This document shows positions 1-64,000 of a stretch of 64,000 nt of DNA, piece after piece. The stretch comes from Streptomyces sp. SID8352 (GTDB lineage: Bacteria > Actinomycetota > Actinomycetes > Streptomycetales > Streptomycetaceae). Every line of letters starts with the position of its first letter. Position 1 is the first letter of the stretch. Location of the stretch: the NCBI RefSeq assembly GCF_009862265.1, contig NZ_WWGX01000023.1, positions 1 through 64,000 of the forward strand, in the 5' to 3' direction. Under the pieces are notes generated by a model. The model made no database searches and was not told where the DNA came from. It saw only the letters and a list, made by a program, of their open reading frames with translations. Both the position numbers and the translations under genes were made by a program.

Positions 1-587
1 TCGACGTCTTCTGCGAGCGCGGCGCCTTCGACGGCGACCAGGCCCGCGCCGTCCTCACCGCGGGCCGGGCCCGGGGACTGCACCCCCGCGTCCACGCCAA
101 CCAGCTCTCGTACGGCCCCGGCGTCCAGCTCGCGGTCGAGCTGGACGCGGCCAGCGCGGACCACTGCACCCACCTCACCGACGCCGACGTCGACGCCCTC
201 GCGCAGGGCCGCACCGTCGCCACCCTGCTGCCCGGCGCCGAGTTCTCCACCCGCGCCCCCTGGCCGGACGCCCGGCGGCTGCTGGACGCGGGGGCCACCG
301 TCGCGCTGTCCACCGACTGCAACCCCGGCTCCTCCTACACCTCCTCCGTCCCCTTCTGCATCGCGCTGGCGGTGCGGGACATGGGGATGACGCCGGACGA
401 GGCGGTCTGGTCGGCCACCGCGGGCGGGGCGGCGGCGCTGCGCCGGGACGACATCGGCCGCCTGGTCCCCGGCGCCCGCGCCGACCTGACGCTGCTCGAC
501 GCCCCGAGCCACGTCCACCTGGCCTACCGGCCCGGCGTCCCGCTGATCGCGGGCGTGTGGCGGCGCGGCGTGCGCGTCGTCGGCTGA
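1..587 (+). CDS. hutI: Imidazolonepropionase, C-terminal part (cut by window edge)
   Basis: The reading frame is open from base 3 and ends at the TGA at 585-587, giving about 194 residues, roughly the last half of an enzyme that is usually near 400 residues. It carries the amidohydrolase-family pattern [14 protein letters not shown] followed by SADHCTHL, and later STDCNPGS, which fit the HutI metal and substrate region. HutI hydrolyses 4-imidazolone-5-propanoate to N-formimino-L-glutamate in histidine degradation, in the cytoplasm. The start and N-terminal metal ligands lie outside the window. No downstream hut gene follows; insertion-sequence debris does. Confidence 0.88.
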
Positions 588-652
588 TGGCCATCCCCCA
601 GGTATTGAGTTTCTTCGAGTAGGCCACTGATCGGGTGATGGGCCGTGAAGCG

Positions 653-723
653 CAACGAGCGAGGCCCCGGGCTGTTGATCGAGGTGTCTGACGTCTCAAC
701 CACGTTGCTCGGGAGCCTCGTTG
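653..723. terminator. Imperfect inverted repeat after hutI
   Basis: Arms at 653-672 (CAACGAGCGAGGCCCCGGGC) and 707-723 (GCTCGGGAGCCTCGTTG) are nearly complementary around a 34-base loop. It may end hutI transcription, but the loop is long and IS debris begins right after it, so it could instead be a relic of a mobile element end. Confidence 0.35.
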
Positions 724-754
724 GTCATCCATCCTGCCGCGTGCACTTGTGGGG

Positions 755-1054
755 TGGATCACCAGCCGGGCCTTCGCCGACGCCTGCCGCCAGGCCGGGA
801 TCCGCCAGTCCATGAACGCGATCGGCAGCTCGGCGGACAACGCGCTCGCCGAGTCCTTCAATTCGACGTTCAAACGCGAGACGCCTCAGGGCCGAAAGCG
901 CTGGTCCAGCGAACGCAAGGCATGACTCGACGCGTTCCACTGGCTCAACCGCTACAACACCCAACGCCGTCAATGCCGCCTCGGACAACGCAGTCCCATC
1001 ACCTACGAGACAGCACTCGACACAACATCAACTACCCTGCCCCAAGCCGCATAG
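755..1054 (+). pseudogene. IS3-family transposase, C-terminal fragment with internal stop
   Basis: Frame 2 reads [19 protein letters not shown], then SSADNALAESFNSTFKRE, the characteristic end of the rve/DDE integrase core of IS3-family OrfB proteins, including the Asn-Ala-Leu-Ala-Glu segment with the third catalytic acidic residue. A TGA at 923-925 interrupts the frame and coding resumes to a TAG at 1052-1054. The first two catalytic Asp residues are absent, and sequence 5' of about 755 does not match the family. It is a dead relic, broken before or when the adjacent IS4-type element arrived. Confidence 0.8.
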
Positions 1055-1078
1055 CCCGTGCCCAAGACTCCGGGTCAA

Positions 1079-1121
1079 GGCCCAAGGCCGGGTGGTTGGC
1101 GTTTTCGCTGGTCACGCAAGG
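1079..1121. repeat. Left terminal inverted repeat of the IS4-type element
   Basis: It contains CCCAAGGCCGGGTGG followed by GTTTTCGCTGGTCACGCAAG. It pairs with 2829-2870. Confidence 0.75.
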
Positions 1122-2745
1122 GGAGTTGAGGTCCATTTTGTGGCGGCACAGAGGCCGGGGCCGAGTCTGTGGATGAGACCGGTCTCGGCCCATCTGGAGA
1201 GCTGTCGATACATGGTCTCCATGGTGATGTCGCCGAAGTGAGAAGCGATGTCACGGGGACTCCAGAGATGGGTGGGGTCCTCCTCAAGCAGGCCAAGGAT
1301 CCGGTGACGGCGGCGGTCGGCGGGGGGCTGTGTTCCGGTCGTCGCGAGACATGGCGGGGAGCTGAGGATGCGGCTCGCGAGGTTCGAGGACGCTGATGTC
1401 GACAGTGGTGATGGTGCGGCTGGTGCCGGGCCTGCCAGCTTCATGGCGGTTGCTGCAACGGGACATCGGTGACTTGACCTTGCGGGTGCTGACGCGCTGC
1501 CGTCGGGGCGGCAGGAGACAGGCCAGGATCCGGTGCCCGGTCAGCCCGACTCGACCGACATCGGCCGGGTCGGTGATGACGGCGGCGGCCTGGACGACCT
1601 GGTCACGGGCGGTCTGGAAGGCGACGGTGAAACAGCAGCGGCCGGGATCGGTGCCAGGCAGCGACTCGGCAGCATCGACCATCATGGTGCGTAGGGCCTG
1701 GTAGGGGGTGAGCAGGACCCACATCTCCTGTTCGACGCCGGCCGGGTCGCCCGAGCACAGGACACGCCCGTTCATGATCGTGTGGTGGAGCGCGTAGTAC
1801 GCAGATTCGTGTTCCCACCGCTGGTGGCAAAGGCCCACCAGCACGGCCGCCGGGTAGCGGCCGACGTCGGTCAAGGAGGTGACCAGCCGGTAGGAGCCGG
1901 TGAAGACGGTGCCGTCCGCGCAGGTCACCGTGATGTCCGCGTCGATCACACGTACCTTCTCGGCGGCGATCACCGACGGGTATGAGCCGTCGGCGAGACG
2001 TGTGAGAACGGGGGTACGCCGGTTGCTGCGGAGCCGACCCAGGAACCGGGCCCGGGCCGCGGTGACGGAGGCGAGGGAGTCGTTGCCGTCGAAGCCCTTG
2101 TCCCACAGGACGAGCATGTCCGGCCGCAGCAGATGCAGCAGACGCGAGGCATAGCTGGTCCCACCCTCGGCGGTGGGCCCGAACACCGCGCCGAGCAAGG
2201 CCCGTGTGCCGGTCTCGACCAGCGTCATCAACTCCGGTGTGGGACAGCCGTGATGGGAGGTTCGCCCCCAGCCACGCCCTGTTTCGCCCGGCGTCGGAGA
2301 CCTTCTGGGAACTGCAGCTGTCGAATGACACAGTCTGATACGGCCCGAACCGCACACCGGGTGTCGTCGGCTGCCCCGCGAGAACCTCGAATAGCGCCCG
2401 CACCGGCGTACTGCCCAGTCGTCGGCGCGGATCACGCAGGGCCTTCGGCGTCGGGGAGGCCACTGGTACTTCGGCCAGCCCGGCTGTCAGCCTGTCCCGG
2501 ACCAGCCGGTAGCCAACTTCGGGGAACAGACACATCGCGAGCAGGAAGCAGATCCCGACCCGCGACGGGAGATCACGCAGTCGTCTCTGCGTCGAGCGGC
2601 TCTCCGCCAGGACCGCGTCGACCAGCTCGAACGGCACGACGGCGGTCAGCTCGCCCAGATGCCCGGGCGCGAACCGGCCCGTGGCCACTGTGACCCTACG
2701 GGTGATGGCCGTCACCGGGGCCGGCAGGACATGATGAAACGGCAA
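1112..2745 (-). pseudogene. IS4-family transposase, frameshifted in three pieces
   Basis: The N-terminal piece (2745 to about 2280) begins MPFHHVLPAPVTAITRRVT and contains VPFELVDAVLAESRSTQRR, the IS4 transposase N-domain. The middle piece, in another frame (about 2280 to 1350), contains LMTLVETGTRALLGAVFGP, DMLVLWDKGFDGND and QRWEHESAYYALHHTI; this is the DDE_Tnp_1 core with its YREK-like Glu region. The tail continues in a third frame to 1112 with a winged-helix-like DPTHLWSPRDIASHFGD. Two frame changes make it non-functional as read. That the tail belongs to the same protein is my inference from family memory; it could be a separate small protein. Confidence 0.8.
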
Positions 2746-2803
2746 CGGAGCTCCTCAAGTACAAGCTGTCCTGGACGACTGCTTGTACCAACGAGCTCCG
2801 TCG
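2742..2803. repeat. Sub-terminal inverted repeat upstream of the IS4-type transposase
   Basis: ACGGAGCTC followed by AGTACAAG pairs with CTTGTAC followed by GAGCTCCGT across a short loop, overlapping the transposase start. It may be a folding barrier or regulatory site of the IS. Confidence 0.5.
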
Positions 2804-2828
2804 CTCTGCGTCGGAAGTCCTTCAACTG

Positions 2829-2870
2829 GCTTGCGTGACCTGCGAAACGTTAACTACCCGGCCTTGGGGC
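2829..2870. repeat. Right terminal inverted repeat of the IS4-type element
   Basis: It reads CTTGCGTGACCTGCGAAACG and ends in CCCGGCCTTGGGG. It is the partner of 1079-1121. Confidence 0.75.
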
Positions 2871-3021
2871 AAGGCCCGCCCGGGCCAGCGGCCGACTCGT
2901 CAAACCCGCCGCCACCCTGTGCTGCCACAAGCGACTGCCCGCCTCACCACGTAGGACACGGACCTATTAGGTGAGGCAGAGCAATCCCGAGCTTGCATGA
3001 GTGCGGTCATTGAAACTACCG

Positions 3022-3044
3022 GCGGACCCGCGAGCGGGGTCCGC
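3022..3044 (-). terminator. Terminator hairpin of the IclR-RidA gene
   Basis: GCGGACCC and GGGTCCGC form a perfect 8-bp stem with a 7-base loop, three bases beyond the minus-strand stop codon at 3047. Confidence 0.6.
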
Positions 3045-3046
3045 GC

Positions 3047-4357
3047 CTATTGGCCCGCCTCACGCGTAGTCGCAGTCAGATGGATCTCCACGGGAATGCC
3101 GAATGGCAGCGACGCGACGCCGATCGCGGTCCGGCTGTGCGCCCCCCGGTCAGGCCCCAGGACACCGACCAAGGCGGCCGAAGCTCCATCGGCGACCGCA
3201 GGATGCTCAGTGAAGTCCGGCGTCGAGCGCACGAAGACCTGTACGTGCAATACCTGTTCCACGAGTTCGAGAGAGCCGAGTTCCTCATGCAGGCTGGCCA
3301 GCACCAGGAGCATCGTTGACTCGGCAGCGGCACGCCCCTGCTCCACGCTTAGGTCAAGGCCCAGGGTACCTACGGTCGCGACTCCTGGCCCATCCACCGG
3401 CCCGTGACCAGAGGTGGCCAGCAGTTTCCCCGAGCGAGTGATCTCCTGGTACCGGCCCGCAGGACGGGCAGGAGGCGGCAGGGTCCAGCTCCTGGTCGAG
3501 TCGGCGAAGGTGATTGACTCGGGGTGTACGGGCCCCTCTTCGATGGGCCGCCAACCGAGCTCGTGGGAGAGCTTCCCGGCGAACTCGCGGACGGTCCGGG
3601 CCTGCTTGGCCACCTGCGCCGGACTCATCTGGTCGGTCACGAACGTGATGCCTAGGGCGGCGACGGGCTGAGTCTCATCATCGTAAACGGCTGCCGCGAT
3701 GCAAGTGATTCCGGCGGTGGTCAGACCCGACTCGAGCGCGTAGCCCAGCTCCCGGACCCGTCCCAGATCCTCGATGAGCTCACTGGCCGTCTGGGGTCCC
3801 AATGCCGTGCGGCGCGGGAAGGGGTAGTGATGGTAGAGGTCGTGTAGCTCCTCATCACTCAGTGTTGCCAGCAGGGCTCTGCCCACAGCAGTCAGGTGAG
3901 CCGGCAGGCGGATGCCGGTCTCAGTGACGAGCTGGGTCATCGCGCTCCCGTTACGTTGCTGCTGTTTGTCGATGTACAACACCTCGGTCCCGTCACGAAC
4001 TGCCAGGTGAGAGGTAGCAGAGGTCGCCTGGCACACTTCGATCAGGATTCCGCGGCCGATCTCTTCCAGCGGGCTACCCCGGTGATACGCGGCACCGAGC
4101 TCGAACAACGCCACTCCTAGCGCCCATGTGCGCCTGACCGGGTCGTAGCGCACGAAGTTGCGGGTCGCCAGATAGTTGAGTAGCTGATGAGTGCTGCTCT
4201 TCGGAGCGTTGCAAGCTGCGGCGATCTCCAAGGCTGTCAGCGGTGTATCCGCGTTGCCCAGGAGAGTCAACAGGTCGACAATCCGCTCGGCTGTACGCGA
4301 CGTCACCGGCGCTGCGCTCTTCTGGGACACACCACTCCTTAGGTTTGCGGGGACCAT
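3047..4357 (-). CDS. IclR-family regulator fused to a C-terminal RidA (YjgF/UK114) domain
   Basis: Residues about 15-80 form an IclR winged helix (SRTAERIVDLLTLLG, then APKSSTHQLLNYL), and residues about 85-265 form the IclR effector domain. Residues about 290-432 form a second complete domain matching RidA/YjgF: it runs from SGKLLATSGHGPVDG to SRTAIGVASLPFGIPVEI and includes the Arg expected to bind the carboxylate of imine substrates. RidA proteins hydrolyse reactive enamines and imines released by PLP enzymes. Length is 436 residues against about 260 for ordinary IclR proteins. The gene is divergent from the hydrolase at 4453 and probably controls that cluster. A GTG at 4330 with AAGGAG nearby is an alternative start. 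Confidence 0.88.
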   Translation of the reverse strand: MVPANLRSGVSQKSAAPVTSRTAERIVDLLTLLGNADTPLTALEIAAACNAPKSSTHQLLNYLATRNFVRYDPVRRTWALGVALFELGAAYHRGSPLEEIGRGILIEVCQATSATSHLAVRDGTEVLYIDKQQQRNGSAMTQLVTETGIRLPAHLTAVGRALLATLSDEELHDLYHHYPFPRRTALGPQTASELIEDLGRVRELGYALESGLTTAGITCIAAAVYDDETQPVAALGITFVTDQMSPAQVAKQARTVREFAGKLSHELGWRPIEEGPVHPESITFADSTRSWTLPPPARPAGRYQEITRSGKLLATSGHGPVDGPGVATVGTLGLDLSVEQGRAAAESTMLLVLASLHEELGSLELVEQVLHVQVFVRSTPDFTEHPAVADGASAALVGVLGPDRGAHSRTAIGVASLPFGIPVEIHLTATTREAGQ

Positions 4358-4452
4358 TGACCCACTTAGCCCGCCGTGTCTAGGATGACGGAATCCAGTC
4401 TAGCATCCGAGACAGGCGCCTGAGACTGGCGTCTGAGACAGGGGTAATCCAT

Positions 4453-5403
4453 ATGGCACGCAAGCTGACAGGTTTCGGAGGCCCGCTCATCGACGTGCAC
4501 GGTGCGATCGACATGCACGTCCATTCGCACCCCGACATCTTCCCCCGGCTCGGCGACGACATCGATCTGGTGACCGCGGCACGCGACGCTGGACTTCGGG
4601 CGATGGTGCTCAAGTCCCATCATGAGAACACCGTCAGTCGCTCCTACTTCGCCAACGGGGCCGTCTCCGGGATCGAGGTCTTCGGGGGCATCGTGCTGAA
4701 CTCGTATGTCGGGTTCGCGAATCCCGCCGCTGTCGAGGTGGCACTCAAGCTGGGCGGGAAATTTGTCTGGATGCCGACTGTGGACGCCGCCTACCACGCT
4801 GAGGTCCACGGCGGTACCGGCACGCTGGTCGGACTCAGCGGCGGCCGAGTCGGCGGGCCCACCTATACCGTGCTCGACGAACGCGGCGCCCTCAAGCCGG
4901 AGGTCATCGAGATCATCGGCCTGATCGCCGAACACAACGGCGTTCTGGCCACCGCACACCTCTCCCCCGCTGAGATCAAGCCATTGCTGATCCGCGCCAA
5001 GGCCGACGGCGTGGCCAACGTGGTCATTACCCACCCCTTCTACAAGGCGCCCGGCCTCTCCATGGACGAGCTCAAGGAACTGGTGCAGCTCGGTGGCATC
5101 GCCGAACTCGGCTACTGCGACTACTCGGCGATGTGGCATGTCGGCCTCGTTGAGGAGGTCGTCGAAGCGGTCAAGGTGCTGGGTGCTGAGAACTGCGTGC
5201 TGGTCTCCGACTGCGGCCAGCGGCACAACCCCCTGCCGAGTGAGGCTCTGCGCGTCTACGCCCAGACGGTCTTCGAGAAGGGCGTGTCCGAGAAGGATGT
5301 CTACACGATGATCCGAGATGTGCCGGCCCGGATCCTCGGACTTGACAACGGCGCTCGGGCACCGCGCCCAGAGGTCCCCTACTGGGGCCACGACGAGGAC
5401 TGA
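4453..5403 (+). CDS. Metal-dependent hydrolase, amidohydrolase-like (DUF6282-type)
   Basis: This 316-residue protein has amidohydrolase-like metal ligands in order: HVHSH at residues 22-26, a Lys in VLKSHH, His in ATAHLSP, His in VITHPFYK, and Asp in LVSDCGQ. I believe it belongs to the DUF6282 group; no substrate is established by sequence. It is the first gene of the rightward catabolic cluster and is divergent from IclR-RidA with about 95 bp between them, the likely shared operator region. A weak GGGG precedes the ATG. A hydrolase that opens a cyclic amide or a related C-N bond would fit its neighbours, but that is inference. Confidence 0.72.
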   Translation: MARKLTGFGGPLIDVHGAIDMHVHSHPDIFPRLGDDIDLVTAARDAGLRAMVLKSHHENTVSRSYFANGAVSGIEVFGGIVLNSYVGFANPAAVEVALKLGGKFVWMPTVDAAYHAEVHGGTGTLVGLSGGRVGGPTYTVLDERGALKPEVIEIIGLIAEHNGVLATAHLSPAEIKPLLIRAKADGVANVVITHPFYKAPGLSMDELKELVQLGGIAELGYCDYSAMWHVGLVEEVVEAVKVLGAENCVLVSDCGQRHNPLPSEALRVYAQTVFEKGVSEKDVYTMIRDVPARILGLDNGARAPRPEVPYWGHDED

Positions 5404-5766
5404 CCCCCCTCCCATCCGGCCAGTTGGCTGTCCGGCCGGGTCCGACGAGTGGACAGCCACGCTCAGCCATCGGCATTCAGATGCGCCCGTGCGATCAGCT
5501 CAGTGGTGATCGGCCACACCTCGGTGTCGGCCATCACCACTGACCGCACCTCTTCGTCCGCAACTGCAACGGTGCTCCTCGTGGCCGACGGCCCAATCGT
5601 GCAGCAGTTCGCCTTAGGCGACATGGCTGTGGCTACCCCGGGTCCGTGCTGTGCATCGAGCCGGCCTAGCTCCGTACGTCCGCAGCGCGCTGGTGTAGCG
5701 AATTCCAGAAGTCAACTTGTGTAGACATGAGTCTGATATTTCACACACCCTTCGGGAGGGGAAGTC
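5404..5766. other. Intergenic region between hydrolase and ABC transporter genes
   Basis: An imperfect hairpin at 5416-5439 (CCGGCC to GGCCGG) may end the hydrolase transcript. On the minus strand a 53-codon frame at 5466-5627 ends ADTEVWPITTELIARAHLNA; it looks protein-like but I do not recognise it and it may be a gene relic. A promoter for the transporter operon should lie near 5690-5750, just before GGGAGGGGAAGTC. Confidence 0.4.
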
Positions 5767-6642
5767 ATGGATTCGGTATCCGGAGTTGGTGGCACCAACG
5801 ACGGCATGAACAGTCAGCATGTCAAGGCCACAGATGACATCGTTGCTCTGTCGGAGGTGTCGAAGACCTACAGGACGGCGACCGGCACCACTCACGCCCT
5901 GTCGCCGACGACGCTGAACATCCGCCGCGGCGAGTTCTTGTCCGTCGTGGGCCCCTCGGGATGCGGAAAGTCCACCTTGCTGACGATGATCTCCGGTCTG
6001 GCGCTACCGAGCTCCGGCGAGGTCCGTATCGACGGCCAGCTCATCGACAAGCCCTACGATCGGTGCGGGATCGCATTCCAGACCTCCGTGCTTCTGGAGT
6101 GGCGCTCGGTCCTGGACAATGTGCTGCTCCAGTTCGAGATGCGTGGCATCGACCCAGCACCGCACCGGGCCAAGGCGATGGCCTTGCTGGACTCTCTCGG
6201 CCTGGAAGGCTCGGCACGGCTCTACCCGCGCGAGCTCTCGGGTGGGATGAAGCAGAGGGTCAGCATCGCCCGCGCCCTGATCCATGATCCTCAGCTTCTG
6301 CTGATGGACGAGCCGTTCTCAGCGGTGGATGCTCTTACCCGCGACCAGCTCTCGATGGATCTGCAACAGGTGTGCATGGAGCGGGGCCGCGACTTGACGG
6401 TGTTGTTCATCACCCACCACATCCAAGAGGCGGTCTTTCTGGGCGACAGGGTGCTTGTGATGACCCCCCGACCAGGCAGGATCGCCGAGATCATCGACAT
6501 CGACATCCCCCGGCCGCGTCGCCTCGAAGACATCGGACGCGAGAAGCAGGCTCAATACGCCGCGCACATCCGCGAGACCTTCACCCGGGTCGGGGTTTTC
6601 CGTCAGTCCAAGACCGAGCAGTGTGAAGGGGAAGCGGCATGA
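5767..6642 (+). CDS. ABC transporter ATP-binding protein (nitrate/sulfonate/taurine type)
   Basis: This 291-residue ATPase of the SsuB/TauB group has Walker A GPSGCGKST at 62-70, the Q-loop in AFQTSVLLEWRS, signature LSGGMKQR at about 158-164, Walker B LLLMDEP at about 177-183, and the switch His in FITHH. It would energise uptake through the permease encoded next, whose ATG overlaps this stop by four bases (ATGA). GGGAGGGGAAGTC supports the chosen ATG; another in-frame ATG lies at 5806. The transported compound cannot be told from sequence. Confidence 0.9.
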   Translation: MDSVSGVGGTNDGMNSQHVKATDDIVALSEVSKTYRTATGTTHALSPTTLNIRRGEFLSVVGPSGCGKSTLLTMISGLALPSSGEVRIDGQLIDKPYDRCGIAFQTSVLLEWRSVLDNVLLQFEMRGIDPAPHRAKAMALLDSLGLEGSARLYPRELSGGMKQRVSIARALIHDPQLLLMDEPFSAVDALTRDQLSMDLQQVCMERGRDLTVLFITHHIQEAVFLGDRVLVMTPRPGRIAEIIDIDIPRPRRLEDIGREKQAQYAAHIRETFTRVGVFRQSKTEQCEGEAA

Positions 6643-7427
6643 CCCAGGAAGCCCGCCTGCGCAGACGCGCCAAGATTGTCAACGTCCTCTCGACTGCGGG
6701 CTATCCCACCGCGCTCTGTCTCGTTCTCCTGGTGCTGTGGCAGATCCTGGTGCCCGCCTTCAATGTCAAACAGGCGATTCTGCCGGTTCCCAGCGATATA
6801 GTCTCGGCGGGTTGGGAGAACTGGTCCCTGATCCTCGAGCACACCTGGCCGACTCTGATCGAGACCGTCGTCGGCTTCGTGATCGCAGCCGTGCTTGGCA
6901 TCGTTGTCGCGGTCGCCATCACATCGGTGCCAGCCATTCATAAGACCATCTACCCGCTGCTGGTCGGCTCCCTGGTGGTACCGAAGATCGCCGTGGCTCC
7001 GTTGTTCGTGATCTGGTTCGGCTTCGGCTACACCTCGAAGATCATCATGGTGGTGCTGATCGCGTTCTTCCCGGTTGTGGTGGACATGGCTCTCGGCTTG
7101 ACCTCCATTCCGTTGGAACTGCGGATGCTGAACCGCTCGATGGGAGCCAGCCGCTGGCGGGCGTTTTGGAAGATCTCGTTCCCGTTCGCTCTCCCGAATC
7201 TCTTTGTCGGCCTGAAGCTCGCGATGGCGCTGGCCATCATCGGCGCGATAGTCGCCGAATTCGTCCAGTCCTCCCAGGGCCTCGGATACCTGCTCCTGCA
7301 GGCCAACAGCACCCTGCAGACCTCGTTGTTCTTCGCCACCATCGTTGCGCTCACTGTACTGGGCGTCGTGCTCTACATGGCGATCGAGGTCCTTGAGGCG
7401 ATCACCCTGCGTACCCACAAGCGCTGA
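6639..7427 (+). CDS. ABC transporter permease (SsuC/TauC type)
   Basis: This 262-residue integral membrane protein has about six hydrophobic segments and the BPD_transp_1 cytoplasmic EAA-type loop (RSMGASRWRAFWKISFPFA, about residues 167-185) that contacts the ATPase. Its start overlaps the ATPase gene by four bases and the lipoprotein gene follows after 23 bp, so the three genes form one transport operon. Confidence 0.9.
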   Translation: MTQEARLRRRAKIVNVLSTAGYPTALCLVLLVLWQILVPAFNVKQAILPVPSDIVSAGWENWSLILEHTWPTLIETVVGFVIAAVLGIVVAVAITSVPAIHKTIYPLLVGSLVVPKIAVAPLFVIWFGFGYTSKIIMVVLIAFFPVVVDMALGLTSIPLELRMLNRSMGASRWRAFWKISFPFALPNLFVGLKLAMALAIIGAIVAEFVQSSQGLGYLLLQANSTLQTSLFFATIVALTVLGVVLYMAIEVLEAITLRTHKR

Positions 7428-7450
7428 GTCGCACCAGAAAGGCACATAAA

Positions 7451-8452
7451 ATGGACCTCATCGGGGCCACCCGGAGACCGGTACGACGCGGTACGACGCT
7501 GCTCAGCGCCCTCCTCGCCGCAACGTTGGTGCTCGCCCTCACCGCGTGTGGCAGCGGCAACGACTCAGGCACCACTAAGATCAACTTCCAGACCAGCTTC
7601 CTGTACAACGCCTGGGACGCCCCGTTCTTCCTGGCGCAGGACAAGGGCTACTACCGCGACGAAGGCCTGGACGTGACGATCCGCGAGGGCCAGGGCTCCG
7701 GCGCGGCCATCCAGTCCCTTCTCGGCGGCGCCAACCAGATCGTCGAGGCTGAGCGCGCGGCCATGTCGATTCAGGCAACCGAGGCGGGCGAACTGGTCTC
7801 CGTGGCCGGCCTCAAGGCCTCCAACGGATTGGCGATCATCTCCAACAAGGACCGGGGCATCACGACTCCGGCGGACTTGCGCGGCAAGACGATCGGCATC
7901 ACCTTGGGCAGCAGCGAATCGGGCATCCTGCCCGCCTTCCTGAAGAAGAACGGTATCTCTCCCGACGACGTCAAGATAGAGAACCTCGCCGTCAGCCAGA
8001 AGGCTCAGTTCCTTGCCTCGGGCAAGGTCGACGCGATCAGCTTCGTGAACTACTCCGCAGTGAGCATTGCGCCGCTCGACCAGCTGAACATGATCACCTT
8101 CACCGACCACGGCCTGAACCTGCTGGGCACCGGCCTGATCACTACGACCGAGTTCACCAAGAAGAACCCCGACGCCATCAAGGCATTCAACCGAGCCACG
8201 ATGAAGGCGTTCAACGAGATGGTCGCCGACCCGGCACCGGCCATCGACGCCCTGCTCAAGCGCAGCAAGGTGCTTAAGCGCGACGCAGCCATGACTCAGT
8301 GGAAGTTGTACATCGAAGGCGAGTCGACGCCCTATACCGGCTCCCAGGACATGGATCAGTGGACCACGATGCTGACCAGCCTCAAGGACGCTGGAGTGAT
8401 CAAGGCGCCGAAGCCGGCTGAGCAGTACTTCACCAACGACTTCGTCTCCTAG
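7451..8452 (+). CDS. Substrate-binding lipoprotein, NMT1/THI5-like
   Basis: This 333-residue protein has an arginine-containing N-terminus, a hydrophobic stretch and a lipobox LTAC with Cys33, so it is predicted to be a secreted lipoprotein anchored outside the membrane. The mature part follows the type 2 periplasmic-binding fold of NMT1/SsuA-like proteins (APFFLAQDKGYYRDEGLDV, then ADLRGKTIGITLGSSESG). It would capture the substrate for the permease and ATPase encoded upstream. A hairpin after the stop may keep its mRNA more abundant than the distal genes. Confidence 0.9.
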   Translation: MDLIGATRRPVRRGTTLLSALLAATLVLALTACGSGNDSGTTKINFQTSFLYNAWDAPFFLAQDKGYYRDEGLDVTIREGQGSGAAIQSLLGGANQIVEAERAAMSIQATEAGELVSVAGLKASNGLAIISNKDRGITTPADLRGKTIGITLGSSESGILPAFLKKNGISPDDVKIENLAVSQKAQFLASGKVDAISFVNYSAVSIAPLDQLNMITFTDHGLNLLGTGLITTTEFTKKNPDAIKAFNRATMKAFNEMVADPAPAIDALLKRSKVLKRDAAMTQWKLYIEGESTPYTGSQDMDQWTTMLTSLKDAGVIKAPKPAEQYFTNDFVS

Positions 8453-8457
8453 TCCAC

Positions 8458-8495
8458 GGCCCGCTGGTGTATCCGCCCGGTCGCACCGGCGGGCC
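8458..8495 (+). terminator. Intra-operon hairpin after the binding-protein gene
   Basis: GGCCCGCTGGTG (8458-8469) pairs with CACCGGCGGGCC (8484-8495) with one non-canonical pair. There is no U-tract, so it is probably a partial terminator or mRNA stabiliser rather than a full stop. Confidence 0.55.
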
Positions 8496-8552
8496 GGGCT
8501 TCTGAATTCCGCCAGGCCTATCACAATTCAGTCCGTTCCCCAGGAGGAACCC

Positions 8553-9542
8553 GTGTCTGCCCTGCCCTTGTCGTTCGCCTGCGGCTCCTATGACCGCACT
8601 CGCGCCTTGCGCGACGGCCGAGTGCCGGTGCGTGGAATCGACCTGAACTCGATGGAGCTCGGCCCGGTCGAATTGTTCTGGCGGCAATTGCGCCATCTGG
8701 AATTCGAAGTGGCCGAGATGTCGCTTTCGGCGCACATCATGGCCACCGCGAACGGCACCTCGCCGTTCGTCGGGCTGCCCGTCTTCCCCTCACGCGTCTT
8801 CCGCCGCGCCTACGTCTTCCTGCATGCCGGCGCCGGGATCACCCGACCGGAGGACCTCGTCGGCAAGACCATCGGCGTGCCGGAATATCACATGACCGCG
8901 GCTCTGTTCATCCGCGGCTTCCTCAGTGACGACCACGGTGTACGTGCGGATCAGGTCCAGTGGGTGCAGGGTGGCCAAGAGGTTCCCGGACGGCTCGAAC
9001 GCATCGAGTTGGACCTGCCGGAATCGATCTCACTGCGGCACGAGCCTGACCGCAGTCTCGACGAGATGCTCGTCGACGGCTCCATTGACGCCTTGATCAC
9101 CGCATCTCCCCCGCCGAGTTGGCTGGCAGGGAGCCCCGCCGTGACCAGGCTCTTCGCGAACCCGCGGGCCGCCGAGGTCGAGGCGTACCATCGCACCGGA
9201 ATCTTCCCGATCATGCATATGGTCACCGTCCGCAGAGACGTGGTTGAGCGAGCCCCCTGGGTACCGGGCAACCTGGTCACCGCCTTCGCGCAGGCCCGCG
9301 ACCTCGCCTACCAGGAAAGCCGCGATCACGGCGCATCCTCGAACATCCTGCCCTTCTACCAGATTGAACATGAGCAGACGGTTCGCGAGTTCAGCGAGGA
9401 CTACTGGCCGTACGGCATCGAGGCAAACCGGGCGACCCTGGAGGCGGCCGTACGCTACTCGTACGAGCAAGGCCTCTCCAAGCGGATCTGCGACATCGAA
9501 GAACTGTTCAGCCCGGCGCTGGTCGAGGAGCACCGGGTATGA
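8553..9542 (+). CDS. 4,5-dihydroxyphthalate decarboxylase-like / binding-protein-fold protein
   Basis: This 329-residue protein has no signal peptide. Its pattern (LSFACGSYDRTRALRDGRV, then EDLVGKTIGVPEYHMTAALF) matches the family annotated as 4,5-dihydroxyphthalate decarboxylase, which shares the type 2 periplasmic-binding fold with NMT1 proteins. It may be a cytoplasmic decarboxylase acting on the imported compound or a ligand-binding protein without catalysis; sequence alone does not decide. CAGGAGGAACCC precedes the GTG start. The downstream amidase overlaps its stop by four bases. Confidence 0.7.
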   Translation: MSALPLSFACGSYDRTRALRDGRVPVRGIDLNSMELGPVELFWRQLRHLEFEVAEMSLSAHIMATANGTSPFVGLPVFPSRVFRRAYVFLHAGAGITRPEDLVGKTIGVPEYHMTAALFIRGFLSDDHGVRADQVQWVQGGQEVPGRLERIELDLPESISLRHEPDRSLDEMLVDGSIDALITASPPPSWLAGSPAVTRLFANPRAAEVEAYHRTGIFPIMHMVTVRRDVVERAPWVPGNLVTAFAQARDLAYQESRDHGASSNILPFYQIEHEQTVREFSEDYWPYGIEANRATLEAAVRYSYEQGLSKRICDIEELFSPALVEEHRV

Positions 9543-10795
9543 CCGCGAGCAACAGCTGGGTCCACAGCGACCCCCAGGCGAACGCACTACGCACGTTGGG
9601 GGCCGTGGAGCAGTGCGAAGACCGGGTCAGTGCGTGGACGCACCTGGACCGTTCCGGGTTCCGTACACAGGCCGATCGCCTTGCACCGGCCGGGCAAGGG
9701 CTGCTGCACGGCCTTCCTCTGGGCGTCAAGGACACCATCGACGTCGCCGGTATGCCCGCTGAGCGAGGGTCCGCCGCCTTCGCCGGTCGGTGCCCGGAAC
9801 ACGACGCGGAGGTTGTACGCCGGGCGCGGGCCGCAGGCGCCCTGATCACCGGAAAGACCGTCACCACCGAGCTCGCTGTCACGTTCCCCGGCCCGACCAC
9901 CAATCCGCACGACCCCGCCCGGACGCCCGGCGGATCTTCCAGTGGTTCTGCTGCGGCCATCGCGGCCGGCATGATTCCACTCGCGTTCGGCACCCAGACA
10001 ATCGCCTCGACTCTTCGTCCGGCGTCGTTCTGCGGCGTCGTCGGATTCAAGCCGACTCACGGCCGAGTCCCGCTCGACGGAATCCTGGCGATGAGCCCAG
10101 AAGTGGACACCATCGGGCTGCTGGGTGCGGATGTTGCCTTGGTGTCCGCACTCTTCAACGCAGTAGCCGACTCGGTGCAGGGTGTATCACCGACGCCACG
10201 ACACCCGATATCGGTCGCCGTGCTGCGGACCCCCTGGTGGCACCATGCGGAGCCCGGCTCCAGGACCGCCGTCGACGACACCCGGGACGCGCTGGCCGAG
10301 TCCGGCGCCCGTGTGCGGCACATCGACCTGGACGCCGAGTTGCTCGCCGCCATTCCCGCCCATTGGGACGTGGTGCGCAGCGGCATCGCCCGGCGTATGG
10401 GCGTGGTCGCACGAACACAGCCAGAGCTGCTGAGTCCGGAGTTGCGCCAGATCATCGGCCTCGGTGCCAAGGTCGACCAGCAAGCGCTCGAAGGCGCACG
10501 ACGGATACTGAGAGATCTCGCCGCCACGGTCGCCGACCGGCTCAAGGAGTACGACGTGGTGGTCACGCCCTGCGTCGTCGGTGAGGCCCCCCGTGGGCTG
10601 TCCTCGACAGGCGATCCGCTCTTCTGCCAGCCCTGGTCCGCCTTCGGGTTCCCGGCGATTTCCCTCCCCCTGGCTGTCGGAAGCGCGGGACTACCAATCG
10701 GCGTACAGTTCGTGGCCGCTCCTGGCCGGGACGAACAGCTACTCGCCTTCGCACAAGCATGGATGGAACGTGATCCGAGGAAGGCACACCGATGA
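9539..10795 (+). CDS. Amidase-signature-family amidase
   Basis: This 418-residue protein has the Ser-cisSer-Lys hydrolase architecture: Lys64 in LGVKDTIDVAG, the glycine/serine signature GGSSSGSAAA at about 131-140, and a nucleophilic Ser near 157 in TIASTLRPASFCG. Amidases of this type hydrolyse a carboxamide to an acid and ammonia in the cytoplasm. It overlaps both neighbours by four bases, implying translational coupling and a shared pathway. The substrate is unknown. Confidence 0.88.
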   Translation: MTASNSWVHSDPQANALRTLGAVEQCEDRVSAWTHLDRSGFRTQADRLAPAGQGLLHGLPLGVKDTIDVAGMPAERGSAAFAGRCPEHDAEVVRRARAAGALITGKTVTTELAVTFPGPTTNPHDPARTPGGSSSGSAAAIAAGMIPLAFGTQTIASTLRPASFCGVVGFKPTHGRVPLDGILAMSPEVDTIGLLGADVALVSALFNAVADSVQGVSPTPRHPISVAVLRTPWWHHAEPGSRTAVDDTRDALAESGARVRHIDLDAELLAAIPAHWDVVRSGIARRMGVVARTQPELLSPELRQIIGLGAKVDQQALEGARRILRDLAATVADRLKEYDVVVTPCVVGEAPRGLSSTGDPLFCQPWSAFGFPAISLPLAVGSAGLPIGVQFVAAPGRDEQLLAFAQAWMERDPRKAHR

Positions 10796-11850
10796 CGCTA
10801 GCTCCGCGCCCCTGGATCTTCGACGTGCCAGCGTACGTACCCGGCCGCCCCGCGAGGGACGAGGAAGGCTCGCTGGCCTCCAACGAATCGCCCCTCGGTG
10901 CCTCGCCCGACGTGGGGACGTCGATCGCCCGGGCGATCCCTCGGATCCACCGCTATCCCGATCCGCTGGCAAGTGAACTCAGGTCGGCACTGGCCGACTA
11001 CCACGGTGTCAACCCCGAGCAGATCCTGGTCGGCAACGGCTCGGACGAACTGATCGTACTCGTCGCTACGGCGTACCTTGCTCAGGGCGGGCACGTGGTA
11101 ACCGCAGATCCTGCTTACCGGATCGACGAGATCAGCACCAGACTGGTTGCCGGCCGGGTGACCGGGGTGCCGCTGGCCGACGGGGTGCACGACCTCAACG
11201 CGATGGCCGAGGTGGAGGCCGACATCGCCTATGTGGTCAACCCGCATAACCCAACCGGAACCGCACACCAACGACAGGAGATCGAGAGGTTTCTGCGAAC
11301 GGCACGCGCTGCGTTCACCATCGTTGACGAGGCCTACATCGACTTCTGCGACGATCCCGAGAACGCCTCGGCGGTAGGTCTGCTGGATCTCGGCAGCTTC
11401 GCCGTGCTGCGTACCTTCTCCAAGGTGTACGGCCTGGCCAGTCTGCGGATCGGATATCTGATCGCGCCGACCGAGGTGATCTCGATCCTGCGTCGAGTAC
11501 GCACACCGTTCTCGGTCAACAGCCTGGCGCAGGCGGGTGCTCTGGCCGCGTTGCGGGACAGGGAGCACTTCGCCCGGGTACGGGAGCACACGATCAAGGC
11601 GCGTCTGGAGGTCATCGACGAACTCCGAGTCATCGGTCTGAGGCCCTACCCCTCGCAGGCGAACTTCGTCTTGGTACCGGTTCCGGACGAGAGCGGCGCA
11701 GCAGCCCACCTAGGCAACTACGGGGTCCAGGTCAGACCCGGCACCGCATTGGGCATTCCCGGCCACCTCCGGATATCGGTCCCGCCACCACAGGGAATGG
11801 ACCGCCTCCGTGCGGCTATTAGGACTTTGTCGGTTGGGGAGCTTGGGTGA
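10792..11850 (+). CDS. HisC-like PLP aminotransferase (class I/II)
   Basis: This 352-residue fold-type I PLP enzyme has NPHNPTGTA, an Asp-Glu-Ala-Tyr motif (IVDEAYIDF) and the Schiff-base lysine K211 in TFSKVYGLASLRIGY. The closest family is histidinol-phosphate aminotransferase, but the company of amidase, hydrolase and transporter argues for a catabolic amino-group transfer or an imine-releasing reaction; the latter would give the RidA half of the regulator a substrate. It overlaps the amidase by four bases and is the last gene of the operon. Confidence 0.85.
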   Translation: MTLAPRPWIFDVPAYVPGRPARDEEGSLASNESPLGASPDVGTSIARAIPRIHRYPDPLASELRSALADYHGVNPEQILVGNGSDELIVLVATAYLAQGGHVVTADPAYRIDEISTRLVAGRVTGVPLADGVHDLNAMAEVEADIAYVVNPHNPTGTAHQRQEIERFLRTARAAFTIVDEAYIDFCDDPENASAVGLLDLGSFAVLRTFSKVYGLASLRIGYLIAPTEVISILRRVRTPFSVNSLAQAGALAALRDREHFARVREHTIKARLEVIDELRVIGLRPYPSQANFVLVPVPDESGAAAHLGNYGVQVRPGTALGIPGHLRISVPPPQGMDRLRAAIRTLSVGELG

Positions 11851-11989
11851 GACCCGCGACATCTGGTCCCCGATCGACGGCAAGGCCATCGCTGTGAATC
11901 AGACGGGCCGGACGACGCCCCTGCCGTGACTGCGGCGGCCGCCGCGCACGCGGAAGACCACCACCGCGGTCAGGCGTCAGAATCACCGC

Positions 11990-12262
11990 ACGGCGTCAGG
12001 GGACGCTCCGGGCCGGGACGCCGCCCTGACCCCGGCGCAGCGGGCCGCCGCCGTCCAGGCCCACCAGCAGGCCCCGATGCCCGAGGAGTACCTGGGGCCG
12101 GACGACCGATCCAGCGACGTGGCTACGCACACCGGAGAACCCGGAACGGCTCGCCGCGTTCGCCGGCAACGCCAACGCCCACCGCCACGCTATCGAGAAG
12201 GGAGAGATCCCCCTGCCCAGCCGCCGATCCGGCCGGGCAGGACGCGTGGCGCTACTAGTGTC
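11990..12262 (+). pseudogene. Degenerate coding remnant of unknown product
   Basis: One frame reads DAALTPAQRAAAVQAHQQ and MPEEYLGPDD; about base 12105 the sense jumps to another frame reading WLRTPENPERLAAFAGNANA, ending at a TGA that overlaps the MITE-like element. The codon use looks protein-like across the frame change, so I read it as a broken gene fragment. I do not recognise the family. Confidence 0.4.
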
Positions 12263-12403
12263 CTGAGTCAGGGATATTCGAGTAGTTCTCGCGAGCTGCC
12301 CGGCGTGCCGGAGGCCGGATGTCAGCAGGCCGGGCCGGACCTGCCGGCCGCACGGCATCCGGCTGATGGCCGCGATCTGACGAAGAATCTCTGACTCGGG
12401 TCA
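12259..12403. mobile_element. MITE-like element with 17-bp inverted ends flanked by CTAG
   Basis: The left end TGTCCTGAGTCAGGGAT (12259-12275) and right end ATCTCTGACTCGGGTCA (12387-12403) are inverted repeats with three mismatches. CTAG lies directly outside on both sides (12255-12258 and 12404-12407). A four-base YTAR duplication is characteristic of IS5-group elements. The 145-bp interior has no open frame, so it would need a transposase supplied in trans. Confidence 0.65.
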
Positions 12404-12407
12404 CTAG

Positions 12408-12899
12408 CGGAGTGCCCGGTCAGCGGGACCCTGCGGTCGGCGCACGGGGACACGGTGGACGAGGTCCCGGTGCAGGCAGCGGGACGGACCGCCCACGGCG
12501 CGGGAAGCGCCCCGGGCCGCGGCGACCCGCGCTGGGGATCCAGCGGTTCCGACGCGAAGTCCGGGAAGATCGAGGGCGGGTGTCCGGCGCGGAGCACCGG
12601 CACGGCCGCCCGGCGGCGAACGGCTCGCCCGTCCGGGCCACTTGCGCGGGGGCGGCCGGGGCGGTCCTCCCTCGCGGCGGGCCGGTGACCGGCGCCACCG
12701 CACGCGCTCGGCACGACGGGAGCCCGGGCGGCACGACGGGAACCCGGACGCAACGGCGGGAGCCCGGGACGGAAGGCCGGTCCTCGTCCGCCCGCCCGGG
12801 AAGGCCGTCCGCCTCCCCGGGCGGCGGGGACCGACGGCCTGCCGGAGGGCGGGACGGCGGAGGGCGGGACGGCGGGACGGCGGGACGGGTGCGGAGGCA
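12408..12899. other. Non-coding, very GC-rich spacer
   Basis: I see no supportable gene. Short near-repeats occur: GGGAGCCCGGG-type units around 12718-12770 and GGCGGGACGGC-type units at 12849-12890. It separates the MITE from the 3' end of the leftward biosynthetic operon. Confidence 0.5.
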
Positions 12900-12938
12900 G
12901 ACGAGAGGCGGTCCGGGCGCCCCGGACCGCCCCTCGTC
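12900..12938 (-). terminator. Terminator of the leftward biosynthetic operon
   Basis: GACGAG plus GGCGGTCCGGG pairs with CCCGGACCGCC plus CTCGTC, a 17-bp stem with one A/C mismatch and a 3-base loop, about 40 bp past the stop of the LLM gene. Confidence 0.7.
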
Positions 12939-12979
12939 GGCGGCGTCCCACTGCGGTCAGGCGTCACCGGCCGGAGCCG

Positions 12980-14080
12980 TCACGCCGACCGCCCGGCGCG
13001 CTCGTGCCGGCGCAGCAGCGGCAGCACCCGGGTGTAGAAGGTCCGCATCTCCTCCCGCGTCGGCCAGCCGGAGAAGATGAACTCGCTGATCCCGGCCGCC
13101 TTGTACTCGTGGAGATAGGCCGCGACCTCCTCGTAGCTCCCGACCACGCAGAGGGCCGGTCCCCCGCGGTACGCCACGGCCCCGGAGTACAGCATGGGCG
13201 AGAGCCAGTCGGATTCCGCGGACTCGGCCAGCCGGAAGGAGGTGTTCACCGCCACGGAATCGGAGGAGGCGACGGCAGCCGCGATCATCTTCCGGTGCTC
13301 TTCGTCGGGGTCGCCCATCAGGTCGGCGAGGGCCTCCAGCGCCTCCGCGCGGCTCTCCCTCGCCAGCACGTGCATCCGGGTTCCCACCCGGCGGCCCTGC
13401 GTCAGGACGGACTTCGCCGCCGCGGCCATTCCCTCGGGGGTGTCGCCGTACCGCAGCCAGCAGTCGCCGTGCAGCACGGCGGTCTGCTGCGCCACCTCGG
13501 ACGCCCCGCTGATGTAGATCTCGGGACGGCCCCCGCCCTGGTACCCCAGGCCGATCCGCGCGTCCTCGATGCGGTAGTGCTCGCCCTTGTACGACAGCGG
13601 GCTCTCGCCGCGCCAGAAAGCGTGGAGGATGTCCAGGAACTCGTTGGAGCGCGCGTAGCGCTCGTCGTGCGCGAGGAAGTCGCCGTAGTACGCCTGCTCG
13701 GCCGGGGAGGTGCCGGCGACCAGGTTCAGCGAGATCCGCCCGTCCGACATCCACGAGACCGTGTTGATCACCTGGGCGAAGAGCGTCGGTGAGATCAGTC
13801 CGGGACGGTAGGCGAGGAGGAACTTGACGCGTTTGGTCTCGCGGACGAGGGCACCGAGCACCGGGAGCGGATCGGGCATGTGGGAGCCGATCCCCATGAG
13901 GAGCGAGTCGACCCCCAACTCGTCGGCCTCCTGGGCGAACTCGACGATGGCGTCGAAGTCGAGCCGCCCCGTCCCGTACTTCCCCGTCGCCTTCTGCTGT
14001 CCGCTGAGCGGCGAGTTCCAGTGCACTCTCAGTTCGTCCGCGTCCGACCGCGGGTGGCTCGACAAGCTGCTGGCGACCAC
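12980..14080 (-). CDS. LLM-class flavin-dependent monooxygenase (SsuD-like)
   Basis: This protein of about 366 residues belongs to the bacterial luciferase/alkanesulfonate monooxygenase family (FDAIVEFAQEADELGVDSL, then RISLNLVAGTSPAEQAYYGD, then GASEVAQQTA). Such enzymes use FMNH2 and O2 to oxidise carbon, nitrogen or sulfur, and the flavin reductase encoded at 21391 is a natural partner. I place the start at the GTG (14080) because GGAAGG lies just upstream; an in-frame ATG at 14125 would overlap the previous gene. It is the last gene of the seven-gene leftward operon. Confidence 0.87.
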   Translation of the reverse strand: MVASSLSSHPRSDADELRVHWNSPLSGQQKATGKYGTGRLDFDAIVEFAQEADELGVDSLLMGIGSHMPDPLPVLGALVRETKRVKFLLAYRPGLISPTLFAQVINTVSWMSDGRISLNLVAGTSPAEQAYYGDFLAHDERYARSNEFLDILHAFWRGESPLSYKGEHYRIEDARIGLGYQGGGRPEIYISGASEVAQQTAVLHGDCWLRYGDTPEGMAAAAKSVLTQGRRVGTRMHVLARESRAEALEALADLMGDPDEEHRKMIAAAVASSDSVAVNTSFRLAESAESDWLSPMLYSGAVAYRGGPALCVVGSYEEVAAYLHEYKAAGISEFIFSGWPTREEMRTFYTRVLPLLRRHERAGRSA

Positions 14081-14084
14081 GTTC

Positions 14085-14960
14085 TCACCTTCCGTTGCTC
14101 GACATCTGATGGTGCTGCTCCGCATGGACCCGTGCGGTGCCGCCGACTTCGACTCGCAGGTCCGGGCCCGCCGTGGCGGTGACGGTGGCGGGGCTGCCGA
14201 GGGCGTCGCCCATGTCGACGGCGATCCGGTGGATGCCCCGGCCCGCGAGGGACGCGGCCAGACAGGCGGTGCCGTTGGCGTTGGCGATGTCCTCCGGAAC
14301 GCCGATCGACGGGGCGAACATCCGTGCCGCGAGCCTGCCCTCGGGCGTGGGCTCCGAGTGGACGTAGGCGCCGAGCAGGCCGAACCGGTCGCAGACCGCC
14401 CGGAGCCGGTCGAGGTCCGGGCGCAGCGCGGTGAGCGCGGCCCGTGTGCGGACCGGCACCAGCACGCGTTCGCGGCCCAGGCCGGCGATCCGGACGTCCG
14501 GCCCGGTCTCGTGCGGTGCGAGACCGAGGGCCGGAAGGACGAGGGCGCGTTCCGCCGCGGTGGGCTCGCGCAGGCCGACCGGTCCGGGGTCGAAGGCGGC
14601 GGTGATCAGATCGCCGTCCCGTTCGGCCCGTCCGGCGAAGACGCGTCCCCCGGCCCGCAGGGTCGCCCGGCGGGGCCCGGTACCGTCGTACCGGGCCATG
14701 AGCAGGGCGAGGGCGGCGACCGTGCCGTGCCCGCACGCGGACAGCTCCCCCTCCGCGGTGAAGAACCGCAGTTCGGTCGTGTCGCCGGTGCGGCGTACGA
14801 GGACGGCGTGCGAGGTGCCCCGTGCGGCGGCGGTCCGGCGCCCCGCGTCCGCGTCCGGCGGCGGTCCGGCCGTGCCGTCCTCCAGCACGACGGCCGTGGG
14901 ACTGCCGCCCGCGCCGTCCCGCAGGCAGGCGCGGACGACCGTCGCGTCCGGCAGGCTCAC
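14085..14960 (-). CDS. PhzF-family isomerase/epimerase-like protein
   Basis: This 291-residue protein resembles the PhzF/diaminopimelate-epimerase fold: GSPTAVVLEDG near the N-terminus, then RFFTAEGELSACGHGTVA, whose Glu and Cys-Gly-His motif sit in the active-site region, and a second half with ANANGTACLAA. PhzF itself isomerises trans-2,3-dihydro-3-hydroxyanthranilate; relatives have varied or unknown roles. Gaps of 4 and 7 bases to its neighbours show tight operon packing. A role in isomerising or racemising a pathway intermediate is inference. Confidence 0.82.
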   Translation of the reverse strand: MSLPDATVVRACLRDGAGGSPTAVVLEDGTAGPPPDADAGRRTAAARGTSHAVLVRRTGDTTELRFFTAEGELSACGHGTVAALALLMARYDGTGPRRATLRAGGRVFAGRAERDGDLITAAFDPGPVGLREPTAAERALVLPALGLAPHETGPDVRIAGLGRERVLVPVRTRAALTALRPDLDRLRAVCDRFGLLGAYVHSEPTPEGRLAARMFAPSIGVPEDIANANGTACLAASLAGRGIHRIAVDMGDALGSPATVTATAGPDLRVEVGGTARVHAEQHHQMSSNGR

Positions 14961-14967
14961 GGAGCCG

Positions 14968-15843
14968 TCACTTCGCGTCCTCCAGCGTGGCGTACCCGGT
15001 GGCCGCCGGGCCGTCCCCGGCGCCTTCCTGGAGCTGGAAGAGGGAGCCGAAGGGGCGCTCCGCGAGCGGGAGTCGCCAGGTCCCGCCCTCCACGCGTGCC
15101 GTGTCCGACACGGAGCCGCGCAGCAGCCTCACCCCGGCCTCGTTGTGGCCGGCGTGCGCGCCGAAGTGGATCGGGTAGGCGTCGGCCGCCCGGTAGGCCG
15201 GCAGGAAGGCGCGGCGGAACCGGTCGGAACGGTTCGGGGAGGAGTAGTGCAGGAGCAGCGGGTGGATGAAGACCACGCTGCCCGCGGGCGCCTCGATGGC
15301 CACGGCGTGCGAGGGGTCGGGGGCGTCCGCGCCCACCACCTTGCCGCGGAAGAAGCCGTCGACGTAGTGGTCGGCGAGGCCGCGCAGATGGGAGCCGGGG
15401 ATGGCCTGGAGGGCGGAGTTCTCGGTGGTGGTGTCGTCCAGGTAGAGCAGGGCGGTCACCAGGTCGGTGTTGGTGTGGGGGTAGTAGGCGAAGTCCTGGT
15501 GCCATTCCACGACGCTTCCCACCTGCGGGGCCTTGAGATGGAGCTTGCTGTAGTGGAACAGGATGTCGGGGCCGATGAGTGCCTCGACGTGGTCGAGCAG
15601 CCCGGGGTGGGCGGCGGCCCGCTCGAAGGCGGCGTGCTGCTTGGTGGGCGCCCAGATCCGGCGGGCCATGCTGTTGTCGCCCGGCTCCACCTCGGCGACG
15701 GAGCCGATGTCCGGGACCGCCAGGACCTCGGTGATGGCGGTGTTCAGCTCGGCGACCTCGTCCTGGTCGAAGAGCCGCTCGGCGACCGCGAAGCCGTTCT
15801 CGCGGTACTCCTTGACGAGCGCGGCTGTGTCGGGGGCGGACAT
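14968..15843 (-). CDS. Phytanoyl-CoA dioxygenase (PhyH)-family Fe(II)/2-oxoglutarate oxygenase
   Basis: This 291-residue protein has the 2-His-1-carboxylate facial triad: the His and Asp of EWHQDFAYYPH and the distal His in HPLLLHYSSPN, followed by an Arg (RFRRAF) suited to bind 2-oxoglutarate. PhyH relatives in actinomycete clusters hydroxylate, halogenate or desaturate amino-acid-derived substrates. It sits between the diiron-protein and PhzF genes in the operon. The substrate is unknown. Confidence 0.87.
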   Translation of the reverse strand: MSAPDTAALVKEYRENGFAVAERLFDQDEVAELNTAITEVLAVPDIGSVAEVEPGDNSMARRIWAPTKQHAAFERAAAHPGLLDHVEALIGPDILFHYSKLHLKAPQVGSVVEWHQDFAYYPHTNTDLVTALLYLDDTTTENSALQAIPGSHLRGLADHYVDGFFRGKVVGADAPDPSHAVAIEAPAGSVVFIHPLLLHYSSPNRSDRFRRAFLPAYRAADAYPIHFGAHAGHNEAGVRLLRGSVSDTARVEGGTWRLPLAERPFGSLFQLQEGAGDGPAATGYATLEDAK

Positions 15844-16048
15844 TCGCGGTTTCCTCTCTGCTGGGCGTCGGGGATGCGCCGGGGGTGCGGTCGGTGCGGG
15901 TCCGGCGGGCGGGGAACACCCGCCCGCCGGACCCGCCGCGGCCTCGGGGCGGGGACACTGGCCGTCCCCGTGAAGCTCCCGACCGGTCCCCCGGGCCGCG
16001 GGGTCCCCGGGTGCTGGTCCGGTCGTCGGTACGTCCGGGGCGTGCGGG

Positions 16049-16804
16049 TCACACCGCGGCGACGGCCTCCGCGTGCTTGGCGACGGTGTCCTGGTAGATC
16101 TCGCGGAAGAACATCGCGAGGATCTCCTGGACGTCGTCGATGTACTTGAACACCTGCTGGAAGTCCTCCTCGGTGAAGATCAGCTGGCGGAGGATGTCCC
16201 ACATCTCCTGGGAGTGGTCCTCGGTGGTGTCGACATGGAGGTGGGCGGCCTGGCCCTTGACGTTCTCCTTGCCGAGCCGCTTCTGGAGGTTGTCGACGAT
16301 GGCCGGCTGGAGCTTCACCTGGGTGTACTCGACGAGGTAGTTGGAGACGACCGGGGCGAGCGCCGACTCGTGCTCCAGGGCGAAGTAGAAGAAGCCCTCG
16401 AAGAGGCGGGTGGAGAGGTAGGGCTCGGTGGCGAGGATCTCCTCCTCGGTGACGCCGGCGGCCTCGGCGTCGCTGATGTACAGCTTGTCGTGCAGCATCT
16501 CCTCGGCCTGGTACTGCGCGTAGTCGCGGGCGGCCCGGGGCGAGACCTGGGCGATCTTGTAGATGGCCTTGGACTGGCTGACCCGCGAGAGGCGGATCCG
16601 CCACACGTGCTCGATGAGGGTGCGGCGGTAGTACGCCTGGTGCAGCTCGGGCTCGCTCAGGTGGGAGGCGAAGGGGACAGTGGCCTTCCACTCCGCCATC
16701 TTCTTGTCCATGTAGCGGTCGAGTTCGGCCTTCTTCAGGCGGCTCTGCTCCTCGTTGAAGAGCGGCTTCGGGTGGTTGATCCCGCTGTTCTGCACGCGGT
16801 TCAT
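16049..16804 (-). CDS. Heme-oxygenase-like diiron oxidase (iron-containing redox enzyme family)
   Basis: This all-helical protein of about 251 residues carries AEEMLHDKLY, FALEHESALAP and HLHVDTTEDHSQEMW, the Glu/His/Asp metal-ligand pattern of the heme-oxygenase-like diiron superfamily (Haem_oxygenas_2). Characterised members catalyse N-oxygenation (SznF) or oxidative C-C cleavage (UndA). The start is the ATG of MNRVQNSGINH preceded by AAGGAG; a longer frame to 16888 lacks an equally good site. In a cluster of amino-acid-like chemistry, N-oxygenation is attractive but not shown. Confidence 0.82.
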   Translation of the reverse strand: MNRVQNSGINHPKPLFNEEQSRLKKAELDRYMDKKMAEWKATVPFASHLSEPELHQAYYRRTLIEHVWRIRLSRVSQSKAIYKIAQVSPRAARDYAQYQAEEMLHDKLYISDAEAAGVTEEEILATEPYLSTRLFEGFFYFALEHESALAPVVSNYLVEYTQVKLQPAIVDNLQKRLGKENVKGQAAHLHVDTTEDHSQEMWDILRQLIFTEEDFQQVFKYIDDVQEILAMFFREIYQDTVAKHAEAVAAV

Positions 16805-16942
16805 CGCGTTCTCCTTCACAAGAGGGTTCGCCGGGACGTTCACGGAAGGGTCAGGTCGTGGTGGCGCCCGGCACGGTGGCGGCGGCACCCGGGGCGGTCG
16901 TCGGCCCGGGCCGGCCCGGGATGGGGGCCGGGGCCGCCGGGG

Positions 16943-18259
16943 TCAGCGGTAGCGGACGTGGAAGTGCTCCGCGGCGTGCCGGTCGAGGAAGGCGGTCTCG
17001 GCCCCGAGGTCGTCGGCCGCCACGTCCCAGAGGGCGTCCATGAGGCAGATCCCCCGGTCGGACGCGTCGAGTTCGGTTCCCTCCGCCACGTGCAGGCGCA
17101 GGATCCTGGGCGGCCGGGTGGGCGGATCGAAGCGGATCTCGTCGATGGTCCGCCCCTTCTCGCCGTACTTGCTGAGGAACACGGTCGCCCGGGTGGGCGC
17201 GCCGGTGCGCAGGGCCTCCACCTGGGAGGCGCGGGTGAGCCGGTCGCAGAAGGCGTCCCGTTCGCCGTCGGGCAGCACCAGGGACTCGGTCCACAGGTCG
17301 AGCAGGGAGTACCCGGTGACGGTCCGGGTGCTGGGGTTGATGAGGCTGCCGCCCATCCGGGGGTTGATCTCGATGATCTCCCAGCGCTTCCTCGACTCCC
17401 AGTACTTGACCTCGATGTGGAAGGTGCCGGCGGTCAGCCCGCGTTCCTCCAGCGCGGTCAGGCAGCGGGTGACGTGGTCGGCCGCCTCCAGGACGAGTTC
17501 ACGGCCGATGCTCGCGGGCGGGCTGACCGACATCCCCTCCAGGGTGGTCCGCTCCAGGCGTTCCACCCGCGCCTTCTCGTGGACGCACAGATGGTGGACC
17601 CGGCCGTCGAGGACGACGGTCTCGAAGCTGAACTCCGGCCCCTCGACGTACTCCTCGACGAGGAAGTCGTACCGGTCCATGAAGATCGCCTTCATGCGCC
17701 GGTCGGCGCGCATCTGCTCCTGGATCGCGGGCAGGTCGGCCAGGTCGGCGACGTCCTCCAGGACGAAGGTCGCGAAGGACGAGGCACCGCGCACCGGCTT
17801 GACGAACCAGCGTGCGGACGGGTCGAGTTCGGGTGTCTCACCGGGGACGACCGGGCTGACCCGCACCTCGCTCAGGCCCTCGGCGAAGAGGTGGCGGCGC
17901 AGCTCGTACTTGTCGAGGCACAGGCGCAGCGCGGCCTCGCTGGAGTCGCGTGCGCCGAGCCGCTCGTTGAACTCTGCCATCAGGAGCCGGTAGCCCTCGA
18001 AGGAGGCGAGGACGGCCTCGACCCGGTAGCCCCGGTCGGTGAACTCGCGGACGGCCTTCTCGACGTCCCCGGAGCGCAGTTCGGTCTCCTCGGTGACCAC
18101 GCAGTCCGCCAGGTGGCGGCGGGTCCCGTCGAGGACCTCCGGCGCGCCCGGCCGGGAGCTGAGGCCGACGAGGGCCAGGCCGAGGCCGGTGGCGGCCGCG
18201 GCGATCTCCTCGGTGTACGACTTGCCTAGGTGCAGGAGGAGCAGGATCGCTCTCTTCAT
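16943..18259 (-). CDS. ATP-grasp ligase (carboxylate-amine ligase type)
   Basis: This 438-residue protein has an N-terminal pre-ATP-grasp region followed by the ATP-grasp fold: DKYELRRHLFAEGL, the ATP-binding lysine in WFVKPVRGASSFATF, VEEYVEGPEFSFE, and the magnesium-binding WEIIEINPRMGGSLI. Such enzymes activate a carboxylate as an acyl phosphate and couple it to an amine, building amide or peptide bonds. AGGAG precedes the ATG of MKRAILLLLH. It is one of three ATP-grasp enzymes in the cluster, so the product may contain two or three ligase-made bonds. Confidence 0.88.
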   Translation of the reverse strand: MKRAILLLLHLGKSYTEEIAAAATGLGLALVGLSSRPGAPEVLDGTRRHLADCVVTEETELRSGDVEKAVREFTDRGYRVEAVLASFEGYRLLMAEFNERLGARDSSEAALRLCLDKYELRRHLFAEGLSEVRVSPVVPGETPELDPSARWFVKPVRGASSFATFVLEDVADLADLPAIQEQMRADRRMKAIFMDRYDFLVEEYVEGPEFSFETVVLDGRVHHLCVHEKARVERLERTTLEGMSVSPPASIGRELVLEAADHVTRCLTALEERGLTAGTFHIEVKYWESRKRWEIIEINPRMGGSLINPSTRTVTGYSLLDLWTESLVLPDGERDAFCDRLTRASQVEALRTGAPTRATVFLSKYGEKGRTIDEIRFDPPTRPPRILRLHVAEGTELDASDRGICLMDALWDVAADDLGAETAFLDRHAAEHFHVRYR

Positions 18260-18291
18260 CTGTGCATCTCCTCGAAGGTCCGGGACCGCCC

Positions 18292-19392
18292 TCAGCGCAG
18301 GCGGGCCGCGGCCGCCCGCCGGTCCGCGGTCTCCAGCTGGTGGGCACGCAGGGCGTCCACGAGCCGGGCGGCGCCGTCGTCGCGGAGCGGGTCGACGACG
18401 GGCAGTCCGGTGTCGGCCTCCAGCTTCTCGGCCTCGCGGCGGTAGTCCTCGTCGCTGAAGCCGAAGCTGTTGACGCTGACGGCGGCGACCTTGGCGGGCC
18501 GCTCGAAGACGGTGAGCTCCTCGTTCATGCGGATCAGCTCGGGGATCGGGATGATGGGCGTGTCCCAGACCTTGGTGCGCTCGGCGCCGAGGCGGTGGCA
18601 GAAGACCAGGGCGTGCGGCAGGGAGCCGTGGAGGATGGCGAGGGCGACGCTGCTGAACCCGATGTGGTTGAGCGACCCCTGGCCCTCGACGACGACCCAC
18701 TCGTTGCCCGCCGCGGCCCCCAGGACGGCCTGCTCCACGGCGCCGGCCATGAAGTCGCCGGGGACGCCGTCGACGGCGACGCCGTGGCCCGAGATCAGCA
18801 TGCCGCTCTGGCCGGTGGCGGCGAAGCCGGTGGGGATGCCGCGGCGTCCGGCCTCCTTCCAGATCTCCAGAGCGGCGGTCTTCTTGCCGATGTTGGAGTC
18901 GCTGCCGCAGGTGTGGACGACCCAGGTGTCCAGGTCCAGGACGCGGGCCCGGTTGAGCGGCACGGGCGGGGAGTCCTTGGTCTCCCAGACGGTGACGCCC
19001 TGCTCGCGGACGGCGCGGGCGATGTCCGGGTCGTCGGCGAGGCGGAAGTGGATCGAGTTGATCACGTGGAGGCCGTTTCGGACGGCCGCGAGGAGATGCG
19101 GCTTCCAGCCGGAGGGCAGGTCGGCCGAGTGCAGGCCCTTGCCGACGATCAGGACCTCGGGGTGCAGGTCGAGGGCCTGCTCGACGCGGCCGACGATCGG
19201 GATCGCGCCGCCGTAGCCGAGGACGTCCTGGACGGTCTGGCCGGCCTTGCGGCTGTCGATCACGGCGACGCAGCGGTCCCCGTTGTAGCGGATCAGGGAG
19301 GCCGCGATCTTGCTCGTGAAGAGCCCCAGGCAGCCCTCGGCGAACAACACGAATCTCTTCTCGACCAGCTCCGCATGGCTCAACTGACCCAC
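18292..19392 (-). CDS. DUF1611 P-loop protein (DgcN-like)
   Basis: This protein of about 366 residues has a Rossmann-like N-terminal half (AVIDSRKAGQTVQDV) and a C-terminal P-loop domain with a Walker A variant CGSDSNIGKKTAAL, the DUF1611 architecture. The characterised relative DgcN N-acylates D-glutamate in D-Glu catabolism. In this operon it lies between two ATP-grasp genes, so N-acylation (protection) of an amino-acid intermediate is a reasonable guess. I chose the GTG at 19392 because GGAGGA is correctly spaced; a GTG at 19404 is possible. Confidence 0.8.
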   Translation of the reverse strand: MGQLSHAELVEKRFVLFAEGCLGLFTSKIAASLIRYNGDRCVAVIDSRKAGQTVQDVLGYGGAIPIVGRVEQALDLHPEVLIVGKGLHSADLPSGWKPHLLAAVRNGLHVINSIHFRLADDPDIARAVREQGVTVWETKDSPPVPLNRARVLDLDTWVVHTCGSDSNIGKKTAALEIWKEAGRRGIPTGFAATGQSGMLISGHGVAVDGVPGDFMAGAVEQAVLGAAAGNEWVVVEGQGSLNHIGFSSVALAILHGSLPHALVFCHRLGAERTKVWDTPIIPIPELIRMNEELTVFERPAKVAAVSVNSFGFSDEDYRREAEKLEADTGLPVVDPLRDDGAARLVDALRAHQLETADRRAAAARLR

Positions 19393-19449
19393 GTCTTCCT
19401 CCACGGACTCGATGGTTCGACTGCTGGTGGTTCGAAGTGTCCGGCCGCT

Positions 19450-20691
19450 CTACGGGACGGGCTCAGTGGTGAGGCGGTACTGCGCGCGCGCCTGGCGCAC
19501 GGCCGCCTCGATCTGCTCCTGGGTGCCGCCCCGGAAGAGGAACCGGCCGCCCTGGAGCGTGGCGTACGATCCGGGACGCGAGACCAGGACCTCGCCCGGC
19601 CCGGGAACCAGTTCCCGGTACACATGGGGCACCCGTCCGAGCAGCGGGGTGGCGGCGGTGACCTTCTGGGGCAGTGGCCGGGGGCCCGGGACGATCAGCC
19701 ATCCGCCGCTCAGCGTCGGGTCGGGGACCGGTAGGTCCACCGGGCGGCCGAGCAGTACGTCGGTCCACAGCCGGAACAGGTTCACCCCGTGCACGTCGTG
19801 GATGACGTACGAGACGTCGGCGCCCGGCACCCGGGCTCCGACCTCCAGGAACACCACCTCGTCGCCGGTGTCGAAGAGTTCGAGGTGGAAGGCGGAGCTC
19901 CGCAGGCCGAGCGCGGTCAGACAGCGCACGGCGAAGTCCTCGCAACGGTCGCGCACCGCGGGGTCGGTCTGGAAGACGGAGCCGAGGGGTTCGCCCAGGC
20001 GCTCGAAGTCCAGGCAGGTGGAGAGGTAGCGCGAGGTGCACAGGAACAGCGGTTTGCCCTCGGCGTCCAGCACGCCGTCGACGTGCAGGATGTCACCCCG
20101 GACGAACTCCTCGATCTCCAGGTCGCCGAGCGGCCGTTCGGCGCACAGGGCCCGCAGCTCCGCCGCCGAGGCGACCTCGCGCACGCCCTGGCTGGACGCC
20201 CCCCGCACCGGCTTGACGATCACGGGGTAGCCGAACTCCTCGGCGGCCGCGAGGACCTGCTCCTCGGTGCGGCAGGACGCCCAGCGCGGCACCCGCAGGC
20301 CGGCCCGGGCGAGCGTCTCCTTCATGACCGTCTTGTCGCGGAACCGGGAGGTCTCCTCGGGACCGGGGCCGGGGATGCCGTAGCGCTCGCGCAGGGTCGC
20401 CGCGAGGTCGAGGAGCATTTCGGAGAAGCCGATGACATGGTCGAACGGGCCCTCGTCGCGGACGATGGCGTCCACGCGCTCCAGCACGCCGTCCTGATCA
20501 CCGAAGTCCGGTACGACATGGACCCGTTCGGCGTCGGCGGGCACCCCGCTGCGGCCGCCCTCGTCGCACACGTACGTGACGCGGTCGGTGCCCGGGCAGA
20601 AGACGACCTCGGGAGCGGCGAGACGGTTCTCCCAGCGTCGCTCGTCCTCGTACAGGGGCCAGCGGGTCAGGAACAGGATTGCGCCGGACAT
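19450..20691 (-). CDS. ATP-grasp ligase, first gene of the leftward operon
   Basis: This protein of about 413 residues has ATP-grasp elements DKTVMKETLARAGL, the ATP lysine in YPVIVKPVRGASSQGV, IEEFVRGDILHVDG, and a metal-binding FHLELF...VVFLEVGARVPG. It is of the carboxylate-amine ligase type. MSGAILFL at 20691 is preferred because GTGAGGAC precedes it; an ATG five codons upstream is possible. It is divergent from the flavin reductase gene, with about 700 bp of regulatory DNA between them. Confidence 0.87.
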   Translation of the reverse strand: MSGAILFLTRWPLYEDERRWENRLAAPEVVFCPGTDRVTYVCDEGGRSGVPADAERVHVVPDFGDQDGVLERVDAIVRDEGPFDHVIGFSEMLLDLAATLRERYGIPGPGPEETSRFRDKTVMKETLARAGLRVPRWASCRTEEQVLAAAEEFGYPVIVKPVRGASSQGVREVASAAELRALCAERPLGDLEIEEFVRGDILHVDGVLDAEGKPLFLCTSRYLSTCLDFERLGEPLGSVFQTDPAVRDRCEDFAVRCLTALGLRSSAFHLELFDTGDEVVFLEVGARVPGADVSYVIHDVHGVNLFRLWTDVLLGRPVDLPVPDPTLSGGWLIVPGPRPLPQKVTAATPLLGRVPHVYRELVPGPGEVLVSRPGSYATLQGGRFLFRGGTQEQIEAAVRQARAQYRLTTEPVP

Positions 20692-21135
20692 GAATGTCGT
20701 CCTCACGGTTCACGGGCTTTGTGGTCGTGCCCGGCCGGGCCGGCCGGTTGACGGCATCGTCTGCCCTTTCCAAACCGGATGGCGAACCGGGACATGAATT
20801 CCGGGAAAGGCTCCGACGTGCTTTTACCGCTGCCACAGCCTCGCACGGGACCGGTCTGGCCAGAATAGGACCTAGGTCCCGGCGCAACGGAGGGCGGGCG
20901 CACCGCCCGGAACGGACGGGAAGTCCGGGTGGCGCCGAATGGTCGCGGTTCATCGCGGATGGTGCGGCCGCCGTCCCTCACCGGCAGCGCCCTTTGATTA
21001 CCCCGTCCCGTCCGGCCGTGAAGCCCGTGGGCACCGCGTCCGGCGCGGGACCGGTTCATGCCGGCCCGCCGTGAATGGCCGTCCGAGTGCGCCGTCCGGA
21101 CCGCCGGCACGGGCGCGAAGGGGGGCGGGACGGAA
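20692..21135. other. Divergent regulatory region of the biosynthetic cluster
   Basis: No gene is supportable. A perfect 12-bp palindrome GGACCTAGGTCC lies at 20868-20879, about 180 bp from the ATP-grasp start, a possible operator. The sequence just beyond it is moderately AT-richer (CAGAATA). The right part merges into leader A at 21136. Confidence 0.5.
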
Positions 21136-21303
21136 ACGCCATGGGCAGATGGGCCTATTGCGACCCGGCCACCCGCCGCACAGAATTCCTGTCGCCCCCT
21201 GCCGCCGGAGGGGGCTTACGCCGCGCGGCAGGAAGCACTTCCCCTGCCGCGCCGACAGATGAGCGCCAAGCGGTTGGACGACGCGTTCCCGCTCCGCGGA
21301 GGT
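21136..21303 (+). promoter_or_regulatory. Leader A: upstream element duplicated before the enolpyruvyl transferase
   Basis: The segment matches 21920-22090 over its whole length in the same order: AACGCCATGGG, GGCCTATTGC, ACAGAAT, CCCCCTGCCG...GGAG, GCGCGGCAGGA, GCCAAGCGG, GGACGAC and TTCCCGC...CCGC. GC-rich inverted segments (CTGCCGCC...GGCAGG) suggest a folded RNA. It ends about 90 bases before the flavin reductase start. No open frame runs through both copies, so it is probably a promoter plus structured 5' leader or a regulator-binding region. Confidence 0.65.
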
Positions 21304-21390
21304 CGCCCGCGCCGCACACGGCGGGGACACGGCCCCGCGACAGGCTTCGGGCCCCGGACCGGGTCCCGCGGGACAGGATGGGGTGCTGCC

Positions 21391-21888
21391 GTGACGGCGG
21401 AAACGGTACGGCGGGCGAGCTCCGGCGACTTCCGGGCGGCGATGGCCCGGTTCGCGGCCGGGGTCGTGGTGGTGACGACGCTGGGCGACGGCGGGCTGCC
21501 GCGCGGCTTCACGGCGAGTTCGTTCTGCTCGGTGTCGCTGCACCCGCCGCTGGTCCTGGTCTGCCTGGCCAACTCGGCCGAGTCCTTCGAGGCGTTCGAC
21601 TCCTGCGGGCACTTCGCGGTCAGCGTGCTGGGCCCCGAGCACCGGCGACTGGCTCAGCGGTTCGCGACCCGGGGCACCGACAAGTTCGCCCCGGAGGGCC
21701 TGTCCCGTACGCCCGGCGGCCTGCCGTCCGTGGCGGGCGCGCTGGCCGAACTGGACTGCGAGGTGCACGCCCGGTATCCGGCCGGGGACCACATGATCCT
21801 GATCGGCCGGGTGTCGGGCGCCCGCCTGGGCGTGGACACGGCGACCCCCATGGTCTATTACGAGAGGGACTTCCGCATTCTGGCGTGA
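21391..21888 (+). CDS. Flavin reductase domain protein (FMN reductase of a two-component system)
   Basis: This 165-residue flavin-reductase-like (DIM6/NTAB) protein reads FRAAMARFAAGVVVVTTLGD, then GFTASSFCSVSLHPPLVLVC, then CEVHARYPAGDHMILIGRV. It would supply reduced flavin from NAD(P)H to the LLM monooxygenase encoded at 12980-14080. The start GTG follows GACAGGATGGGGTG. It is the first gene on the rightward arm of the cluster and is preceded by leader A. Confidence 0.88.
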   Translation: MTAETVRRASSGDFRAAMARFAAGVVVVTTLGDGGLPRGFTASSFCSVSLHPPLVLVCLANSAESFEAFDSCGHFAVSVLGPEHRRLAQRFATRGTDKFAPEGLSRTPGGLPSVAGALAELDCEVHARYPAGDHMILIGRVSGARLGVDTATPMVYYERDFRILA

Positions 21889-21919
21889 GCGGCACGGGGA
21901 TCGTCCGGGCCACCGTATG

Positions 21920-22090
21920 ACGAAAACGCCATGGGATCATCGGCCTATTGCCCCCGCGCCACACGGGACACAGAATGATTACCGCGCCCCCACTGCCGGA
22001 GGCGGGTTGTCGTTGCGCGGCAGGAGAAGCTTTCCGAACTGCCCCCGACACTTCAGTGCCAAGCGGCGGGACGACATGTTCCCGCGCCGC
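21920..22090 (+). promoter_or_regulatory. Leader B: second copy of the duplicated upstream element
   Basis: It is aligned with 21136-21303: AACGCCATGGG at the left, GGCCTATTGC, ACACAGAAT, CCCACTGCCGGAGG, TGCGCGGCAGGAG, TGCCAAGCGG, GGGACGAC, TTCCCGCGCCGC. Differences are scattered rather than clustered, so both copies appear maintained. It ends about 80-95 bases before the enolpyruvyl transferase start, the same spacing as leader A to the reductase. Confidence 0.65.
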
Positions 22091-22172
22091 TGATATCGCC
22101 GGCCCGGACGTCAAAGCCACATCGCCTGCGAAGGTTTCGGATGGCGAAGGATGGGAAATGGGAGATACGAGG

Positions 22173-23522
22173 ATGCTGCTGAAGGTTGATCCGGTCGATT
22201 CCTTTTCCGGAACATTCCGAGTCCCCTCTTCGAAACCGGAGACGCAACGGGCGATTCTGGTCGGCACCCTGGCCGACGGCACATCACGGGTGTTCAACGA
22301 CCTCCGTTGCGACGAGACGGAGACCATGAAGAACGCGTGCCGTGCCATCGGCGCCACGATAACCGAGCACGACGACTTCCTGGAGATCCAGGGCATCGGC
22401 CAGTCGTCCCCGCGCATCGGGCGCGTCATCCAGTCCCGCGGCTCGGGCCTGGTGTTCCGCGTGGTGACGGCACTGGCCTCCGTGCAGCCGTCGGCGGTCG
22501 TCGTCACGGGTGACGCGACCCTGCGCAACCGGGTGATGGAGCCCCTGCTGCGGGCGCTGCGCGAACTCGGCGCGGACATCGAGTCGATCGTCGGCGAGGA
22601 CCGGGCCCCGGTCGTCAACTGGGGGGGCGGCCTGAGGGGCGGCACCTGCCGGCTCCCGGGCGACATCAGCTCGCAGTTCATCACCGCCATCCTGTTCGCC
22701 GCGCCGCTGGCCGACGGACCGGTGGAGATCGAGGTGACGGGCGAGGTCTACTCCCAGTCGTACATCCGGCAGACGCTGGCGAGCCTCACCGAGGCCGGCA
22801 TCAAGGTCACCGCCTCGGAGGACATGCGCCGTTACCAGGTGGAGCCCTCCGCCTACCAGGCCCAGGACTTCACCACCCACGAGGACTACACCTCGGCCTC
22901 GTACCTGCTGGCCGCCGCCGCGCTCTTCCCGGGCCGGACCGTCCTGACCAACGTGTACGGCGACAGCATGCAGGGCGAGTTCGCGATCGTCCCGATCCTG
23001 GAGCAGCTCGGGGTGAGCGTCACCTTCGACCGGGCCACCTCGTCGCTGACCGTCGACAACCCGCCGGGAAGCATGTGCGGCGACTTCGAGGTGGACACCC
23101 GGGACTGCCCCAACATCGTGCCCACGCTGGCCGCCCTCGGGGCGTACGTGCAGGGCAGCCTGCGGGTGACCGGCGGACGCCTCACCCGTTTCCACAAGGC
23201 CTCGCGGATCGAGGCCATGGCCGCCGAACTGACCCGTGCGGGCGTGGACATCGAGGTTCTGTACGACGACGGGATCTGCGACGGCTTCCTGGTCCGCGGC
23301 GCGCGGACCTACCCCGGCGGGGTGACGCTCTCCAGCTGGGGCGACCACCGCATCTTCATGTCGCTGTTCGTGGCGGGTCTGCGCATGCAGTCGGCCAACC
23401 GGTTCTCCGGTTTCGAGGACGTCCGGCTGTCCTTCCCCACGTTCCTGGAGGAGTTCGCCAGGGCGGGGGTGCGGGCCACGGCCGTCGAGGAGGAGGGCGT
23501 GCCCGCGGCGCCCGTCGGCTGA
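22173..23522 (+). CDS. EPSP-synthase-like enolpyruvyl transferase with altered active site
   Basis: This protein of about 449 residues has the AroA/MurA inside-out barrel pattern: VPSSKPETQRAILVGTLADG (Lys and Arg of the N-terminal site), FNDLRCDETETM, DCPNIVPTLAALGAY (catalytic Asp position) and DHRIFMSLFVAGL (the DHR motif). The usual K-E-S/T-D-R motif is replaced by HKASR, so the conserved catalytic Glu is missing. It should move an enolpyruvyl group from PEP to an acceptor other than shikimate-3-phosphate, by analogy with NikO/PolA, which use UMP. GGAGA precedes this ATG; an ATG at 22158 is also possible. Confidence 0.85.
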   Translation: MLLKVDPVDSFSGTFRVPSSKPETQRAILVGTLADGTSRVFNDLRCDETETMKNACRAIGATITEHDDFLEIQGIGQSSPRIGRVIQSRGSGLVFRVVTALASVQPSAVVVTGDATLRNRVMEPLLRALRELGADIESIVGEDRAPVVNWGGGLRGGTCRLPGDISSQFITAILFAAPLADGPVEIEVTGEVYSQSYIRQTLASLTEAGIKVTASEDMRRYQVEPSAYQAQDFTTHEDYTSASYLLAAAALFPGRTVLTNVYGDSMQGEFAIVPILEQLGVSVTFDRATSSLTVDNPPGSMCGDFEVDTRDCPNIVPTLAALGAYVQGSLRVTGGRLTRFHKASRIEAMAAELTRAGVDIEVLYDDGICDGFLVRGARTYPGGVTLSSWGDHRIFMSLFVAGLRMQSANRFSGFEDVRLSFPTFLEEFARAGVRATAVEEEGVPAAPVG

Positions 23523-23529
23523 CCCGGCC

Positions 23530-23569
23530 CCCGGCGGTGCGCGGTGCCGCGGCGCCGCGCACCGCCGGG
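23530..23569 (+). terminator. Hairpin after the enolpyruvyl transferase
   Basis: A perfect 15-bp stem (CCCGGCGGTGCGCGG with CCGCGCACCGCCGGG) sits eight bases after the stop. It may attenuate transcription into the aminotransferase gene. Confidence 0.7.
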
Positions 23570-23648
23570 CCCGGCAGGGGGCGTTCGCGGCCCCGACGCA
23601 CGACGCCCCCGCACGACCGTCCGCTCCCCCGTTCAGGAAGTCCCCTTG

Positions 23649-24716
23649 ATGCCCGCCACACCTGCCCCCCGGCTGCGCGCCGATGTCTCCGGGCTGCCCC
23701 GCTACGTCCCCGGCCGAGCCGCTCCCAGCGACCGGGTGGACAAGCTGTCGTCGAACGAGAACCCCTATCCCCCGCTGCCGTCGGTCGTCGCCGTGCTGCG
23801 CGAGGAGTTGGAGCGGGTCAACCGCTATCCCGATCCCGCCGGGCGGCAACTGGTCACCCGGCTGTCCGAGGCGCTCGCGGTGCCCCCGGAGCACATCGTG
23901 CCCGGCACCGGATCCCTCGGCGTCACCAGGGACCTGCTGCGCGCCGCGGCGGGCGAGGGCGACGAAGTCGTGTTCGCCTGGCGCTCGTTCGAGGCGTATC
24001 CCCAGCTCACCTGGGCCAACGGGTCGACGTCCGTGCAGGTTCCGCTGCGCGACGAGCGGCACGATCTGGAGGCCATGGCCGACGCGGTGACGGACCGCAC
24101 CCGCATGATCATCGTGTGCAATCCCAACAACCCGACCGGCACGGCGGTGCGCCGCGACGAGCTGGAGCGCTTCCTCGACCGGGTGCCCGGTCATGTGCTG
24201 GTGGTGCTCGACGAGGCGTACCGCGAGTTCGTCGACGATCCCGGCGTGCCCGACGGCATCGACCTGTACCGCGGACGTCCCAACGTCGCCGTTCTGCGCA
24301 CCTTCTCCAAGGCGTACGGGCTGGCGCGACTGCGCGTCGGCTACGCGGTCGCGCATCCGCCGGTCGCGACGGCGCTGCGGGCCTGCGCCGTGCCGTTCGG
24401 CGTCAGCGGACTCGCCCAGGCCGCCGCGCGGGCCTCGCTGGACGCGGAGCCCGAGTTGATGGAGCGGGTGGGGACCCTGGTGACCGAGCGCGCCCGGATC
24501 ACCGGCGCGCTCCGCACCGCGGGCTGGACGGTTCCCGACAGCCGGGCCAACTTCGTGTGGCTGCGCCTCGGTCCGCGTTCGCGCGCGTTCGCCGACGCGT
24601 GCGAGGCGGAGGGGGTCATGGTGCGTCCCTTCGGCGACGAGGGGGTGCGGATCACCGTCGGCACTCCGGAGGCGAACGACCGCCTGCTGAAGATCGTGGG
24701 CGACCGGCGCGGGTGA
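23649..24716 (+). CDS. HisC-like PLP aminotransferase of the biosynthetic cluster
   Basis: This 355-residue class I/II aminotransferase has [34 protein letters not shown] and the Schiff-base lysine K221 in [15 protein letters not shown]. It is similar in build to the aminotransferase at 10792 but clearly diverged. AGGAAG lies upstream of the ATG. It probably converts a keto or aldehyde intermediate to an amine, preparing it for ATP-grasp ligation; nikkomycin-type clusters likewise pair an enolpyruvyl transferase with a HisC-like enzyme. It is followed by a strong terminator. Confidence 0.87.
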
Positions 24717-24768
24717 GGTCCGCCGCGGTGGCCCGTACGGCCTGCCGCCGGCACGTGCCGCCCGCGCG

Positions 24769-24819
24769 GACTCCCGCAATCCCCGGGGCGGTCGCGGCCC
24801 CTCGGGGATTGCGGGAGTC
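24769..24819 (+). terminator. Strong terminator after the aminotransferase gene
   Basis: GACTCCCGCAATCCCC (24769-24784) and GGGGATTGCGGGAGTC (24804-24819) form a perfect 16-bp stem with a GC-rich loop. Confidence 0.8.
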
Positions 24820-25020
24820 CGTGCTCGCGGCACGGTTCCCGGATTGCCGGAAGAAAGGGGGCCGGGTTCGCCGGTCGCGGAGGCCTCCGGGCAACTCCGT
24901 TGTCCTGCCGGGCACACCGCGGACGGCACCCATGAGGCCCATGACGGATCGGCCATCCGATCACCGTTGCGATTTGACGGCGGTCATGGAATGCTCCCCC
25001 ATAGACTGCGCCTACCAATG

Positions 25021-25041
25021 ATTTCGTCCTGCGAACGAAAT
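25021..25041. promoter_or_regulatory. Palindrome ATTTCGT-N7-ACGAAAT, candidate operator
   Basis: Perfect 7-bp arms separated by seven bases stand out in an AT-richer patch that also holds TTGACG at 24974. It is likely a regulator site for the regulator gene or for a lost neighbour. Confidence 0.45.
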
Positions 25042-25455
25042 GGCGTATGCACACGGGGGGAGATTTCATTGCAGTTACGCCCGCTTACGCTTTCCGTCGA
25101 TCCGCCGCGATCCGAGAATCCCGGCGAGGCTTCCGGAACGGGAAGCCCCCGTCCGGCGGAAGACCGTCGTGGCCACCGGCCGACGGGCCGTCGGCTCCTC
25201 GCCCGGCGCCGGAGCGCTTCCGCCCTCGCGCCGCCCGGTGACACCGACCCACCGGTCTCCATCTCGGCCCGGACCCCGGCGTCATGCCCGGTCCGGCCCC
25301 CTCTTCCCCCTCCTCCCCGGACCGCCCCACCGGCGCGCCGCCCTTCCCGGGCCGCAGCGATCCGGCCGGGCCGGACGCCGGACTGACTGCCGCGGCCGTC
25401 GCCCGTCGGGTGACTCGCCGGCGCTCACCATCCAGCGGCAGCATGCCGGGTGAAC

Positions 25456-25471
25456 GAAGTCCTTGGACTTC
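25456..25471. promoter_or_regulatory. Palindrome GAAGTCC-TT-GGACTTC upstream of the regulator gene
   Basis: Perfect 7+2+7 dyad 42 bp before the chosen GTG. It may be an autoregulatory binding site for a protein carrying two helix-turn-helix domains, and it supports placing the start downstream at 25513. Confidence 0.5.
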
Positions 25472-25512
25472 TTTCCCATGCCCCTTTCGGGAGACACGAG
25501 GAGAGGCAGGAC

Positions 25513-26046
25513 GTGGAAGAAGCACCGGTCGTGGAACTGACGTGCCGGGAGTTAGAGGTGCTCCGCCTACTGGCACAGGGGTTGAGCAACCGGCTCATCG
25601 CCCGGAACCTCGACATATCCGAAAAGACCGTGAAGAACCACCTCAGCAGCATCTACCCGAAGATCGGCGCCACCGACCGCATACAGGCGGCCCTCTACGC
25701 CCGGGACGCCGGTCTGACCGATCCCGGGGAACCGGCTCCGTGCGCTCCGGTGTCCATGACCGTCAGTGAAAAAGGGGGCCTGCCCGCCGATCCCGCTCTC
25801 ACCGCACGTGAACAGAGCGTACTCGCGCTATTGGCTTTGGGGTTGAGCAATCGACTCATCGCCCGGAATCTCAACATATCCGAGAAGACCGTGAAGAATC
25901 ACCTTAGCAGTATCTACTCGAAGATCGGCGCCACCCACCGTACCCAGGCCGCCCTCTACGCCCTGTATTCCGGTCCTCTGAGCTATCCCGCAGCGGTGCC
26001 TTTCCGACCGGAGAGACCCGCGCTCACGGTCAGTCCTCCTCGCTGA
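25513..26046 (+). CDS. Regulator made of two tandem LuxR-type helix-turn-helix domains
   Basis: The protein (177 residues) has no receiver, ATPase or ligand domain. It has two near-identical GerE domains: residues about 6-65 ([19 protein letters not shown], then [20 protein letters not shown]) and about 95-155 ([19 protein letters not shown], then [20 protein letters not shown]), joined by a 30-residue linker. The DNA of the two halves is also closely similar, so this is a recent internal duplication. I chose the GTG after GAGGAGAGGCAGGAC; a GTG at 25450 would add 21 residues. It is probably the cluster-specific regulator. Confidence 0.8.
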
Positions 26047-26836
26047 GGAACCTCCGCACCAGTTCCCCGGCCTCGGCCCGGCACTCCTCGAAATAGGCGT
26101 GCCGGGCGCCCGGGAAGAGGTGGGTACGGGCACCGGGAATGCGGGCGGCGAGCAGTCGGAGATTGTCCGCCGGGGTCAGCCGGTCCTGATCGCCGTGGAG
26201 GATCAGGGTGGGTGCGGCGATGCGCGGCAGATCGTCCCAGGCGTCGTGCGCGTTGCTGGCGGCCAGGTGTCCGCGGCGTGCGTGGGCGGGCATCCGCGGG
26301 TCACCGAGGGTCCGGTAGGGGCCCGGGTTCGCGGCCCGCCAGCCGGGTGAGTACATCAGATCGGCCAGCACCTCGCGTACGGCCTCCGCGTCCGGCTGGG
26401 CGAGGGAGCTCCGTACCGACGCGTCGCGTTCCACCGCGTGCGGGCCGCCCGGGGAGGTACAGCCCAGGACCAGCCGGCGGACCCGCTCCGGGTGGCGGAT
26501 CGCGAGCGACTGCGCGACCCGGCCGCCCATCGAGGTGCCGTACACATCGGCGCGCGCGATGCCGAGCGCGTCCAGGACGGCGACGACGTCGTCCGCGAAC
26601 CGTCCTATGGAATACGGCCCTTCGGGCTTGCCGCTGTCCCCCGTTCCGCGCGTGTCCAGGGTGACCGTGGAACGCAGGGGGTGGAAGTCCTCACGCACGC
26701 CGTCCCACCAGTGGTGGTCGTTCGCCTGCCCGGCGAGGAGCACCAGCGGCGGCCCCTCCCCCCGGTGCTGGTGGGCCAGCGCGGTGCCGTCCTGGGCGCG
26801 GGCGAGGGCCGGGGCCGGCCGGTCGTGTTCGGTCAT
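26030..26836 (-). CDS. Alpha/beta-hydrolase
   Basis: This 268-residue protein of the alpha/beta-hydrolase fold has the nucleophile elbow GTSMGG ([14 protein letters not shown]), oxyanion region [15 protein letters not shown], acid residue in [12 protein letters not shown], and terminal His in [11 protein letters not shown]. The catalytic Ser-Asp-His triad is complete. It is convergent with the LuxR-type regulator, overlapping its 3' end by 17 bases. GAAGGACGTC precedes the ATG. It may be a tailoring or editing hydrolase of the cluster, or unrelated. Confidence 0.87.
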
Positions 26837-27105
26837 CGACGTCCTTCGGAAGGGCACGCGGGGCGGCGCGCCGGTGCCATGGTTCACCCCGACAGTAGCC
26901 GCAGGGAGGACGCGGCACAGGCACTCCCGGCGTTCCGGCGAGGACCGGCGGGCCGTCGGCGAGCCGCGGCGGCCCCGGCTCCAAGGCGCATGTTTCGCAC
27001 AGGAGTTGCGGTGCGGCGACGTCCGCCCGGGGCTCGGCCGGTGCCGAGGAGAGCCCTCGGCGGCTCCGCGGCGGCGCCGTCGGGCCGCGGCAACCTCCCC
27101 CGGTC

Positions 27106-27154
27106 CGGCCTTGGGGAACATCGGTACAGCCGTTGGCACTGAGAACAATCATGG
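27106..27154. repeat. Left terminal inverted repeat of the Tn3-family transposon
   Basis: It starts CGGCCTTGGGGAACATCGG and continues TACAGCCGTTGGC. It is the partner of 33260-33308. Confidence 0.85.
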
Positions 27155-27238
27155 TCGGCTAGCACAGCGATCATCCCCAGAACTGAGGTTCGCCGAAAGA
27201 TCGTCGATCACGGGTGGGGCCTGGCTACGGTCCGCGTC

Positions 27239-30158
27239 ATGCCGGTGGAGTTCTCAACTGATGATCAGGCCGAGGCGTACGGGAAGTTCGCCGAGGAGCC
27301 GACGAGACCCGAGTTGGAGCGGTTCTTCTTCCTGGACGATGTCGACCGGGATGTGATCGCGCTGCGGCGTACGAAGCATCATCAGCTGGGCTTCGCCCTC
27401 CAGATGTGCACGGTCCGCTACGTGGGGCTGTTTCTGGAGGACCCTCTCGTGGTGCCGTGGCCGGTGGTCGAGCACCTGGCCGTACAGCTCGGCATTCAGG
27501 ACCCGTCGTGCGTGAAGCGGTACACCGAGCGGCTGAAGACGGCGTACGAGCACGCGTGGGAGATCCGGGACGCCTACGGCTACCACCCGTGCGAAGATGC
27601 GGAGTGGGGGCGGAAGTTTCGGACGTTCCTGCACGGCCGGGCGTGGACCCATGCGGAGGGGCCGGTCGCGCTGTTCAACCAGGCGGTGGGTTGGCTGCGG
27701 CGGAACCGGGTGCTGCTGCCGGGTGTCTCGGTGCTGGCCCGGCAGGTGTCGGAGGTTCGCACGATCGCGGAGAAGCGGCTGCACGCCACCGTGGCCAGGG
27801 CGGCTCACGCGCGGACCCTGCGCTGCCGGCGGACCTGGTGGCCACGCTGGTGACGCCGGAGGGCGGCCGGTACTCGGAGTTGGAGCGGCTGCGCCGGCCG
27901 CCGACGGGCACGGCGTTCGCGCGGTCGCTGGAGCGGGTCGACGAGATCGGTGCGTTCCAGCTGGGGCGGTTGAGCTGTCGCAGATCCCGCCGAACCGGCT
28001 CGCGGCGCTGGCCCGTTACGGGCTGGGGTCCAAGGCTGCGAGTCTGGAGCGGGCCGCAGAGCCCAAGCGCACGGCGATGCTCACCGCGGTGATGCGCCGC
28101 CTTGAGGCCAAAGCGATCGATGAGGCCCTGGACCTGTTCTCGGTGCTGATGGCGACGAGGCTGATCAGCACGGCGAAGCGGGCGACGGGCAAGGAGCGGC
28201 TCTCGACGCTGCCGCAGCTGGAGAAGGCGTCGCGGACCCTGGCGCGGGCGGCGCTGGCCACCCGGTACAACACGGTGCGGCCGTTCCTGTCGCTGCTGGG
28301 CGAGTCGAAGGCGCTGGACGCGGCGACCCGCGGGAAGCGGGTGCTGGCCGGGGTGAAGCGGCTGCCCGCTCTGGCGCGGCGTCGGGTGAAGGACACGCCG
28401 CTGCTGCCGCGCGAGGTTGATGACAAGTTGGTGCCGGCCGCGTGGCGCAAGGCGGTGTATGCCAACGCCGGGGGCCGTGGACCGGGACGCATACGTGGTG
28501 TGCGTGCTGTAGCAGTTGCACCGCGCGCTTCAGCGCCGGGACGTGTTCGCCTCTCCCTCGCACCGCTGGTCCGACCCGCGCGCCCGGCTGCTGGACGGCA
28601 CGGAGTGGGAGGCCGTGCGGGAGGACGTTCTGACGGGTCTGAGCCTGGATATGCCGGTCGAGGAGCACCTGGCCGCGCTGGTGACGGCGCTGGATGCGGC
28701 GTGGAAGCAGATGGCGGAGCGGCTGGAGACGGCTGGGCAGGACACGAAGGTCACCATCGAGGTCCCGCCGGGCGGCCGGGCGAAGCTGAACGTGTCCAAG
28801 CTCGGCGCGCTGGGCGAGCCGAAGTCCCTGACGTGGCTGCGGGGGCGGGTGGAGAAGATGATCCCGAAGATCGACCTGCCGGAGCTGTTGTTCGAGGTGC
28901 ACGGCTGGACCGGGTTCCTGGACGCCTTCGTACACCTGGGCGACGGCACAACCCGCATGAAGGACCTGACCACCTCACTGATGGCCCTCCTGGTCTCGGA
29001 AGCGTGCAACATCGGCATGACCCCGATCATCAACCCCGCGCATGAGGCGCTTCACCGTTCCCGGCTGGTGCACGTCGACCGTTCTACCTGCGGGCCGACA
29101 CCATCGCCGCGGCGAACGCCGCACTGATCGAGGCGCAGGGCCAAGTGCCGATCGTGCGGTACTGGGGAGACGGGCTGCTGGCCTCGGTCGACGGATTGCG
29201 GTTCGTCGTTCCCGTCCGCACCATCAACGCTGCCCCGTCGCCGAAGTACTTCGGCTTCAAACGCGGCATCACCTGGCTCAACGCCGTCAATGACCAGGTC
29301 GCGGGCATCGGGCAGATGGTGGTGCCGGGCACGCCGCGCGACTCCCTGCACATTCTGGACGCCCTGCTGAACCTCGACGGCGGGGTGAAGCCGGAGATGG
29401 TCGCCACCGACAACGCCTCGTACAGCGACATCGTGTTCGGCATCTTCCGCATCCTGGGCTACAACTTCAGCCCCCGGTTCAAAGACCTGGACGACCAACG
29501 GTTCTGGCGCGCGTCCCATCCCGGCGTAGAGACCGGCACGTACGGGCCGCTGGAGCCGCTGGCCCGCAACCGGGTCAACCTGAACAAGGTGATCACTCAC
29601 TGGCCGGACATGCTCCGGGTCGCCGGTTCCCTGGTCACCAACCAGGTTCGCGCCTACGACCTGCTGCGGATGTTCGGACGCGAAGGCCACCCGACCCCGC
29701 TGGGGCAGGCATTCGCCGAGTACGGCCGGATCGCCAAGACCGAGCACCTGCTCCGCGTCGTCGACCCGGTCGACGACACCTACCGCCGCCAGATGAACCG
29801 CCAGCTCACTGTGCAGGAGTCCCGGCACAAGCTGGCCCGCGACGTGTGCCACGGCAAGCGCGGCACCATCCACCAGGCGTACCGGGACGGGATGGAGGAC
29901 CAGCTCGGCTCACTGGGCCTGGTCCTCAACGCCGTGGTGCTCTGGACCACCCGGTACATCGACGCCGCTGTCGCCCGGCTCCGTGCCGAGGCACACGAGA
30001 TCCGGGACGAGGACATCGCCCGCCTGTCCCCGCTCAAGCACCGCAACCTCAACGTCCTGGGCCGTTACAGCTTCACCGCCTCCACCCCGGCTGGCGGCGC
30101 CCTACGCCCGCTTCGCGACCCGGACGCAGTAGAACTCGACGAGGACGACGAGGGGTAG
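27239..30158 (+). pseudogene. tnpA: Tn3-family transposase TnpA, multiply frameshifted
   Basis: It begins with the DUF4158-type N-terminal domain (MPVEFSTDDQAEAYGKF...) and ends with the Tn3 DDE domain (PKYFGFKRGITWLN, EMVATDNASYSDIVFGIF with a catalytic Asp, HKLARDVCHGKRGTIHQAY with the Glu region apparently altered or further off). The length of about 970 codons is normal. Reading it needs frame changes near 27815, 27975, 28472 and 29085, and a TAG at 28510-28512 is in frame; one shift is an extra G in a GGGGG run. It is inactive as assembled; several homopolymer sites mean sequencing error must be considered. Confidence 0.88.
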
Positions 30159-30258
30159 CGGGAGCGGACTCTGGCCAGATACGTGCGCTGGCGAAGACGT
30201 ACCGCTCCGGTATGTAGACACGCTTGAATCGTTTTGCGCCCGACGATACTCTCAGCGC

Positions 30259-30295
30259 TTGACCTTGACGCAACGGCAGAGTTTCTACTGGCGGC
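30259..30295 (+). promoter_or_regulatory. MerR-type promoter with 19-bp spacer, probably leaderless
   Basis: TTGACC (30259-30264) and TCTACT (30284-30289) are separated by 19 bases, the long spacer typical of MerR-controlled promoters. The spacer holds CTTGACG...GGCAGAG, a weak dyad. The -10 ends six bases before the ATG, so the transcript would have no leader. Confidence 0.5.
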
Positions 30296-31030
30296 ATGCG
30301 AATCGGAGAGATCGCCGCGCTCGTGGGGCTCACCACCCGGGCGATCCGGCACTACCACCATGTCGGGCTGCTTCCGGAACCGGAGCGGCGCCCCAACGGC
30401 TACCGGGCCTACAGCGTCCGCGACGCCGTCCTGCTCGCCAGGGTGCGCAGGCTCACCGAACTCGGCCTCAGCCTCGATGAAGTGCGCGACGCCCTCGCCG
30501 ACGATGCCGGGCGCGAACTGACCGAGATATTGGAAGAACTCGACGCCGACCTGGCCCGCCAGGAAGCCGACATCAGAGAGCGCCGCTGCCGGCTCAGCGC
30601 CCTGCTCGCCGAGCCGCCCGGCGCGACCGGGCCCGTCTCACCCGCCCTCGCCGCACTGCTGGCACAGGCCCCCCGAACAGACTCGCCGAGCGCGGCCAAG
30701 GACCGCGAGTACCTCACGCTGCTGGACGCCACCAGCACCGGTATCCAAGAGATTTTCGCGCTGCTCGGAACACTGGTCGCCGATCCCGCGGTCGTCGAAC
30801 TGTATGAGCGCCTCGATGCGCTTGCCGAAGCCCCCACCGACGATCCGCGGATCGCACCCCTGGCAGCTGACCTGATGGCAGCCGTCCCCGAGGAACTGTT
30901 CGCCGCAATCCCCGAGGACGGGGCGGTCGTGACCGGGTTCAAGGAGGCGCTGCTCGCCGAGTACACCCCCGCGCAAGCGGAAGTCGTGGGCCGACTTATG
31001 GACGCGTTCATGGAGAGGGGCCGGGGATGA
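30296..31030 (+). CDS. MerR-family transcriptional regulator
   Basis: This 244-residue protein has an N-terminal MerR winged helix (MRIGEIAALVGLTTRAIRHY, then LLPEPERRPNGYRAYS), a coiled dimerisation helix rich in Glu/Arg at about 75-105, and a long helical C-terminal region without obvious metal-binding cysteines, as in drug- or ligand-sensing members. It overlaps the next gene by four bases, forming a passenger pair inside the Tn3 transposon. It probably regulates its own promoter and the membrane protein. Confidence 0.87.
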   Translation: MRIGEIAALVGLTTRAIRHYHHVGLLPEPERRPNGYRAYSVRDAVLLARVRRLTELGLSLDEVRDALADDAGRELTEILEELDADLARQEADIRERRCRLSALLAEPPGATGPVSPALAALLAQAPRTDSPSAAKDREYLTLLDATSTGIQEIFALLGTLVADPAVVELYERLDALAEAPTDDPRIAPLAADLMAAVPEELFAAIPEDGAVVTGFKEALLAEYTPAQAEVVGRLMDAFMERGRG

Positions 31031-31866
31031 ACGGCCGACCAAGGGGCGTACGGGCGGCGCGGGTCGCGGTCGCCGCCGTACTGCCGGGGGAACTGGCCCT
31101 GGCGGCCTGCCTGGTGGCTGGGGTCCGGCCGCCCGGTTGGGCGCTGGCGGGCGCCGAGGTGCTGGTGCTCGTGGTGCTGCTGTTCGAGGCATGGGTGCTG
31201 CGCTCGCTGTATGTCGCCGCGCGCGCCCGTGGCGCAGACCGCCGGGCGGCGCGGCGAGCTGCCGTACAGGAGGCGGTGCCGGTGACGGTCCGTCGCCTGG
31301 TCCTCCACGAACTGCGCGCCCTCGCCTCCCTGGGGCGGTGGGTCCGGCGCGGCACGCACGGGGTGCGCCCCGGGGACCACGCTGCCGCGTACACCGGGCC
31401 CCAGACCGCGATGATGTACGGGCTGCTCTTCGTGATGGTCATCGAGACGGTGGTCCTGGCCTTCCTCATCCCTTGGCCGGTGGTCCACCGGGTGATCCTG
31501 GTACTCGACCTGTACGGCGTCGTCCTCGTGCTGGCCCTGCACGCCGCCTGCGTCACCCGGCCGCACGTCGTGCACCCCGACGGCTCTCTGCGGATCCGCT
31601 ACGGAGCACTCTTCGATCTCGCCGTACCGCCGGACGCGGTCGCCTCGGTCCGGGTCGACCGGCGCTATCCCGAAGGCGGCCTGATCACCCTTTCCGAGGA
31701 CGGGGTCCTCGACCTCATAGTGGGCAGCCAGACCTCGGTGACCCTGGAGCTGAACCGGCCACTCCCCTTCACCCGCCCGCTCGGCGCAACGGAAGAGGCC
31801 CACACCATCCGCTTCCACGCCGACGACCCACGCGCACTGGTCAGCGCGCTCCGTCAGCCCGCCTGA
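31027..31866 (+). CDS. Membrane protein with PH-like C-terminal part, transposon passenger
   Basis: This 279-residue protein has hydrophobic segments at about 10-30, 38-60, 128-150 and 155-178 and a soluble C-terminal part (residues about 185-275) with beta-rich SLRIRYGALFDLAVPP and GGLITLSEDGVLDLIVG, reminiscent of bacterial PH-type domains. Translation is coupled to the MerR gene (ATGA). I do not recognise a specific function; resistance or envelope stress would be typical for such a pair but is not shown. Confidence 0.7.
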   Translation: MNGRPRGVRAARVAVAAVLPGELALAACLVAGVRPPGWALAGAEVLVLVVLLFEAWVLRSLYVAARARGADRRAARRAAVQEAVPVTVRRLVLHELRALASLGRWVRRGTHGVRPGDHAAAYTGPQTAMMYGLLFVMVIETVVLAFLIPWPVVHRVILVLDLYGVVLVLALHAACVTRPHVVHPDGSLRIRYGALFDLAVPPDAVASVRVDRRYPEGGLITLSEDGVLDLIVGSQTSVTLELNRPLPFTRPLGATEEAHTIRFHADDPRALVSALRQPA

Positions 31867-32082
31867 GCACACAGGTTGGTCCTCGCCGCGACGTGACGCC
31901 CGGCAAGGGGCTCCGAACGGGCGCCGCCCGGTTGCATGTTCGACTTCTCGGCATTCTCACAAATGAACATCTGCGAGAGATCTGCGAGAGGCCCGGGAGT
32001 GATCACGTCTCCGCAGGTCACCGTTCGCAAAGTCCTCTCGAAACCGGCGTGTTGTGCGAGGCACTTCTGAAAGGCTGCCGCC
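31867..32082. promoter_or_regulatory. Candidate resolution (res) site and recombinase promoter
   Basis: Between the membrane protein and recombinase genes lies a repeat-rich tract: TCTGCGAGAG twice in tandem at about 31968-31988, and later GTTCGCAAAGTCCTCTCG. Tn3-family res sites normally adjoin the resolvase gene, so this is the likely one. GAAAGG precedes the recombinase start. No experimental subsite pattern can be assigned. Confidence 0.4.
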
Positions 32083-33092
32083 ATGGATCTCACGCCCGAT
32101 CAGGCAGCATTGGCGGTAGAGCGTCACGACTGCCCGAACTGTGACGCGCCCGCTGGAAGCGCCTGCCGCACCCGGGGCGGGAAGACCGCCGCGAAGTACC
32201 ACACCCCGCGCTTCGTCCTCGTCCCCGCGCTCCGCGAGGAACTGGAGATCCCCGTCCCCGCCGACCGCCTCCCGGCCGCGTGTGGAAGCAGGGCCCCGCG
32301 CTCGCCGTCGTGCCCGCGCCCCGCACCGAGCGGCCCGTGAGGATCGGGTACGCCCGCACCTCGACTGCCCGCCAGGAGCTGGCGAGCCAGCTCGAAGCCC
32401 TCCACGGCGCAGAGTGCCACAAGGTCTTCCAGGAGCAGATCAGCACCCGCGTCAAGGTGCGGCCCGAGCTGGAGAAGGCGCTTGCGCTGGCCCGCCAGTT
32501 CAAGGAAGCCGCACCCGAGACGCCGGTCATCTTCACCGTCCACGAGCTCAAGCGGCTCGCGCGCAACGCGGCCGAGCTGATGACGCTGTCCGCCGAGCTC
32601 CAGGCCGGCGGCATCCAGCTCGAACTCCTCACCGGCCCGCTCACCGGCATCTACGACCCCAACGGCATGGGCGCCATGTTCTTCGCCGTGCTCGCCGTCG
32701 CCGGGCAGATCGAACGCAACTACATCCGGGAGAAGACCCTCGAAGACCAGGTCACCGCAGCGGCCAAGGGCAACCACGGCGGACGGCCGAAGGTCATCGA
32801 CGACGACATGCTCACCTTCGCCGTCTCGCTCAAGGACAAGGGCGTCCCCGTCCCCGAGATCGCGAAGAAGCTGGTCATCAAGACCGGGAAGAACGCAGGC
32901 AAAAACCCCTCGGTCGCCTGGCTCTACCGGGCACTGGCCGAAGCCGAAGAGGTCGCGGCGGACGACGGCCCGCCACTGCGACCCAAGCCCGTCCGCATCC
33001 GCCGGCCAGAAGACCCGCTCACTCCCGAGGAGATCGACCTCCGCGACCGCCTCCGGGCCCAGCCCCGCCCGAACGCGGAGATCCGCAGCTAG
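32083..33092 (+). pseudogene. Serine recombinase with N-terminal zinc-finger-like domain, frameshifted
   Basis: The first frame (32083 to about 32275) encodes a small Cys-rich motif HDCPNCDAPAGSACRTRGG. The second (about 32278-33092) encodes a resolvase/invertase catalytic domain (RIGYARTSTARQELASQL with the nucleophilic Ser, then AVAGQIERNYIREKTLE) and a helix-turn-helix-like tail (VPVPEIAKKL, then NPSVAWLYRAL). One missing base near 32274 separates them. The second part could still be translated from a GTG at 32280 as a 270-residue recombinase, so it may be partly functional. Confidence 0.75.
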
Positions 33093-33160
33093 TTGCCGTG
33101 ACCGGCAATGTTTGCCCGGAAGGAGCGTCGTCCAGTGCGTGCGATCGCAAGGCGGCCGGA

Positions 33161-33191
33161 AGCCCTTGTAGCGGAGCTACCGGGGCTTTTG
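33161..33191 (+). terminator. Terminator after the transposon recombinase
   Basis: AGCCCTTGTAGC pairs with GCTACCGGGGCT with two weak positions, followed by TTTT. Confidence 0.6.
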
Positions 33192-33259
33192 GCCAACGTC
33201 GCGAGCGTGCGTGCTGGGCGGCGCGACGGGGCAAAGCTTTCCGGGAGGGGCACTAGACC

Positions 33260-33308
33260 TCATGATCAATCTCAGCGCCAACGGCTGTACCGATGTTCCC
33301 CAAGGCCG
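33260..33308. repeat. Right terminal inverted repeat of the Tn3-family transposon
   Basis: It reads GCCAACGGCTGTACCGATG followed by TTCCCCAAGGCCG. It is the partner of 27106-27154. Confidence 0.85.
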
Positions 33309-33337
33309 CGGTACGCCTCCTGTTGCCGGGTCCCGGC

Positions 33338-33697
33338 TCAGCGGACCGTCTGGCGGGCGCGGGCCATCTCCATGTCCGGGACGTGCTCCTCGGCCCAGAG
33401 GCGTATGGCGCGCAGCGGTCCGAGCAGCGAACGGCCCAGCGGCGTCAGGGCGTACTCGACCCGGGGCGGGTTCTCGTCGTACTCCTGACGGCTGATCAGC
33501 CCGTCCGCCTCCAGGGAACGCAGGGTCTCGGTCAGGGCCTTCGAGGTGATGCCCCGGATGTGCCCCTTCAGTTCGCCGAAGCGACGGGGCCCGTCGTCGA
33601 GGGCGTTGACGACGAACACGGTCCAGCGGGCGCCGATGCGGTGCAGCACCGTTCGGCTCGGGCAGGTCGCCGCCATCACGTTGTACGCCTTACCCAT
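33338..33697 (-). CDS. HxlR-family transcriptional regulator
   Basis: This protein of about 119 residues has the HxlR (DUF24) winged helix: CPSRTVLHRIGARWTVFVV, PRRFGELKGHIRGITSKAL, LEADGLISRQEY and VEYALTPLGRSL. It is divergent from the SDR gene, which it presumably controls through the palindrome between them. I start it at MGKAYNVMAAT (33697); the upstream ATG at 33739 would put coding sequence across the palindrome. Confidence 0.87.
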   Translation of the reverse strand: MGKAYNVMAATCPSRTVLHRIGARWTVFVVNALDDGPRRFGELKGHIRGITSKALTETLRSLEADGLISRQEYDENPPRVEYALTPLGRSLLGPLRAIRLWAEEHVPDMEMARARQTVR

Positions 33698-33719
33698 CGC
33701 TGCCCCCAGTTTCGTTGAA

Positions 33720-33742
33720 GATACCGGTATCAAATCCATACC
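33720..33742. promoter_or_regulatory. Operator-like palindrome between HxlR and SDR genes
   Basis: GATACCGGTATC (33720-33731) is a perfect 12-bp palindrome, and GGTAT...ATACC (33726-33742) overlaps it. This is a likely binding site for the HxlR protein at its own divergent promoter. Confidence 0.6.
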
Positions 33743-33774
33743 GTTCTCTCCGATCCTACGAGAGGGCGTGACGC

Positions 33775-34479
33775 ATGGAGCGGATCCTCGTCATCGGTGG
33801 TGCGCGGGCGCTCGGCGCGGCCGTCGCGAGGCGTGCGGTGAAGGACGGGTACGACGTCGTGGTCGGTGCCCGCGACCTGGCCGCGGCCGAGGCGCTGGCG
33901 CGCGAGATCGGCGCCCGGGCGGTGCGGGTCGACCTGCAGGACGAGTCGACGCTCGCGGCCGCGGCGGAGCGGCTGAAGGAGGGGGTCGACCACATCGTGA
34001 CGACCGGATCGGCGCCGCACGACGTGCGCGCTGCCGGGCTGGACCGCGACAGGCTGGTGGCCGCGTTCACGGCGAAGGTGATCGGCCCGATGCTGGTGGC
34101 CAAGCACTTCGCGCCGGTACTGCGGCCGACCGGGTCGATGGTGCTGTTCTCCGGTGTGGTCGGCCGGCGCCCCGGGCCGGGGTCCCTCGTCAAGGGGGTC
34201 ACCAACGGCGCGGTCGAGTTCGCCGCGCGCCACCTGGCGGCGGACCTGGCACCGGTGCGGGTCAACGCCGTCTCGCCCGGTGTCGTGGACTCGGGCGCCT
34301 GGGACCGTCTCGGTGAGGGCAAGGCCGCCCTGCTGAGCAGGAGCGCGGACAAGACCCTCGTCGGACGGCACGGTGTGAGCGACGACATCGTCGACACGGT
34401 GATGTGGCTCCTGCGCGCGGGATTCGTCTCCGGCGAGACGATCCACGTCGAGGGCGGCGCCCGCCACACCTCCGCCTGA
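33775..34479 (+). CDS. SDR-family oxidoreductase lacking the usual catalytic Tyr
   Basis: This 234-residue Rossmann protein has an N-terminal nucleotide site ILVIGGARALGAAVA (a variant of GxxxGxG), VDLQDES, and a C-terminal VRVNAVSPGVVDSGAW typical of short-chain dehydrogenases. At the position of YxxxK the sequence is PGSLVKGVTNGAVEF, with no Tyr four residues before the Lys or Asn. It may use another acid/base or not be a classical dehydrogenase. It is divergent from HxlR, a common inducible pair. Confidence 0.8.
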   Translation: MERILVIGGARALGAAVARRAVKDGYDVVVGARDLAAAEALAREIGARAVRVDLQDESTLAAAAERLKEGVDHIVTTGSAPHDVRAAGLDRDRLVAAFTAKVIGPMLVAKHFAPVLRPTGSMVLFSGVVGRRPGPGSLVKGVTNGAVEFAARHLAADLAPVRVNAVSPGVVDSGAWDRLGEGKAALLSRSADKTLVGRHGVSDDIVDTVMWLLRAGFVSGETIHVEGGARHTSA

Positions 34480-34482
34480 CGT

Positions 34483-34542
34483 CCGGCCGCCCGACACCCG
34501 GCCGCCCGACACCCGGCCGCCCGACACCCGGCCGCCCGGCGC
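34483..34542. repeat. 15-bp tandem repeat, four copies
   Basis: The unit CCGGCCGCCCGACAC starts at 34483, 34498 and 34513, with a degenerate fourth copy at 34528 that runs into GGCGCCC repeats. It lies just after the SDR stop. Confidence 0.8.
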
Positions 34543-34580
34543 CCGGCGCCCGGCGCCCGGCGCCGGGCCACCGAGTGCCC

Positions 34581-34613
34581 GGATCCCGGGAGCGCTGCCC
34601 GCTCCCGGGATCC
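34581..34613 (+). terminator. Terminator between the SDR and ATP-grasp genes
   Basis: GGATCCCGGGAGC and GCTCCCGGGATCC form a perfect 13-bp stem with a 7-base loop, which separates the SDR transcript from the ATP-grasp gene. Confidence 0.75.
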
Positions 34614-34764
34614 GCGCTCCCGCGTGCGGCCGAGAGCCGGCGGGACCGGGAAGGTGTCACCGGCCGACGCTCCCGCAGCATCCTCCAACGCCCCGTTCCC
34701 GGCCGCCGCACCGCCGTCACGCGGACCCGGCCCCAGCCCGCCCCAGTCCTCCAGGAGGCAGAGC

Positions 34765-36027
34765 ATGTCCGAGCACATCCTGATCGTCGGCCCGGGCCGC
34801 GACTTCCCCCCTCGCCTCCGCCGCGCCGAGCCAGGGGCCCGGACCACGGTGATCTGCGACATCACCTACATGGGCCGGGTCCGCGAACCGGGTGGCAACG
34901 CCCGGGTCATCTGCGTCCGCAGGGACGCCCCCGAGCAGGAGTGGATCGACCTGGCCATGGCGGTGCACAAGTTCGATCCGTTCACCCGCGTCAGCTCGTT
35001 CGGTGAGTCGGACCAGTACCCCTACGCGGCGATCGCCGAGGCCCTGGGACTGCCCGCGCACAGCAGGGAGACCGTGAACCTGGCCCACGACAAGGCAGCG
35101 ATGCGCGCCTGGCTGCGCGAGCAGGGGATCGACGGCGCCGCCTCGGCGCGCGTCCGGGACCTGGAGGAGCTGCGCGCCTTCGTGGGGCGGCACGGCCTGC
35201 CGTGCATCGTGAAGCCGGTGACCAACGCGGGCAGCGCCGGGGTCAGCAAGGTCACGTCCGAGAGCGACCTGGAGCGCGCCCTGGAGCGGGCCGGCGGGAG
35301 CGGTACCGGTCCGGCCGAAGGGGGCGTGCTGGTCGAGGAGTTCTTCGACGGCCCGCAGTTCAGCGTCGAGGCGTTCTCCGAGTCCGGCGAGCACGAGGTG
35401 GTGGGTGTCACCCGCAAGTACTCCGACCCGGTGAGCTTCGTCGAGTTGGGCCATGTCTCGCCCGCCGGCCTCTCCGGCGAGCGGAGCCGGGAGATCGGGA
35501 CGTACGTCGAGCGGATCCTCGACGCCATCGGAGTGCGCGACGGACCCACGCACACCGAGATCGTGCTCACCGACCGGGGCCCGCGGCTGATCGAGACGCA
35601 CATCCGCATGGGCGGCGACAGGATCCCGGACCTGACCCTGGACGCCACCGGTGTCGACATCGACGACTGCGCGGTCCGCCAGGCGCTCGGCGAGCGGGTG
35701 CTGCCGGGCATCCGCGCCGCCCTCGACGCCGCGGACCGGCCGAGGCGGGCCTCATCGGTCTGGTTCGCCTCGGTCGACACGGCCGGCGTCCTCGACGCGG
35801 TCACCGGGACGGACGATGCGGCGGCCGTGCCGGGGGTGACCGAGGTGTCGGTGCTCGCCGAGCCGGGCACCAGGATCGGCGCGCTCGTGGACTCCGAGTC
35901 ACGGCTGGCGTGCGTCCGGGCGCTGGCGGACACCCCGGATGCCGCGGTGACGGCCGCGCAGGAGGCCGTCTCCCGGCTGGAGTTCCGGATCAGGGCACGC
36001 CCGCAGGGCAGCGGCGCGGCGGTCTGA
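34765..36027 (+). CDS. Third ATP-grasp ligase of the cluster
   Basis: This 420-residue ATP-grasp protein has DKAAMRAWLREQGI, the ATP lysine in LPCIVKPVTNAGSAGVSKV, VEEFFDGPQFSVEAFSE and the metal site THTEIVLTDRGPRLIETHIR. AGGAGGCAGAGC places the ATG of MSEHILIVGPG unambiguously. It resembles L-amino-acid ligases that join an amino acid to another carboxylate. It is followed by a terminator and the MFS exporter, so ligation and export genes are adjacent. Confidence 0.88.
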   Translation: MSEHILIVGPGRDFPPRLRRAEPGARTTVICDITYMGRVREPGGNARVICVRRDAPEQEWIDLAMAVHKFDPFTRVSSFGESDQYPYAAIAEALGLPAHSRETVNLAHDKAAMRAWLREQGIDGAASARVRDLEELRAFVGRHGLPCIVKPVTNAGSAGVSKVTSESDLERALERAGGSGTGPAEGGVLVEEFFDGPQFSVEAFSESGEHEVVGVTRKYSDPVSFVELGHVSPAGLSGERSREIGTYVERILDAIGVRDGPTHTEIVLTDRGPRLIETHIRMGGDRIPDLTLDATGVDIDDCAVRQALGERVLPGIRAALDAADRPRRASSVWFASVDTAGVLDAVTGTDDAAAVPGVTEVSVLAEPGTRIGALVDSESRLACVRALADTPDAAVTAAQEAVSRLEFRIRARPQGSGAAV

Positions 36028-36032
36028 GACGG

Positions 36033-36084
36033 GTCGTGTGCCTGCCGCCGGGGAAGCGCAGCCCGGTGGCGGCAGGCACACGAC
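36033..36084 (+). terminator. Strong terminator after the third ATP-grasp gene
   Basis: GTCGTGTGCCTGCCGCC (36033-36049) and GGCGGCAGGCACACGAC (36068-36084) form a perfect 17-bp stem. Confidence 0.8.
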
Positions 36085-36581
36085 CGGTGCGGAGCCGCGC
36101 TCGTGGTGGCGCGCGGCCCTCCCCGACCGGCGCCGGTGCCCGCCCGGCCGGGCCGGTGGAAACGGAGGCCCGGTGGGAACGCCGACGCGGTGCGGGGCGG
36201 TCGGCGTCCACGGGGATCCGGGGACGGCCCGCCCTCGGTCGGCGTCGTGGCAACGCGCGTCGATTCCCGGCGCGTTGACCGACCCGCACCGCCGCGCCGG
36301 GCCCCGCTCCGCCCCGGTCCGTGGCGGAGCGGGTGAGCAGGGCATCAGGCCCTCGGCGAACCCATCCGCCGGACACCGCTGCGCGGCCGGAAGCGGGAGG
36401 CCGCCCGTCCCGCACGGGGCGCCCGTCCCGCACGGGGCGCCCGTCCCGCACGGGGCGCCCGTCCCGCACGGGGCGCCCGTCCCGCACGGGGCGCCCGTCC
36501 GGCGCTCGGCGACAGGCGGCCGGAGTCGGTCCTGTCGCGCCGCGTCCCTTCAGGTCCCACGAGAGAGAAGAGAACCCTGAC
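36085..36581. other. Intergenic region upstream of the MFS gene
   Basis: No gene is supportable before 36582. It contains the 18-bp tandem repeat (36402-36502) and AGAGAGAAGAGAACC just before the MFS start. Confidence 0.5.
36402..36502. repeat. 18-bp tandem repeat, five copies plus a partial one
   Basis: The unit CGCCCGTCCCGCACGGGG starts at 36402, 36420, 36438, 36456 and 36474, with a partial copy at 36492. Units are identical, so the array is young or homogenised. Each unit contains a small inverted motif (CCCG...CGGG). Confidence 0.9.
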
Positions 36582-37832
36582 ATGACGGCTGGCCCCCGGA
36601 CCGCCGCGCCGCGCGGCGGCTCCTCGTCACGCTCGGGATTCTGGCACTTCTGGGCCGCCTCGGGCATCAGCAGTCTGGGATCCGGCATCACCGCCGTGGC
36701 CCTGCCGCTGACCGCCCTCGCCGTGCTGGACGCGTCGGCCTTCGAGGTCGGTCTCATCACCGCCGCCAGCTACACCGGCGCGGTCCTCATCGGGCTGCCG
36801 GCCGGGGTGATCGTGCAGCGGTTCCCGTTGCAGCGGCTGCAGGTCATCATGGACCTGATCCGGGCCGCCCTGATCGCCTCGGTCCCCGTCGCCGCGTGGC
36901 TGCACATGCTGACGCTCGCTCAGCTCGTCCTGGTCGGGCTCGCCATCAGCCTGGCCAACATCCTCTTCGACGTCGCCAACACGGCCTTCCTCCCCTCCCT
37001 CGTCGCCAAGGAGGAGCTGACAGCCCGCAACAGCCTCCTCTCCGGAACCCTGGCGACGACCCAGCTCGCCGGCCCCTCGCTGGGCGGCCTGCTGGTGCAG
37101 ACGCTGGGGGCGGCCACCAGCCTCATCACCGACGCGGTCAGCTACCTGCTGTCCGCGGTCTTCCTCTGGCGCGTCCCCAACAAGGACTCACGCTCCGCCG
37201 CGCGCGACCACGAGCCGTTCGCGCAGCAGGTGAGGGCCGGGCTGAGGTTCGTGCTGCGGCACCCGGTCATACGCCCCTGCGTGGTCGCCTCCACCGCCCT
37301 CAATCTCTCCTCCGGCGTGGTCCTGGCCACGGCACCGGTCTTCCTCGTCCGGACGGCCGGGCTGCCCGCGGGGACGGTCGGGCTCGTCCTCGCCAGCGAC
37401 GGGGTGGGCGCACTGGCGGGTGCCGCGATCACCACCCGTCTCTCGGCCACGATCGGAACGGCCCGCGTCGCGTTGGTCTCGACCGCCGCGGGAGCCGTCC
37501 TCGCGCTGGGCATGCCGCTGGCCCACGCGAGCTGGACGGCGCTCTGCTTCGCCCTGGGCCAGGCCGGCTTCGCGGCCGGCATCACCGCGTTCAGCATCGT
37601 CACCCGCACCCACCGCCAGACCGTCACCCCGCCGGAGCTGCTGCCCCGCGTCGTCGCCTCCGTCCGCTTCTTCACCTGGGGAGCGATTCCGGTGGGCGCG
37701 CTGCTGGGCGGACTCGCCGCCGACACCCTCGGAGCGCGCAACGGCCTCCTGGTCGGCTGCACCGCCGCCTTCCTGGCACCGGTGGCCCTCCACTTCAGCA
37801 AGGTGCGCCACTGCAAGGACCTCGCCGACTGA
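36582..37832 (+). CDS. MFS transporter, probable exporter of the cluster product
   Basis: This 416-residue protein has about 12 hydrophobic segments and the MFS layout of actinobacterial efflux proteins (FWAASGISSLGSGITAVALP at the first helix, GVIVQRFPLQRLQVIMDL in the loop 2-3 motif position). It probably exports the natural product or confers self-resistance. It is the last gene that I assign to the biosynthetic cluster, separated from the ATP-grasp gene by a terminator and a repeat array. Confidence 0.87.
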   Translation: MTAGPRTAAPRGGSSSRSGFWHFWAASGISSLGSGITAVALPLTALAVLDASAFEVGLITAASYTGAVLIGLPAGVIVQRFPLQRLQVIMDLIRAALIASVPVAAWLHMLTLAQLVLVGLAISLANILFDVANTAFLPSLVAKEELTARNSLLSGTLATTQLAGPSLGGLLVQTLGAATSLITDAVSYLLSAVFLWRVPNKDSRSAARDHEPFAQQVRAGLRFVLRHPVIRPCVVASTALNLSSGVVLATAPVFLVRTAGLPAGTVGLVLASDGVGALAGAAITTRLSATIGTARVALVSTAAGAVLALGMPLAHASWTALCFALGQAGFAAGITAFSIVTRTHRQTVTPPELLPRVVASVRFFTWGAIPVGALLGGLAADTLGARNGLLVGCTAAFLAPVALHFSKVRHCKDLAD

Positions 37833-38003
37833 ACCGCGCCCGGCGTCCCGCCCGGGCTCGCTCCGTCCTCCCGGCCGGTGCGGCGCGCGGCGCGGCGGCC
37901 GGGCGCCGTACCGCTCGGAGGGGGCCATGTGGAACGCCGGTCCGGTCGCCCCGGGTCACCGGATACAGTGCGCGGGACGCCGGCCAGGGCAGGAAGAGGA
38001 AGC

Positions 38004-39224
38004 GTGACCGACACCAGCGACACCAGGCCCGCCGACGGCGGGGAGCGAGCGCCGCAGCCCGGCTGGCTGCACCGGCTGATGCGATGGATCCCCCTGATCG
38101 CGCCCCTCCTGCTGTGGGCGGTGCCCTGCTGGGTGCTCCTGTACACCGGCCAGCACTGGCCGCTGCCCGTCACCCTGATCGGTACGTTCCTCTTCGTCCT
38201 GGGCCCGGTCTGCATGCCGCTCGCGATGGTGCGCGGCCACGGTCGGCGCCAGGAGGACCGGGCGGCGATCATCGGCGACACCCTGCTGGGGACGAGCTGG
38301 GTCCTGTTCACCTGGTCCGTCCTGACCGGCGTACCGCTGCGGTTCGCCCTGGCCGTGGCCGATGCCGGCGGGCCCGAGGACCGGGCCCGCGCCGTCACCT
38401 GGGCCGCCCTCGGCATCACCGCGGCACTGCTCACCTGGGGGCACGCCGAGGCGCGCCGTGTGCCACGGGTGCGCCGGCTCGACGTACCGCTCCCCCGGCT
38501 GGGCCCCGGACTGGACGGCACCCGTGTCGTCCTCGTCACCGACACCCACTACGGCCCCCTCGACCGCGCCCGCTGGTCGGCGCGGGTGTGCGCGAGGGTG
38601 AACGCCCTGGAGGCCGACCTCGTCTGCCACACAGGCGACATCGCCGACGGCACGGCCGAACGCCGCCGCGCCCAGGCCGCCCCGCTCGCCACCGTGCGGG
38701 CCACCCGGGCCCGTGTGTACGTCACCGGCAACCACGAGTACTACAGCGAGGCCCAGGGCTGGGTCGACCTGATGGACGAACTGGGCTGGGAGCCGCTGCG
38801 CAACCGCCATCTGCTGCTCGAACGCGGAGGCGACACCCTGGTGGTCGCCGGGGTGGACGACGTCACCGCGGACTCCTCCGGCCTGCCGGACCACCGCGCC
38901 CACCTCGCCGGAGCGCTGAGCGGCGCCGACCCCGGCCTGCCCGTCCTGCTCCTGGCGCACCAGCCCAAGTTCGTCGACCGGGCCGCGGCCGCCGGTGTCG
39001 ACCTCCAGCTCTCCGGCCACACCCACGGCGGCCAGATCTGGCCCTTCCACCATCTGGTGCGCCTGGACCAGCCCGCCCTCGCGGGACTCAGCCGGCACGG
39101 CGCCCGCACCCTCCTCTACACCAGCCGCGGCACCGGCTTCTGGGGCCCGCCGTTCCGCGTCTTCGCCCCCAGCGAGATCACCCTGCTCGTCCTCCGCTCC
39201 CCGCACGCGCCTCCCGCGCCATAG
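38004..39224 (+). CDS. Membrane-anchored metallophosphoesterase
   Basis: This 406-residue protein has N-terminal transmembrane segments (about 28-48, 55-75, 95-115 and 130-148) followed by a calcineurin-like phosphoesterase domain. Metal motifs in order: LVTDTHYG (D-x-H), HTGDIADG (GD), GNHEYY (GNHE) and SGHTHGGQ (GHTH). Such YkuE/YaeI-like enzymes hydrolyse phosphoester substrates at the membrane. The GTG start follows GGAAGAGGAAGC. Confidence 0.9.
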   Translation: MTDTSDTRPADGGERAPQPGWLHRLMRWIPLIAPLLLWAVPCWVLLYTGQHWPLPVTLIGTFLFVLGPVCMPLAMVRGHGRRQEDRAAIIGDTLLGTSWVLFTWSVLTGVPLRFALAVADAGGPEDRARAVTWAALGITAALLTWGHAEARRVPRVRRLDVPLPRLGPGLDGTRVVLVTDTHYGPLDRARWSARVCARVNALEADLVCHTGDIADGTAERRRAQAAPLATVRATRARVYVTGNHEYYSEAQGWVDLMDELGWEPLRNRHLLLERGGDTLVVAGVDDVTADSSGLPDHRAHLAGALSGADPGLPVLLLAHQPKFVDRAAAAGVDLQLSGHTHGGQIWPFHHLVRLDQPALAGLSRHGARTLLYTSRGTGFWGPPFRVFAPSEITLLVLRSPHAPPAP

Positions 39225-39721
39225 CGCCGGACGGCGCGGACCTCCTCGCGGCGCGGATGCGCGCGGGGCACTCGGCGGGGGCCGGCACGTTCGTGGAACG
39301 GTGCGCCGGGGCGCTCCGGCGGGAGGTCCCCCTCCGGTGGGGGCGGCAGGTCGAGGGCAGCCACCCCGTGCACGGCGCCCGACGGGGGCGGAGACCGGTC
39401 GCGGGGCGTCACGGGCCCGTACCGGTCGTGCACGGGGCGGGTCGCCACCGGTCGCCCTGCGGGGGCTCACCCACCGTGCGAGCGCGGGGAACGGGCGGCC
39501 GGGGCGTGGTTGCGACGGGAGCTCCCCCCCGGTGGAGACCTCCGGTCCACCGGGGGATACTGGACGTGGGTTCAGCGCTTCCGCATCCGGCGACAACCCG
39601 ACGACCTCCCTGAACCGACTCCCGTCATACCGCGCCGGAACTCCCGGCGGCACGGAACCGGGACGAGGCCCTGGCACCCGAATTCCCCCGTCGGTTCATG
39701 GTGAGTGGCAGGGTGAGAATC
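39225..39721. other. Intergenic region without recognisable gene
   Basis: No supportable coding or RNA feature. GCGCCGGACGGCGC near 39230 is a small hairpin that may end the phosphoesterase transcript. Confidence 0.5.
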
Positions 39722-40576
39722 ATGACCGAGTCCCATGAGAGCCGCACCGGACCCGACGTGCGGATCGAGTTCAGGACGGATCCGGACGACGACACCCGGC
39801 AGGGGGTGGAGAAGTCCGTCCGGGCCATGGCGGCGCACTCGGCCGAACTGACCGCGCGGGCCCGTGCCGTGAGTTCCGGGGGCGACGAATTGACGGCACT
39901 GGTCGACGACGCGCTCCGGCGGCAGATCAACTCGGATCCCGGGGCGGCCGCGGCGCTGGCGGAGATCCTCGACCGCCCGCTGGGACCCGAGTTCGAGCCG
40001 GGCTCGGCTTCCCCCCGGGTCGTGGGCGCGTCCCCTCCGTACGACTACCACTGGTCCTGGCACGACCTCAACGGCGCCGCCCAGGACCAGATGATCCTCG
40101 ACGACGCGGCCGCGCACGCGGCCCTGTACGCCAAGTCCGGTCTGGGCGGGGCGGGAACGTTTGTCAACGCGCACGCGGGGTTCGGCATCGGGTTCCGCGC
40201 CAACGGCTCCCGGGTGATGCGGGCGGACTCCGGCCGCCGGGTGACGTTCGGGTACGTGGCGGGGGCCAAGGGGTTCGGCTCCAACGCGACCGTCGAGGGC
40301 GGCCTGGACTGCACCGTGTTCGAGAACGGCCGGTTCATGAAGGGAGACAGCCGGAGGATCTTCCGGCGGCGGGCGAGCGTCAATGAGACGTTCGTGGTCA
40401 ATCCCGGTGCCTGGGTGCTGGATTCCTCGATGCCGCTGGAATTCCCCGCGGTGGCCGGGCGGGACTACAACTTCAACGTCGGTGTGTGGGTGTACACGGA
40501 CAACACGTCCGGTGTGGGCGTGTCGGCCGCGAAGTCCCTGTGCCAGGTCCTCGTCGAGTCCATGTGGGTGGCTTGA
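39722..40576 (+). CDS. Hypothetical protein, family not recognised
   Basis: This 284-residue protein is soluble, with no signal peptide or membrane segment. Residues 1-90 are polar and helical (TRQGVEKSVRAMAAHSAEL), and the rest is aromatic- and glycine-rich and probably beta (YDYHWSWHDLNGAAQDQM, then GFGIGFRANGSRVMRAD, then DYNFNVGVWVYTDNTSG). GGGTGAG precedes the ATG. Codon bias is normal for the region. I do not recognise a family; a beta-sandwich or fibre-like module is a structural guess only. Confidence 0.75.
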   Translation: MTESHESRTGPDVRIEFRTDPDDDTRQGVEKSVRAMAAHSAELTARARAVSSGGDELTALVDDALRRQINSDPGAAAALAEILDRPLGPEFEPGSASPRVVGASPPYDYHWSWHDLNGAAQDQMILDDAAAHAALYAKSGLGGAGTFVNAHAGFGIGFRANGSRVMRADSGRRVTFGYVAGAKGFGSNATVEGGLDCTVFENGRFMKGDSRRIFRRRASVNETFVVNPGAWVLDSSMPLEFPAVAGRDYNFNVGVWVYTDNTSGVGVSAAKSLCQVLVESMWVA

Positions 40577-40825
40577 CGGCGCTCCCCGGCGGGCGGCCTT
40601 CCACGTACGGGGGCAACCCCGCCGGGGAGCCCGGCCCTCCGCGCCGCGAGCGGGCCGGATCAGGGGCGGCGGCAGGAGTCCGGCGAGGGGAGTCGGGGCA
40701 GCCGTACCGCGGGCCGCGTGCTGCTCCCGCCCCCGTCACCGCTCTGTCGCCGATTCCGGCTCCCCGGTTCCGGCTCGCCGCATCCACCGTCGTCGCGGTA
40801 GTGAACGTTCCCGCCCCGTGGGCCG

Positions 40826-41833
40826 TTACGGCCGGACGCCCGCGTTCCAGGGGTCGCGGATGGCGCGGCGGGTGCCCGGGGCGCAGCCGCTGTAGGCGCG
40901 GGCCACCCAGCTCTGCAGGTGCGGGGCCTGGGCCAGCAGATGCCGGTAGACGCGGACCGCGTGGTGGTGCAGCGCCTCCGCGACCGCCGGGTCCACCTCC
41001 TCCCGGCGCCAGACCAGCAGGTGCCGCTGCCAGAGCGGGTCGCCGGTCAGCGGTTTGACCAGGACGCCGTCGATGGGGCGGATGGTGGGCTGGACGACGG
41101 CCACGCCGAGCCCCATGGCGATCATGGTCTGGAGCTGCTCCAGGATGTGGAACTCATGGCTGCTCGCGGGGGTGAAGCCCGCCGACTCGCAGGCGTCGTA
41201 GAAGGCGGCGGGCCATCCGACCCCGTCGTCGGAGGAGACGAACCAGGTGTCGTCGGCCAGCTCCTCCAGCGGCACGTCCAGCCGGTGGGCCAGGGGGTGG
41301 CCGGAGTGCATGGCCACGAAGATCGGGACGGTGTTGATGGCGCGGTGCGCGAGGGCCGGGGAGTGGCGCAGGGGCAGGCCGGGGTAGTCCATGCCGAGCA
41401 CCGCGTCGACCTCCCCCGCCTCCAGGAGCCTGAGCAGCTCCCCGGTGGCGTACACGCTGCACACGGAGACGGTGAGGTCGGGACACGCCTCGCGCAGATT
41501 GCCGAGCAGCTCCGGGAGGACCGGGGTGTTGGTGACGCCCAGCCGCAGGGTCCGGGCGCCCGCGCCGGGCGAGCCGGGGCCGTGGCGTCGTCCCAGCGCG
41601 TCGGCGCGGGAGAGGACGTCGCGGGCCTGACTGACCACCTCCACGCCGTACGCGGTGAGTTCCACGCCGCTGTTGCTGCGCACGAACAGGCCCTCCCCCA
41701 GCAGCCTTTCGATGCGGCGCAGTTGGGTGCTGAGCGCGGGCTGGGTGTAGCCCAGGGCCGCGGCGGCCCGTCCCACGCTGCCGGAGTCCGCGATGGCGCA
41801 CAGGACGCGCAGATGACGCAGTTCAAGTTCCAC
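40826..41833 (-). CDS. LysR-family transcriptional regulator
   Basis: This 335-residue protein has an N-terminal LysR helix-turn-helix (LELRHLRVLCAIADSGSVGR, YTQPALSTQLRRIERLLG) and a substrate-binding-fold effector domain (LRLGVTNTPVLPELLGNL). The GTG start is preceded by GGCGAGG; a longer frame to 42031 is unsupported. It is divergent from the ATPase gene at 42087, with which it may share control. Confidence 0.9.
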   Translation of the reverse strand: MELELRHLRVLCAIADSGSVGRAAAALGYTQPALSTQLRRIERLLGEGLFVRSNSGVELTAYGVEVVSQARDVLSRADALGRRHGPGSPGAGARTLRLGVTNTPVLPELLGNLREACPDLTVSVCSVYATGELLRLLEAGEVDAVLGMDYPGLPLRHSPALAHRAINTVPIFVAMHSGHPLAHRLDVPLEELADDTWFVSSDDGVGWPAAFYDACESAGFTPASSHEFHILEQLQTMIAMGLGVAVVQPTIRPIDGVLVKPLTGDPLWQRHLLVWRREEVDPAVAEALHHHAVRVYRHLLAQAPHLQSWVARAYSGCAPGTRRAIRDPWNAGVRP

Positions 41834-42086
41834 AGCACACACCTCGCCGGCTCGGGATGCCGGTCCATTATGCGCCGGATCGGGGGAAGCGCCCACGGGG
41901 TGTCCACCACCGCGGTGCGCAGGGCCCGCGCGGACGCGGTACGGCGGCGTTATGGCCCGGCCGACCGTTCTCTTATGGCCCGGCCCGTTGTCCCGGCGGA
42001 GCCGCCCGTGCGAGTCTCCAGATCTCGTCACGGTGAGTGCGCCGACCGACGCGACAAGGGGACTTCATCTTCCGAGGAGACGCACC

Positions 42087-42614
42087 ATGCCCTCCCTCCA
42101 GATCCGCTTCGTCCTTGAGCCGACCCCGGGCGCGGTCCGCCGTGCCCGCCACCGCGTGGCCGCGGCCGCCGAGGCGTGGGGCGTGCCCTTGGACGAGGAC
42201 CTGCGCTTCCGGATCGAGGTGGTGACCTCGGAACTCCTCACCAACGCGCTGCGGCACGCCCCCGGCCCGACGGAGGTCGAGGTCTCGCTGGAGCGGGATC
42301 TCCTGCTCGTCTCGGTCCACGACGGCAGTCCGGTGATGCCGACGGCGTGCGCGACGGACGGCGAGCGGGAGGGGGGCCGGGGGCTGGCCCTCGTCGAGGG
42401 GCTGTGCCTGCTGCACGGCGCCGACCGCACCGCCGACGGGAAGCGCTGCTGGGCCGTCGTCCCCGTACCGGCGCCGGTGGACCGGACGCCCCGGGCTCCG
42501 GCGGGCGCCGGGCGGGCCGGTGCGGGGGAACCCACCGGACGCTGGTCGATCACGCCCGACGGCCTGGAGCTGCTGAAGCGCCTGCTCCCGGCGGTGTACG
42601 CCCTGGAACCCTGA
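42087..42614 (+). CDS. Anti-sigma-factor-like ATP-binding protein (HATPase_c_2)
   Basis: This 175-residue protein has a histidine-kinase-like ATPase domain (VVTSELLTNALRHAPG for the N-box, VSVHDGSPVMP for the G1-like box, GGRGLALVEGL for G2) and no phosphoacceptor domain, as in RsbW/SpoIIAB-type proteins of Streptomyces. The C-terminal 45 residues are a variable extension. GAGGAGACGCACC precedes the ATG. It may bind an anti-anti-sigma or sigma partner not encoded nearby. Confidence 0.87.
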   Translation: MPSLQIRFVLEPTPGAVRRARHRVAAAAEAWGVPLDEDLRFRIEVVTSELLTNALRHAPGPTEVEVSLERDLLLVSVHDGSPVMPTACATDGEREGGRGLALVEGLCLLHGADRTADGKRCWAVVPVPAPVDRTPRAPAGAGRAGAGEPTGRWSITPDGLELLKRLLPAVYALEP

Positions 42615-43055
42615 TCGGCGGGGCGCCTCCCGGCCCGCCGGGTCCCGCCCGGCCGCCGGAGCCCGGCCGCCGACGCCCCCTGCCGGAGCCCCCCGGGGCC
42701 GCTGGCGCCCCTGCCGAAGACCCTCGGCCCACCGGGACCCGGGTCCGCGGTCCCGGTCCACCGGGCCCGGCTCCCTCCCCAGCCCCCCGGCCCGCCGCAG
42801 CCGTGCCCGCCGCCCCCCTCCGGCGCCGCGGGCCGGGGTCCTTCGGGAACCTGCCGGGAGCCCCCGGCAGCCGGGTCCGAGGACCCGGGCCATGAGGCCC
42901 GAAACCCCCTGCCACCTGGCCTCCCGTACCACCAGGGACGGCGCCGCCCGGCACCGCCCCGCCCCGCACCCCCGTCGGCCGGGGCGGATAGCCTGTCCGT
43001 CCCTCGGCCACGCCGGGCCTCCCCCGCACACCCCCTCGCACATGAGGTGACCCAT
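42615..43055. other. Intergenic, extremely GC-rich
   Basis: No gene is supportable; long frames here are Pro/Arg/Gly-rich noise. The promoter of the aminopeptidase gene must lie near 42950-43040 but I see no clear consensus. Confidence 0.5.
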
Positions 43056-44504
43056 TTGACACAGCAGCTCCACGGCGTGCCCGGCACTGACGGCCACGAC
43101 GGCACCACTCCCGACCCGGCACCCGGCCCCTTCGCGGGCGGATGGGCGGACACGGCGGCGGCCCCACCCCCGCTGTCCGGCGCCTCCTGGGCCGCCAAGC
43201 GGCGCGCGGCCCTGTCCGAGCGCTTCCCCGGTGAGCGGATCGTCGTGCCGTCCGGCGGCCTGAAGGTCCGCAGCAACGACTTCGACTACGCCTTCCGCCC
43301 CCACTCCGCGTTCATCCACCTCACCGGCGAACAGGGCAGCCACGCGGTCCCCGACAGCGTGCTCGTCCTGGAACCCACGGGCGGCGGGCACACCTCCGTC
43401 CTCTTCACCCGGCCCCGCTCACCGCGCGACGGCGGGCCCCACGGCACGGACTTCCACGCCGACCACCGGTACGGCGAGTTCTGGGTGGGCCGACGGCGGA
43501 CCCTGGCCGAGACCTCGGCCGCCCTCGGGATCGAGGCCGCCGACCGTGAAGGGCTCCGGAGCGCCCTGAGCCGCCCCGTCCCGACCCGCGTGCTGCGCGG
43601 CGAGGACGCCCTGGTCGACGGGCTGGTCCCGGCCCAGCGCGCGGCGGACTCCGAACTCGTCCAGTTCCTCTCGGAGTCCCGCCTGGTCAAGGACGACTGG
43701 GAGATCGCGCAACTGCGCGCGGCCGTCGACAGCACCGTCGCCGGGTTCCACGACGTGGCGGGCGAACTGGAGCGGGCCACCCGGCTGGAGCGCGGCGAGC
43801 GGTGGATCGAGGGCACCTTCAACCGGCGGGCCCGGCTGGACGGCAACGGGCTCGGCTTCGAGACCATCGCGGCGGCCGGGGCGCACGCCTGCGTCCTGCA
43901 CTGGATGCGCAACGACGGCCCGGTCCGCGCGGGAGACCTGCTGCTGCTCGACGCCGGTGTGGAGACGGACTCCTTCCACACGGGCGACGTCACCCGCGTC
44001 CTGCCGGTCGGCGGACGGTTCAGCGACGCCCAACGCCGCGTCTACGACCTGGTGTTCGCCGCGCAGTCGGCCGGAATAGCCGCCCTGCGGCCCGGTGCCC
44101 CGTACGGCGACTTCCACCGGGCCGCGATGGCGGTCATCGCCGAGGGGCTGGACTCCTGGGGCCTGCGGCCGTACGGCGCCACCGCCTCGACCCCGAAGGC
44201 GGACCTGTACCGCCGGTACACCGTGTGCGGCACCGGGCACATGCTCGGGCTGGACTGCCACGACTGCGCCGGGGCCCGCACCGAGACGTATCTCGGCGGA
44301 CACCTGGAGCCGGGGCACGTCCTCACCGTCGAACCGGGGCTGTACTTCCAGCCCGACGACCTGACGGTGCCGGAGGAGCTGCGCGGCATCGGCATCCGGA
44401 TCGAGGACGACTTCCTGATCACGGACACCGGGGCCGAGTGCCTGTCGTCCGGACTGCCGCGGGACTCCGACGCGGTGGAGGAGTGGCTGGCCCGGTCCTC
44501 CTGA
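43056..44504 (+). CDS. pepP: Aminopeptidase P-like Xaa-Pro peptidase (M24)
   Basis: The protein (about 482 residues) has an AMP_N domain (FRPHSAFIHLTGEQGSHAVP) and the M24 pita-bread metallopeptidase domain. Metal ligands: Asp in LLLLDAGVETDS, Asp in TGDVTRVLPVGG, His in GTGHMLGLDCHD, Glu in TVEPGLYF, Glu in IRIEDDFLI. It removes N-terminal residues preceding proline in cytoplasmic peptides. I place the start at the TTG (43056) because GAGGTGA precedes it; a GTG at 43047 is possible. A second M24 gene is common in Streptomyces. Confidence 0.9.
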   Translation: MTQQLHGVPGTDGHDGTTPDPAPGPFAGGWADTAAAPPPLSGASWAAKRRAALSERFPGERIVVPSGGLKVRSNDFDYAFRPHSAFIHLTGEQGSHAVPDSVLVLEPTGGGHTSVLFTRPRSPRDGGPHGTDFHADHRYGEFWVGRRRTLAETSAALGIEAADREGLRSALSRPVPTRVLRGEDALVDGLVPAQRAADSELVQFLSESRLVKDDWEIAQLRAAVDSTVAGFHDVAGELERATRLERGERWIEGTFNRRARLDGNGLGFETIAAAGAHACVLHWMRNDGPVRAGDLLLLDAGVETDSFHTGDVTRVLPVGGRFSDAQRRVYDLVFAAQSAGIAALRPGAPYGDFHRAAMAVIAEGLDSWGLRPYGATASTPKADLYRRYTVCGTGHMLGLDCHDCAGARTETYLGGHLEPGHVLTVEPGLYFQPDDLTVPEELRGIGIRIEDDFLITDTGAECLSSGLPRDSDAVEEWLARSS

Positions 44505-44515
44505 CGGGCGCCGCC

Positions 44516-44544
44516 GGGCCGCCGGACCCCGTGTCCGGCGGCCC
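44516..44544 (+). terminator. Terminator after the aminopeptidase gene
   Basis: GGGCCGCCGGAC and GTCCGGCGGCCC form a perfect 12-bp stem with a 5-base loop. Confidence 0.75.
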
Positions 44545-44574
44545 CGTCCGCCCGGGAGAGCACCGCGGCACGAG

Positions 44575-45366
44575 CCGCCGCGGCACGCGACCCGGCGGAC
44601 GTGGCCGGCCCCACGGGCGCCGGACTGGTCCGGCGCAGCGAGGAGTTCCCCCGCCGGCCGCGTCAACTCCCTCTTCTCGCTGGCCGGTTGTGCCGCCCCG
44701 GGCTCCTTCCGCGAGGCCCGGACGGTCCCCTCCGCCGACGCGCTGCGGGACGGCTCACCCTCGTGGCCCGGGAACGCGAGCACCGGCATGCCCCGACTGG
44801 TGCTGTGCCTGCGGGCGGGCTACTACGTCCACTGCTACGACGCGGACACCGTCGGTGCCGGCGCAAGCGCGGCAGGACGCCCGGCCGGTCCCCCACCGTG
44901 GCCTCCCTCCGGAGCCGGCCGGTGGACCGGGAGTCGATGAAGGACTCGTTGGACGACGTCCGGCCGGGCGGCAGCGGCCCCGGGCGTGCCGTCGCGCCGT
45001 CCTGGCGCTGGTGCCGGCGCGGCGCGGCGCGGCGACCGGTCGAACGATCCGGGGTGGATGGCCATGGCGTGCCGCGAGTGCTCCGGGCGGAGTCGGGGAG
45101 CTCCAGGTGGAAGTGGTGGCGGACGTCGATGTCCGGCTGCTCCGGATGGGCCACCGGGTTCCGGGTGTTGATGCGCCCATGACGGCGAGCCCGGCTTCCG
45201 GCACGCGTCGCCCTTGCGTCCGCCCGAAGGGGATGCCGAGGGTCCTCCAGCCGTACGAAGGCGGAGAAGTCGCCACCGCGGGCGATGCCGCAGCGCACCG
45301 GGCCGTCCCCCTCGACCCCGACGAACTGTCCAGGGCATGGCTGCACGAGGGCACGTCCTCCGGGTG
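44575..45366 (+). pseudogene. Degenerate coding stretch, product unknown
   Basis: Plus-strand fragments in different frames look protein-like: DPADVAGPTGAGLVRRSEEF, then, one frame off, VNSLFSLAGCAAPGSFREA...RLVLCLRAGYYVHCYDADT to about 44870, and later GELQVEVVADVDVRLLRMGH and LDPDELSRAWLHEGTSSG ending at a TGA (45365-45367). No single frame is intact. I read it as one or two decayed genes; no family was recognised. Confidence 0.35.
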
Positions 45367-45447
45367 ACGGCTCGGCGCGGCCGGGCGGGCCGTCCGGAAT
45401 GCGAGACGGCGTTGCCGGGGCGGGCCGCCCGTGCCAGCATCCGGGCC

Positions 45448-45567
45448 ATGCTGCGTCAGCTCATTACCGGCCGCGGCGTGTCGGCACCGAGGTGACCTGG
45501 AGGCCATCCCTTCCAGGCGGCTCACCGCCCGCACGCAGACCTCTCGCACTCCGCGAGGGGTCTTTTT
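45448..45567 (+). promoter_or_regulatory. Leader peptide plus terminator: attenuator-like 5' leader
   Basis: A 15-codon frame MLRQLITGRGVSAPR (45448-45495) is followed by a hairpin CCTGGA...TCCAGG (45496-45517) and then an 11-bp terminator stem (AGACCTCTCGC with GCGAGGGGTCT, 45537-45563) ending in TTTTT. The coding gene begins 63 bases later. This order is that of a transcription attenuator, but the peptide has no run of one amino acid to name the signal and no clear ribosome-binding site. Confidence 0.5.
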
Positions 45568-45629
45568 GCTTTCGGCATCCGCACCAACGGCCCCACCGGG
45601 CCGGCAGACCACGACAGGAAGCACCCGCC

Positions 45630-46058
45630 ATGACCCACCACGACGCCACCGCGCCGGTCCTCGCCCTCCCCCGTCCGGAGCACGGCACCTCGTCACCCGG
45701 GGCGAAGCGGGCTCCCGCCGACGGTCCGTCGCCGTCCGCGGCGCCCGGGGCCCCCTCCTCCGCCGGCCGGCCGTCCGGGACACCCGCGCCGGCGCCCTGC
45801 GCGGCGTCCGGCCCGGCCGTCCGGCTCACCGTGACCGTCCGGCTCACCGTGACCGTCCGGCACAGCGAGGAGGCGCTGGGGCGGCTCGCGAGCACGCTTC
45901 GGGCCACACGGGTGCGGGAGTTGAGCTACGCGGTGTCCGGTGCCGCGCGGGCCACCGCCGTGGTCGTGGTGCCGCGCGCCGACGCCGGCCGGGCCGGGGC
46001 ACGGCTGCGCCGCCTGGTGGACGTGCTGGCGGTCGCCGAGGCACCCGCCGGACGGTGA
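45630..46058 (+). CDS. Small protein with ACT-like C-terminal domain
   Basis: This 142-residue protein has a disordered Ala/Pro/Ser-rich N-terminus (about residues 1-65) and a C-terminal stretch of about 70 residues (AVRLTVTVRHSEEALGRLAS, then SYAVSGAARATAVVVVPRAD) with the beta-alpha-beta-beta-alpha-beta rhythm of ACT domains, as in acetolactate synthase small subunits. VRLTVT is repeated twice in a row (a duplicated 15-18 bp segment). ACAGGAAGCACC precedes the ATG. No large-subunit gene is nearby, so it may be an orphan ligand-binding regulator. Confidence 0.55.
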   Translation: MTHHDATAPVLALPRPEHGTSSPGAKRAPADGPSPSAAPGAPSSAGRPSGTPAPAPCAASGPAVRLTVTVRLTVTVRHSEEALGRLASTLRATRVRELSYAVSGAARATAVVVVPRADAGRAGARLRRLVDVLAVAEAPAGR

Positions 46059-46623
46059 CGGCGGCTCCCGCCGGTGTCACCGACCCTTCGGAGCGGACCG
46101 TCTCAGCGGGCCGCGGGGGAAGGGGACTTCGGTACCCGGTCGGAGCGATCGGCCCCGCACCCCGACACCGCGCGGACGGCCCCGCACCCAGACACGCCGC
46201 GATCGGCCCCGCACCCCGACGCCGCGCGGACGGCCCCGGCCCGGGACACCGCTCGCGGCCTGGAGCGCTGACGGGTACCTCCGCCGGAACCGGGACCGCG
46301 CGGGTCGGGAGGGCGGGGCCGATGCCAGGGGGTGGGGCCGGAGCCGGGAGCCGGAGCCGAGGATCGGGAGCCGGAGCCGAGGGCCGAGGGCCGTACGGTC
46401 GCGCCTGCGGCCCCCGCGCGGACGGCCGTCCGGACCGGGCGCGGTGACCGGAGTCATGTATCCGGGCCCCGGTGAACCAGGGGCAAGGTGACCGGCCCCA
46501 CCTGCGCCGTTGCTCCATCCGGCCGCTCGTTCCCACCCTCCGGCCGGGGCGGGCCCCCAGCTCACGGGGCAGGGGCTCAGATGACACTTGTGCGGACGGC
46601 CCGCGTGTAGTGGGCTGTCCCGC
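46059..46623. other. Intergenic region with repeats upstream of the secreted amidase
   Basis: A hairpin GGTGACGGCGG...CCGCC...GTCACC at 46054-46080 overlaps the stop of the ACT-like gene. A 27-bp degenerate repeat follows (46148-46257). The rest is GC-rich with GGAGCCGGGAGCC-type runs. No gene is supportable. Confidence 0.5.
46148..46257. repeat. Degenerate 27-bp tandem repeat, four copies
   Basis: Units of the form CGGCCCCGCACCC-GACACC-GCGCGG start near 46148, 46175, 46202 and 46229 with scattered substitutions. Alternate units agree best (first with third), suggesting an original 54-bp duplication. Confidence 0.7.
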
Positions 46624-48213
46624 ATGACCAAAAAGAGCATGGCGGCCCTCACCGCGGCGCTGGTCGCGGCACCGCTCCTGGCGAGCATGCCGGGCCAGCG
46701 CGCGGTCGCCGCGGATTCCGGCGCCGATCGCGCCCCGCGCCGCACCGAGTCGTCCCTCGTCCACGGGGTGGACCTCGACACGGTGACGATCCCCGAACTC
46801 CAGGCGCGCATGAACCGCGGCTCGCTGACCTCGTCCGCCCTCACCCGGGCGTACCTGCGGCGCATCAAGGCCATCGATCCGAAGCTCAACTCGGTGCTCC
46901 ACACCAGTCCCACCGCCCTGCGGGAAGCCGCCGCCAGTGACTCCCGGCGCCGCCGGGGAGCCTCGCGCGGACCGCTCGACGGCATCCCGGTCCTGCTCAA
47001 GGACAACGTCGACACCCGGGACATGCCGACCACCGCCGGGTCCCTGGCGCTGGCCGGGAAGCCACCGGCCAAGGACGCGGAGCTGGTGAAGCGGCTGCGC
47101 GCGGCGGGCGCGATCATCCTCGGCAAGGCCAACATGTCCGAGTGGGCCAACTTCCGCGCGGCCCGGCCCACCTCGGGCTGGTCGGCGGTGGGCGGCCAGA
47201 CCCACAACCCGTTCGTGCTGGACCGCAACCCCTGCGGTTCCTCCTCCGGTTCGGCCGCCGCGCTCGCGGCGTCGCTGGCGCAGGTGGCGATCGGCACGGA
47301 GACGGACGGTTCCATCGTCTGCCCCGCCGGGATGAACGGCGTGGTCGGCCACAAGCCCAGCCTCGGGCTGGTCAGCCAGTCGGGCGTGGTGCCGATCTCC
47401 GCCGAGCAGGACACGGCCGGCCCCATGGCGCGCAACGTCATCGACACCGCGCTCACCCTCTCGGTGCTCGCCGGCCGGGACACCGCGCGCCCCGGCCACG
47501 GGCCCCGCTTCTCGGAGGCGGCGCTGCGCCCCGGCAGCCTGCGGGGCAAGCGGATCGGCCTGTGGCGGCTGCCGCTCGGCGAGGACGTGGACGCCCTGAT
47601 GACCACCACCGCGGACCGGCTGCGCGCCGCCGGTGCCACCGTGGTCGAGGTGACCCCGCCCTACCAGGTGCGGCTGGCGGAGCTGGAGTTCCCGGCGCTG
47701 CTGACCGAGTTCCGCCGGGATATCAACGCCTACCTGGCCACCCGCGACGGGCCCCGGGACCTGGCCGCGCTGATCGAGTTCAACCGCTCCGCCCCGGCCG
47801 AGCGCACCTGCTTCGCCGGGCAGGAGCTGTTCGAGGAGGCGCTGGTCGCCCCGCCGGTCACCGACCCCGAGTACCGGGCCGTCCGGGCCGAGCTGAAGGA
47901 CCTCTCCCGGCGGTCCATCGACGAGACGATGCGCGCCCACCGGCTGGACGCCATCGCCGCCCCGACCAACCCGCCCGCGTGGACGACCGACTGCGCGCGC
48001 GGCGACGACGACGTCATCCCGTCCTCGACCCCGGCCGCCGTCGCCGGATACCCGTCGCTGTCCGTGCCTGCGGGCTTCATCGGGGAGCTGCCCGTCGGTC
48101 TGCTGCTGATGGCGGGCGACCGCCAGGACGCGGAGCTGCTGTCGCTGGGCGCGGCGGTGGAGCGCCGACTGGACGCCTGGCAGGCACCCCGCTACCTGCC
48201 CACCCTGCCGTAG
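46624..48213 (+). CDS. Secreted amidase-signature-family protein
   Basis: This 529-residue protein has a signal peptide (MTKKSMAALTAALVAAPLLA, cleavage probably after AVAA) and a complete amidase signature: Lys in IPVLLKDNVDT, Ser in NPCGSSSGSAAALAA and nucleophile Ser in GTETDGSIVCPAG. It should act outside the membrane on an amide. It resembles the secreted amidases common in Streptomyces; the substrate is unknown. A terminator hairpin follows. Confidence 0.88.
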   Translation: MTKKSMAALTAALVAAPLLASMPGQRAVAADSGADRAPRRTESSLVHGVDLDTVTIPELQARMNRGSLTSSALTRAYLRRIKAIDPKLNSVLHTSPTALREAAASDSRRRRGASRGPLDGIPVLLKDNVDTRDMPTTAGSLALAGKPPAKDAELVKRLRAAGAIILGKANMSEWANFRAARPTSGWSAVGGQTHNPFVLDRNPCGSSSGSAAALAASLAQVAIGTETDGSIVCPAGMNGVVGHKPSLGLVSQSGVVPISAEQDTAGPMARNVIDTALTLSVLAGRDTARPGHGPRFSEAALRPGSLRGKRIGLWRLPLGEDVDALMTTTADRLRAAGATVVEVTPPYQVRLAELEFPALLTEFRRDINAYLATRDGPRDLAALIEFNRSAPAERTCFAGQELFEEALVAPPVTDPEYRAVRAELKDLSRRSIDETMRAHRLDAIAAPTNPPAWTTDCARGDDDVIPSSTPAAVAGYPSLSVPAGFIGELPVGLLLMAGDRQDAELLSLGAAVERRLDAWQAPRYLPTLP

Positions 48214-48220
48214 CCGGTCC

Positions 48221-48249
48221 CGGGCCCGCCGCCGGTGGCGACGGGCCCG
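48221..48249 (+). terminator. Terminator after the secreted amidase
   Basis: CGGGCCCGCCGCC pairs with GGCGACGGGCCCG with one mismatch and a 3-base loop. Confidence 0.65.
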
Positions 48250-48449
48250 GCCGGTGGCGCCCGCCCGTCGGCCCGGCCGGCGGACGGGCGCCGTCCGTCC
48301 CTCCCGTCCCCCGGGTCCGTCCGTCACCGGGTCCACGCTGCGGCGCGCGCGTCCGCCCGCCGGTACCGTCCGCGCCGCACGTCCGCGCCGCCCGTCCGGG
48401 GCGCACGTCCGGGGCGCGCGGACCCCGGGCGCGGGCGCCCCGGGAATGG

Positions 48450-48463
48450 GGGCCGACCGGCCC
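48450..48463. promoter_or_regulatory. DevR/OsdR-type box upstream of the PPOX gene
   Basis: GGGCCG-AC-CGGCCC lies 36 bp before the ATG at 48500. It is one of a set of related palindromes in this block (50059, 52065, 54134, 56403). Confidence 0.55.
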
Positions 48464-48499
48464 TAACGGCGGCGGGCCGGGCGCGGGGAGCATGGAGGG

Positions 48500-48925
48500 A
48501 TGTTGCACAACGACGGTTTTCGCCCGCTGGACCGGCAGGAGTGCCTGCGTCTCCTGGCCAAGGTGCCGGTCGGACGGGTCGTGTACACGAGGCGGGCCCT
48601 TCCCGCGGTGCTGCCGGTCAATTTCGTCCTGGACACCGACGCGTCGGTGCTGCTGCGCACGTCGGCCGGATCGGACCTCGTACGCGCCGTCGACGGTTTC
48701 GTGATCGCCTTCGAGGCGGACGAGTTCGACATCGCGAGCCGGTCCGGCTGGAGCGTGGTCGTCACCGGCCCGGCCGCCGTGGTGACCGACCCCGAGCGGC
48801 ACGAGCGGCTGCTGCGGACCGGCCCCCATTCCTGGATGCCGATCCGCGACGACGTCTTCGTCCGGATCGAGGCCGCGATGGTCACCGGCCGCGAGCTGAC
48901 CGACCTCAGCGGCGGCCCCGGCTGA
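48500..48925 (+). CDS. Pyridoxamine 5'-phosphate oxidase-family flavin/F420-binding protein
   Basis: This 141-residue split-barrel protein (PNPOx-like) reads RQECLRLLAKVPVGRVVYT, then AVLPVNFVLDTDASVLLRT, then WSVVVTGPAAVVTDPE. Such proteins bind FMN or F420; members of this kind are frequent in the DosR/DevR regulons of actinobacteria. Its 3' end overlaps the convergent nitroreductase gene by 20 bases. The box at 48450 suggests hypoxia or nitric-oxide control. Confidence 0.88.
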   Translation: MLHNDGFRPLDRQECLRLLAKVPVGRVVYTRRALPAVLPVNFVLDTDASVLLRTSAGSDLVRAVDGFVIAFEADEFDIASRSGWSVVVTGPAAVVTDPERHERLLRTGPHSWMPIRDDVFVRIEAAMVTGRELTDLSGGPG

Positions 48926-49955
48926 GCCGCGGGAGCGGCTGCCGCGGTGCCTCCCGGTCCTCCTCGGGGCGGGCCGCGGAGGCGCGCGGGGTCCGCCCGC
49001 CGTCGGGGCCGTAGCCGAAGCGGATCAGCAGGTGGGGGCTGTGACGGCGGCGGGGTTCGCCGACGGCGGCCCGCAGGTCCGGCCACTCCATCGCCTGGTG
49101 CAGCATCGAGGTGCGCACCCCGTGGCGGGTGGCGACCAGCAGCGCCCGTTCCAGGGCCTGTCCGGCCCGCAGCCAGTCCGTCCGCCGGTCGCGCGGGGTC
49201 CACAGCAGCGCCACCTGTGCGTGCCGTTCGAAGCGCAGCGCGGGCAGCCGCAGCCCGGCCGCCGGGCCGGTGAAGTCCCGCATGGGCATGCGTCCGGCGG
49301 CGTCGCGGGGGCCCAGGGAGGTGAACGGGATGCCGTAGCGGGTGTCCCGGCCGGGGGCGGTGATCCAGGCGCGGGCCTCGGCGCTGCGGGCCGGGTCGGC
49401 GGCGTTGCGGGCCTCGGCCAGCGCGGTGAGCCGGAGCAGGCGGCGGGTGCCCGCGTGGTCGGGGACGTCCAGGCAGGCGCCCTCGGCGCGGACGGCCGCG
49501 GCCATCCCGGAGACGATGTCGTCCGGTACCGGGCGGCCGGTGAACGGCATGCGGCTGGTGTGGCGCCGGGCGACGGACTCGTAGAGGTCCCGGTACGGCG
49601 CGGAGGCGGCGTCGGCGGCGCCGGTGAGGCGGACGGTCGCGAGCAGGTCGGGATCGTCCCGCTCGGGCAGGAGCCGTGCCTCGGTGGCCCAGCCGAGGTG
49701 GGCCGCGGCGACCCGCAGGTTCAAGACGGCGGCGCCGACGGAGAGGTACTGGGCACGGAGCAGCGGGTCGGAAACGGGCAGGCTGCGGCCCCGGTCGGCG
49801 CGGACGTGGAGGGTGCGGCTGCGGGCGTCCAGGCCGAACCGCCACGGCTGGGTGTTGTGGATGGACGGGGCCGCCACGGCCGCGTACAGCAGTGTCTCCA
49901 GGGCTGTCGCGTCGACTTCCGGCGGGCTCGCGGTGTCGGCTTCCGGTGTGCTCAT
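48906..49955 (-). CDS. Acg-family nitroreductase-like protein
   Basis: This 349-residue protein has two half-nitroreductase repeats as in Mycobacterium Acg (Rv2032): AAVAAPSIHNTQPWRFGLD, VGAAVLNLRVAAAHLGW, ARRHTSRMPFTGRPV and WLRAGQALERALLVATRHG. Acg proteins bind FMN with an occluded site and belong to the dormancy regulon. It is controlled from the region containing the palindrome at 50059-50074, about 105 bp upstream. Confidence 0.87.
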   Translation of the reverse strand: MSTPEADTASPPEVDATALETLLYAAVAAPSIHNTQPWRFGLDARSRTLHVRADRGRSLPVSDPLLRAQYLSVGAAVLNLRVAAAHLGWATEARLLPERDDPDLLATVRLTGAADAASAPYRDLYESVARRHTSRMPFTGRPVPDDIVSGMAAAVRAEGACLDVPDHAGTRRLLRLTALAEARNAADPARSAEARAWITAPGRDTRYGIPFTSLGPRDAAGRMPMRDFTGPAAGLRLPALRFERHAQVALLWTPRDRRTDWLRAGQALERALLVATRHGVRTSMLHQAMEWPDLRAAVGEPRRRHSPHLLIRFGYGPDGGRTPRASAARPEEDREAPRQPLPRLSRGRR

Positions 49956-50058
49956 GGCGGCTCCTCACAGACTGCCGGGTATCCCTCGGATCCCTCTGCC
50001 TGGCCCCAGCCTCCGCCCCGGACCACCCCGTCGACGAGGGCTCAGCGGGCCCTGTCCC

Positions 50059-50074
50059 GGGGCCACTGGTCCCC
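50059..50074. promoter_or_regulatory. DevR/OsdR-type box upstream of the Acg-like gene
   Basis: GGGGCCACTGGTCCCC has four perfect outer pairs and a DosR-like GGnCC core. It lies between the divergent ends of the Acg and CopD-like genes. Confidence 0.55.
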
Positions 50075-50229
50075 ATCGGCCCGGCGGCGGGGAGCCCGCG
50101 CGGGGCCGGGGACAGCGGAACCCCCGGGGCACCGGTCACGTCCGGGCAGGGGCCGCCGGTCCGCGGCGCGGGCGGGGGTCCGGGCACGGACGGAGCCGTG
50201 TCCGGGCCCGGAGGGGTGCGGCCGCCCGC

Positions 50230-50679
50230 TCAGGTGGCCGGCAGGGCGGTCGCGAGCAGGACGACCCCGACGGAGCCGGCCAGCGAGGCCACCGCGAGCG
50301 CGCGGGCGAGGCGGGGACGGCCCTTGGCGTGGGCGAGTCCGTGCGCCGAGGCCAGCAGCATCACGACGGCGAACAGACCCAGCTTGGCGGCCAGGGTCCG
50401 GCCGTAGCCCGGCTCGGCGAGCGTGGCCCAGCCGACGTCCTTGTGCCACGCGATGGCCCAGCCGGTGCCCAGTTGCAGCGGAAGGAACAGGGCGCCGGTC
50501 AGGATGCCGAAGCGCCTGCCGACGTCGGCGGCGAAGCGGTCGCGGGGGCCCGGCTCCAGCAGCCGCCGGGCCAACGGCAGCACCAGCAGGGACAGCGCCA
50601 GCTGGCCGCCGACCCAGAGCACCGCGCCGGTGACGTGCAGGAAGCGCACGAGCTGCCAGGGGCCCACGGTGTCCGTCAC
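50230..50679 (-). CDS. CopD-like small membrane protein
   Basis: This 149-residue protein has four hydrophobic segments (about 10-32, 55-75, 87-107 and 127-147), with His/Trp near the first helix (LVRFLHVTGAVLWVGGQL) and HGLAHAKG in a loop, resembling the CopD/DUF2269 family of copper- or heme-linked membrane proteins. GGAGGG precedes the GTG. It directly follows the multicopper oxidase remnant on the same strand, so it was probably its operon partner. Confidence 0.75.
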   Translation of the reverse strand: MTDTVGPWQLVRFLHVTGAVLWVGGQLALSLLVLPLARRLLEPGPRDRFAADVGRRFGILTGALFLPLQLGTGWAIAWHKDVGWATLAEPGYGRTLAAKLGLFAVVMLLASAHGLAHAKGRPRLARALAVASLAGSVGVVLLATALPAT

Positions 50680-50699
50680 GCGGCCCTCCTTCGATCCGT

Positions 50700-51390
50700 C
50701 GTCCGGCCCGTGCCGCGCAGGTCGGCGCAGCTCGACCGTGCCGCGCGCCCCGCCCTTCGCGCGGCGCGTGTCGCGGTCGGCAAGGGAGTGGTGTCCCGCG
50801 GCGGGGAACACCACTTCCTTGCCGTGGTGCCCCGCGGCCGGGAACACGGTCTCCACGAAGCCGCCCTGGGCGACGGCCAGGGCGAGCGCCGGGGAGCCGC
50901 CCGGACCGTCCGGCCGCGGCAGATGGGCGCCCTCCTCGCACACACGCTGTCGGGGACGGTGCCGACGATGTGGAGGGGGACGCCGCCGCCGGGCCCTGTG
51001 GCGACCACCCGGAGGCGGACCCGTTCCCCGGGGCGGGCGGTGAGGGGTGCCGCGGCGTACTGGACGGCGGTCCCGTCGAAGGCCCGGGCGTCGGGGGTGT
51101 TCCGCCGCATCCGCGCGACCTGGCCGCCGCCCGGGGTACCGAGGTGGAGCCGCGAGGGGACCAGGACGTCCTCCCGGTCCGCCTCGGCCGGTCCGGGCGG
51201 GTCGGTGATCACGGCGCCGTACATGCCGTCGGCGATGTTCTGGGGCATCGGTGTGGTGCCGCGGTGGTACAGCCGGGCTCCGGAGCGCTCCGTGCGGAAG
51301 CGGTGGACGAGCCGCTCGCCGGGGCGGAGGGCGCGCCTGGGCCGACCGGGCGGGAGCGCCCCGGCGTGGAAGTCGATGCCGTGGCCCGGA
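50700..51390 (-). pseudogene. Multicopper oxidase (nitrite-reductase-like) C-terminal remnant
   Basis: From 51390 leftward the frame reads HGIDFHAGAL, LYHRGTTPMPQNIADGMYG, then VRLRVVATGPGG and VPLHIVGTVPDSV; near 50935 sense moves to another frame ending GGFVETVFPAAGHH...GGARGTVEL. This is the pattern of the trinuclear/type-1 copper region of multicopper oxidases, but the expected Cys of HCGT is Arg (YHRGT) and the N-terminal two thirds are missing, replaced by a GC-rich repeat. FPAAGHH is duplicated. It is a dead gene. Confidence 0.7.
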
Positions 51391-51555
51391 GCCGGGCGCC
51401 GGGAGCGGTGCCGGCGCCGGGCGTGGTGCCGGGGGCCGGGCGGGAACCGTGACCCCGGACGATGCCGTCGCCGGGGAGGGAGCGGGCGCCGGGAGCGGTG
51501 CCGGCGCCGACGGCGGTGCCGGGGGCCGGGCGGGAGTCGCGGCCCCGGTTGCCTG
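51387..51555. repeat. Imperfect direct repeat, two copies of about 67 bp
   Basis: The copies lie at about 51390-51457 and 51483-51555. Both contain GCGCCGGGAGCGGTGCCGGC and GGTGCCGGGGGCCGGGCGGG. The array replaces the expected 5' coding part of the multicopper oxidase gene. Confidence 0.65.
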
Positions 51556-52064
51556 GCTCGGGGGCCGGAAGGCGGGCGTTGCCGGAGGCGGGAGTGGCGC
51601 CGGGGGCCGGGGCGGTGCGCCCGTCGACGTGCGGCGTCCCGCCGGACCCGGGCCATGGGTCCGGCGGGACGTCCGTACGGGGAGCCCGTCCGGGCGCGGC
51701 CCCACTGCCCGCGCCCGGTGCGGCTCCCCGCTCCGGAACCGGAGCGGCCTCGCGGCCCCGGTCCGGTGGCCGTCCGCGGGTGCCGTCCCGGGTCGTCGCG
51801 TCCCCGAGGGCCCCGCGGCCGGTCACCGTCCGCTCCGGCGGTTGCGTCCGGCCACCCGGGAGTCGGGGCAGACGTGGCCGACGGCCGGACGCCGACCGAG
51901 GCGGAGGATGTCGCAGACCGGCCGCCGTGCCCGTCGCGGCCAGGGGCGGGGGATGGCTCCGGGCCGGGACTGGTTGCGGTGGTCCATGTGCTGCCTCCGA
52001 AATCGATCAACGCCAGCCTGCCCCGGTCGGGGCGCCCGGCACAGCGCCGAGCGGCCCTCATCAC
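51556..52064. other. Non-coding remainder upstream of the multicopper oxidase remnant
   Basis: On the minus strand an ATG at 51987 has an excellent GGAGG and opens a 54-codon frame (MDHRNQSRPGAIPRP...) that ends near 51826; it may be the original start of the lost oxidase gene. No domain is recognisable. Confidence 0.4.
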
Positions 52065-52080
52065 AGGGCCATTGGTCCCT
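52065..52080. promoter_or_regulatory. DevR/OsdR-type box upstream of the oxidase remnant
   Basis: AGGGCCATTGGTCCCT is nearly palindromic and lies about 80 bp upstream of the minus-strand ATG at 51987. A functional-looking operator has outlived its gene. Confidence 0.5.
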
Positions 52081-52684
52081 GTTGCGACGGGCGGGGCCTC
52101 CCGGCACCGGCGCGGAGGCGTCCGGCCCGGGGGCCGGGCGCCGCGGGCGTCCGCACCACCGCCGTTTCGGCGGGCACGGTGGCGGGCGCCGCCACGGTCT
52201 CCGGGCCGGGCACGCCGTGCGCGCGCCGGCTGCCGAGCCGCCGCGGCAGGCGGGTGACCGACCGGAGCGACAAGGTCCTCTTCCCGCCGCTCGCGGGCCG
52301 CGGTGCCGCCCGGCGGCACCGCGAGCCCCGCGCAGAACATCCTCGGCGTCCACGGTCATCGGGGGGACGGGCGTGGTTCCGGGGGCCTGTTACCTCCCGG
52401 GCCGCGGCCGGAGGCGGTCGCCGGGACGCCGCTCCTGTCCCGGCCGCACGCCCTCACCGCCTGCCTGCCCTTCACGGCCCGGCCGTTCACCCGGCCGGTG
52501 CGCGTGCGGAGCGCCCGGTGGGCCGTCCGACCCGCCCGTGTTCGGCCCACCGGCGCCGCTCGCATGCCCGGCCGCCGTCCGGGTACGGCAGGCGGCCCGC
52601 GGAGCACCTGGGCGCCGGGCACGGCCTCCGACGGCCCGCTCCCGCCCCCGCGCGGCCGGGAGCGGGACCGGGCCCGGGACCCGT
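52081..52684. other. Non-coding GC-rich region downstream of the flavohemoprotein
   Basis: No gene is supportable on either strand. Frames are Pro/Arg-rich without conserved patterns. Confidence 0.5.
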
Positions 52685-52762
52685 GGGAAGGCCCCCGGCG
52701 GCCGCGCGGTGCGGTCGCCGGGGGCCTTCCCGTACGGCCGCGTCCCCGTCCGCGGCCGTACG
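52685..52762 (-). terminator. Two adjacent perfect hairpins ending the flavohemoprotein transcript
   Basis: GGGAAGGCCCCCGGCG pairs perfectly with CGCCGGGGGCCTTCCC (52685-52700 with 52716-52731, 16 bp). CGTACGGCCGCG pairs perfectly with CGCGGCCGTACG (52731-52742 with 52751-52762, 12 bp). The nearer one starts five bases beyond the stop codon. Confidence 0.85.
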
Positions 52763-52766
52763 GTTC

Positions 52767-53972
52767 TCAGTCCTCGGTGTGGGCGAGCCAGAGGTCGGGG
52801 CCGAAGACCTCGTAGCGGACCCGGCGGGCGGGCACCCCGGCCCGCAGCACCTGGGCGCGGACATCGCGCATGAAGGGCAGCGGGCCGCACAGGTACACAT
52901 CGGCGTCGGAGGGCAGTTCGAGGGCGCCGACGTCCATCAGGCCGGTGCGGGCGCCCGGTTCGGCGGCGGCGTCGCGCTCGTACCAGAACTGGGCCCTGGC
53001 GTCGACGAGTTCGTCCACGAGGCGGAGGGTCTCGGTGCGCAGGGCGTGGTCGGCGGGGCTGGTGTCGGCGTGCAGCACCCAGATCTCGCGACCGGAGCCG
53101 GCGGCGGCGAGCTGTTCGAGCATGCCGGCCATCGGCGTGCAGCCGATCCCGGCGGAGACCAGCACCAGGGGCGCCTCGGAGTCGTCGAGGACGACGTCGC
53201 CGAAGGGGGCGGACAGGGTCAGCTCGTCCCCGGCGCACACGGTGCGGTGCAGCAGGTTGGAGACCTCGCCCTCGGGCGCCCCGCCGTCGCCGGGGACCCG
53301 CTTGACGGTGATGCGGCGCAGCTCGCCCTCGGGGGAACCGGACAGGCTGTACTGGCGCAGCTGGCGCACGCCGTCGGGCATGCGCACCCGGACGCTGACG
53401 TACTGGCCGGCCCGGGCGGGCGGCACGGGGCCGCCGTCGGCCGGGCGGAGCAGGAAGGACACCGCGTCCGGGGTCTCCTCGCGGCGCTCGGTCACGGTCC
53501 ACTGCCGCCAGGGATGGTGCGGGTCGACGTCGGCCTCGGTGTAGAGGCGGGCCTCGCGGGCGATGAGGGCCCCGGCCATCAGCCAGTAGACCTCGTCCCA
53601 GGCGGCGGCGACCTCGGGGGTGACGGCGTCCCCGAGCACGTCCGCGATGGCGCCGAAGAGGTACTTGTGGACGATCGTGTACTGGTCCTCGGTGACGCCG
53701 AGCGCGGCGTGCTTGTGGGCGATGCGGGACAGCAGGGCGTCCGGGCGGGCCCCGGGGTCGGCGAGCAGGGCCTGGGCGAAGGCCGCTATGGAGCCCGCCA
53801 GGGCCCGCCGCTGCTCACCGCTGGCCTGGTTGCCGCGGTTGAAGAGTCCGTCCAGCAGCTCGGGCCGGTCGGCGAACATCGTGCCGTAGAACCGCGTCGT
53901 GATCTCGTCCAGGGCCCCGCCGACGGCGGGCAGGGTGGCGCGTACGACGGCGGCGGACTCGGGGGAAAGCAT
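52767..53972 (-). CDS. hmp: Flavohemoprotein, nitric oxide dioxygenase
   Basis: This 401-residue protein has the usual flavohemoglobin length. Residues 1-140 form the globin domain, with proximal His in SRIAHKHAALGV and the distal Tyr/Gln region in RFYGTMF. Residues about 150-255 bind FAD (RQYSLSGSP) and about 260-395 bind NAD(P)H (LVSAGIGCTPMAGML, VYLCGPLPFM). It converts NO and O2 to nitrate in the cytoplasm. Three palindromic boxes upstream (54041-54149) suggest strong hypoxia/NO control. Confidence 0.92.
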   Translation of the reverse strand: MLSPESAAVVRATLPAVGGALDEITTRFYGTMFADRPELLDGLFNRGNQASGEQRRALAGSIAAFAQALLADPGARPDALLSRIAHKHAALGVTEDQYTIVHKYLFGAIADVLGDAVTPEVAAAWDEVYWLMAGALIAREARLYTEADVDPHHPWRQWTVTERREETPDAVSFLLRPADGGPVPPARAGQYVSVRVRMPDGVRQLRQYSLSGSPEGELRRITVKRVPGDGGAPEGEVSNLLHRTVCAGDELTLSAPFGDVVLDDSEAPLVLVSAGIGCTPMAGMLEQLAAAGSGREIWVLHADTSPADHALRTETLRLVDELVDARAQFWYERDAAAEPGARTGLMDVGALELPSDADVYLCGPLPFMRDVRAQVLRAGVPARRVRYEVFGPDLWLAHTED

Positions 53973-54040
53973 GGGACTCCCTCTGGAGTACGGAAGTGGG
54001 GGGCGGGCGCCAGGTTCGGCGCCGCTGTATTCCGTCTATC

Positions 54041-54149
54041 ACCCGTTCGGCCCACCCGGAGGGGCCGGAGAGCCGATCGAGGCCGAACGGCTTTTCCTGT
54101 CAGGCCGGTTGGGACGGACGGCGGGGGCGAACGAGGGCCGAACGGCCCT
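54041..54149. promoter_or_regulatory. Cluster of three palindromic boxes upstream of hmp
   Basis: AGGGCCGAACGGCCCT (54134-54149) has perfect 7-bp arms. A weaker AGGCCGAACGGCTT lies at about 54080-54093, and the complement of GGGCCGAACGGG at about 54042-54053. The spacing of about 38 and 54 bp places them on the promoter of the leftward hmp gene, 70-180 bp upstream of its start. Confidence 0.6.
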
Positions 54150-54561
54150 GGCACGGTGCCCGATGGTCCCGGCCGCCGGCCGGCCCGGCGGCGGGGAGGA
54201 CGGTGACCGAGGTGACCCGCCGGCCCAGACTCCCCGGGAGCCGGGGCGGGTTCGGGTGGCGTCCCGGGGGCCGGGGCGGGAGGGGCGGCGGTTCACCGCG
54301 CGGCGGGAGTCGGGTGAGCGGGAGACGGGGGCGCCGGTCCGGGCGGGCGCCGCGGGAGCTCCGGACGGGGGCTCCGGGAAAGGGGGGCTGGACGGGGGCC
54401 GCAGGGCGCCGGGCGGGTCGTCCCGGCGGTACCGGCGGGCGCCACCGGGTGGACGCCACCGGCGCGACCGGGGCCGCACGGGCCCCGGGGAACGGACGGG
54501 CGCGGACGGGCACACACGGCGTCCCGGCACCCGGGCCCGCCCGGTACCCCGGCGCGCGGGG
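54150..54561. other. Intergenic region between hmp promoter and the sensor kinase 3' end
   Basis: No gene is supportable. GGGCCGGGGCGGG-type runs dominate. Confidence 0.5.
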
Positions 54562-56295
54562 CTACGCCCCCGGTACCGGGACCTCCCAGACGAGGGTGGT
54601 GCCGCCGTCCTCCGGCGTGCTCCACTCCAGCTCCCCGCCGTGCGCGCGGGCCCGTTCGCCCATGTTGAGGAGCCCGCTGCGCCGTCCCCGGACGGGGATG
54701 CCCACCCCGTCGTCGCCGACGGTGAGCCGCAGGGTGCGGCCGTCGGTCTCCAGGACCACCTCGGCGCGGTGGGCGTCGGCGTGCCGGGCGATGTTGGTCA
54801 GCGACTCGGACAGGACCGCCACCACGTCGTCCGCGACGTCCCGGGGCACCTCGGTGTCCAGCAGCCCCTCCATGCGCAGCCCCGGGGTGAAGCCCAGCAC
54901 CGGCGCCGCCTCCCCCACGACCCGCACGACGCGGGCCCGCAGGCCGGGCATCTCGTCGTCGTCGCGGGTGCGCAGGCCGAAGATGGTGGACCGGATGATC
55001 TTTATGGTCTCGTCGAGGTCGTCCACCGCCCGCAGGACGCGCTCCTTGGCGCCCGGGTGGTCGATGAACCGCCCGGCGCTCTGGAGGGTCATGCCGGTGG
55101 CGAACAGCCGCTGGATGGCCAGGTCGTGCAGGTCCCGGGCGATGCGGTCGCGGTCCTCCAGCACGGCGATCTGCTCGGCGTCCCGGCGCCGCTCGGCCAG
55201 CTCCATGGCGACGGCTGCCTGCGCGGCGAAGCCCAGCAGCGGGCTGGTCTCCTGCTCGTCGAAGGCGCTCCGTCCGGCCGCGCGGACCAGCAGGACCACC
55301 CCGCGCACGCCCTCGCTGGTGCCGATGGGCACGGCGACGGCGGGGCCGAGCCCGTCGAAGCGCGGCGGCCCGGCCGAGACGCGCCCGTCGCGGCCGACGT
55401 CGGCGCTGGTGACCGGGGCGCCGGTGGAGTAGGCGTGGCCGATCAGGCTGTCGTCGACGGGCAGCACCATGCCGCGGTGCGCCTCCGCCCGGTGTCCGAT
55501 GGCGAGTTCCACGGTGAGCGCGTCGGTGTCCGGCATCGGCACCGCCACCACGGCCAGGGCCGCGCCGGAGATGTCCAGGGCGCGCTCCGCGATGAGCTGG
55601 AGCACGTCGGCCCGGTCGCCGCCGGACATCAGGGTGTGGGTGATCTCCGCGCTGGCCCGCAGCCAGCGCTCCCGGCGCCGGGACTCCTCGTAGAGGCGGG
55701 CGTTGTCGATGGCCACGCCCGCCGCCACGGCCAGCGTGGACAGGACGGACTCGTCCTCCTCGTCGAACCGGCCGCCGCCGCGCTTCTCGGTCAGGTAGAG
55801 ATTGCCGAACACCTGGTCGCGCACCCGGATCGGCACCCCGAGGAAGGTGTTCATCGGCGGGTGGTCCGCGGGGAAGCCGTACGAGGCGGGGTGGTCCGAG
55901 AGCTTGGTCAGCCGCAGCGGTTCGGGGTGCCGGATCAGCTCGCCGAGGATGCCGTGCCCCTGCGGATAGGGGCCGATGCGGGCGATCTCCTCCTCGCCGA
56001 GGCCCACCGTGAGGAAGTCGGACAGCAGCCTGCCGTCCGGGCCGATCACGCCGAGCGCCGCGTAGTCGGCGTCCACCAGGACCGCCGCGGCCTCCACGAT
56101 GCGCCGCAGCGCCTGTTCGAGGTCCAGTTCGCGGCCGACCGAGAGCACCGCCTCCAGCAGGCTGTGCACCCGGTCCCGGGTGCCGCGCGCCGCGTCCAGG
56201 CGGGCCTGCAGTTCCTCCAGCAGTTCGTCCAGCCGCAACTGCGGGAGCCGCATCCGGGCCTCCCCGGCCTCCCCCGCCTCTTCGAGGCTTCCCAC
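54562..56295 (-). CDS. GAF-domain sensor histidine kinase (DevS/DosT/OsdK-like)
   Basis: This 577-residue protein has two GAF domains, at about 45-205 (LVDADYAALGVIGPDGRLL, HPPMNTFLGVPIRVRDQVFG) and 225-370, then a HisKA_3 dimerisation domain (EDRDRIARDLHDLAIQRLF, phosphoacceptor His) and HATPase (SESLTNIARHADA, VGDDGVGIP). This is the layout of DevS/DosT and Streptomyces OsdK, which sense O2, NO or CO through heme in the first GAF. The GTG start follows GGGAGGATC. Its partner is probably the response regulator at 57199-57882. Confidence 0.88.
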   Translation of the reverse strand: MGSLEEAGEAGEARMRLPQLRLDELLEELQARLDAARGTRDRVHSLLEAVLSVGRELDLEQALRRIVEAAAVLVDADYAALGVIGPDGRLLSDFLTVGLGEEEIARIGPYPQGHGILGELIRHPEPLRLTKLSDHPASYGFPADHPPMNTFLGVPIRVRDQVFGNLYLTEKRGGGRFDEEDESVLSTLAVAAGVAIDNARLYEESRRRERWLRASAEITHTLMSGGDRADVLQLIAERALDISGAALAVVAVPMPDTDALTVELAIGHRAEAHRGMVLPVDDSLIGHAYSTGAPVTSADVGRDGRVSAGPPRFDGLGPAVAVPIGTSEGVRGVVLLVRAAGRSAFDEQETSPLLGFAAQAAVAMELAERRRDAEQIAVLEDRDRIARDLHDLAIQRLFATGMTLQSAGRFIDHPGAKERVLRAVDDLDETIKIIRSTIFGLRTRDDDEMPGLRARVVRVVGEAAPVLGFTPGLRMEGLLDTEVPRDVADDVVAVLSESLTNIARHADAHRAEVVLETDGRTLRLTVGDDGVGIPVRGRRSGLLNMGERARAHGGELEWSTPEDGGTTLVWEVPVPGA

Positions 56296-56402
56296 CCGGT
56301 GATCCTCCCGGCCTTCGGCGCGGCGCCGGTCGAACACCGCTGTCGGGTGCCACCGTAACGGCCCGGCGGGGCCTCGCGGCACCCGGCCCCGCGGCCGTCC
56401 GT

Positions 56403-56418
56403 AGGGCCGAACGGCCCC
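56403..56418. promoter_or_regulatory. DevR/OsdR-type box between kinase and CNB gene
   Basis: AGGGCCGAACGGCCCC has perfect arms GGGCCG/CGGCCC around AA, identical to the core of the hmp box, in the divergent promoter region. Confidence 0.6.
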
Positions 56419-56565
56419 CATCCGGGTCCGGGCGGCCCGTGGCGCCGCCTCGCGGACGGGCGGACCCTGGAGGAGAGAGGTTGTCCGCGGGACCGGAGGA
56501 GCGGGGACGCGCGGACCGGTGTCCGCCGGCCGGTCGCGGCGGCAGCAACGAGAGGAGTCGGCGCC

Positions 56566-57021
56566 ATGAACTCCACCACCACCCTGGCCTCGGCCCTGCC
56601 CGCCGTGCACCGGGAACGGCTGATGGCCCTGGCCCGCGAGGTCTCCTTCGACCTGGGCAGCCGCCTGTTCGAGGAGGAGCGGCCCGCCGACCGGTTCTGG
56701 ATCATCCGGACCGGCACGGTGGACCTGGACGCGCGGGTGCCCGGACGGCCCCCGGCGGTCATCGAGTCCCTGGGCCACGGCGAGCTGGTCGGCTGCTCCT
56801 GGCACTTCCCGCCGTACACCTGGCAGCTGGGCGCGGAGGCGGTGAGCCCGGTGCGGGCCTGGGAGTTCGACGCGGACGCCGTGCGGACGCTGTGCGAGCG
56901 GGACGCCGAGTTCGGTCGGGCGGTCGCCGTCTGGCTCGGGCGGGTGATCGCCCACCGGCTCCAGTCGGCCCGCGTCCGGCTCCTGGACCTCTACGCCCCG
57001 CACGGCAGCGGCAGCCTCTGA
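56566..57021 (+). CDS. Cyclic-nucleotide-binding-domain protein (Crp-like, no DNA-binding domain)
   Basis: This 151-residue cNMP-binding beta-roll reads LFEEERPADRFWIIRTGTVD, then LGHGELVGCSWHFPPYTWQLG, then WEFDADAVRTLCERD. It ends after one helix without the winged helix of Crp/Fnr. Similar single-domain proteins occur in DosR-type regulons. GAGAGGAGTCGGCGCC precedes the ATG. It is followed by a 19-bp terminator. Confidence 0.87.
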   Translation: MNSTTTLASALPAVHRERLMALAREVSFDLGSRLFEEERPADRFWIIRTGTVDLDARVPGRPPAVIESLGHGELVGCSWHFPPYTWQLGAEAVSPVRAWEFDADAVRTLCERDAEFGRAVAVWLGRVIAHRLQSARVRLLDLYAPHGSGSL

Positions 57022-57027
57022 CGGACC

Positions 57028-57075
57028 CGGCCCCCGGCTCCTCCGGCCGTGCGGGACCGGAGGAGCCGGGGGCCG
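57028..57075 (+). terminator. Strong terminator after the CNB gene
   Basis: CGGCCCCCGGCTCCTCCGG (57028-57046) and CCGGAGGAGCCGGGGGCCG (57057-57075) form a perfect 19-bp stem. Confidence 0.85.
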
Positions 57076-57198
57076 CTCGCGCATGGCGGCCGGGCCCGGA
57101 CACCGGGCACCGCCGGGACGGCGCGGCACCGCCCGGGTGCCGGAGGCGGTCCGGACGCGCTCCGGCGACGGTGCCGCCCGGGACCCGGGCCGCGGAAC

Positions 57199-57882
57199 TC
57201 AGCCCCGCAGGCGGTCCTGGGCCTGGGTGGCGATGACCGCGGCCTGGATGCGGCGCTCCACACCGAGCTTGGCGAGGAGCCGGGAGATGTGGTTCTTCAC
57301 CGTCTTCTCGGCCAGGTAGAGCCGCTGGCCGATCTGCCGGTTGGTGAGCCCCTCCCCGATGAGCGTGAGGATCTCCCGCTCCCGGTCGGTCAGACCGGGC
57401 AGGGCGTCCGGCTTCTCCTCGGGCCGCCGGCCGCCGCGCAGCCGGGCCATCAGTTTGGTGGTGGCGCTCGGGTCCAGCAGCGACTGGCCGCGGGCGACGG
57501 TGCGCACCGCCGAGACCAGGTCGGACCCCTGGATCTGCTTGAGCACGTAGCCGGACGCGCCCGCCATGATCGAGTCGAGCAGGGCCTCCTCGTCGTCGAA
57601 GGAGGTCAGCATCAGACACGCCAGCTCCGGCAGCCGGGAGCGCAGCTCGCGGCAGACGGTCACCCCGTCGCCGTCGGGCAGCCGCACGTCCAGGACCGCC
57701 ACGTCGGGCCGCAGGGCCGGGACCCGTACGAGGGCCTGCTCCACGGTGGCGGCCTCGCCGACCACCTCTATGTCCGGTTCGTCGTTCAGCAGGTCGTGCA
57801 CTCCGCGCCGTACCACCTCGTGGTCGTCGAGGAGGAAGACCCGGATCGGTGCATCCGGTCCGGCCTGCTCGGGGTCCGCCAT
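57199..57882 (-). CDS. NarL/LuxR-family response regulator (DevR/OsdR-like)
   Basis: This 227-residue protein has a receiver domain ([20 protein letters not shown], phosphoacceptor D65 in [13 protein letters not shown], signalling Lys in GYVLKQIQG) and a C-terminal LuxR helix-turn-helix ([38 protein letters not shown]). It resembles DevR/DosR, including a flexible linker helix. AAGGAGTCACCG fixes the ATG at 57882. It is the probable regulator acting at the palindromic boxes between 48450 and 56418. Confidence 0.9.
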
Positions 57883-58093
57883 CGGTGACTCCTTGTACTG
57901 TGTTCGGTTTCCACGGAAATGGTCCCCGATGGCGGGCAGGGGGGCCAGGGCCGGTCGGCCCACGCCGCCCCCGATCCGGGTTCCGGCCCGGGTCGGGACG
58001 CCCGCCGGTTCCGCTCTTCTTTCCCCCGGACAGGCGCGGGGGGTGTCAGGAGGGGCAGAATCGGAGCGAGGAGGCCCTGAGAGGAGACGGCGC

Positions 58094-59872
58094 GTGCGGG
58101 AGCGAGACTGGCTGCGCGGGGAGCGACGGCCTCCGAACCCCCTCGTAGGCGGGCGGCGGGCCGTACGGGCGGCCCTGCGGCCGATGACCGACGCGATCGC
58201 CTCGCGCCGCCGTCTCACCTGGCTGAACGAGGCGGGGCTGAGCATCGGCACCACGCTGGACCTGCGGCGCACCGCCGAGGAGCTGGCCGGGTTCACGGTG
58301 CCGGAGCTGGCCGACGGGTCCGCGGTGGACCTGCTGGACTCGGTGCTGCGCTTCCAGGAGGGCGACCGCGGCCTGAGCCGGGGCGCGCCGGCGCTGCGGG
58401 CGATGGCGGTCGCGGAGATCGACGGGCTGAACCTCGCGCCCGACCCGGTGGGCGAGCTGGCCGTGCACTCCGCCGTCCGGGTCGGCCAGCGCTGTCTGAC
58501 GAGCCGGGAGCCGGTGCTGATCGCCCGGATGGAGCGGTCGGACTTCGCCGCCGTGGCCCCCACCGCGGAGTCCGGGGAGATCATGCGCCGCGCCGGGGTG
58601 CACTCCTACATGGCGGTGCCGCTGATCGCCCGGGGGGTGCTGCTGGGCCTGGCCGACTTCATCCGGGCGGGCAGCCGCGCCCCGTTCACCCCCGCCGATG
58701 TGGCGCTGGCCGTGGAACTGGCCTCCAAGGCCGCCCTGGCCATCGACAACGCCCGCCTCTACGGCCGCGAGCGCGACCACGTGGTGACCCTCCAGCGCGC
58801 CCTGCTGCCCCGTTCCAGCCCGGCCACCCCGGGGCTGGACGTCTCCTCCTGCTACACCCCCGCCGACGACCCGGCCGCCGTCGGCGGCGACTGGTTCGAC
58901 GTGGTGGCCCTGCCCAGCGGGCGCACCGCCCTGATGGTGGGCGACGTGATGGGGCGCGGGCTGGCCGCCGCGGCGACGATGGGGCGGCTGCGCACGGTGG
59001 CCCGCACCCTGATGGCCCTGGACATCGCTCCCGAGCGGCTGCTGGCCCGGCTGGACCTGGCCGCCCGCGATCTGGAGGAGGACCAGGTCGCGACCTGTCT
59101 GTGCGCGGTCCACGATCCGATCGACGGCACGTTCCGGATCGCGAGCGCCGGTCATCCGCCGCCCCTGCTGACCGGTCCGGACGGCCGGGCGGAGTTCCTG
59201 CCGGTGCCCGTGGGGGCGCCGCTGGGCACCGGGGTGATCCCGTACGACCCCCTGGAGTGGCCGGTGGCGGAGGGGGCGCGGCTGACGCTGTACACGGACG
59301 GGCTGATCAGGTCGCGGGCGCACAGCATGGACACGCAACTGGAGCGGCTGCGGGAGGTGATCGGCCAGGGGGTGCCCTGCGACGGGACGATCTGCCGGGC
59401 GATCACCGACCGCATCGGCGCCGACCGGTCCGACGACGCGATCGTCCTGGTGGCCACGGCCCGGCCGCTGGTCCCGGAGTGCGACGTGTACGTGCGCACG
59501 CTCCCGCCGGACGGCAAGGCCGCCGGGCAGGCCCGTACCGCGGTGCGCGAGCAGTTGCTCAAGTGGGGACTGGAGGAGCTGGTGGACACCACGGAGCTGG
59601 TCGTCAGCGAGCTGGTCGGCAACGCCCTGCGGTACGGCAACGCGCCGGGCGAGCTGCGGCTGGTGCGCCACGAGCGGCTGTCGGTGGAGGTGTCCGACTC
59701 CGGTCCGGACCTGCCCCAGATCCAGCACGCGGACGTGAGCGACGAGAGCGGGCGCGGCCTGCAGTTGATCAACATGCTGTGCCGTCGCTGGGGGTCGTGC
59801 CGGACCCCGACCGGGAAGGTGGTGTGGGTGGAGCAGGACCTGCCCATGTTCCCGGAGGCAGACGTGACCTGA
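58094..59872 (+). CDS. SpoIIE-type PP2C phosphatase with GAF and anti-sigma ATPase domains
   Basis: This 592-residue protein has a GAF domain at about 45-225 ([38 protein letters not shown]), a SpoIIE PP2C phosphatase at about 235-445 ([63 protein letters not shown]) and a C-terminal HATPase_c_2 ([32 protein letters not shown]). It likely controls a stress sigma factor by partner switching. The GTG follows AGAGGAGACGG. It is divergent from the response regulator. Confidence 0.9.
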
Positions 59873-60211
59873 CCGCCTCCGTCGGCCGCCCCGGCCCCGC
59901 CGGGCCCCGCCCCGTCCCCGCCTCCCCGTCTCCCCCGGCGTCCCCGTCCCCACCACCCCGGGGTCCCGTCCCGCGGTCTCCCCGGTCTCCCATGCCCGCC
60001 CCGGTCCCGTTCCCCGGCCCGGCCCGGTCCCGCGTCCCCCGGTCTCCCCGGCCCGATCCCGTCCCCCGGGCCTCCGGCGGCGTCCCGTCATCGGCCCGCG
60101 GTTCCTGGCTCCGCCCTCCGGCTCCCCCGGTCCCCGGCTCACCACTCCCGGCGCGCGGGGCCCGGGGGACCGCCCCACCGCGTCCGGCCCCCCGTCCCGC
60201 CGCCCGGAGGG
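59873..60211. other. Intergenic low-complexity pyrimidine-rich region
   Basis: Irregular CCCCGGTCTCCCC-type repeats fill most of the gap between two convergent genes. No gene or clean terminator hairpin was seen. Confidence 0.5.
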
Positions 60212-62092
60212 CTACGCCGCCTCCTCGACCCGGCGGTGCCCGAACTGGGTGCGGTGCAGTTCGGCGTAGCGGCCGTCGGCGGCGAGGAGCTGGTCGTGGG
60301 TGCCCTGCTCGACGATCCGCCCGGCCTCGACGACCAGGATGCGGTCGGCCGCGCGGACCGTGGACAGCCGGTGGGCGATGACCACGGCGGTCCGGCCCGC
60401 GAGGGCCTCGCCGAGCGCCTCCTGCACGGCCGCCTCGGAGGTGTTGTCGAGGTGGGCGGTGGCCTCGTCGAGGATGACGACGCGCTGGCGGGCCAGCAGC
60501 AGCCGGGCGATGGTCATGCGCTGACGCTCGCCCCCGGAGAGCCGGTAGCCGCGCTCGCCGACCACGGTCTCCAGCCCGTCGGGCAGGGACCGCACGACCT
60601 CGGTGAGGCGGGCCCGGTCCAGTGCCTCCCGCAACGCGGCGTCGTCCGCGCCGGGGCGGGCCATGAGCAGGTTGGCGCGGATGGTGTCGTGGAAGAGGTG
60701 GCCGTCCTGGGTGACCATGCCGACGGTGTCCCGCAGCGAGCCGGCGGTCAGGTCGCGGACGTCGACGCCGCCGATCCGGACGGCGCCCCCGTCGGTGTCG
60801 TACAGGCGCGGCAGGAGCTGGGCGATGGTGGACTTGCCGGCGCCGGAGGAGCCGACGAGGGCGATGGTCTCGCCGGGCCGGGCGCGGAAGGAGACGCCGT
60901 GCAGGACCTCCTCGCCGCCCCGGGCGTCGAGGGTGGCGACCTCCTCCAGGGAGGCCAGGGAGACGCGGTCGGCGGAGGGGTAGCCGAAGCGGACCCCGTC
61001 GAACTCGACGGAGACCGGGCCGTCGGGGACGGGGCGGGCGTCCGGCTTCTCCTCGATGAGCGGTCGCAGGTCCAGCACCTCGAAGACCCGCTCGAAGCTG
61101 ACCAGGGCGCTCATCACCTCCACCCGGGCCCCGGCCAGGGCGGTGAGGGGCGCGTAGAGCCGGGTCAGCAGCAGGGCCAGGGCGACGACGGCGCCGGCGT
61201 CCAGGGTGCCGCGCAGGGCGAACCAGCCGCCGAGCCCGTAGACGAGGGCCAGGGCGAGGGCGGAGACCAGGGTGAGGGCGGTGATGAAGGCGGCCTGGGC
61301 GGTGGCGGTGCGCACGCCGATCTCCGCGACGCGCCGGGCGCGGGCGGCGAACTGGGCGGACTCCTCCTCCGGGCGGCCGAACAGCTTGACGAGGGTGGCG
61401 CCGGGGGCGGAGAACCGCTCGGTCATCCGGGTGCCCATGGCGGCGTTGAGGGTGGCGGCCTCGTGCTGCATGCGGGCCATGCGGTGGCCCATCCGCCGGG
61501 CCGGGAGCACGAACACCGGCAGCAGGGCGAGGGCGAGCAGGGTGATCTGCCAGGAGAGGGTGAGCATGACGGCGAGGGTGAGCAGCAGGGTGACGATGTT
61601 GCTGACCACTCCGGAGAGGGTGTTGCTGAAGGCCCGCTGGGCGCCGATGACGTCGTTGTTGAGGCGGGAGACCAGCGCTCCCGTGCGGGTCCGGGTGAAG
61701 AAGGCGACCGGCATCCGCTGCACATGGTCGAAGACGGCCGTGCGCAGGTCGAGGATGAGTCCCTCGCCCAGGACGGCGGAGAGCCTGCGGGAGACGACGC
61801 CCAGCGCGGCCTCGGCGACCGCGATGAGCGCGATCAGCAGGGCCAGGCGGACGACGGTGTCCTCCTCGCCGCCGCTGACGATGACGTCCACGACCCGGCC
61901 CGCGAGGACCGGGGTGGCGACAGCGAGCAGGGCGGTCGCCATGCCGAGCAGCACGAAGCGGATGATGCGGGCGCGGTGGGGGCGGGCGAAGCCGGCGATG
62001 CGGCGCAGCGTCGCGCGGGTGAGGGGGCGGCGTTCCGGCTCGGCGGTCATGACCGTGCGCAGTTGGCTCCAGGCCGTGGTTTCCATGCTCAT
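60212..62092 (-). CDS. ABC transporter, fused permease-ATPase (exporter)
   Basis: This 626-residue half-transporter has an N-terminal ABC membrane domain (six helices, about 40-340; FFTRTRTGALVSRLNNDVIG is typical) and a C-terminal ATPase: Walker A ALVGSSGAGKSTIAQLL, signature RLSGGERQRMTIARLL, Walker B RVVILDEATAHLD, His in IAHRLSTV. It probably works as a homodimeric exporter of lipids or drugs. MSMETTAW at 62092 is chosen; METTAW at 62086 is equally possible and neither has a clear ribosome site. Confidence 0.9.
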   Translation of the reverse strand: MSMETTAWSQLRTVMTAEPERRPLTRATLRRIAGFARPHRARIIRFVLLGMATALLAVATPVLAGRVVDVIVSGGEEDTVVRLALLIALIAVAEAALGVVSRRLSAVLGEGLILDLRTAVFDHVQRMPVAFFTRTRTGALVSRLNNDVIGAQRAFSNTLSGVVSNIVTLLLTLAVMLTLSWQITLLALALLPVFVLPARRMGHRMARMQHEAATLNAAMGTRMTERFSAPGATLVKLFGRPEEESAQFAARARRVAEIGVRTATAQAAFITALTLVSALALALVYGLGGWFALRGTLDAGAVVALALLLTRLYAPLTALAGARVEVMSALVSFERVFEVLDLRPLIEEKPDARPVPDGPVSVEFDGVRFGYPSADRVSLASLEEVATLDARGGEEVLHGVSFRARPGETIALVGSSGAGKSTIAQLLPRLYDTDGGAVRIGGVDVRDLTAGSLRDTVGMVTQDGHLFHDTIRANLLMARPGADDAALREALDRARLTEVVRSLPDGLETVVGERGYRLSGGERQRMTIARLLLARQRVVILDEATAHLDNTSEAAVQEALGEALAGRTAVVIAHRLSTVRAADRILVVEAGRIVEQGTHDQLLAADGRYAELHRTQFGHRRVEEAA

Positions 62093-62317
62093 GCCGGGGA
62101 CCCTAGAACCTGAACTTTGATCGAGGTCAAGGCGATGCGCGCGCCGCGACGAGCGGAGGGCCGCCTCCGCCGGAACGGGGGTACGGAAGGAGTCCCCTGC
62201 GCGCCGGGGCCCGGGGACCATACCGGGGCAAGGGCCCTTTCCCGGCCGGGAACGGGCGACGCGCGGCGCCTTGGCCGGAATCTCGGCCCGGCCCCTGTCG
62301 AGCCCGGCGCGCTCACG

Positions 62318-62338
62318 AGATATCTTGATGTCGAGCAA
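62318..62338. promoter_or_regulatory. Candidate regulator site upstream of icd
   Basis: GAGATATCTTGATGTCGAGC is a partial dyad in an otherwise GC-rich promoter, about 30 bp before the icd start. It resembles sites of the MarR-family regulator TamR, reported to act on citrate-cycle genes in Streptomyces. The assignment is from memory of the motif and is inference. Confidence 0.35.
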
Positions 62339-62365
62339 TGTTGCAGACGTGGAGCGGAGCACCCG

Positions 62366-64000
<1,635 letters not shown>

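Follow-up and report, generated by a model that had tools for sequence, protein, structure and literature searches.

Two similar DNA segments stand before two pathway genes in the window (the whole 64,000-nucleotide stretch of DNA that was analysed), one ahead of a flavin reductase gene and the other ahead of an AroA-family enolpyruvyl transferase gene, and the question that this locus raises is whether such a pair acts as a regulatory RNA, as an operator or in some other way. The original prediction placed direct repeats at 21136-21303 and 21920-22090. Repeat alignment and blastn both bear out their order and place, and all four of the shared blocks that had been quoted are present in copy A and in copy B. 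The location was therefore correct and only the extent needed adjustment, as the actual ends lie slightly wider (Table 1), giving copies of about 185 bp that are 72% identical. Within them, the aligned stretches are 73% identical at 21129-21199/21919-21989, 77% at 21196-21217/21987-22008 and 78% at 21252-21310/22045-22103. Using copy B as a blastn query against the 7.8-Mb genome returned copy A at 72% (E = 2.3e-19) and no third copy, the next match being 20 bases long with an E value of 0.2. The original prediction put about 80 to 95 bases between each segment and a start codon. Measured from the wider ends, copy A stops 80 nt before the GTG of the flavin reductase at 21391, and copy B 69 nt before the transferase ATG at 22173, or 54 nt if the alternative ATG at 22158 is used. 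The start region at ATG 22173 is conserved among relatives.

Table 1. Positions of the repeat copies, their putative promoter parts and the associated genes in the window
Feature	Position	Strand	Remarks
Promoter-like site of the divergent ATP-grasp operon	20837..20880	-	GGGACCTAGGTCCTATT + 21 nt + GAGGCT; conserved
Copy A of the element	21128..21310	+	Precedes flavin reductase; shares 72% identity with copy B
Copy A operator-like block with putative -35	21139..21163	+	Putative -35 TTGCGA (21158-21163); near-invariant in 28 aligned copies
Copy A putative -10	21181..21186	+	CAGAAT; 17 nt past putative -35; below sigma-70 consensus scan threshold
Flavin reductase	21391..21888	+	PF01613; found in 11/17 loci
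Copy B of the element	21918..22103	+	Precedes AroA-like transferase; repeat alignment and blastn
Copy B operator-like block with putative -35	21929..21953	+	Putative -35 TTGCCC (21948-21953); conservation in 13 copies
Copy B putative -10	21971..21976	+	CAGAAT; mean identity 0.925 in 13 copies
Leader of copy B	21977..22138	+	Identity 0.69; no sign of conserved RNA structure
AroA-family enolpyruvyl transferase	22173..23522	+	TIGR01356 315 bits (cut-off 287); PF00275
Tandem-GerE LuxR-type protein, candidate activator	25450..26043	+	Two GerE domains, E = 1.1e-43; in 17/18 loci

The transferase is followed by an aminotransferase gene, and the divergent genes that face the repeats encode two ATP-grasp proteins, a DUF1611 protein and a haem-oxygenase-like protein, with further divergent genes for a PhyH oxygenase, a PhzF-like protein and a luciferase-like monooxygenase. 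Relatives of most of these enzymes are also grouped together in Proteobacteria, and no product of the cluster was found in the portion of the open literature searched. Just past the cluster, at 27239-30158, lie pieces of a Tn3-type transposase (DUF4158, DDE_Tnp_Tn3) in more than one frame.

Homologous loci were collected by a transferase search, which reaches close relatives and yielded 36 loci. Sixteen of these (L009-L022, L031 and L032) belong to Streptomyces or Actinacidiphila and are 85-94% identical; the remaining 20, mostly from Proteobacteria, are at most 56% identical, and the sequence GGGNNNNNGGWCCTATT at up to one mismatch was absent from the 8 of them that were scanned. The element recurs in the 16 Streptomyces and Actinacidiphila loci, so that 28 copies are available from 17 loci including the window, with an A core in 12 loci and a B core in 16. 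Its presence depends on the gene arrangement. A flavin reductase was found in 11 of the 17 loci, every one of which carries copy A. At one of them (L009:9295-9617) the reductase looks broken and gives two partial matches. Among the six loci with no detected flavin reductase, an A core occurs in L018 alone, 243 bp before B, and this core standing without its gene counts against a promoter role. In L020, which lacks copy B, about 50 nt separate the reductase stop from the transferase downstream, an arrangement in which both genes can be served by copy A.

A scan of 392 Streptomyces genomes found the core pattern in four; the transferase (E up to 1e-80) occurs in five, including those four. As three of these genomes (G102, G113 and G258) have the same coordinates as those behind L013, L019 and L018, only G247 provides new evidence. 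There the ATP-grasp operon includes a transferase of 70% identity (L063), and the genome contains no A or B core at up to one mismatch. The G247 cluster is rearranged: a single long operon holds the transferase, and a malic-enzyme-like gene has been inserted. That a shared cis-regulatory element precedes two pathway genes is thus well supported, both by the 28 copies in 17 loci and by the way their presence tracks gene arrangement.

What the copies have in common has the shape of a promoter. The near-invariant part of the 28 aligned copies is a 24-bp block, CCATGGGCAGATGGACCTATTGCC, a variable spacer of 16 to 18 nt and CAGAAT, and in both window copies 17 nt separate the putative -35 and -10. 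The offset from CCTATT to CAGAAT is 20 to 22 nt in 26 of the 28 copies, the other two having no -10 that the search expression found. In the 13 full B copies, mean ungapped identity is 0.865 in the operator and -35 region (21929-21954), 0.925 in the putative -10, 0.65 in the spacer, 0.853 around the ribosome-binding site and 0.346 upstream of the core. The core is conserved as DNA, although the window's own copy B deviates from the consensus block at several bases. A sigma-70 consensus scan of 20700-22200, requiring at least 9 of 12 positions, returned no promoters because TTGCCC-17-CAGAAT agrees with TTGACA/TATAAT (16-18 nt spacing) at just 8 of 12; both spacing and hexamers are conserved. 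The promoter reading therefore rests on conservation and not on consensus. Weak hexamers are usual for activator-dependent promoters. A leader peptide starting at an ATG within the core (MGRWAYC... in copy A; MGSSAYC... and a stop in copy B) was rejected, since third codon positions are conserved, L013_A has an insertion in the block and L019 lacks the ATG.

We consider it likely that one pathway-specific promoter/operator of an uncharacterised cluster is present here as two paralogous copies. Each copy would comprise an operator-like block, sitting on and just upstream of a weak -35 (TTGCCn) that it overlaps, a spacer and a -10 followed by a leader of about 190 to 200 nt. Copy A would drive the flavin reductase. 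Copy B would do so for the AroA-like transferase and probably also for the aminotransferase gene that follows. A conserved block over a weak -35 suggests a dedicated activator, which would recruit RNA polymerase, so that the element would serve in activation and not in repression. The original prediction had also offered an operator array; the operator part fits better than an RNA, and the array part does not, there being one operator-promoter per gene.

The divergent ATP-grasp operon has a conserved promoter-like site of its own. This region carries GGGAC(C/T)TAGGTCCTATTCTG with few variants, and the 17-mer was found at up to one mismatch in all 16 operon-bearing loci. Among the 392 Streptomyces genomes the motif occurs in five, exactly those with the transferase. 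A strongly conserved palindromic GGGACCTAGGTCCTATTCTG marks the divergent operon (20837-20880, minus strand) and is specific to cluster-bearing genomes. The longer form of the motif gave 19 sites in 17 of 19 genomes of interest (two handles of which are one assembly), with no match for the reversed control, and the motif also precedes a relocated luciferase-like gene in L022, L032 and L064. In L015 (15063-15434) an intact divergent-type operator persists upstream of what is left of a decayed luciferase-like gene.

Whether this site and the A/B block are one operator was addressed through the shared pattern GGG-N8-CCTATT, which is found in the divergent promoters and those of the relocated luciferase-like genes, and in A and B with up to a few changes. 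By eye it has the same offset from the putative -10 in both classes, the divergent -10 having been picked from that same alignment. A matrix built from A/B copies only placed divergent-type sites in its top five for just 3 of 18 sequences, the best 24-column alignment differs from the proposed one, and column shuffles reached the score of the proposed alignment in 77, 200 and 178 of 200 trials at widths 9, 12 and 17. The 17-mer at up to one mismatch is not enriched in the window's own genome, with 21 occurrences against 25 for the reversed control. Unbiased motif tests do not support a single operator for all promoters, and the relation of the divergent site to the A/B operator is only suggestive. 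We propose that the divergent and luciferase-gene promoters are co-regulated with each other; for A and B co-regulation with them is only suggested, because those tests do not support a shared motif.

The likeliest activator of the A/B promoters, judging from its linkage to the cluster in 17 of 18 loci, is the tandem-GerE protein. Its GerE helix-turn-helix (HTH) match reaches 147 bits in two stretches against a curated cut-off of 23.5, and Pfam finds no other domain in it, neither a PAS nor a sensor domain; the true start may be about 25513. The protein is encoded in the window and in 16 relatives, and its strand and distance vary among loci (in L014 the gene is on the same contig at a distance of about 25 kb). 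A 14-residue motif or a variant of it is assigned to the recognition helix on the basis of GerE structures; the two domains share it without change in 12 of the 17 proteins and differ in it by one or two residues in the other five. Two near-identical HTH domains could hold two half-sites per chain. When 8 candidates per genome were scored across the 392 genomes, the four core-bearing genomes gave long tandem-GerE matches, and G287 gave a 47% match to about one domain.

The promoter could also be as described and be read by another protein, such as an unlinked or global regulator or a repressor, which we regard as unlikely though far from negligible. G247 retains the divergent operator with no tandem-GerE protein, its best GerE matches spanning one domain at about 50%. 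No such operator was found before the regulator gene, and linkage could come about because the cluster is inherited as a unit. Against this, the tandem-GerE gene stays in 17 of the 18 loci despite its changes of strand and distance, and L016 keeps transferase, core and regulator when, of 12 cluster proteins searched, just the transferase and the tandem-GerE protein have a match in 21 kb. The L016 regulator is a weaker homologue (57%), under the cut used in the wider search. By eye, the neighbouring frames in L016 resemble peptide-synthetase genes.

An RNA acting in the leader, such as a riboswitch or attenuator within a transcript that starts from an upstream promoter, is very improbable. It draws on the leader of about 190 to 200 nt common to both copies, on a strong stem in copy A and on leader identity, which at 0.69 across 13 full B copies exceeds the approximately 0.35 seen upstream of copy B and counts to that degree against a simple promoter. 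The upstream region is an unfair control, however, because different sequence occupies it. Fourfold-degenerate sites of the transferase gene have a mean identity of 0.775 (range 0.57-0.95, 16 loci), a figure that is inflated by GC bias and taken over loci that differ by three from the leader set; the leader is therefore not above weakly constrained codon positions, whereas the core is. The leader is also largely missing in some relatives. The core-to-ATG distance is about 241 to 249 nt in the 13 full loci and falls to 190 nt in L031, 100 nt in L010 and 85 nt in L032. L010_B and L032_B lack most of the leader and L031 part of it, with the B core retained in all three, so the leader is not kept wherever a gene has its own copy.

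Alignment, folding and covariation analysis over the homologous loci, as the original prediction had proposed, gave no covariation. The RNAalifold covariation term was +0.63 kcal/mol for the 13 B leaders and +0.32 kcal/mol for 16 leaders of both kinds, neither of which lends support, and pair counts on the 16-leader alignment showed no excess over shuffles. Of 10 leaders folded, none was significantly more stable than its shuffles (z-scores -1.06 to +1.93), 30 to 197 of 200 shuffles folding as well as the real leader. The GC-rich complementary pieces that had been noted do form a 10-bp stem (GCGCGGCAGG/CCTGCCGCGC) in the minimum-energy fold of copy A; the stem is absent from that of copy B, and the copy-A stem is unpaired in the alignments. 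An attenuator was rejected as this stem is not conserved, and 20700-22200 holds one terminator-like site against 0.8 expected by chance. Known RNA families were rejected as well: Rfam gave no matches at the gathering score in the window, the best weak one being to an animal microRNA model (E 0.58). A shared cis-regulatory RNA is thus not supported, given the lack of an Rfam match at threshold, of covariation and of excess folding, and given that most of the copy-B leader is missing in L010 and L032.

The A and B copies of a locus are related in a further way. Own A and own B have a mean identity of 0.797, compared with 0.761 for A against B across loci, 0.776 among A copies and 0.750 among B copies, and own pairing beats random pairing at a permutation p of 0.00045 in 10 of the 11 two-copy loci (all but L018). 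This is mild evidence that the two copies influence each other, through conversion or repeated local duplication. That the repeats are just the mark of insertion or loss of a flavin-reductase cassette and have no regulatory role would account for this likeness and for a reductase that is flanked by direct repeats and not found in 6 of 17 loci, but it is very improbable, since copy B is present in all six of those loci, constraint is concentrated in the promoter-shaped core and no core is present in those arrangements where another promoter can read the gene. Direct repeats flanking the flavin reductase could recombine.

For the pathway-specific promoter/operator, a more specific form can be put forward tentatively, and we hold it to be somewhat less probable than its negation: a sensor-less chain of two GerE domains, in effect a built-in dimer, would act on a phased operator over the -35 of the AroA/ATP-grasp cluster promoters, as a module hitherto undescribed in which operator copies and HTH repeats evolve in concert. 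The analysis replaces a suspected orphan riboswitch with a testable transcriptional switch of a cluster whose product did not appear in the literature searched. Operator and candidate activator together would offer a direct route to activating the cluster and identifying what it makes.

Three groups of known systems invite comparison. Like the riboswitches and leader RNAs of Rfam 15, the element sits in the 5' leader of biosynthetic genes; it differs from them in having no family match, covariation or excess stability, and in a leader that is largely missing in some relatives. The candidate regulator carries a GerE domain as do LuxR/NarL-type regulators, but has two of them in one chain and no other domain that was found. 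Such two-domain regulators are not described in the literature searched, including passages of PMC3466318, which does not prove their absence from print. If the tandem-GerE chain binds alone, it would be an unusual design within the LuxR family. A further parallel is with the PAS-LuxR (PimM-type) operators of Streptomyces antibiotic clusters, where, according to the part of PMC9774167 consulted, a near-palindromic site in the -35 region of one cluster's promoters is read by a cluster-encoded LuxR-type protein. Both systems have a conserved site in the -35 region and a LuxR-type protein or candidate encoded in the cluster. The PimM consensus CTVGGGAWWTCCCBAG is absent at the A and B promoters (the window holds one 3-mismatch match, away from these promoters, with 3.8 expected), and the candidate has two GerE domains and, by Pfam, no PAS. 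Because the consensus is absent and the regulator architecture differs, the element is not a member of the PAS-LuxR/PimM group; by analogy, it may nevertheless work in the manner of the -35-region operators of cluster-encoded LuxR-type activators.
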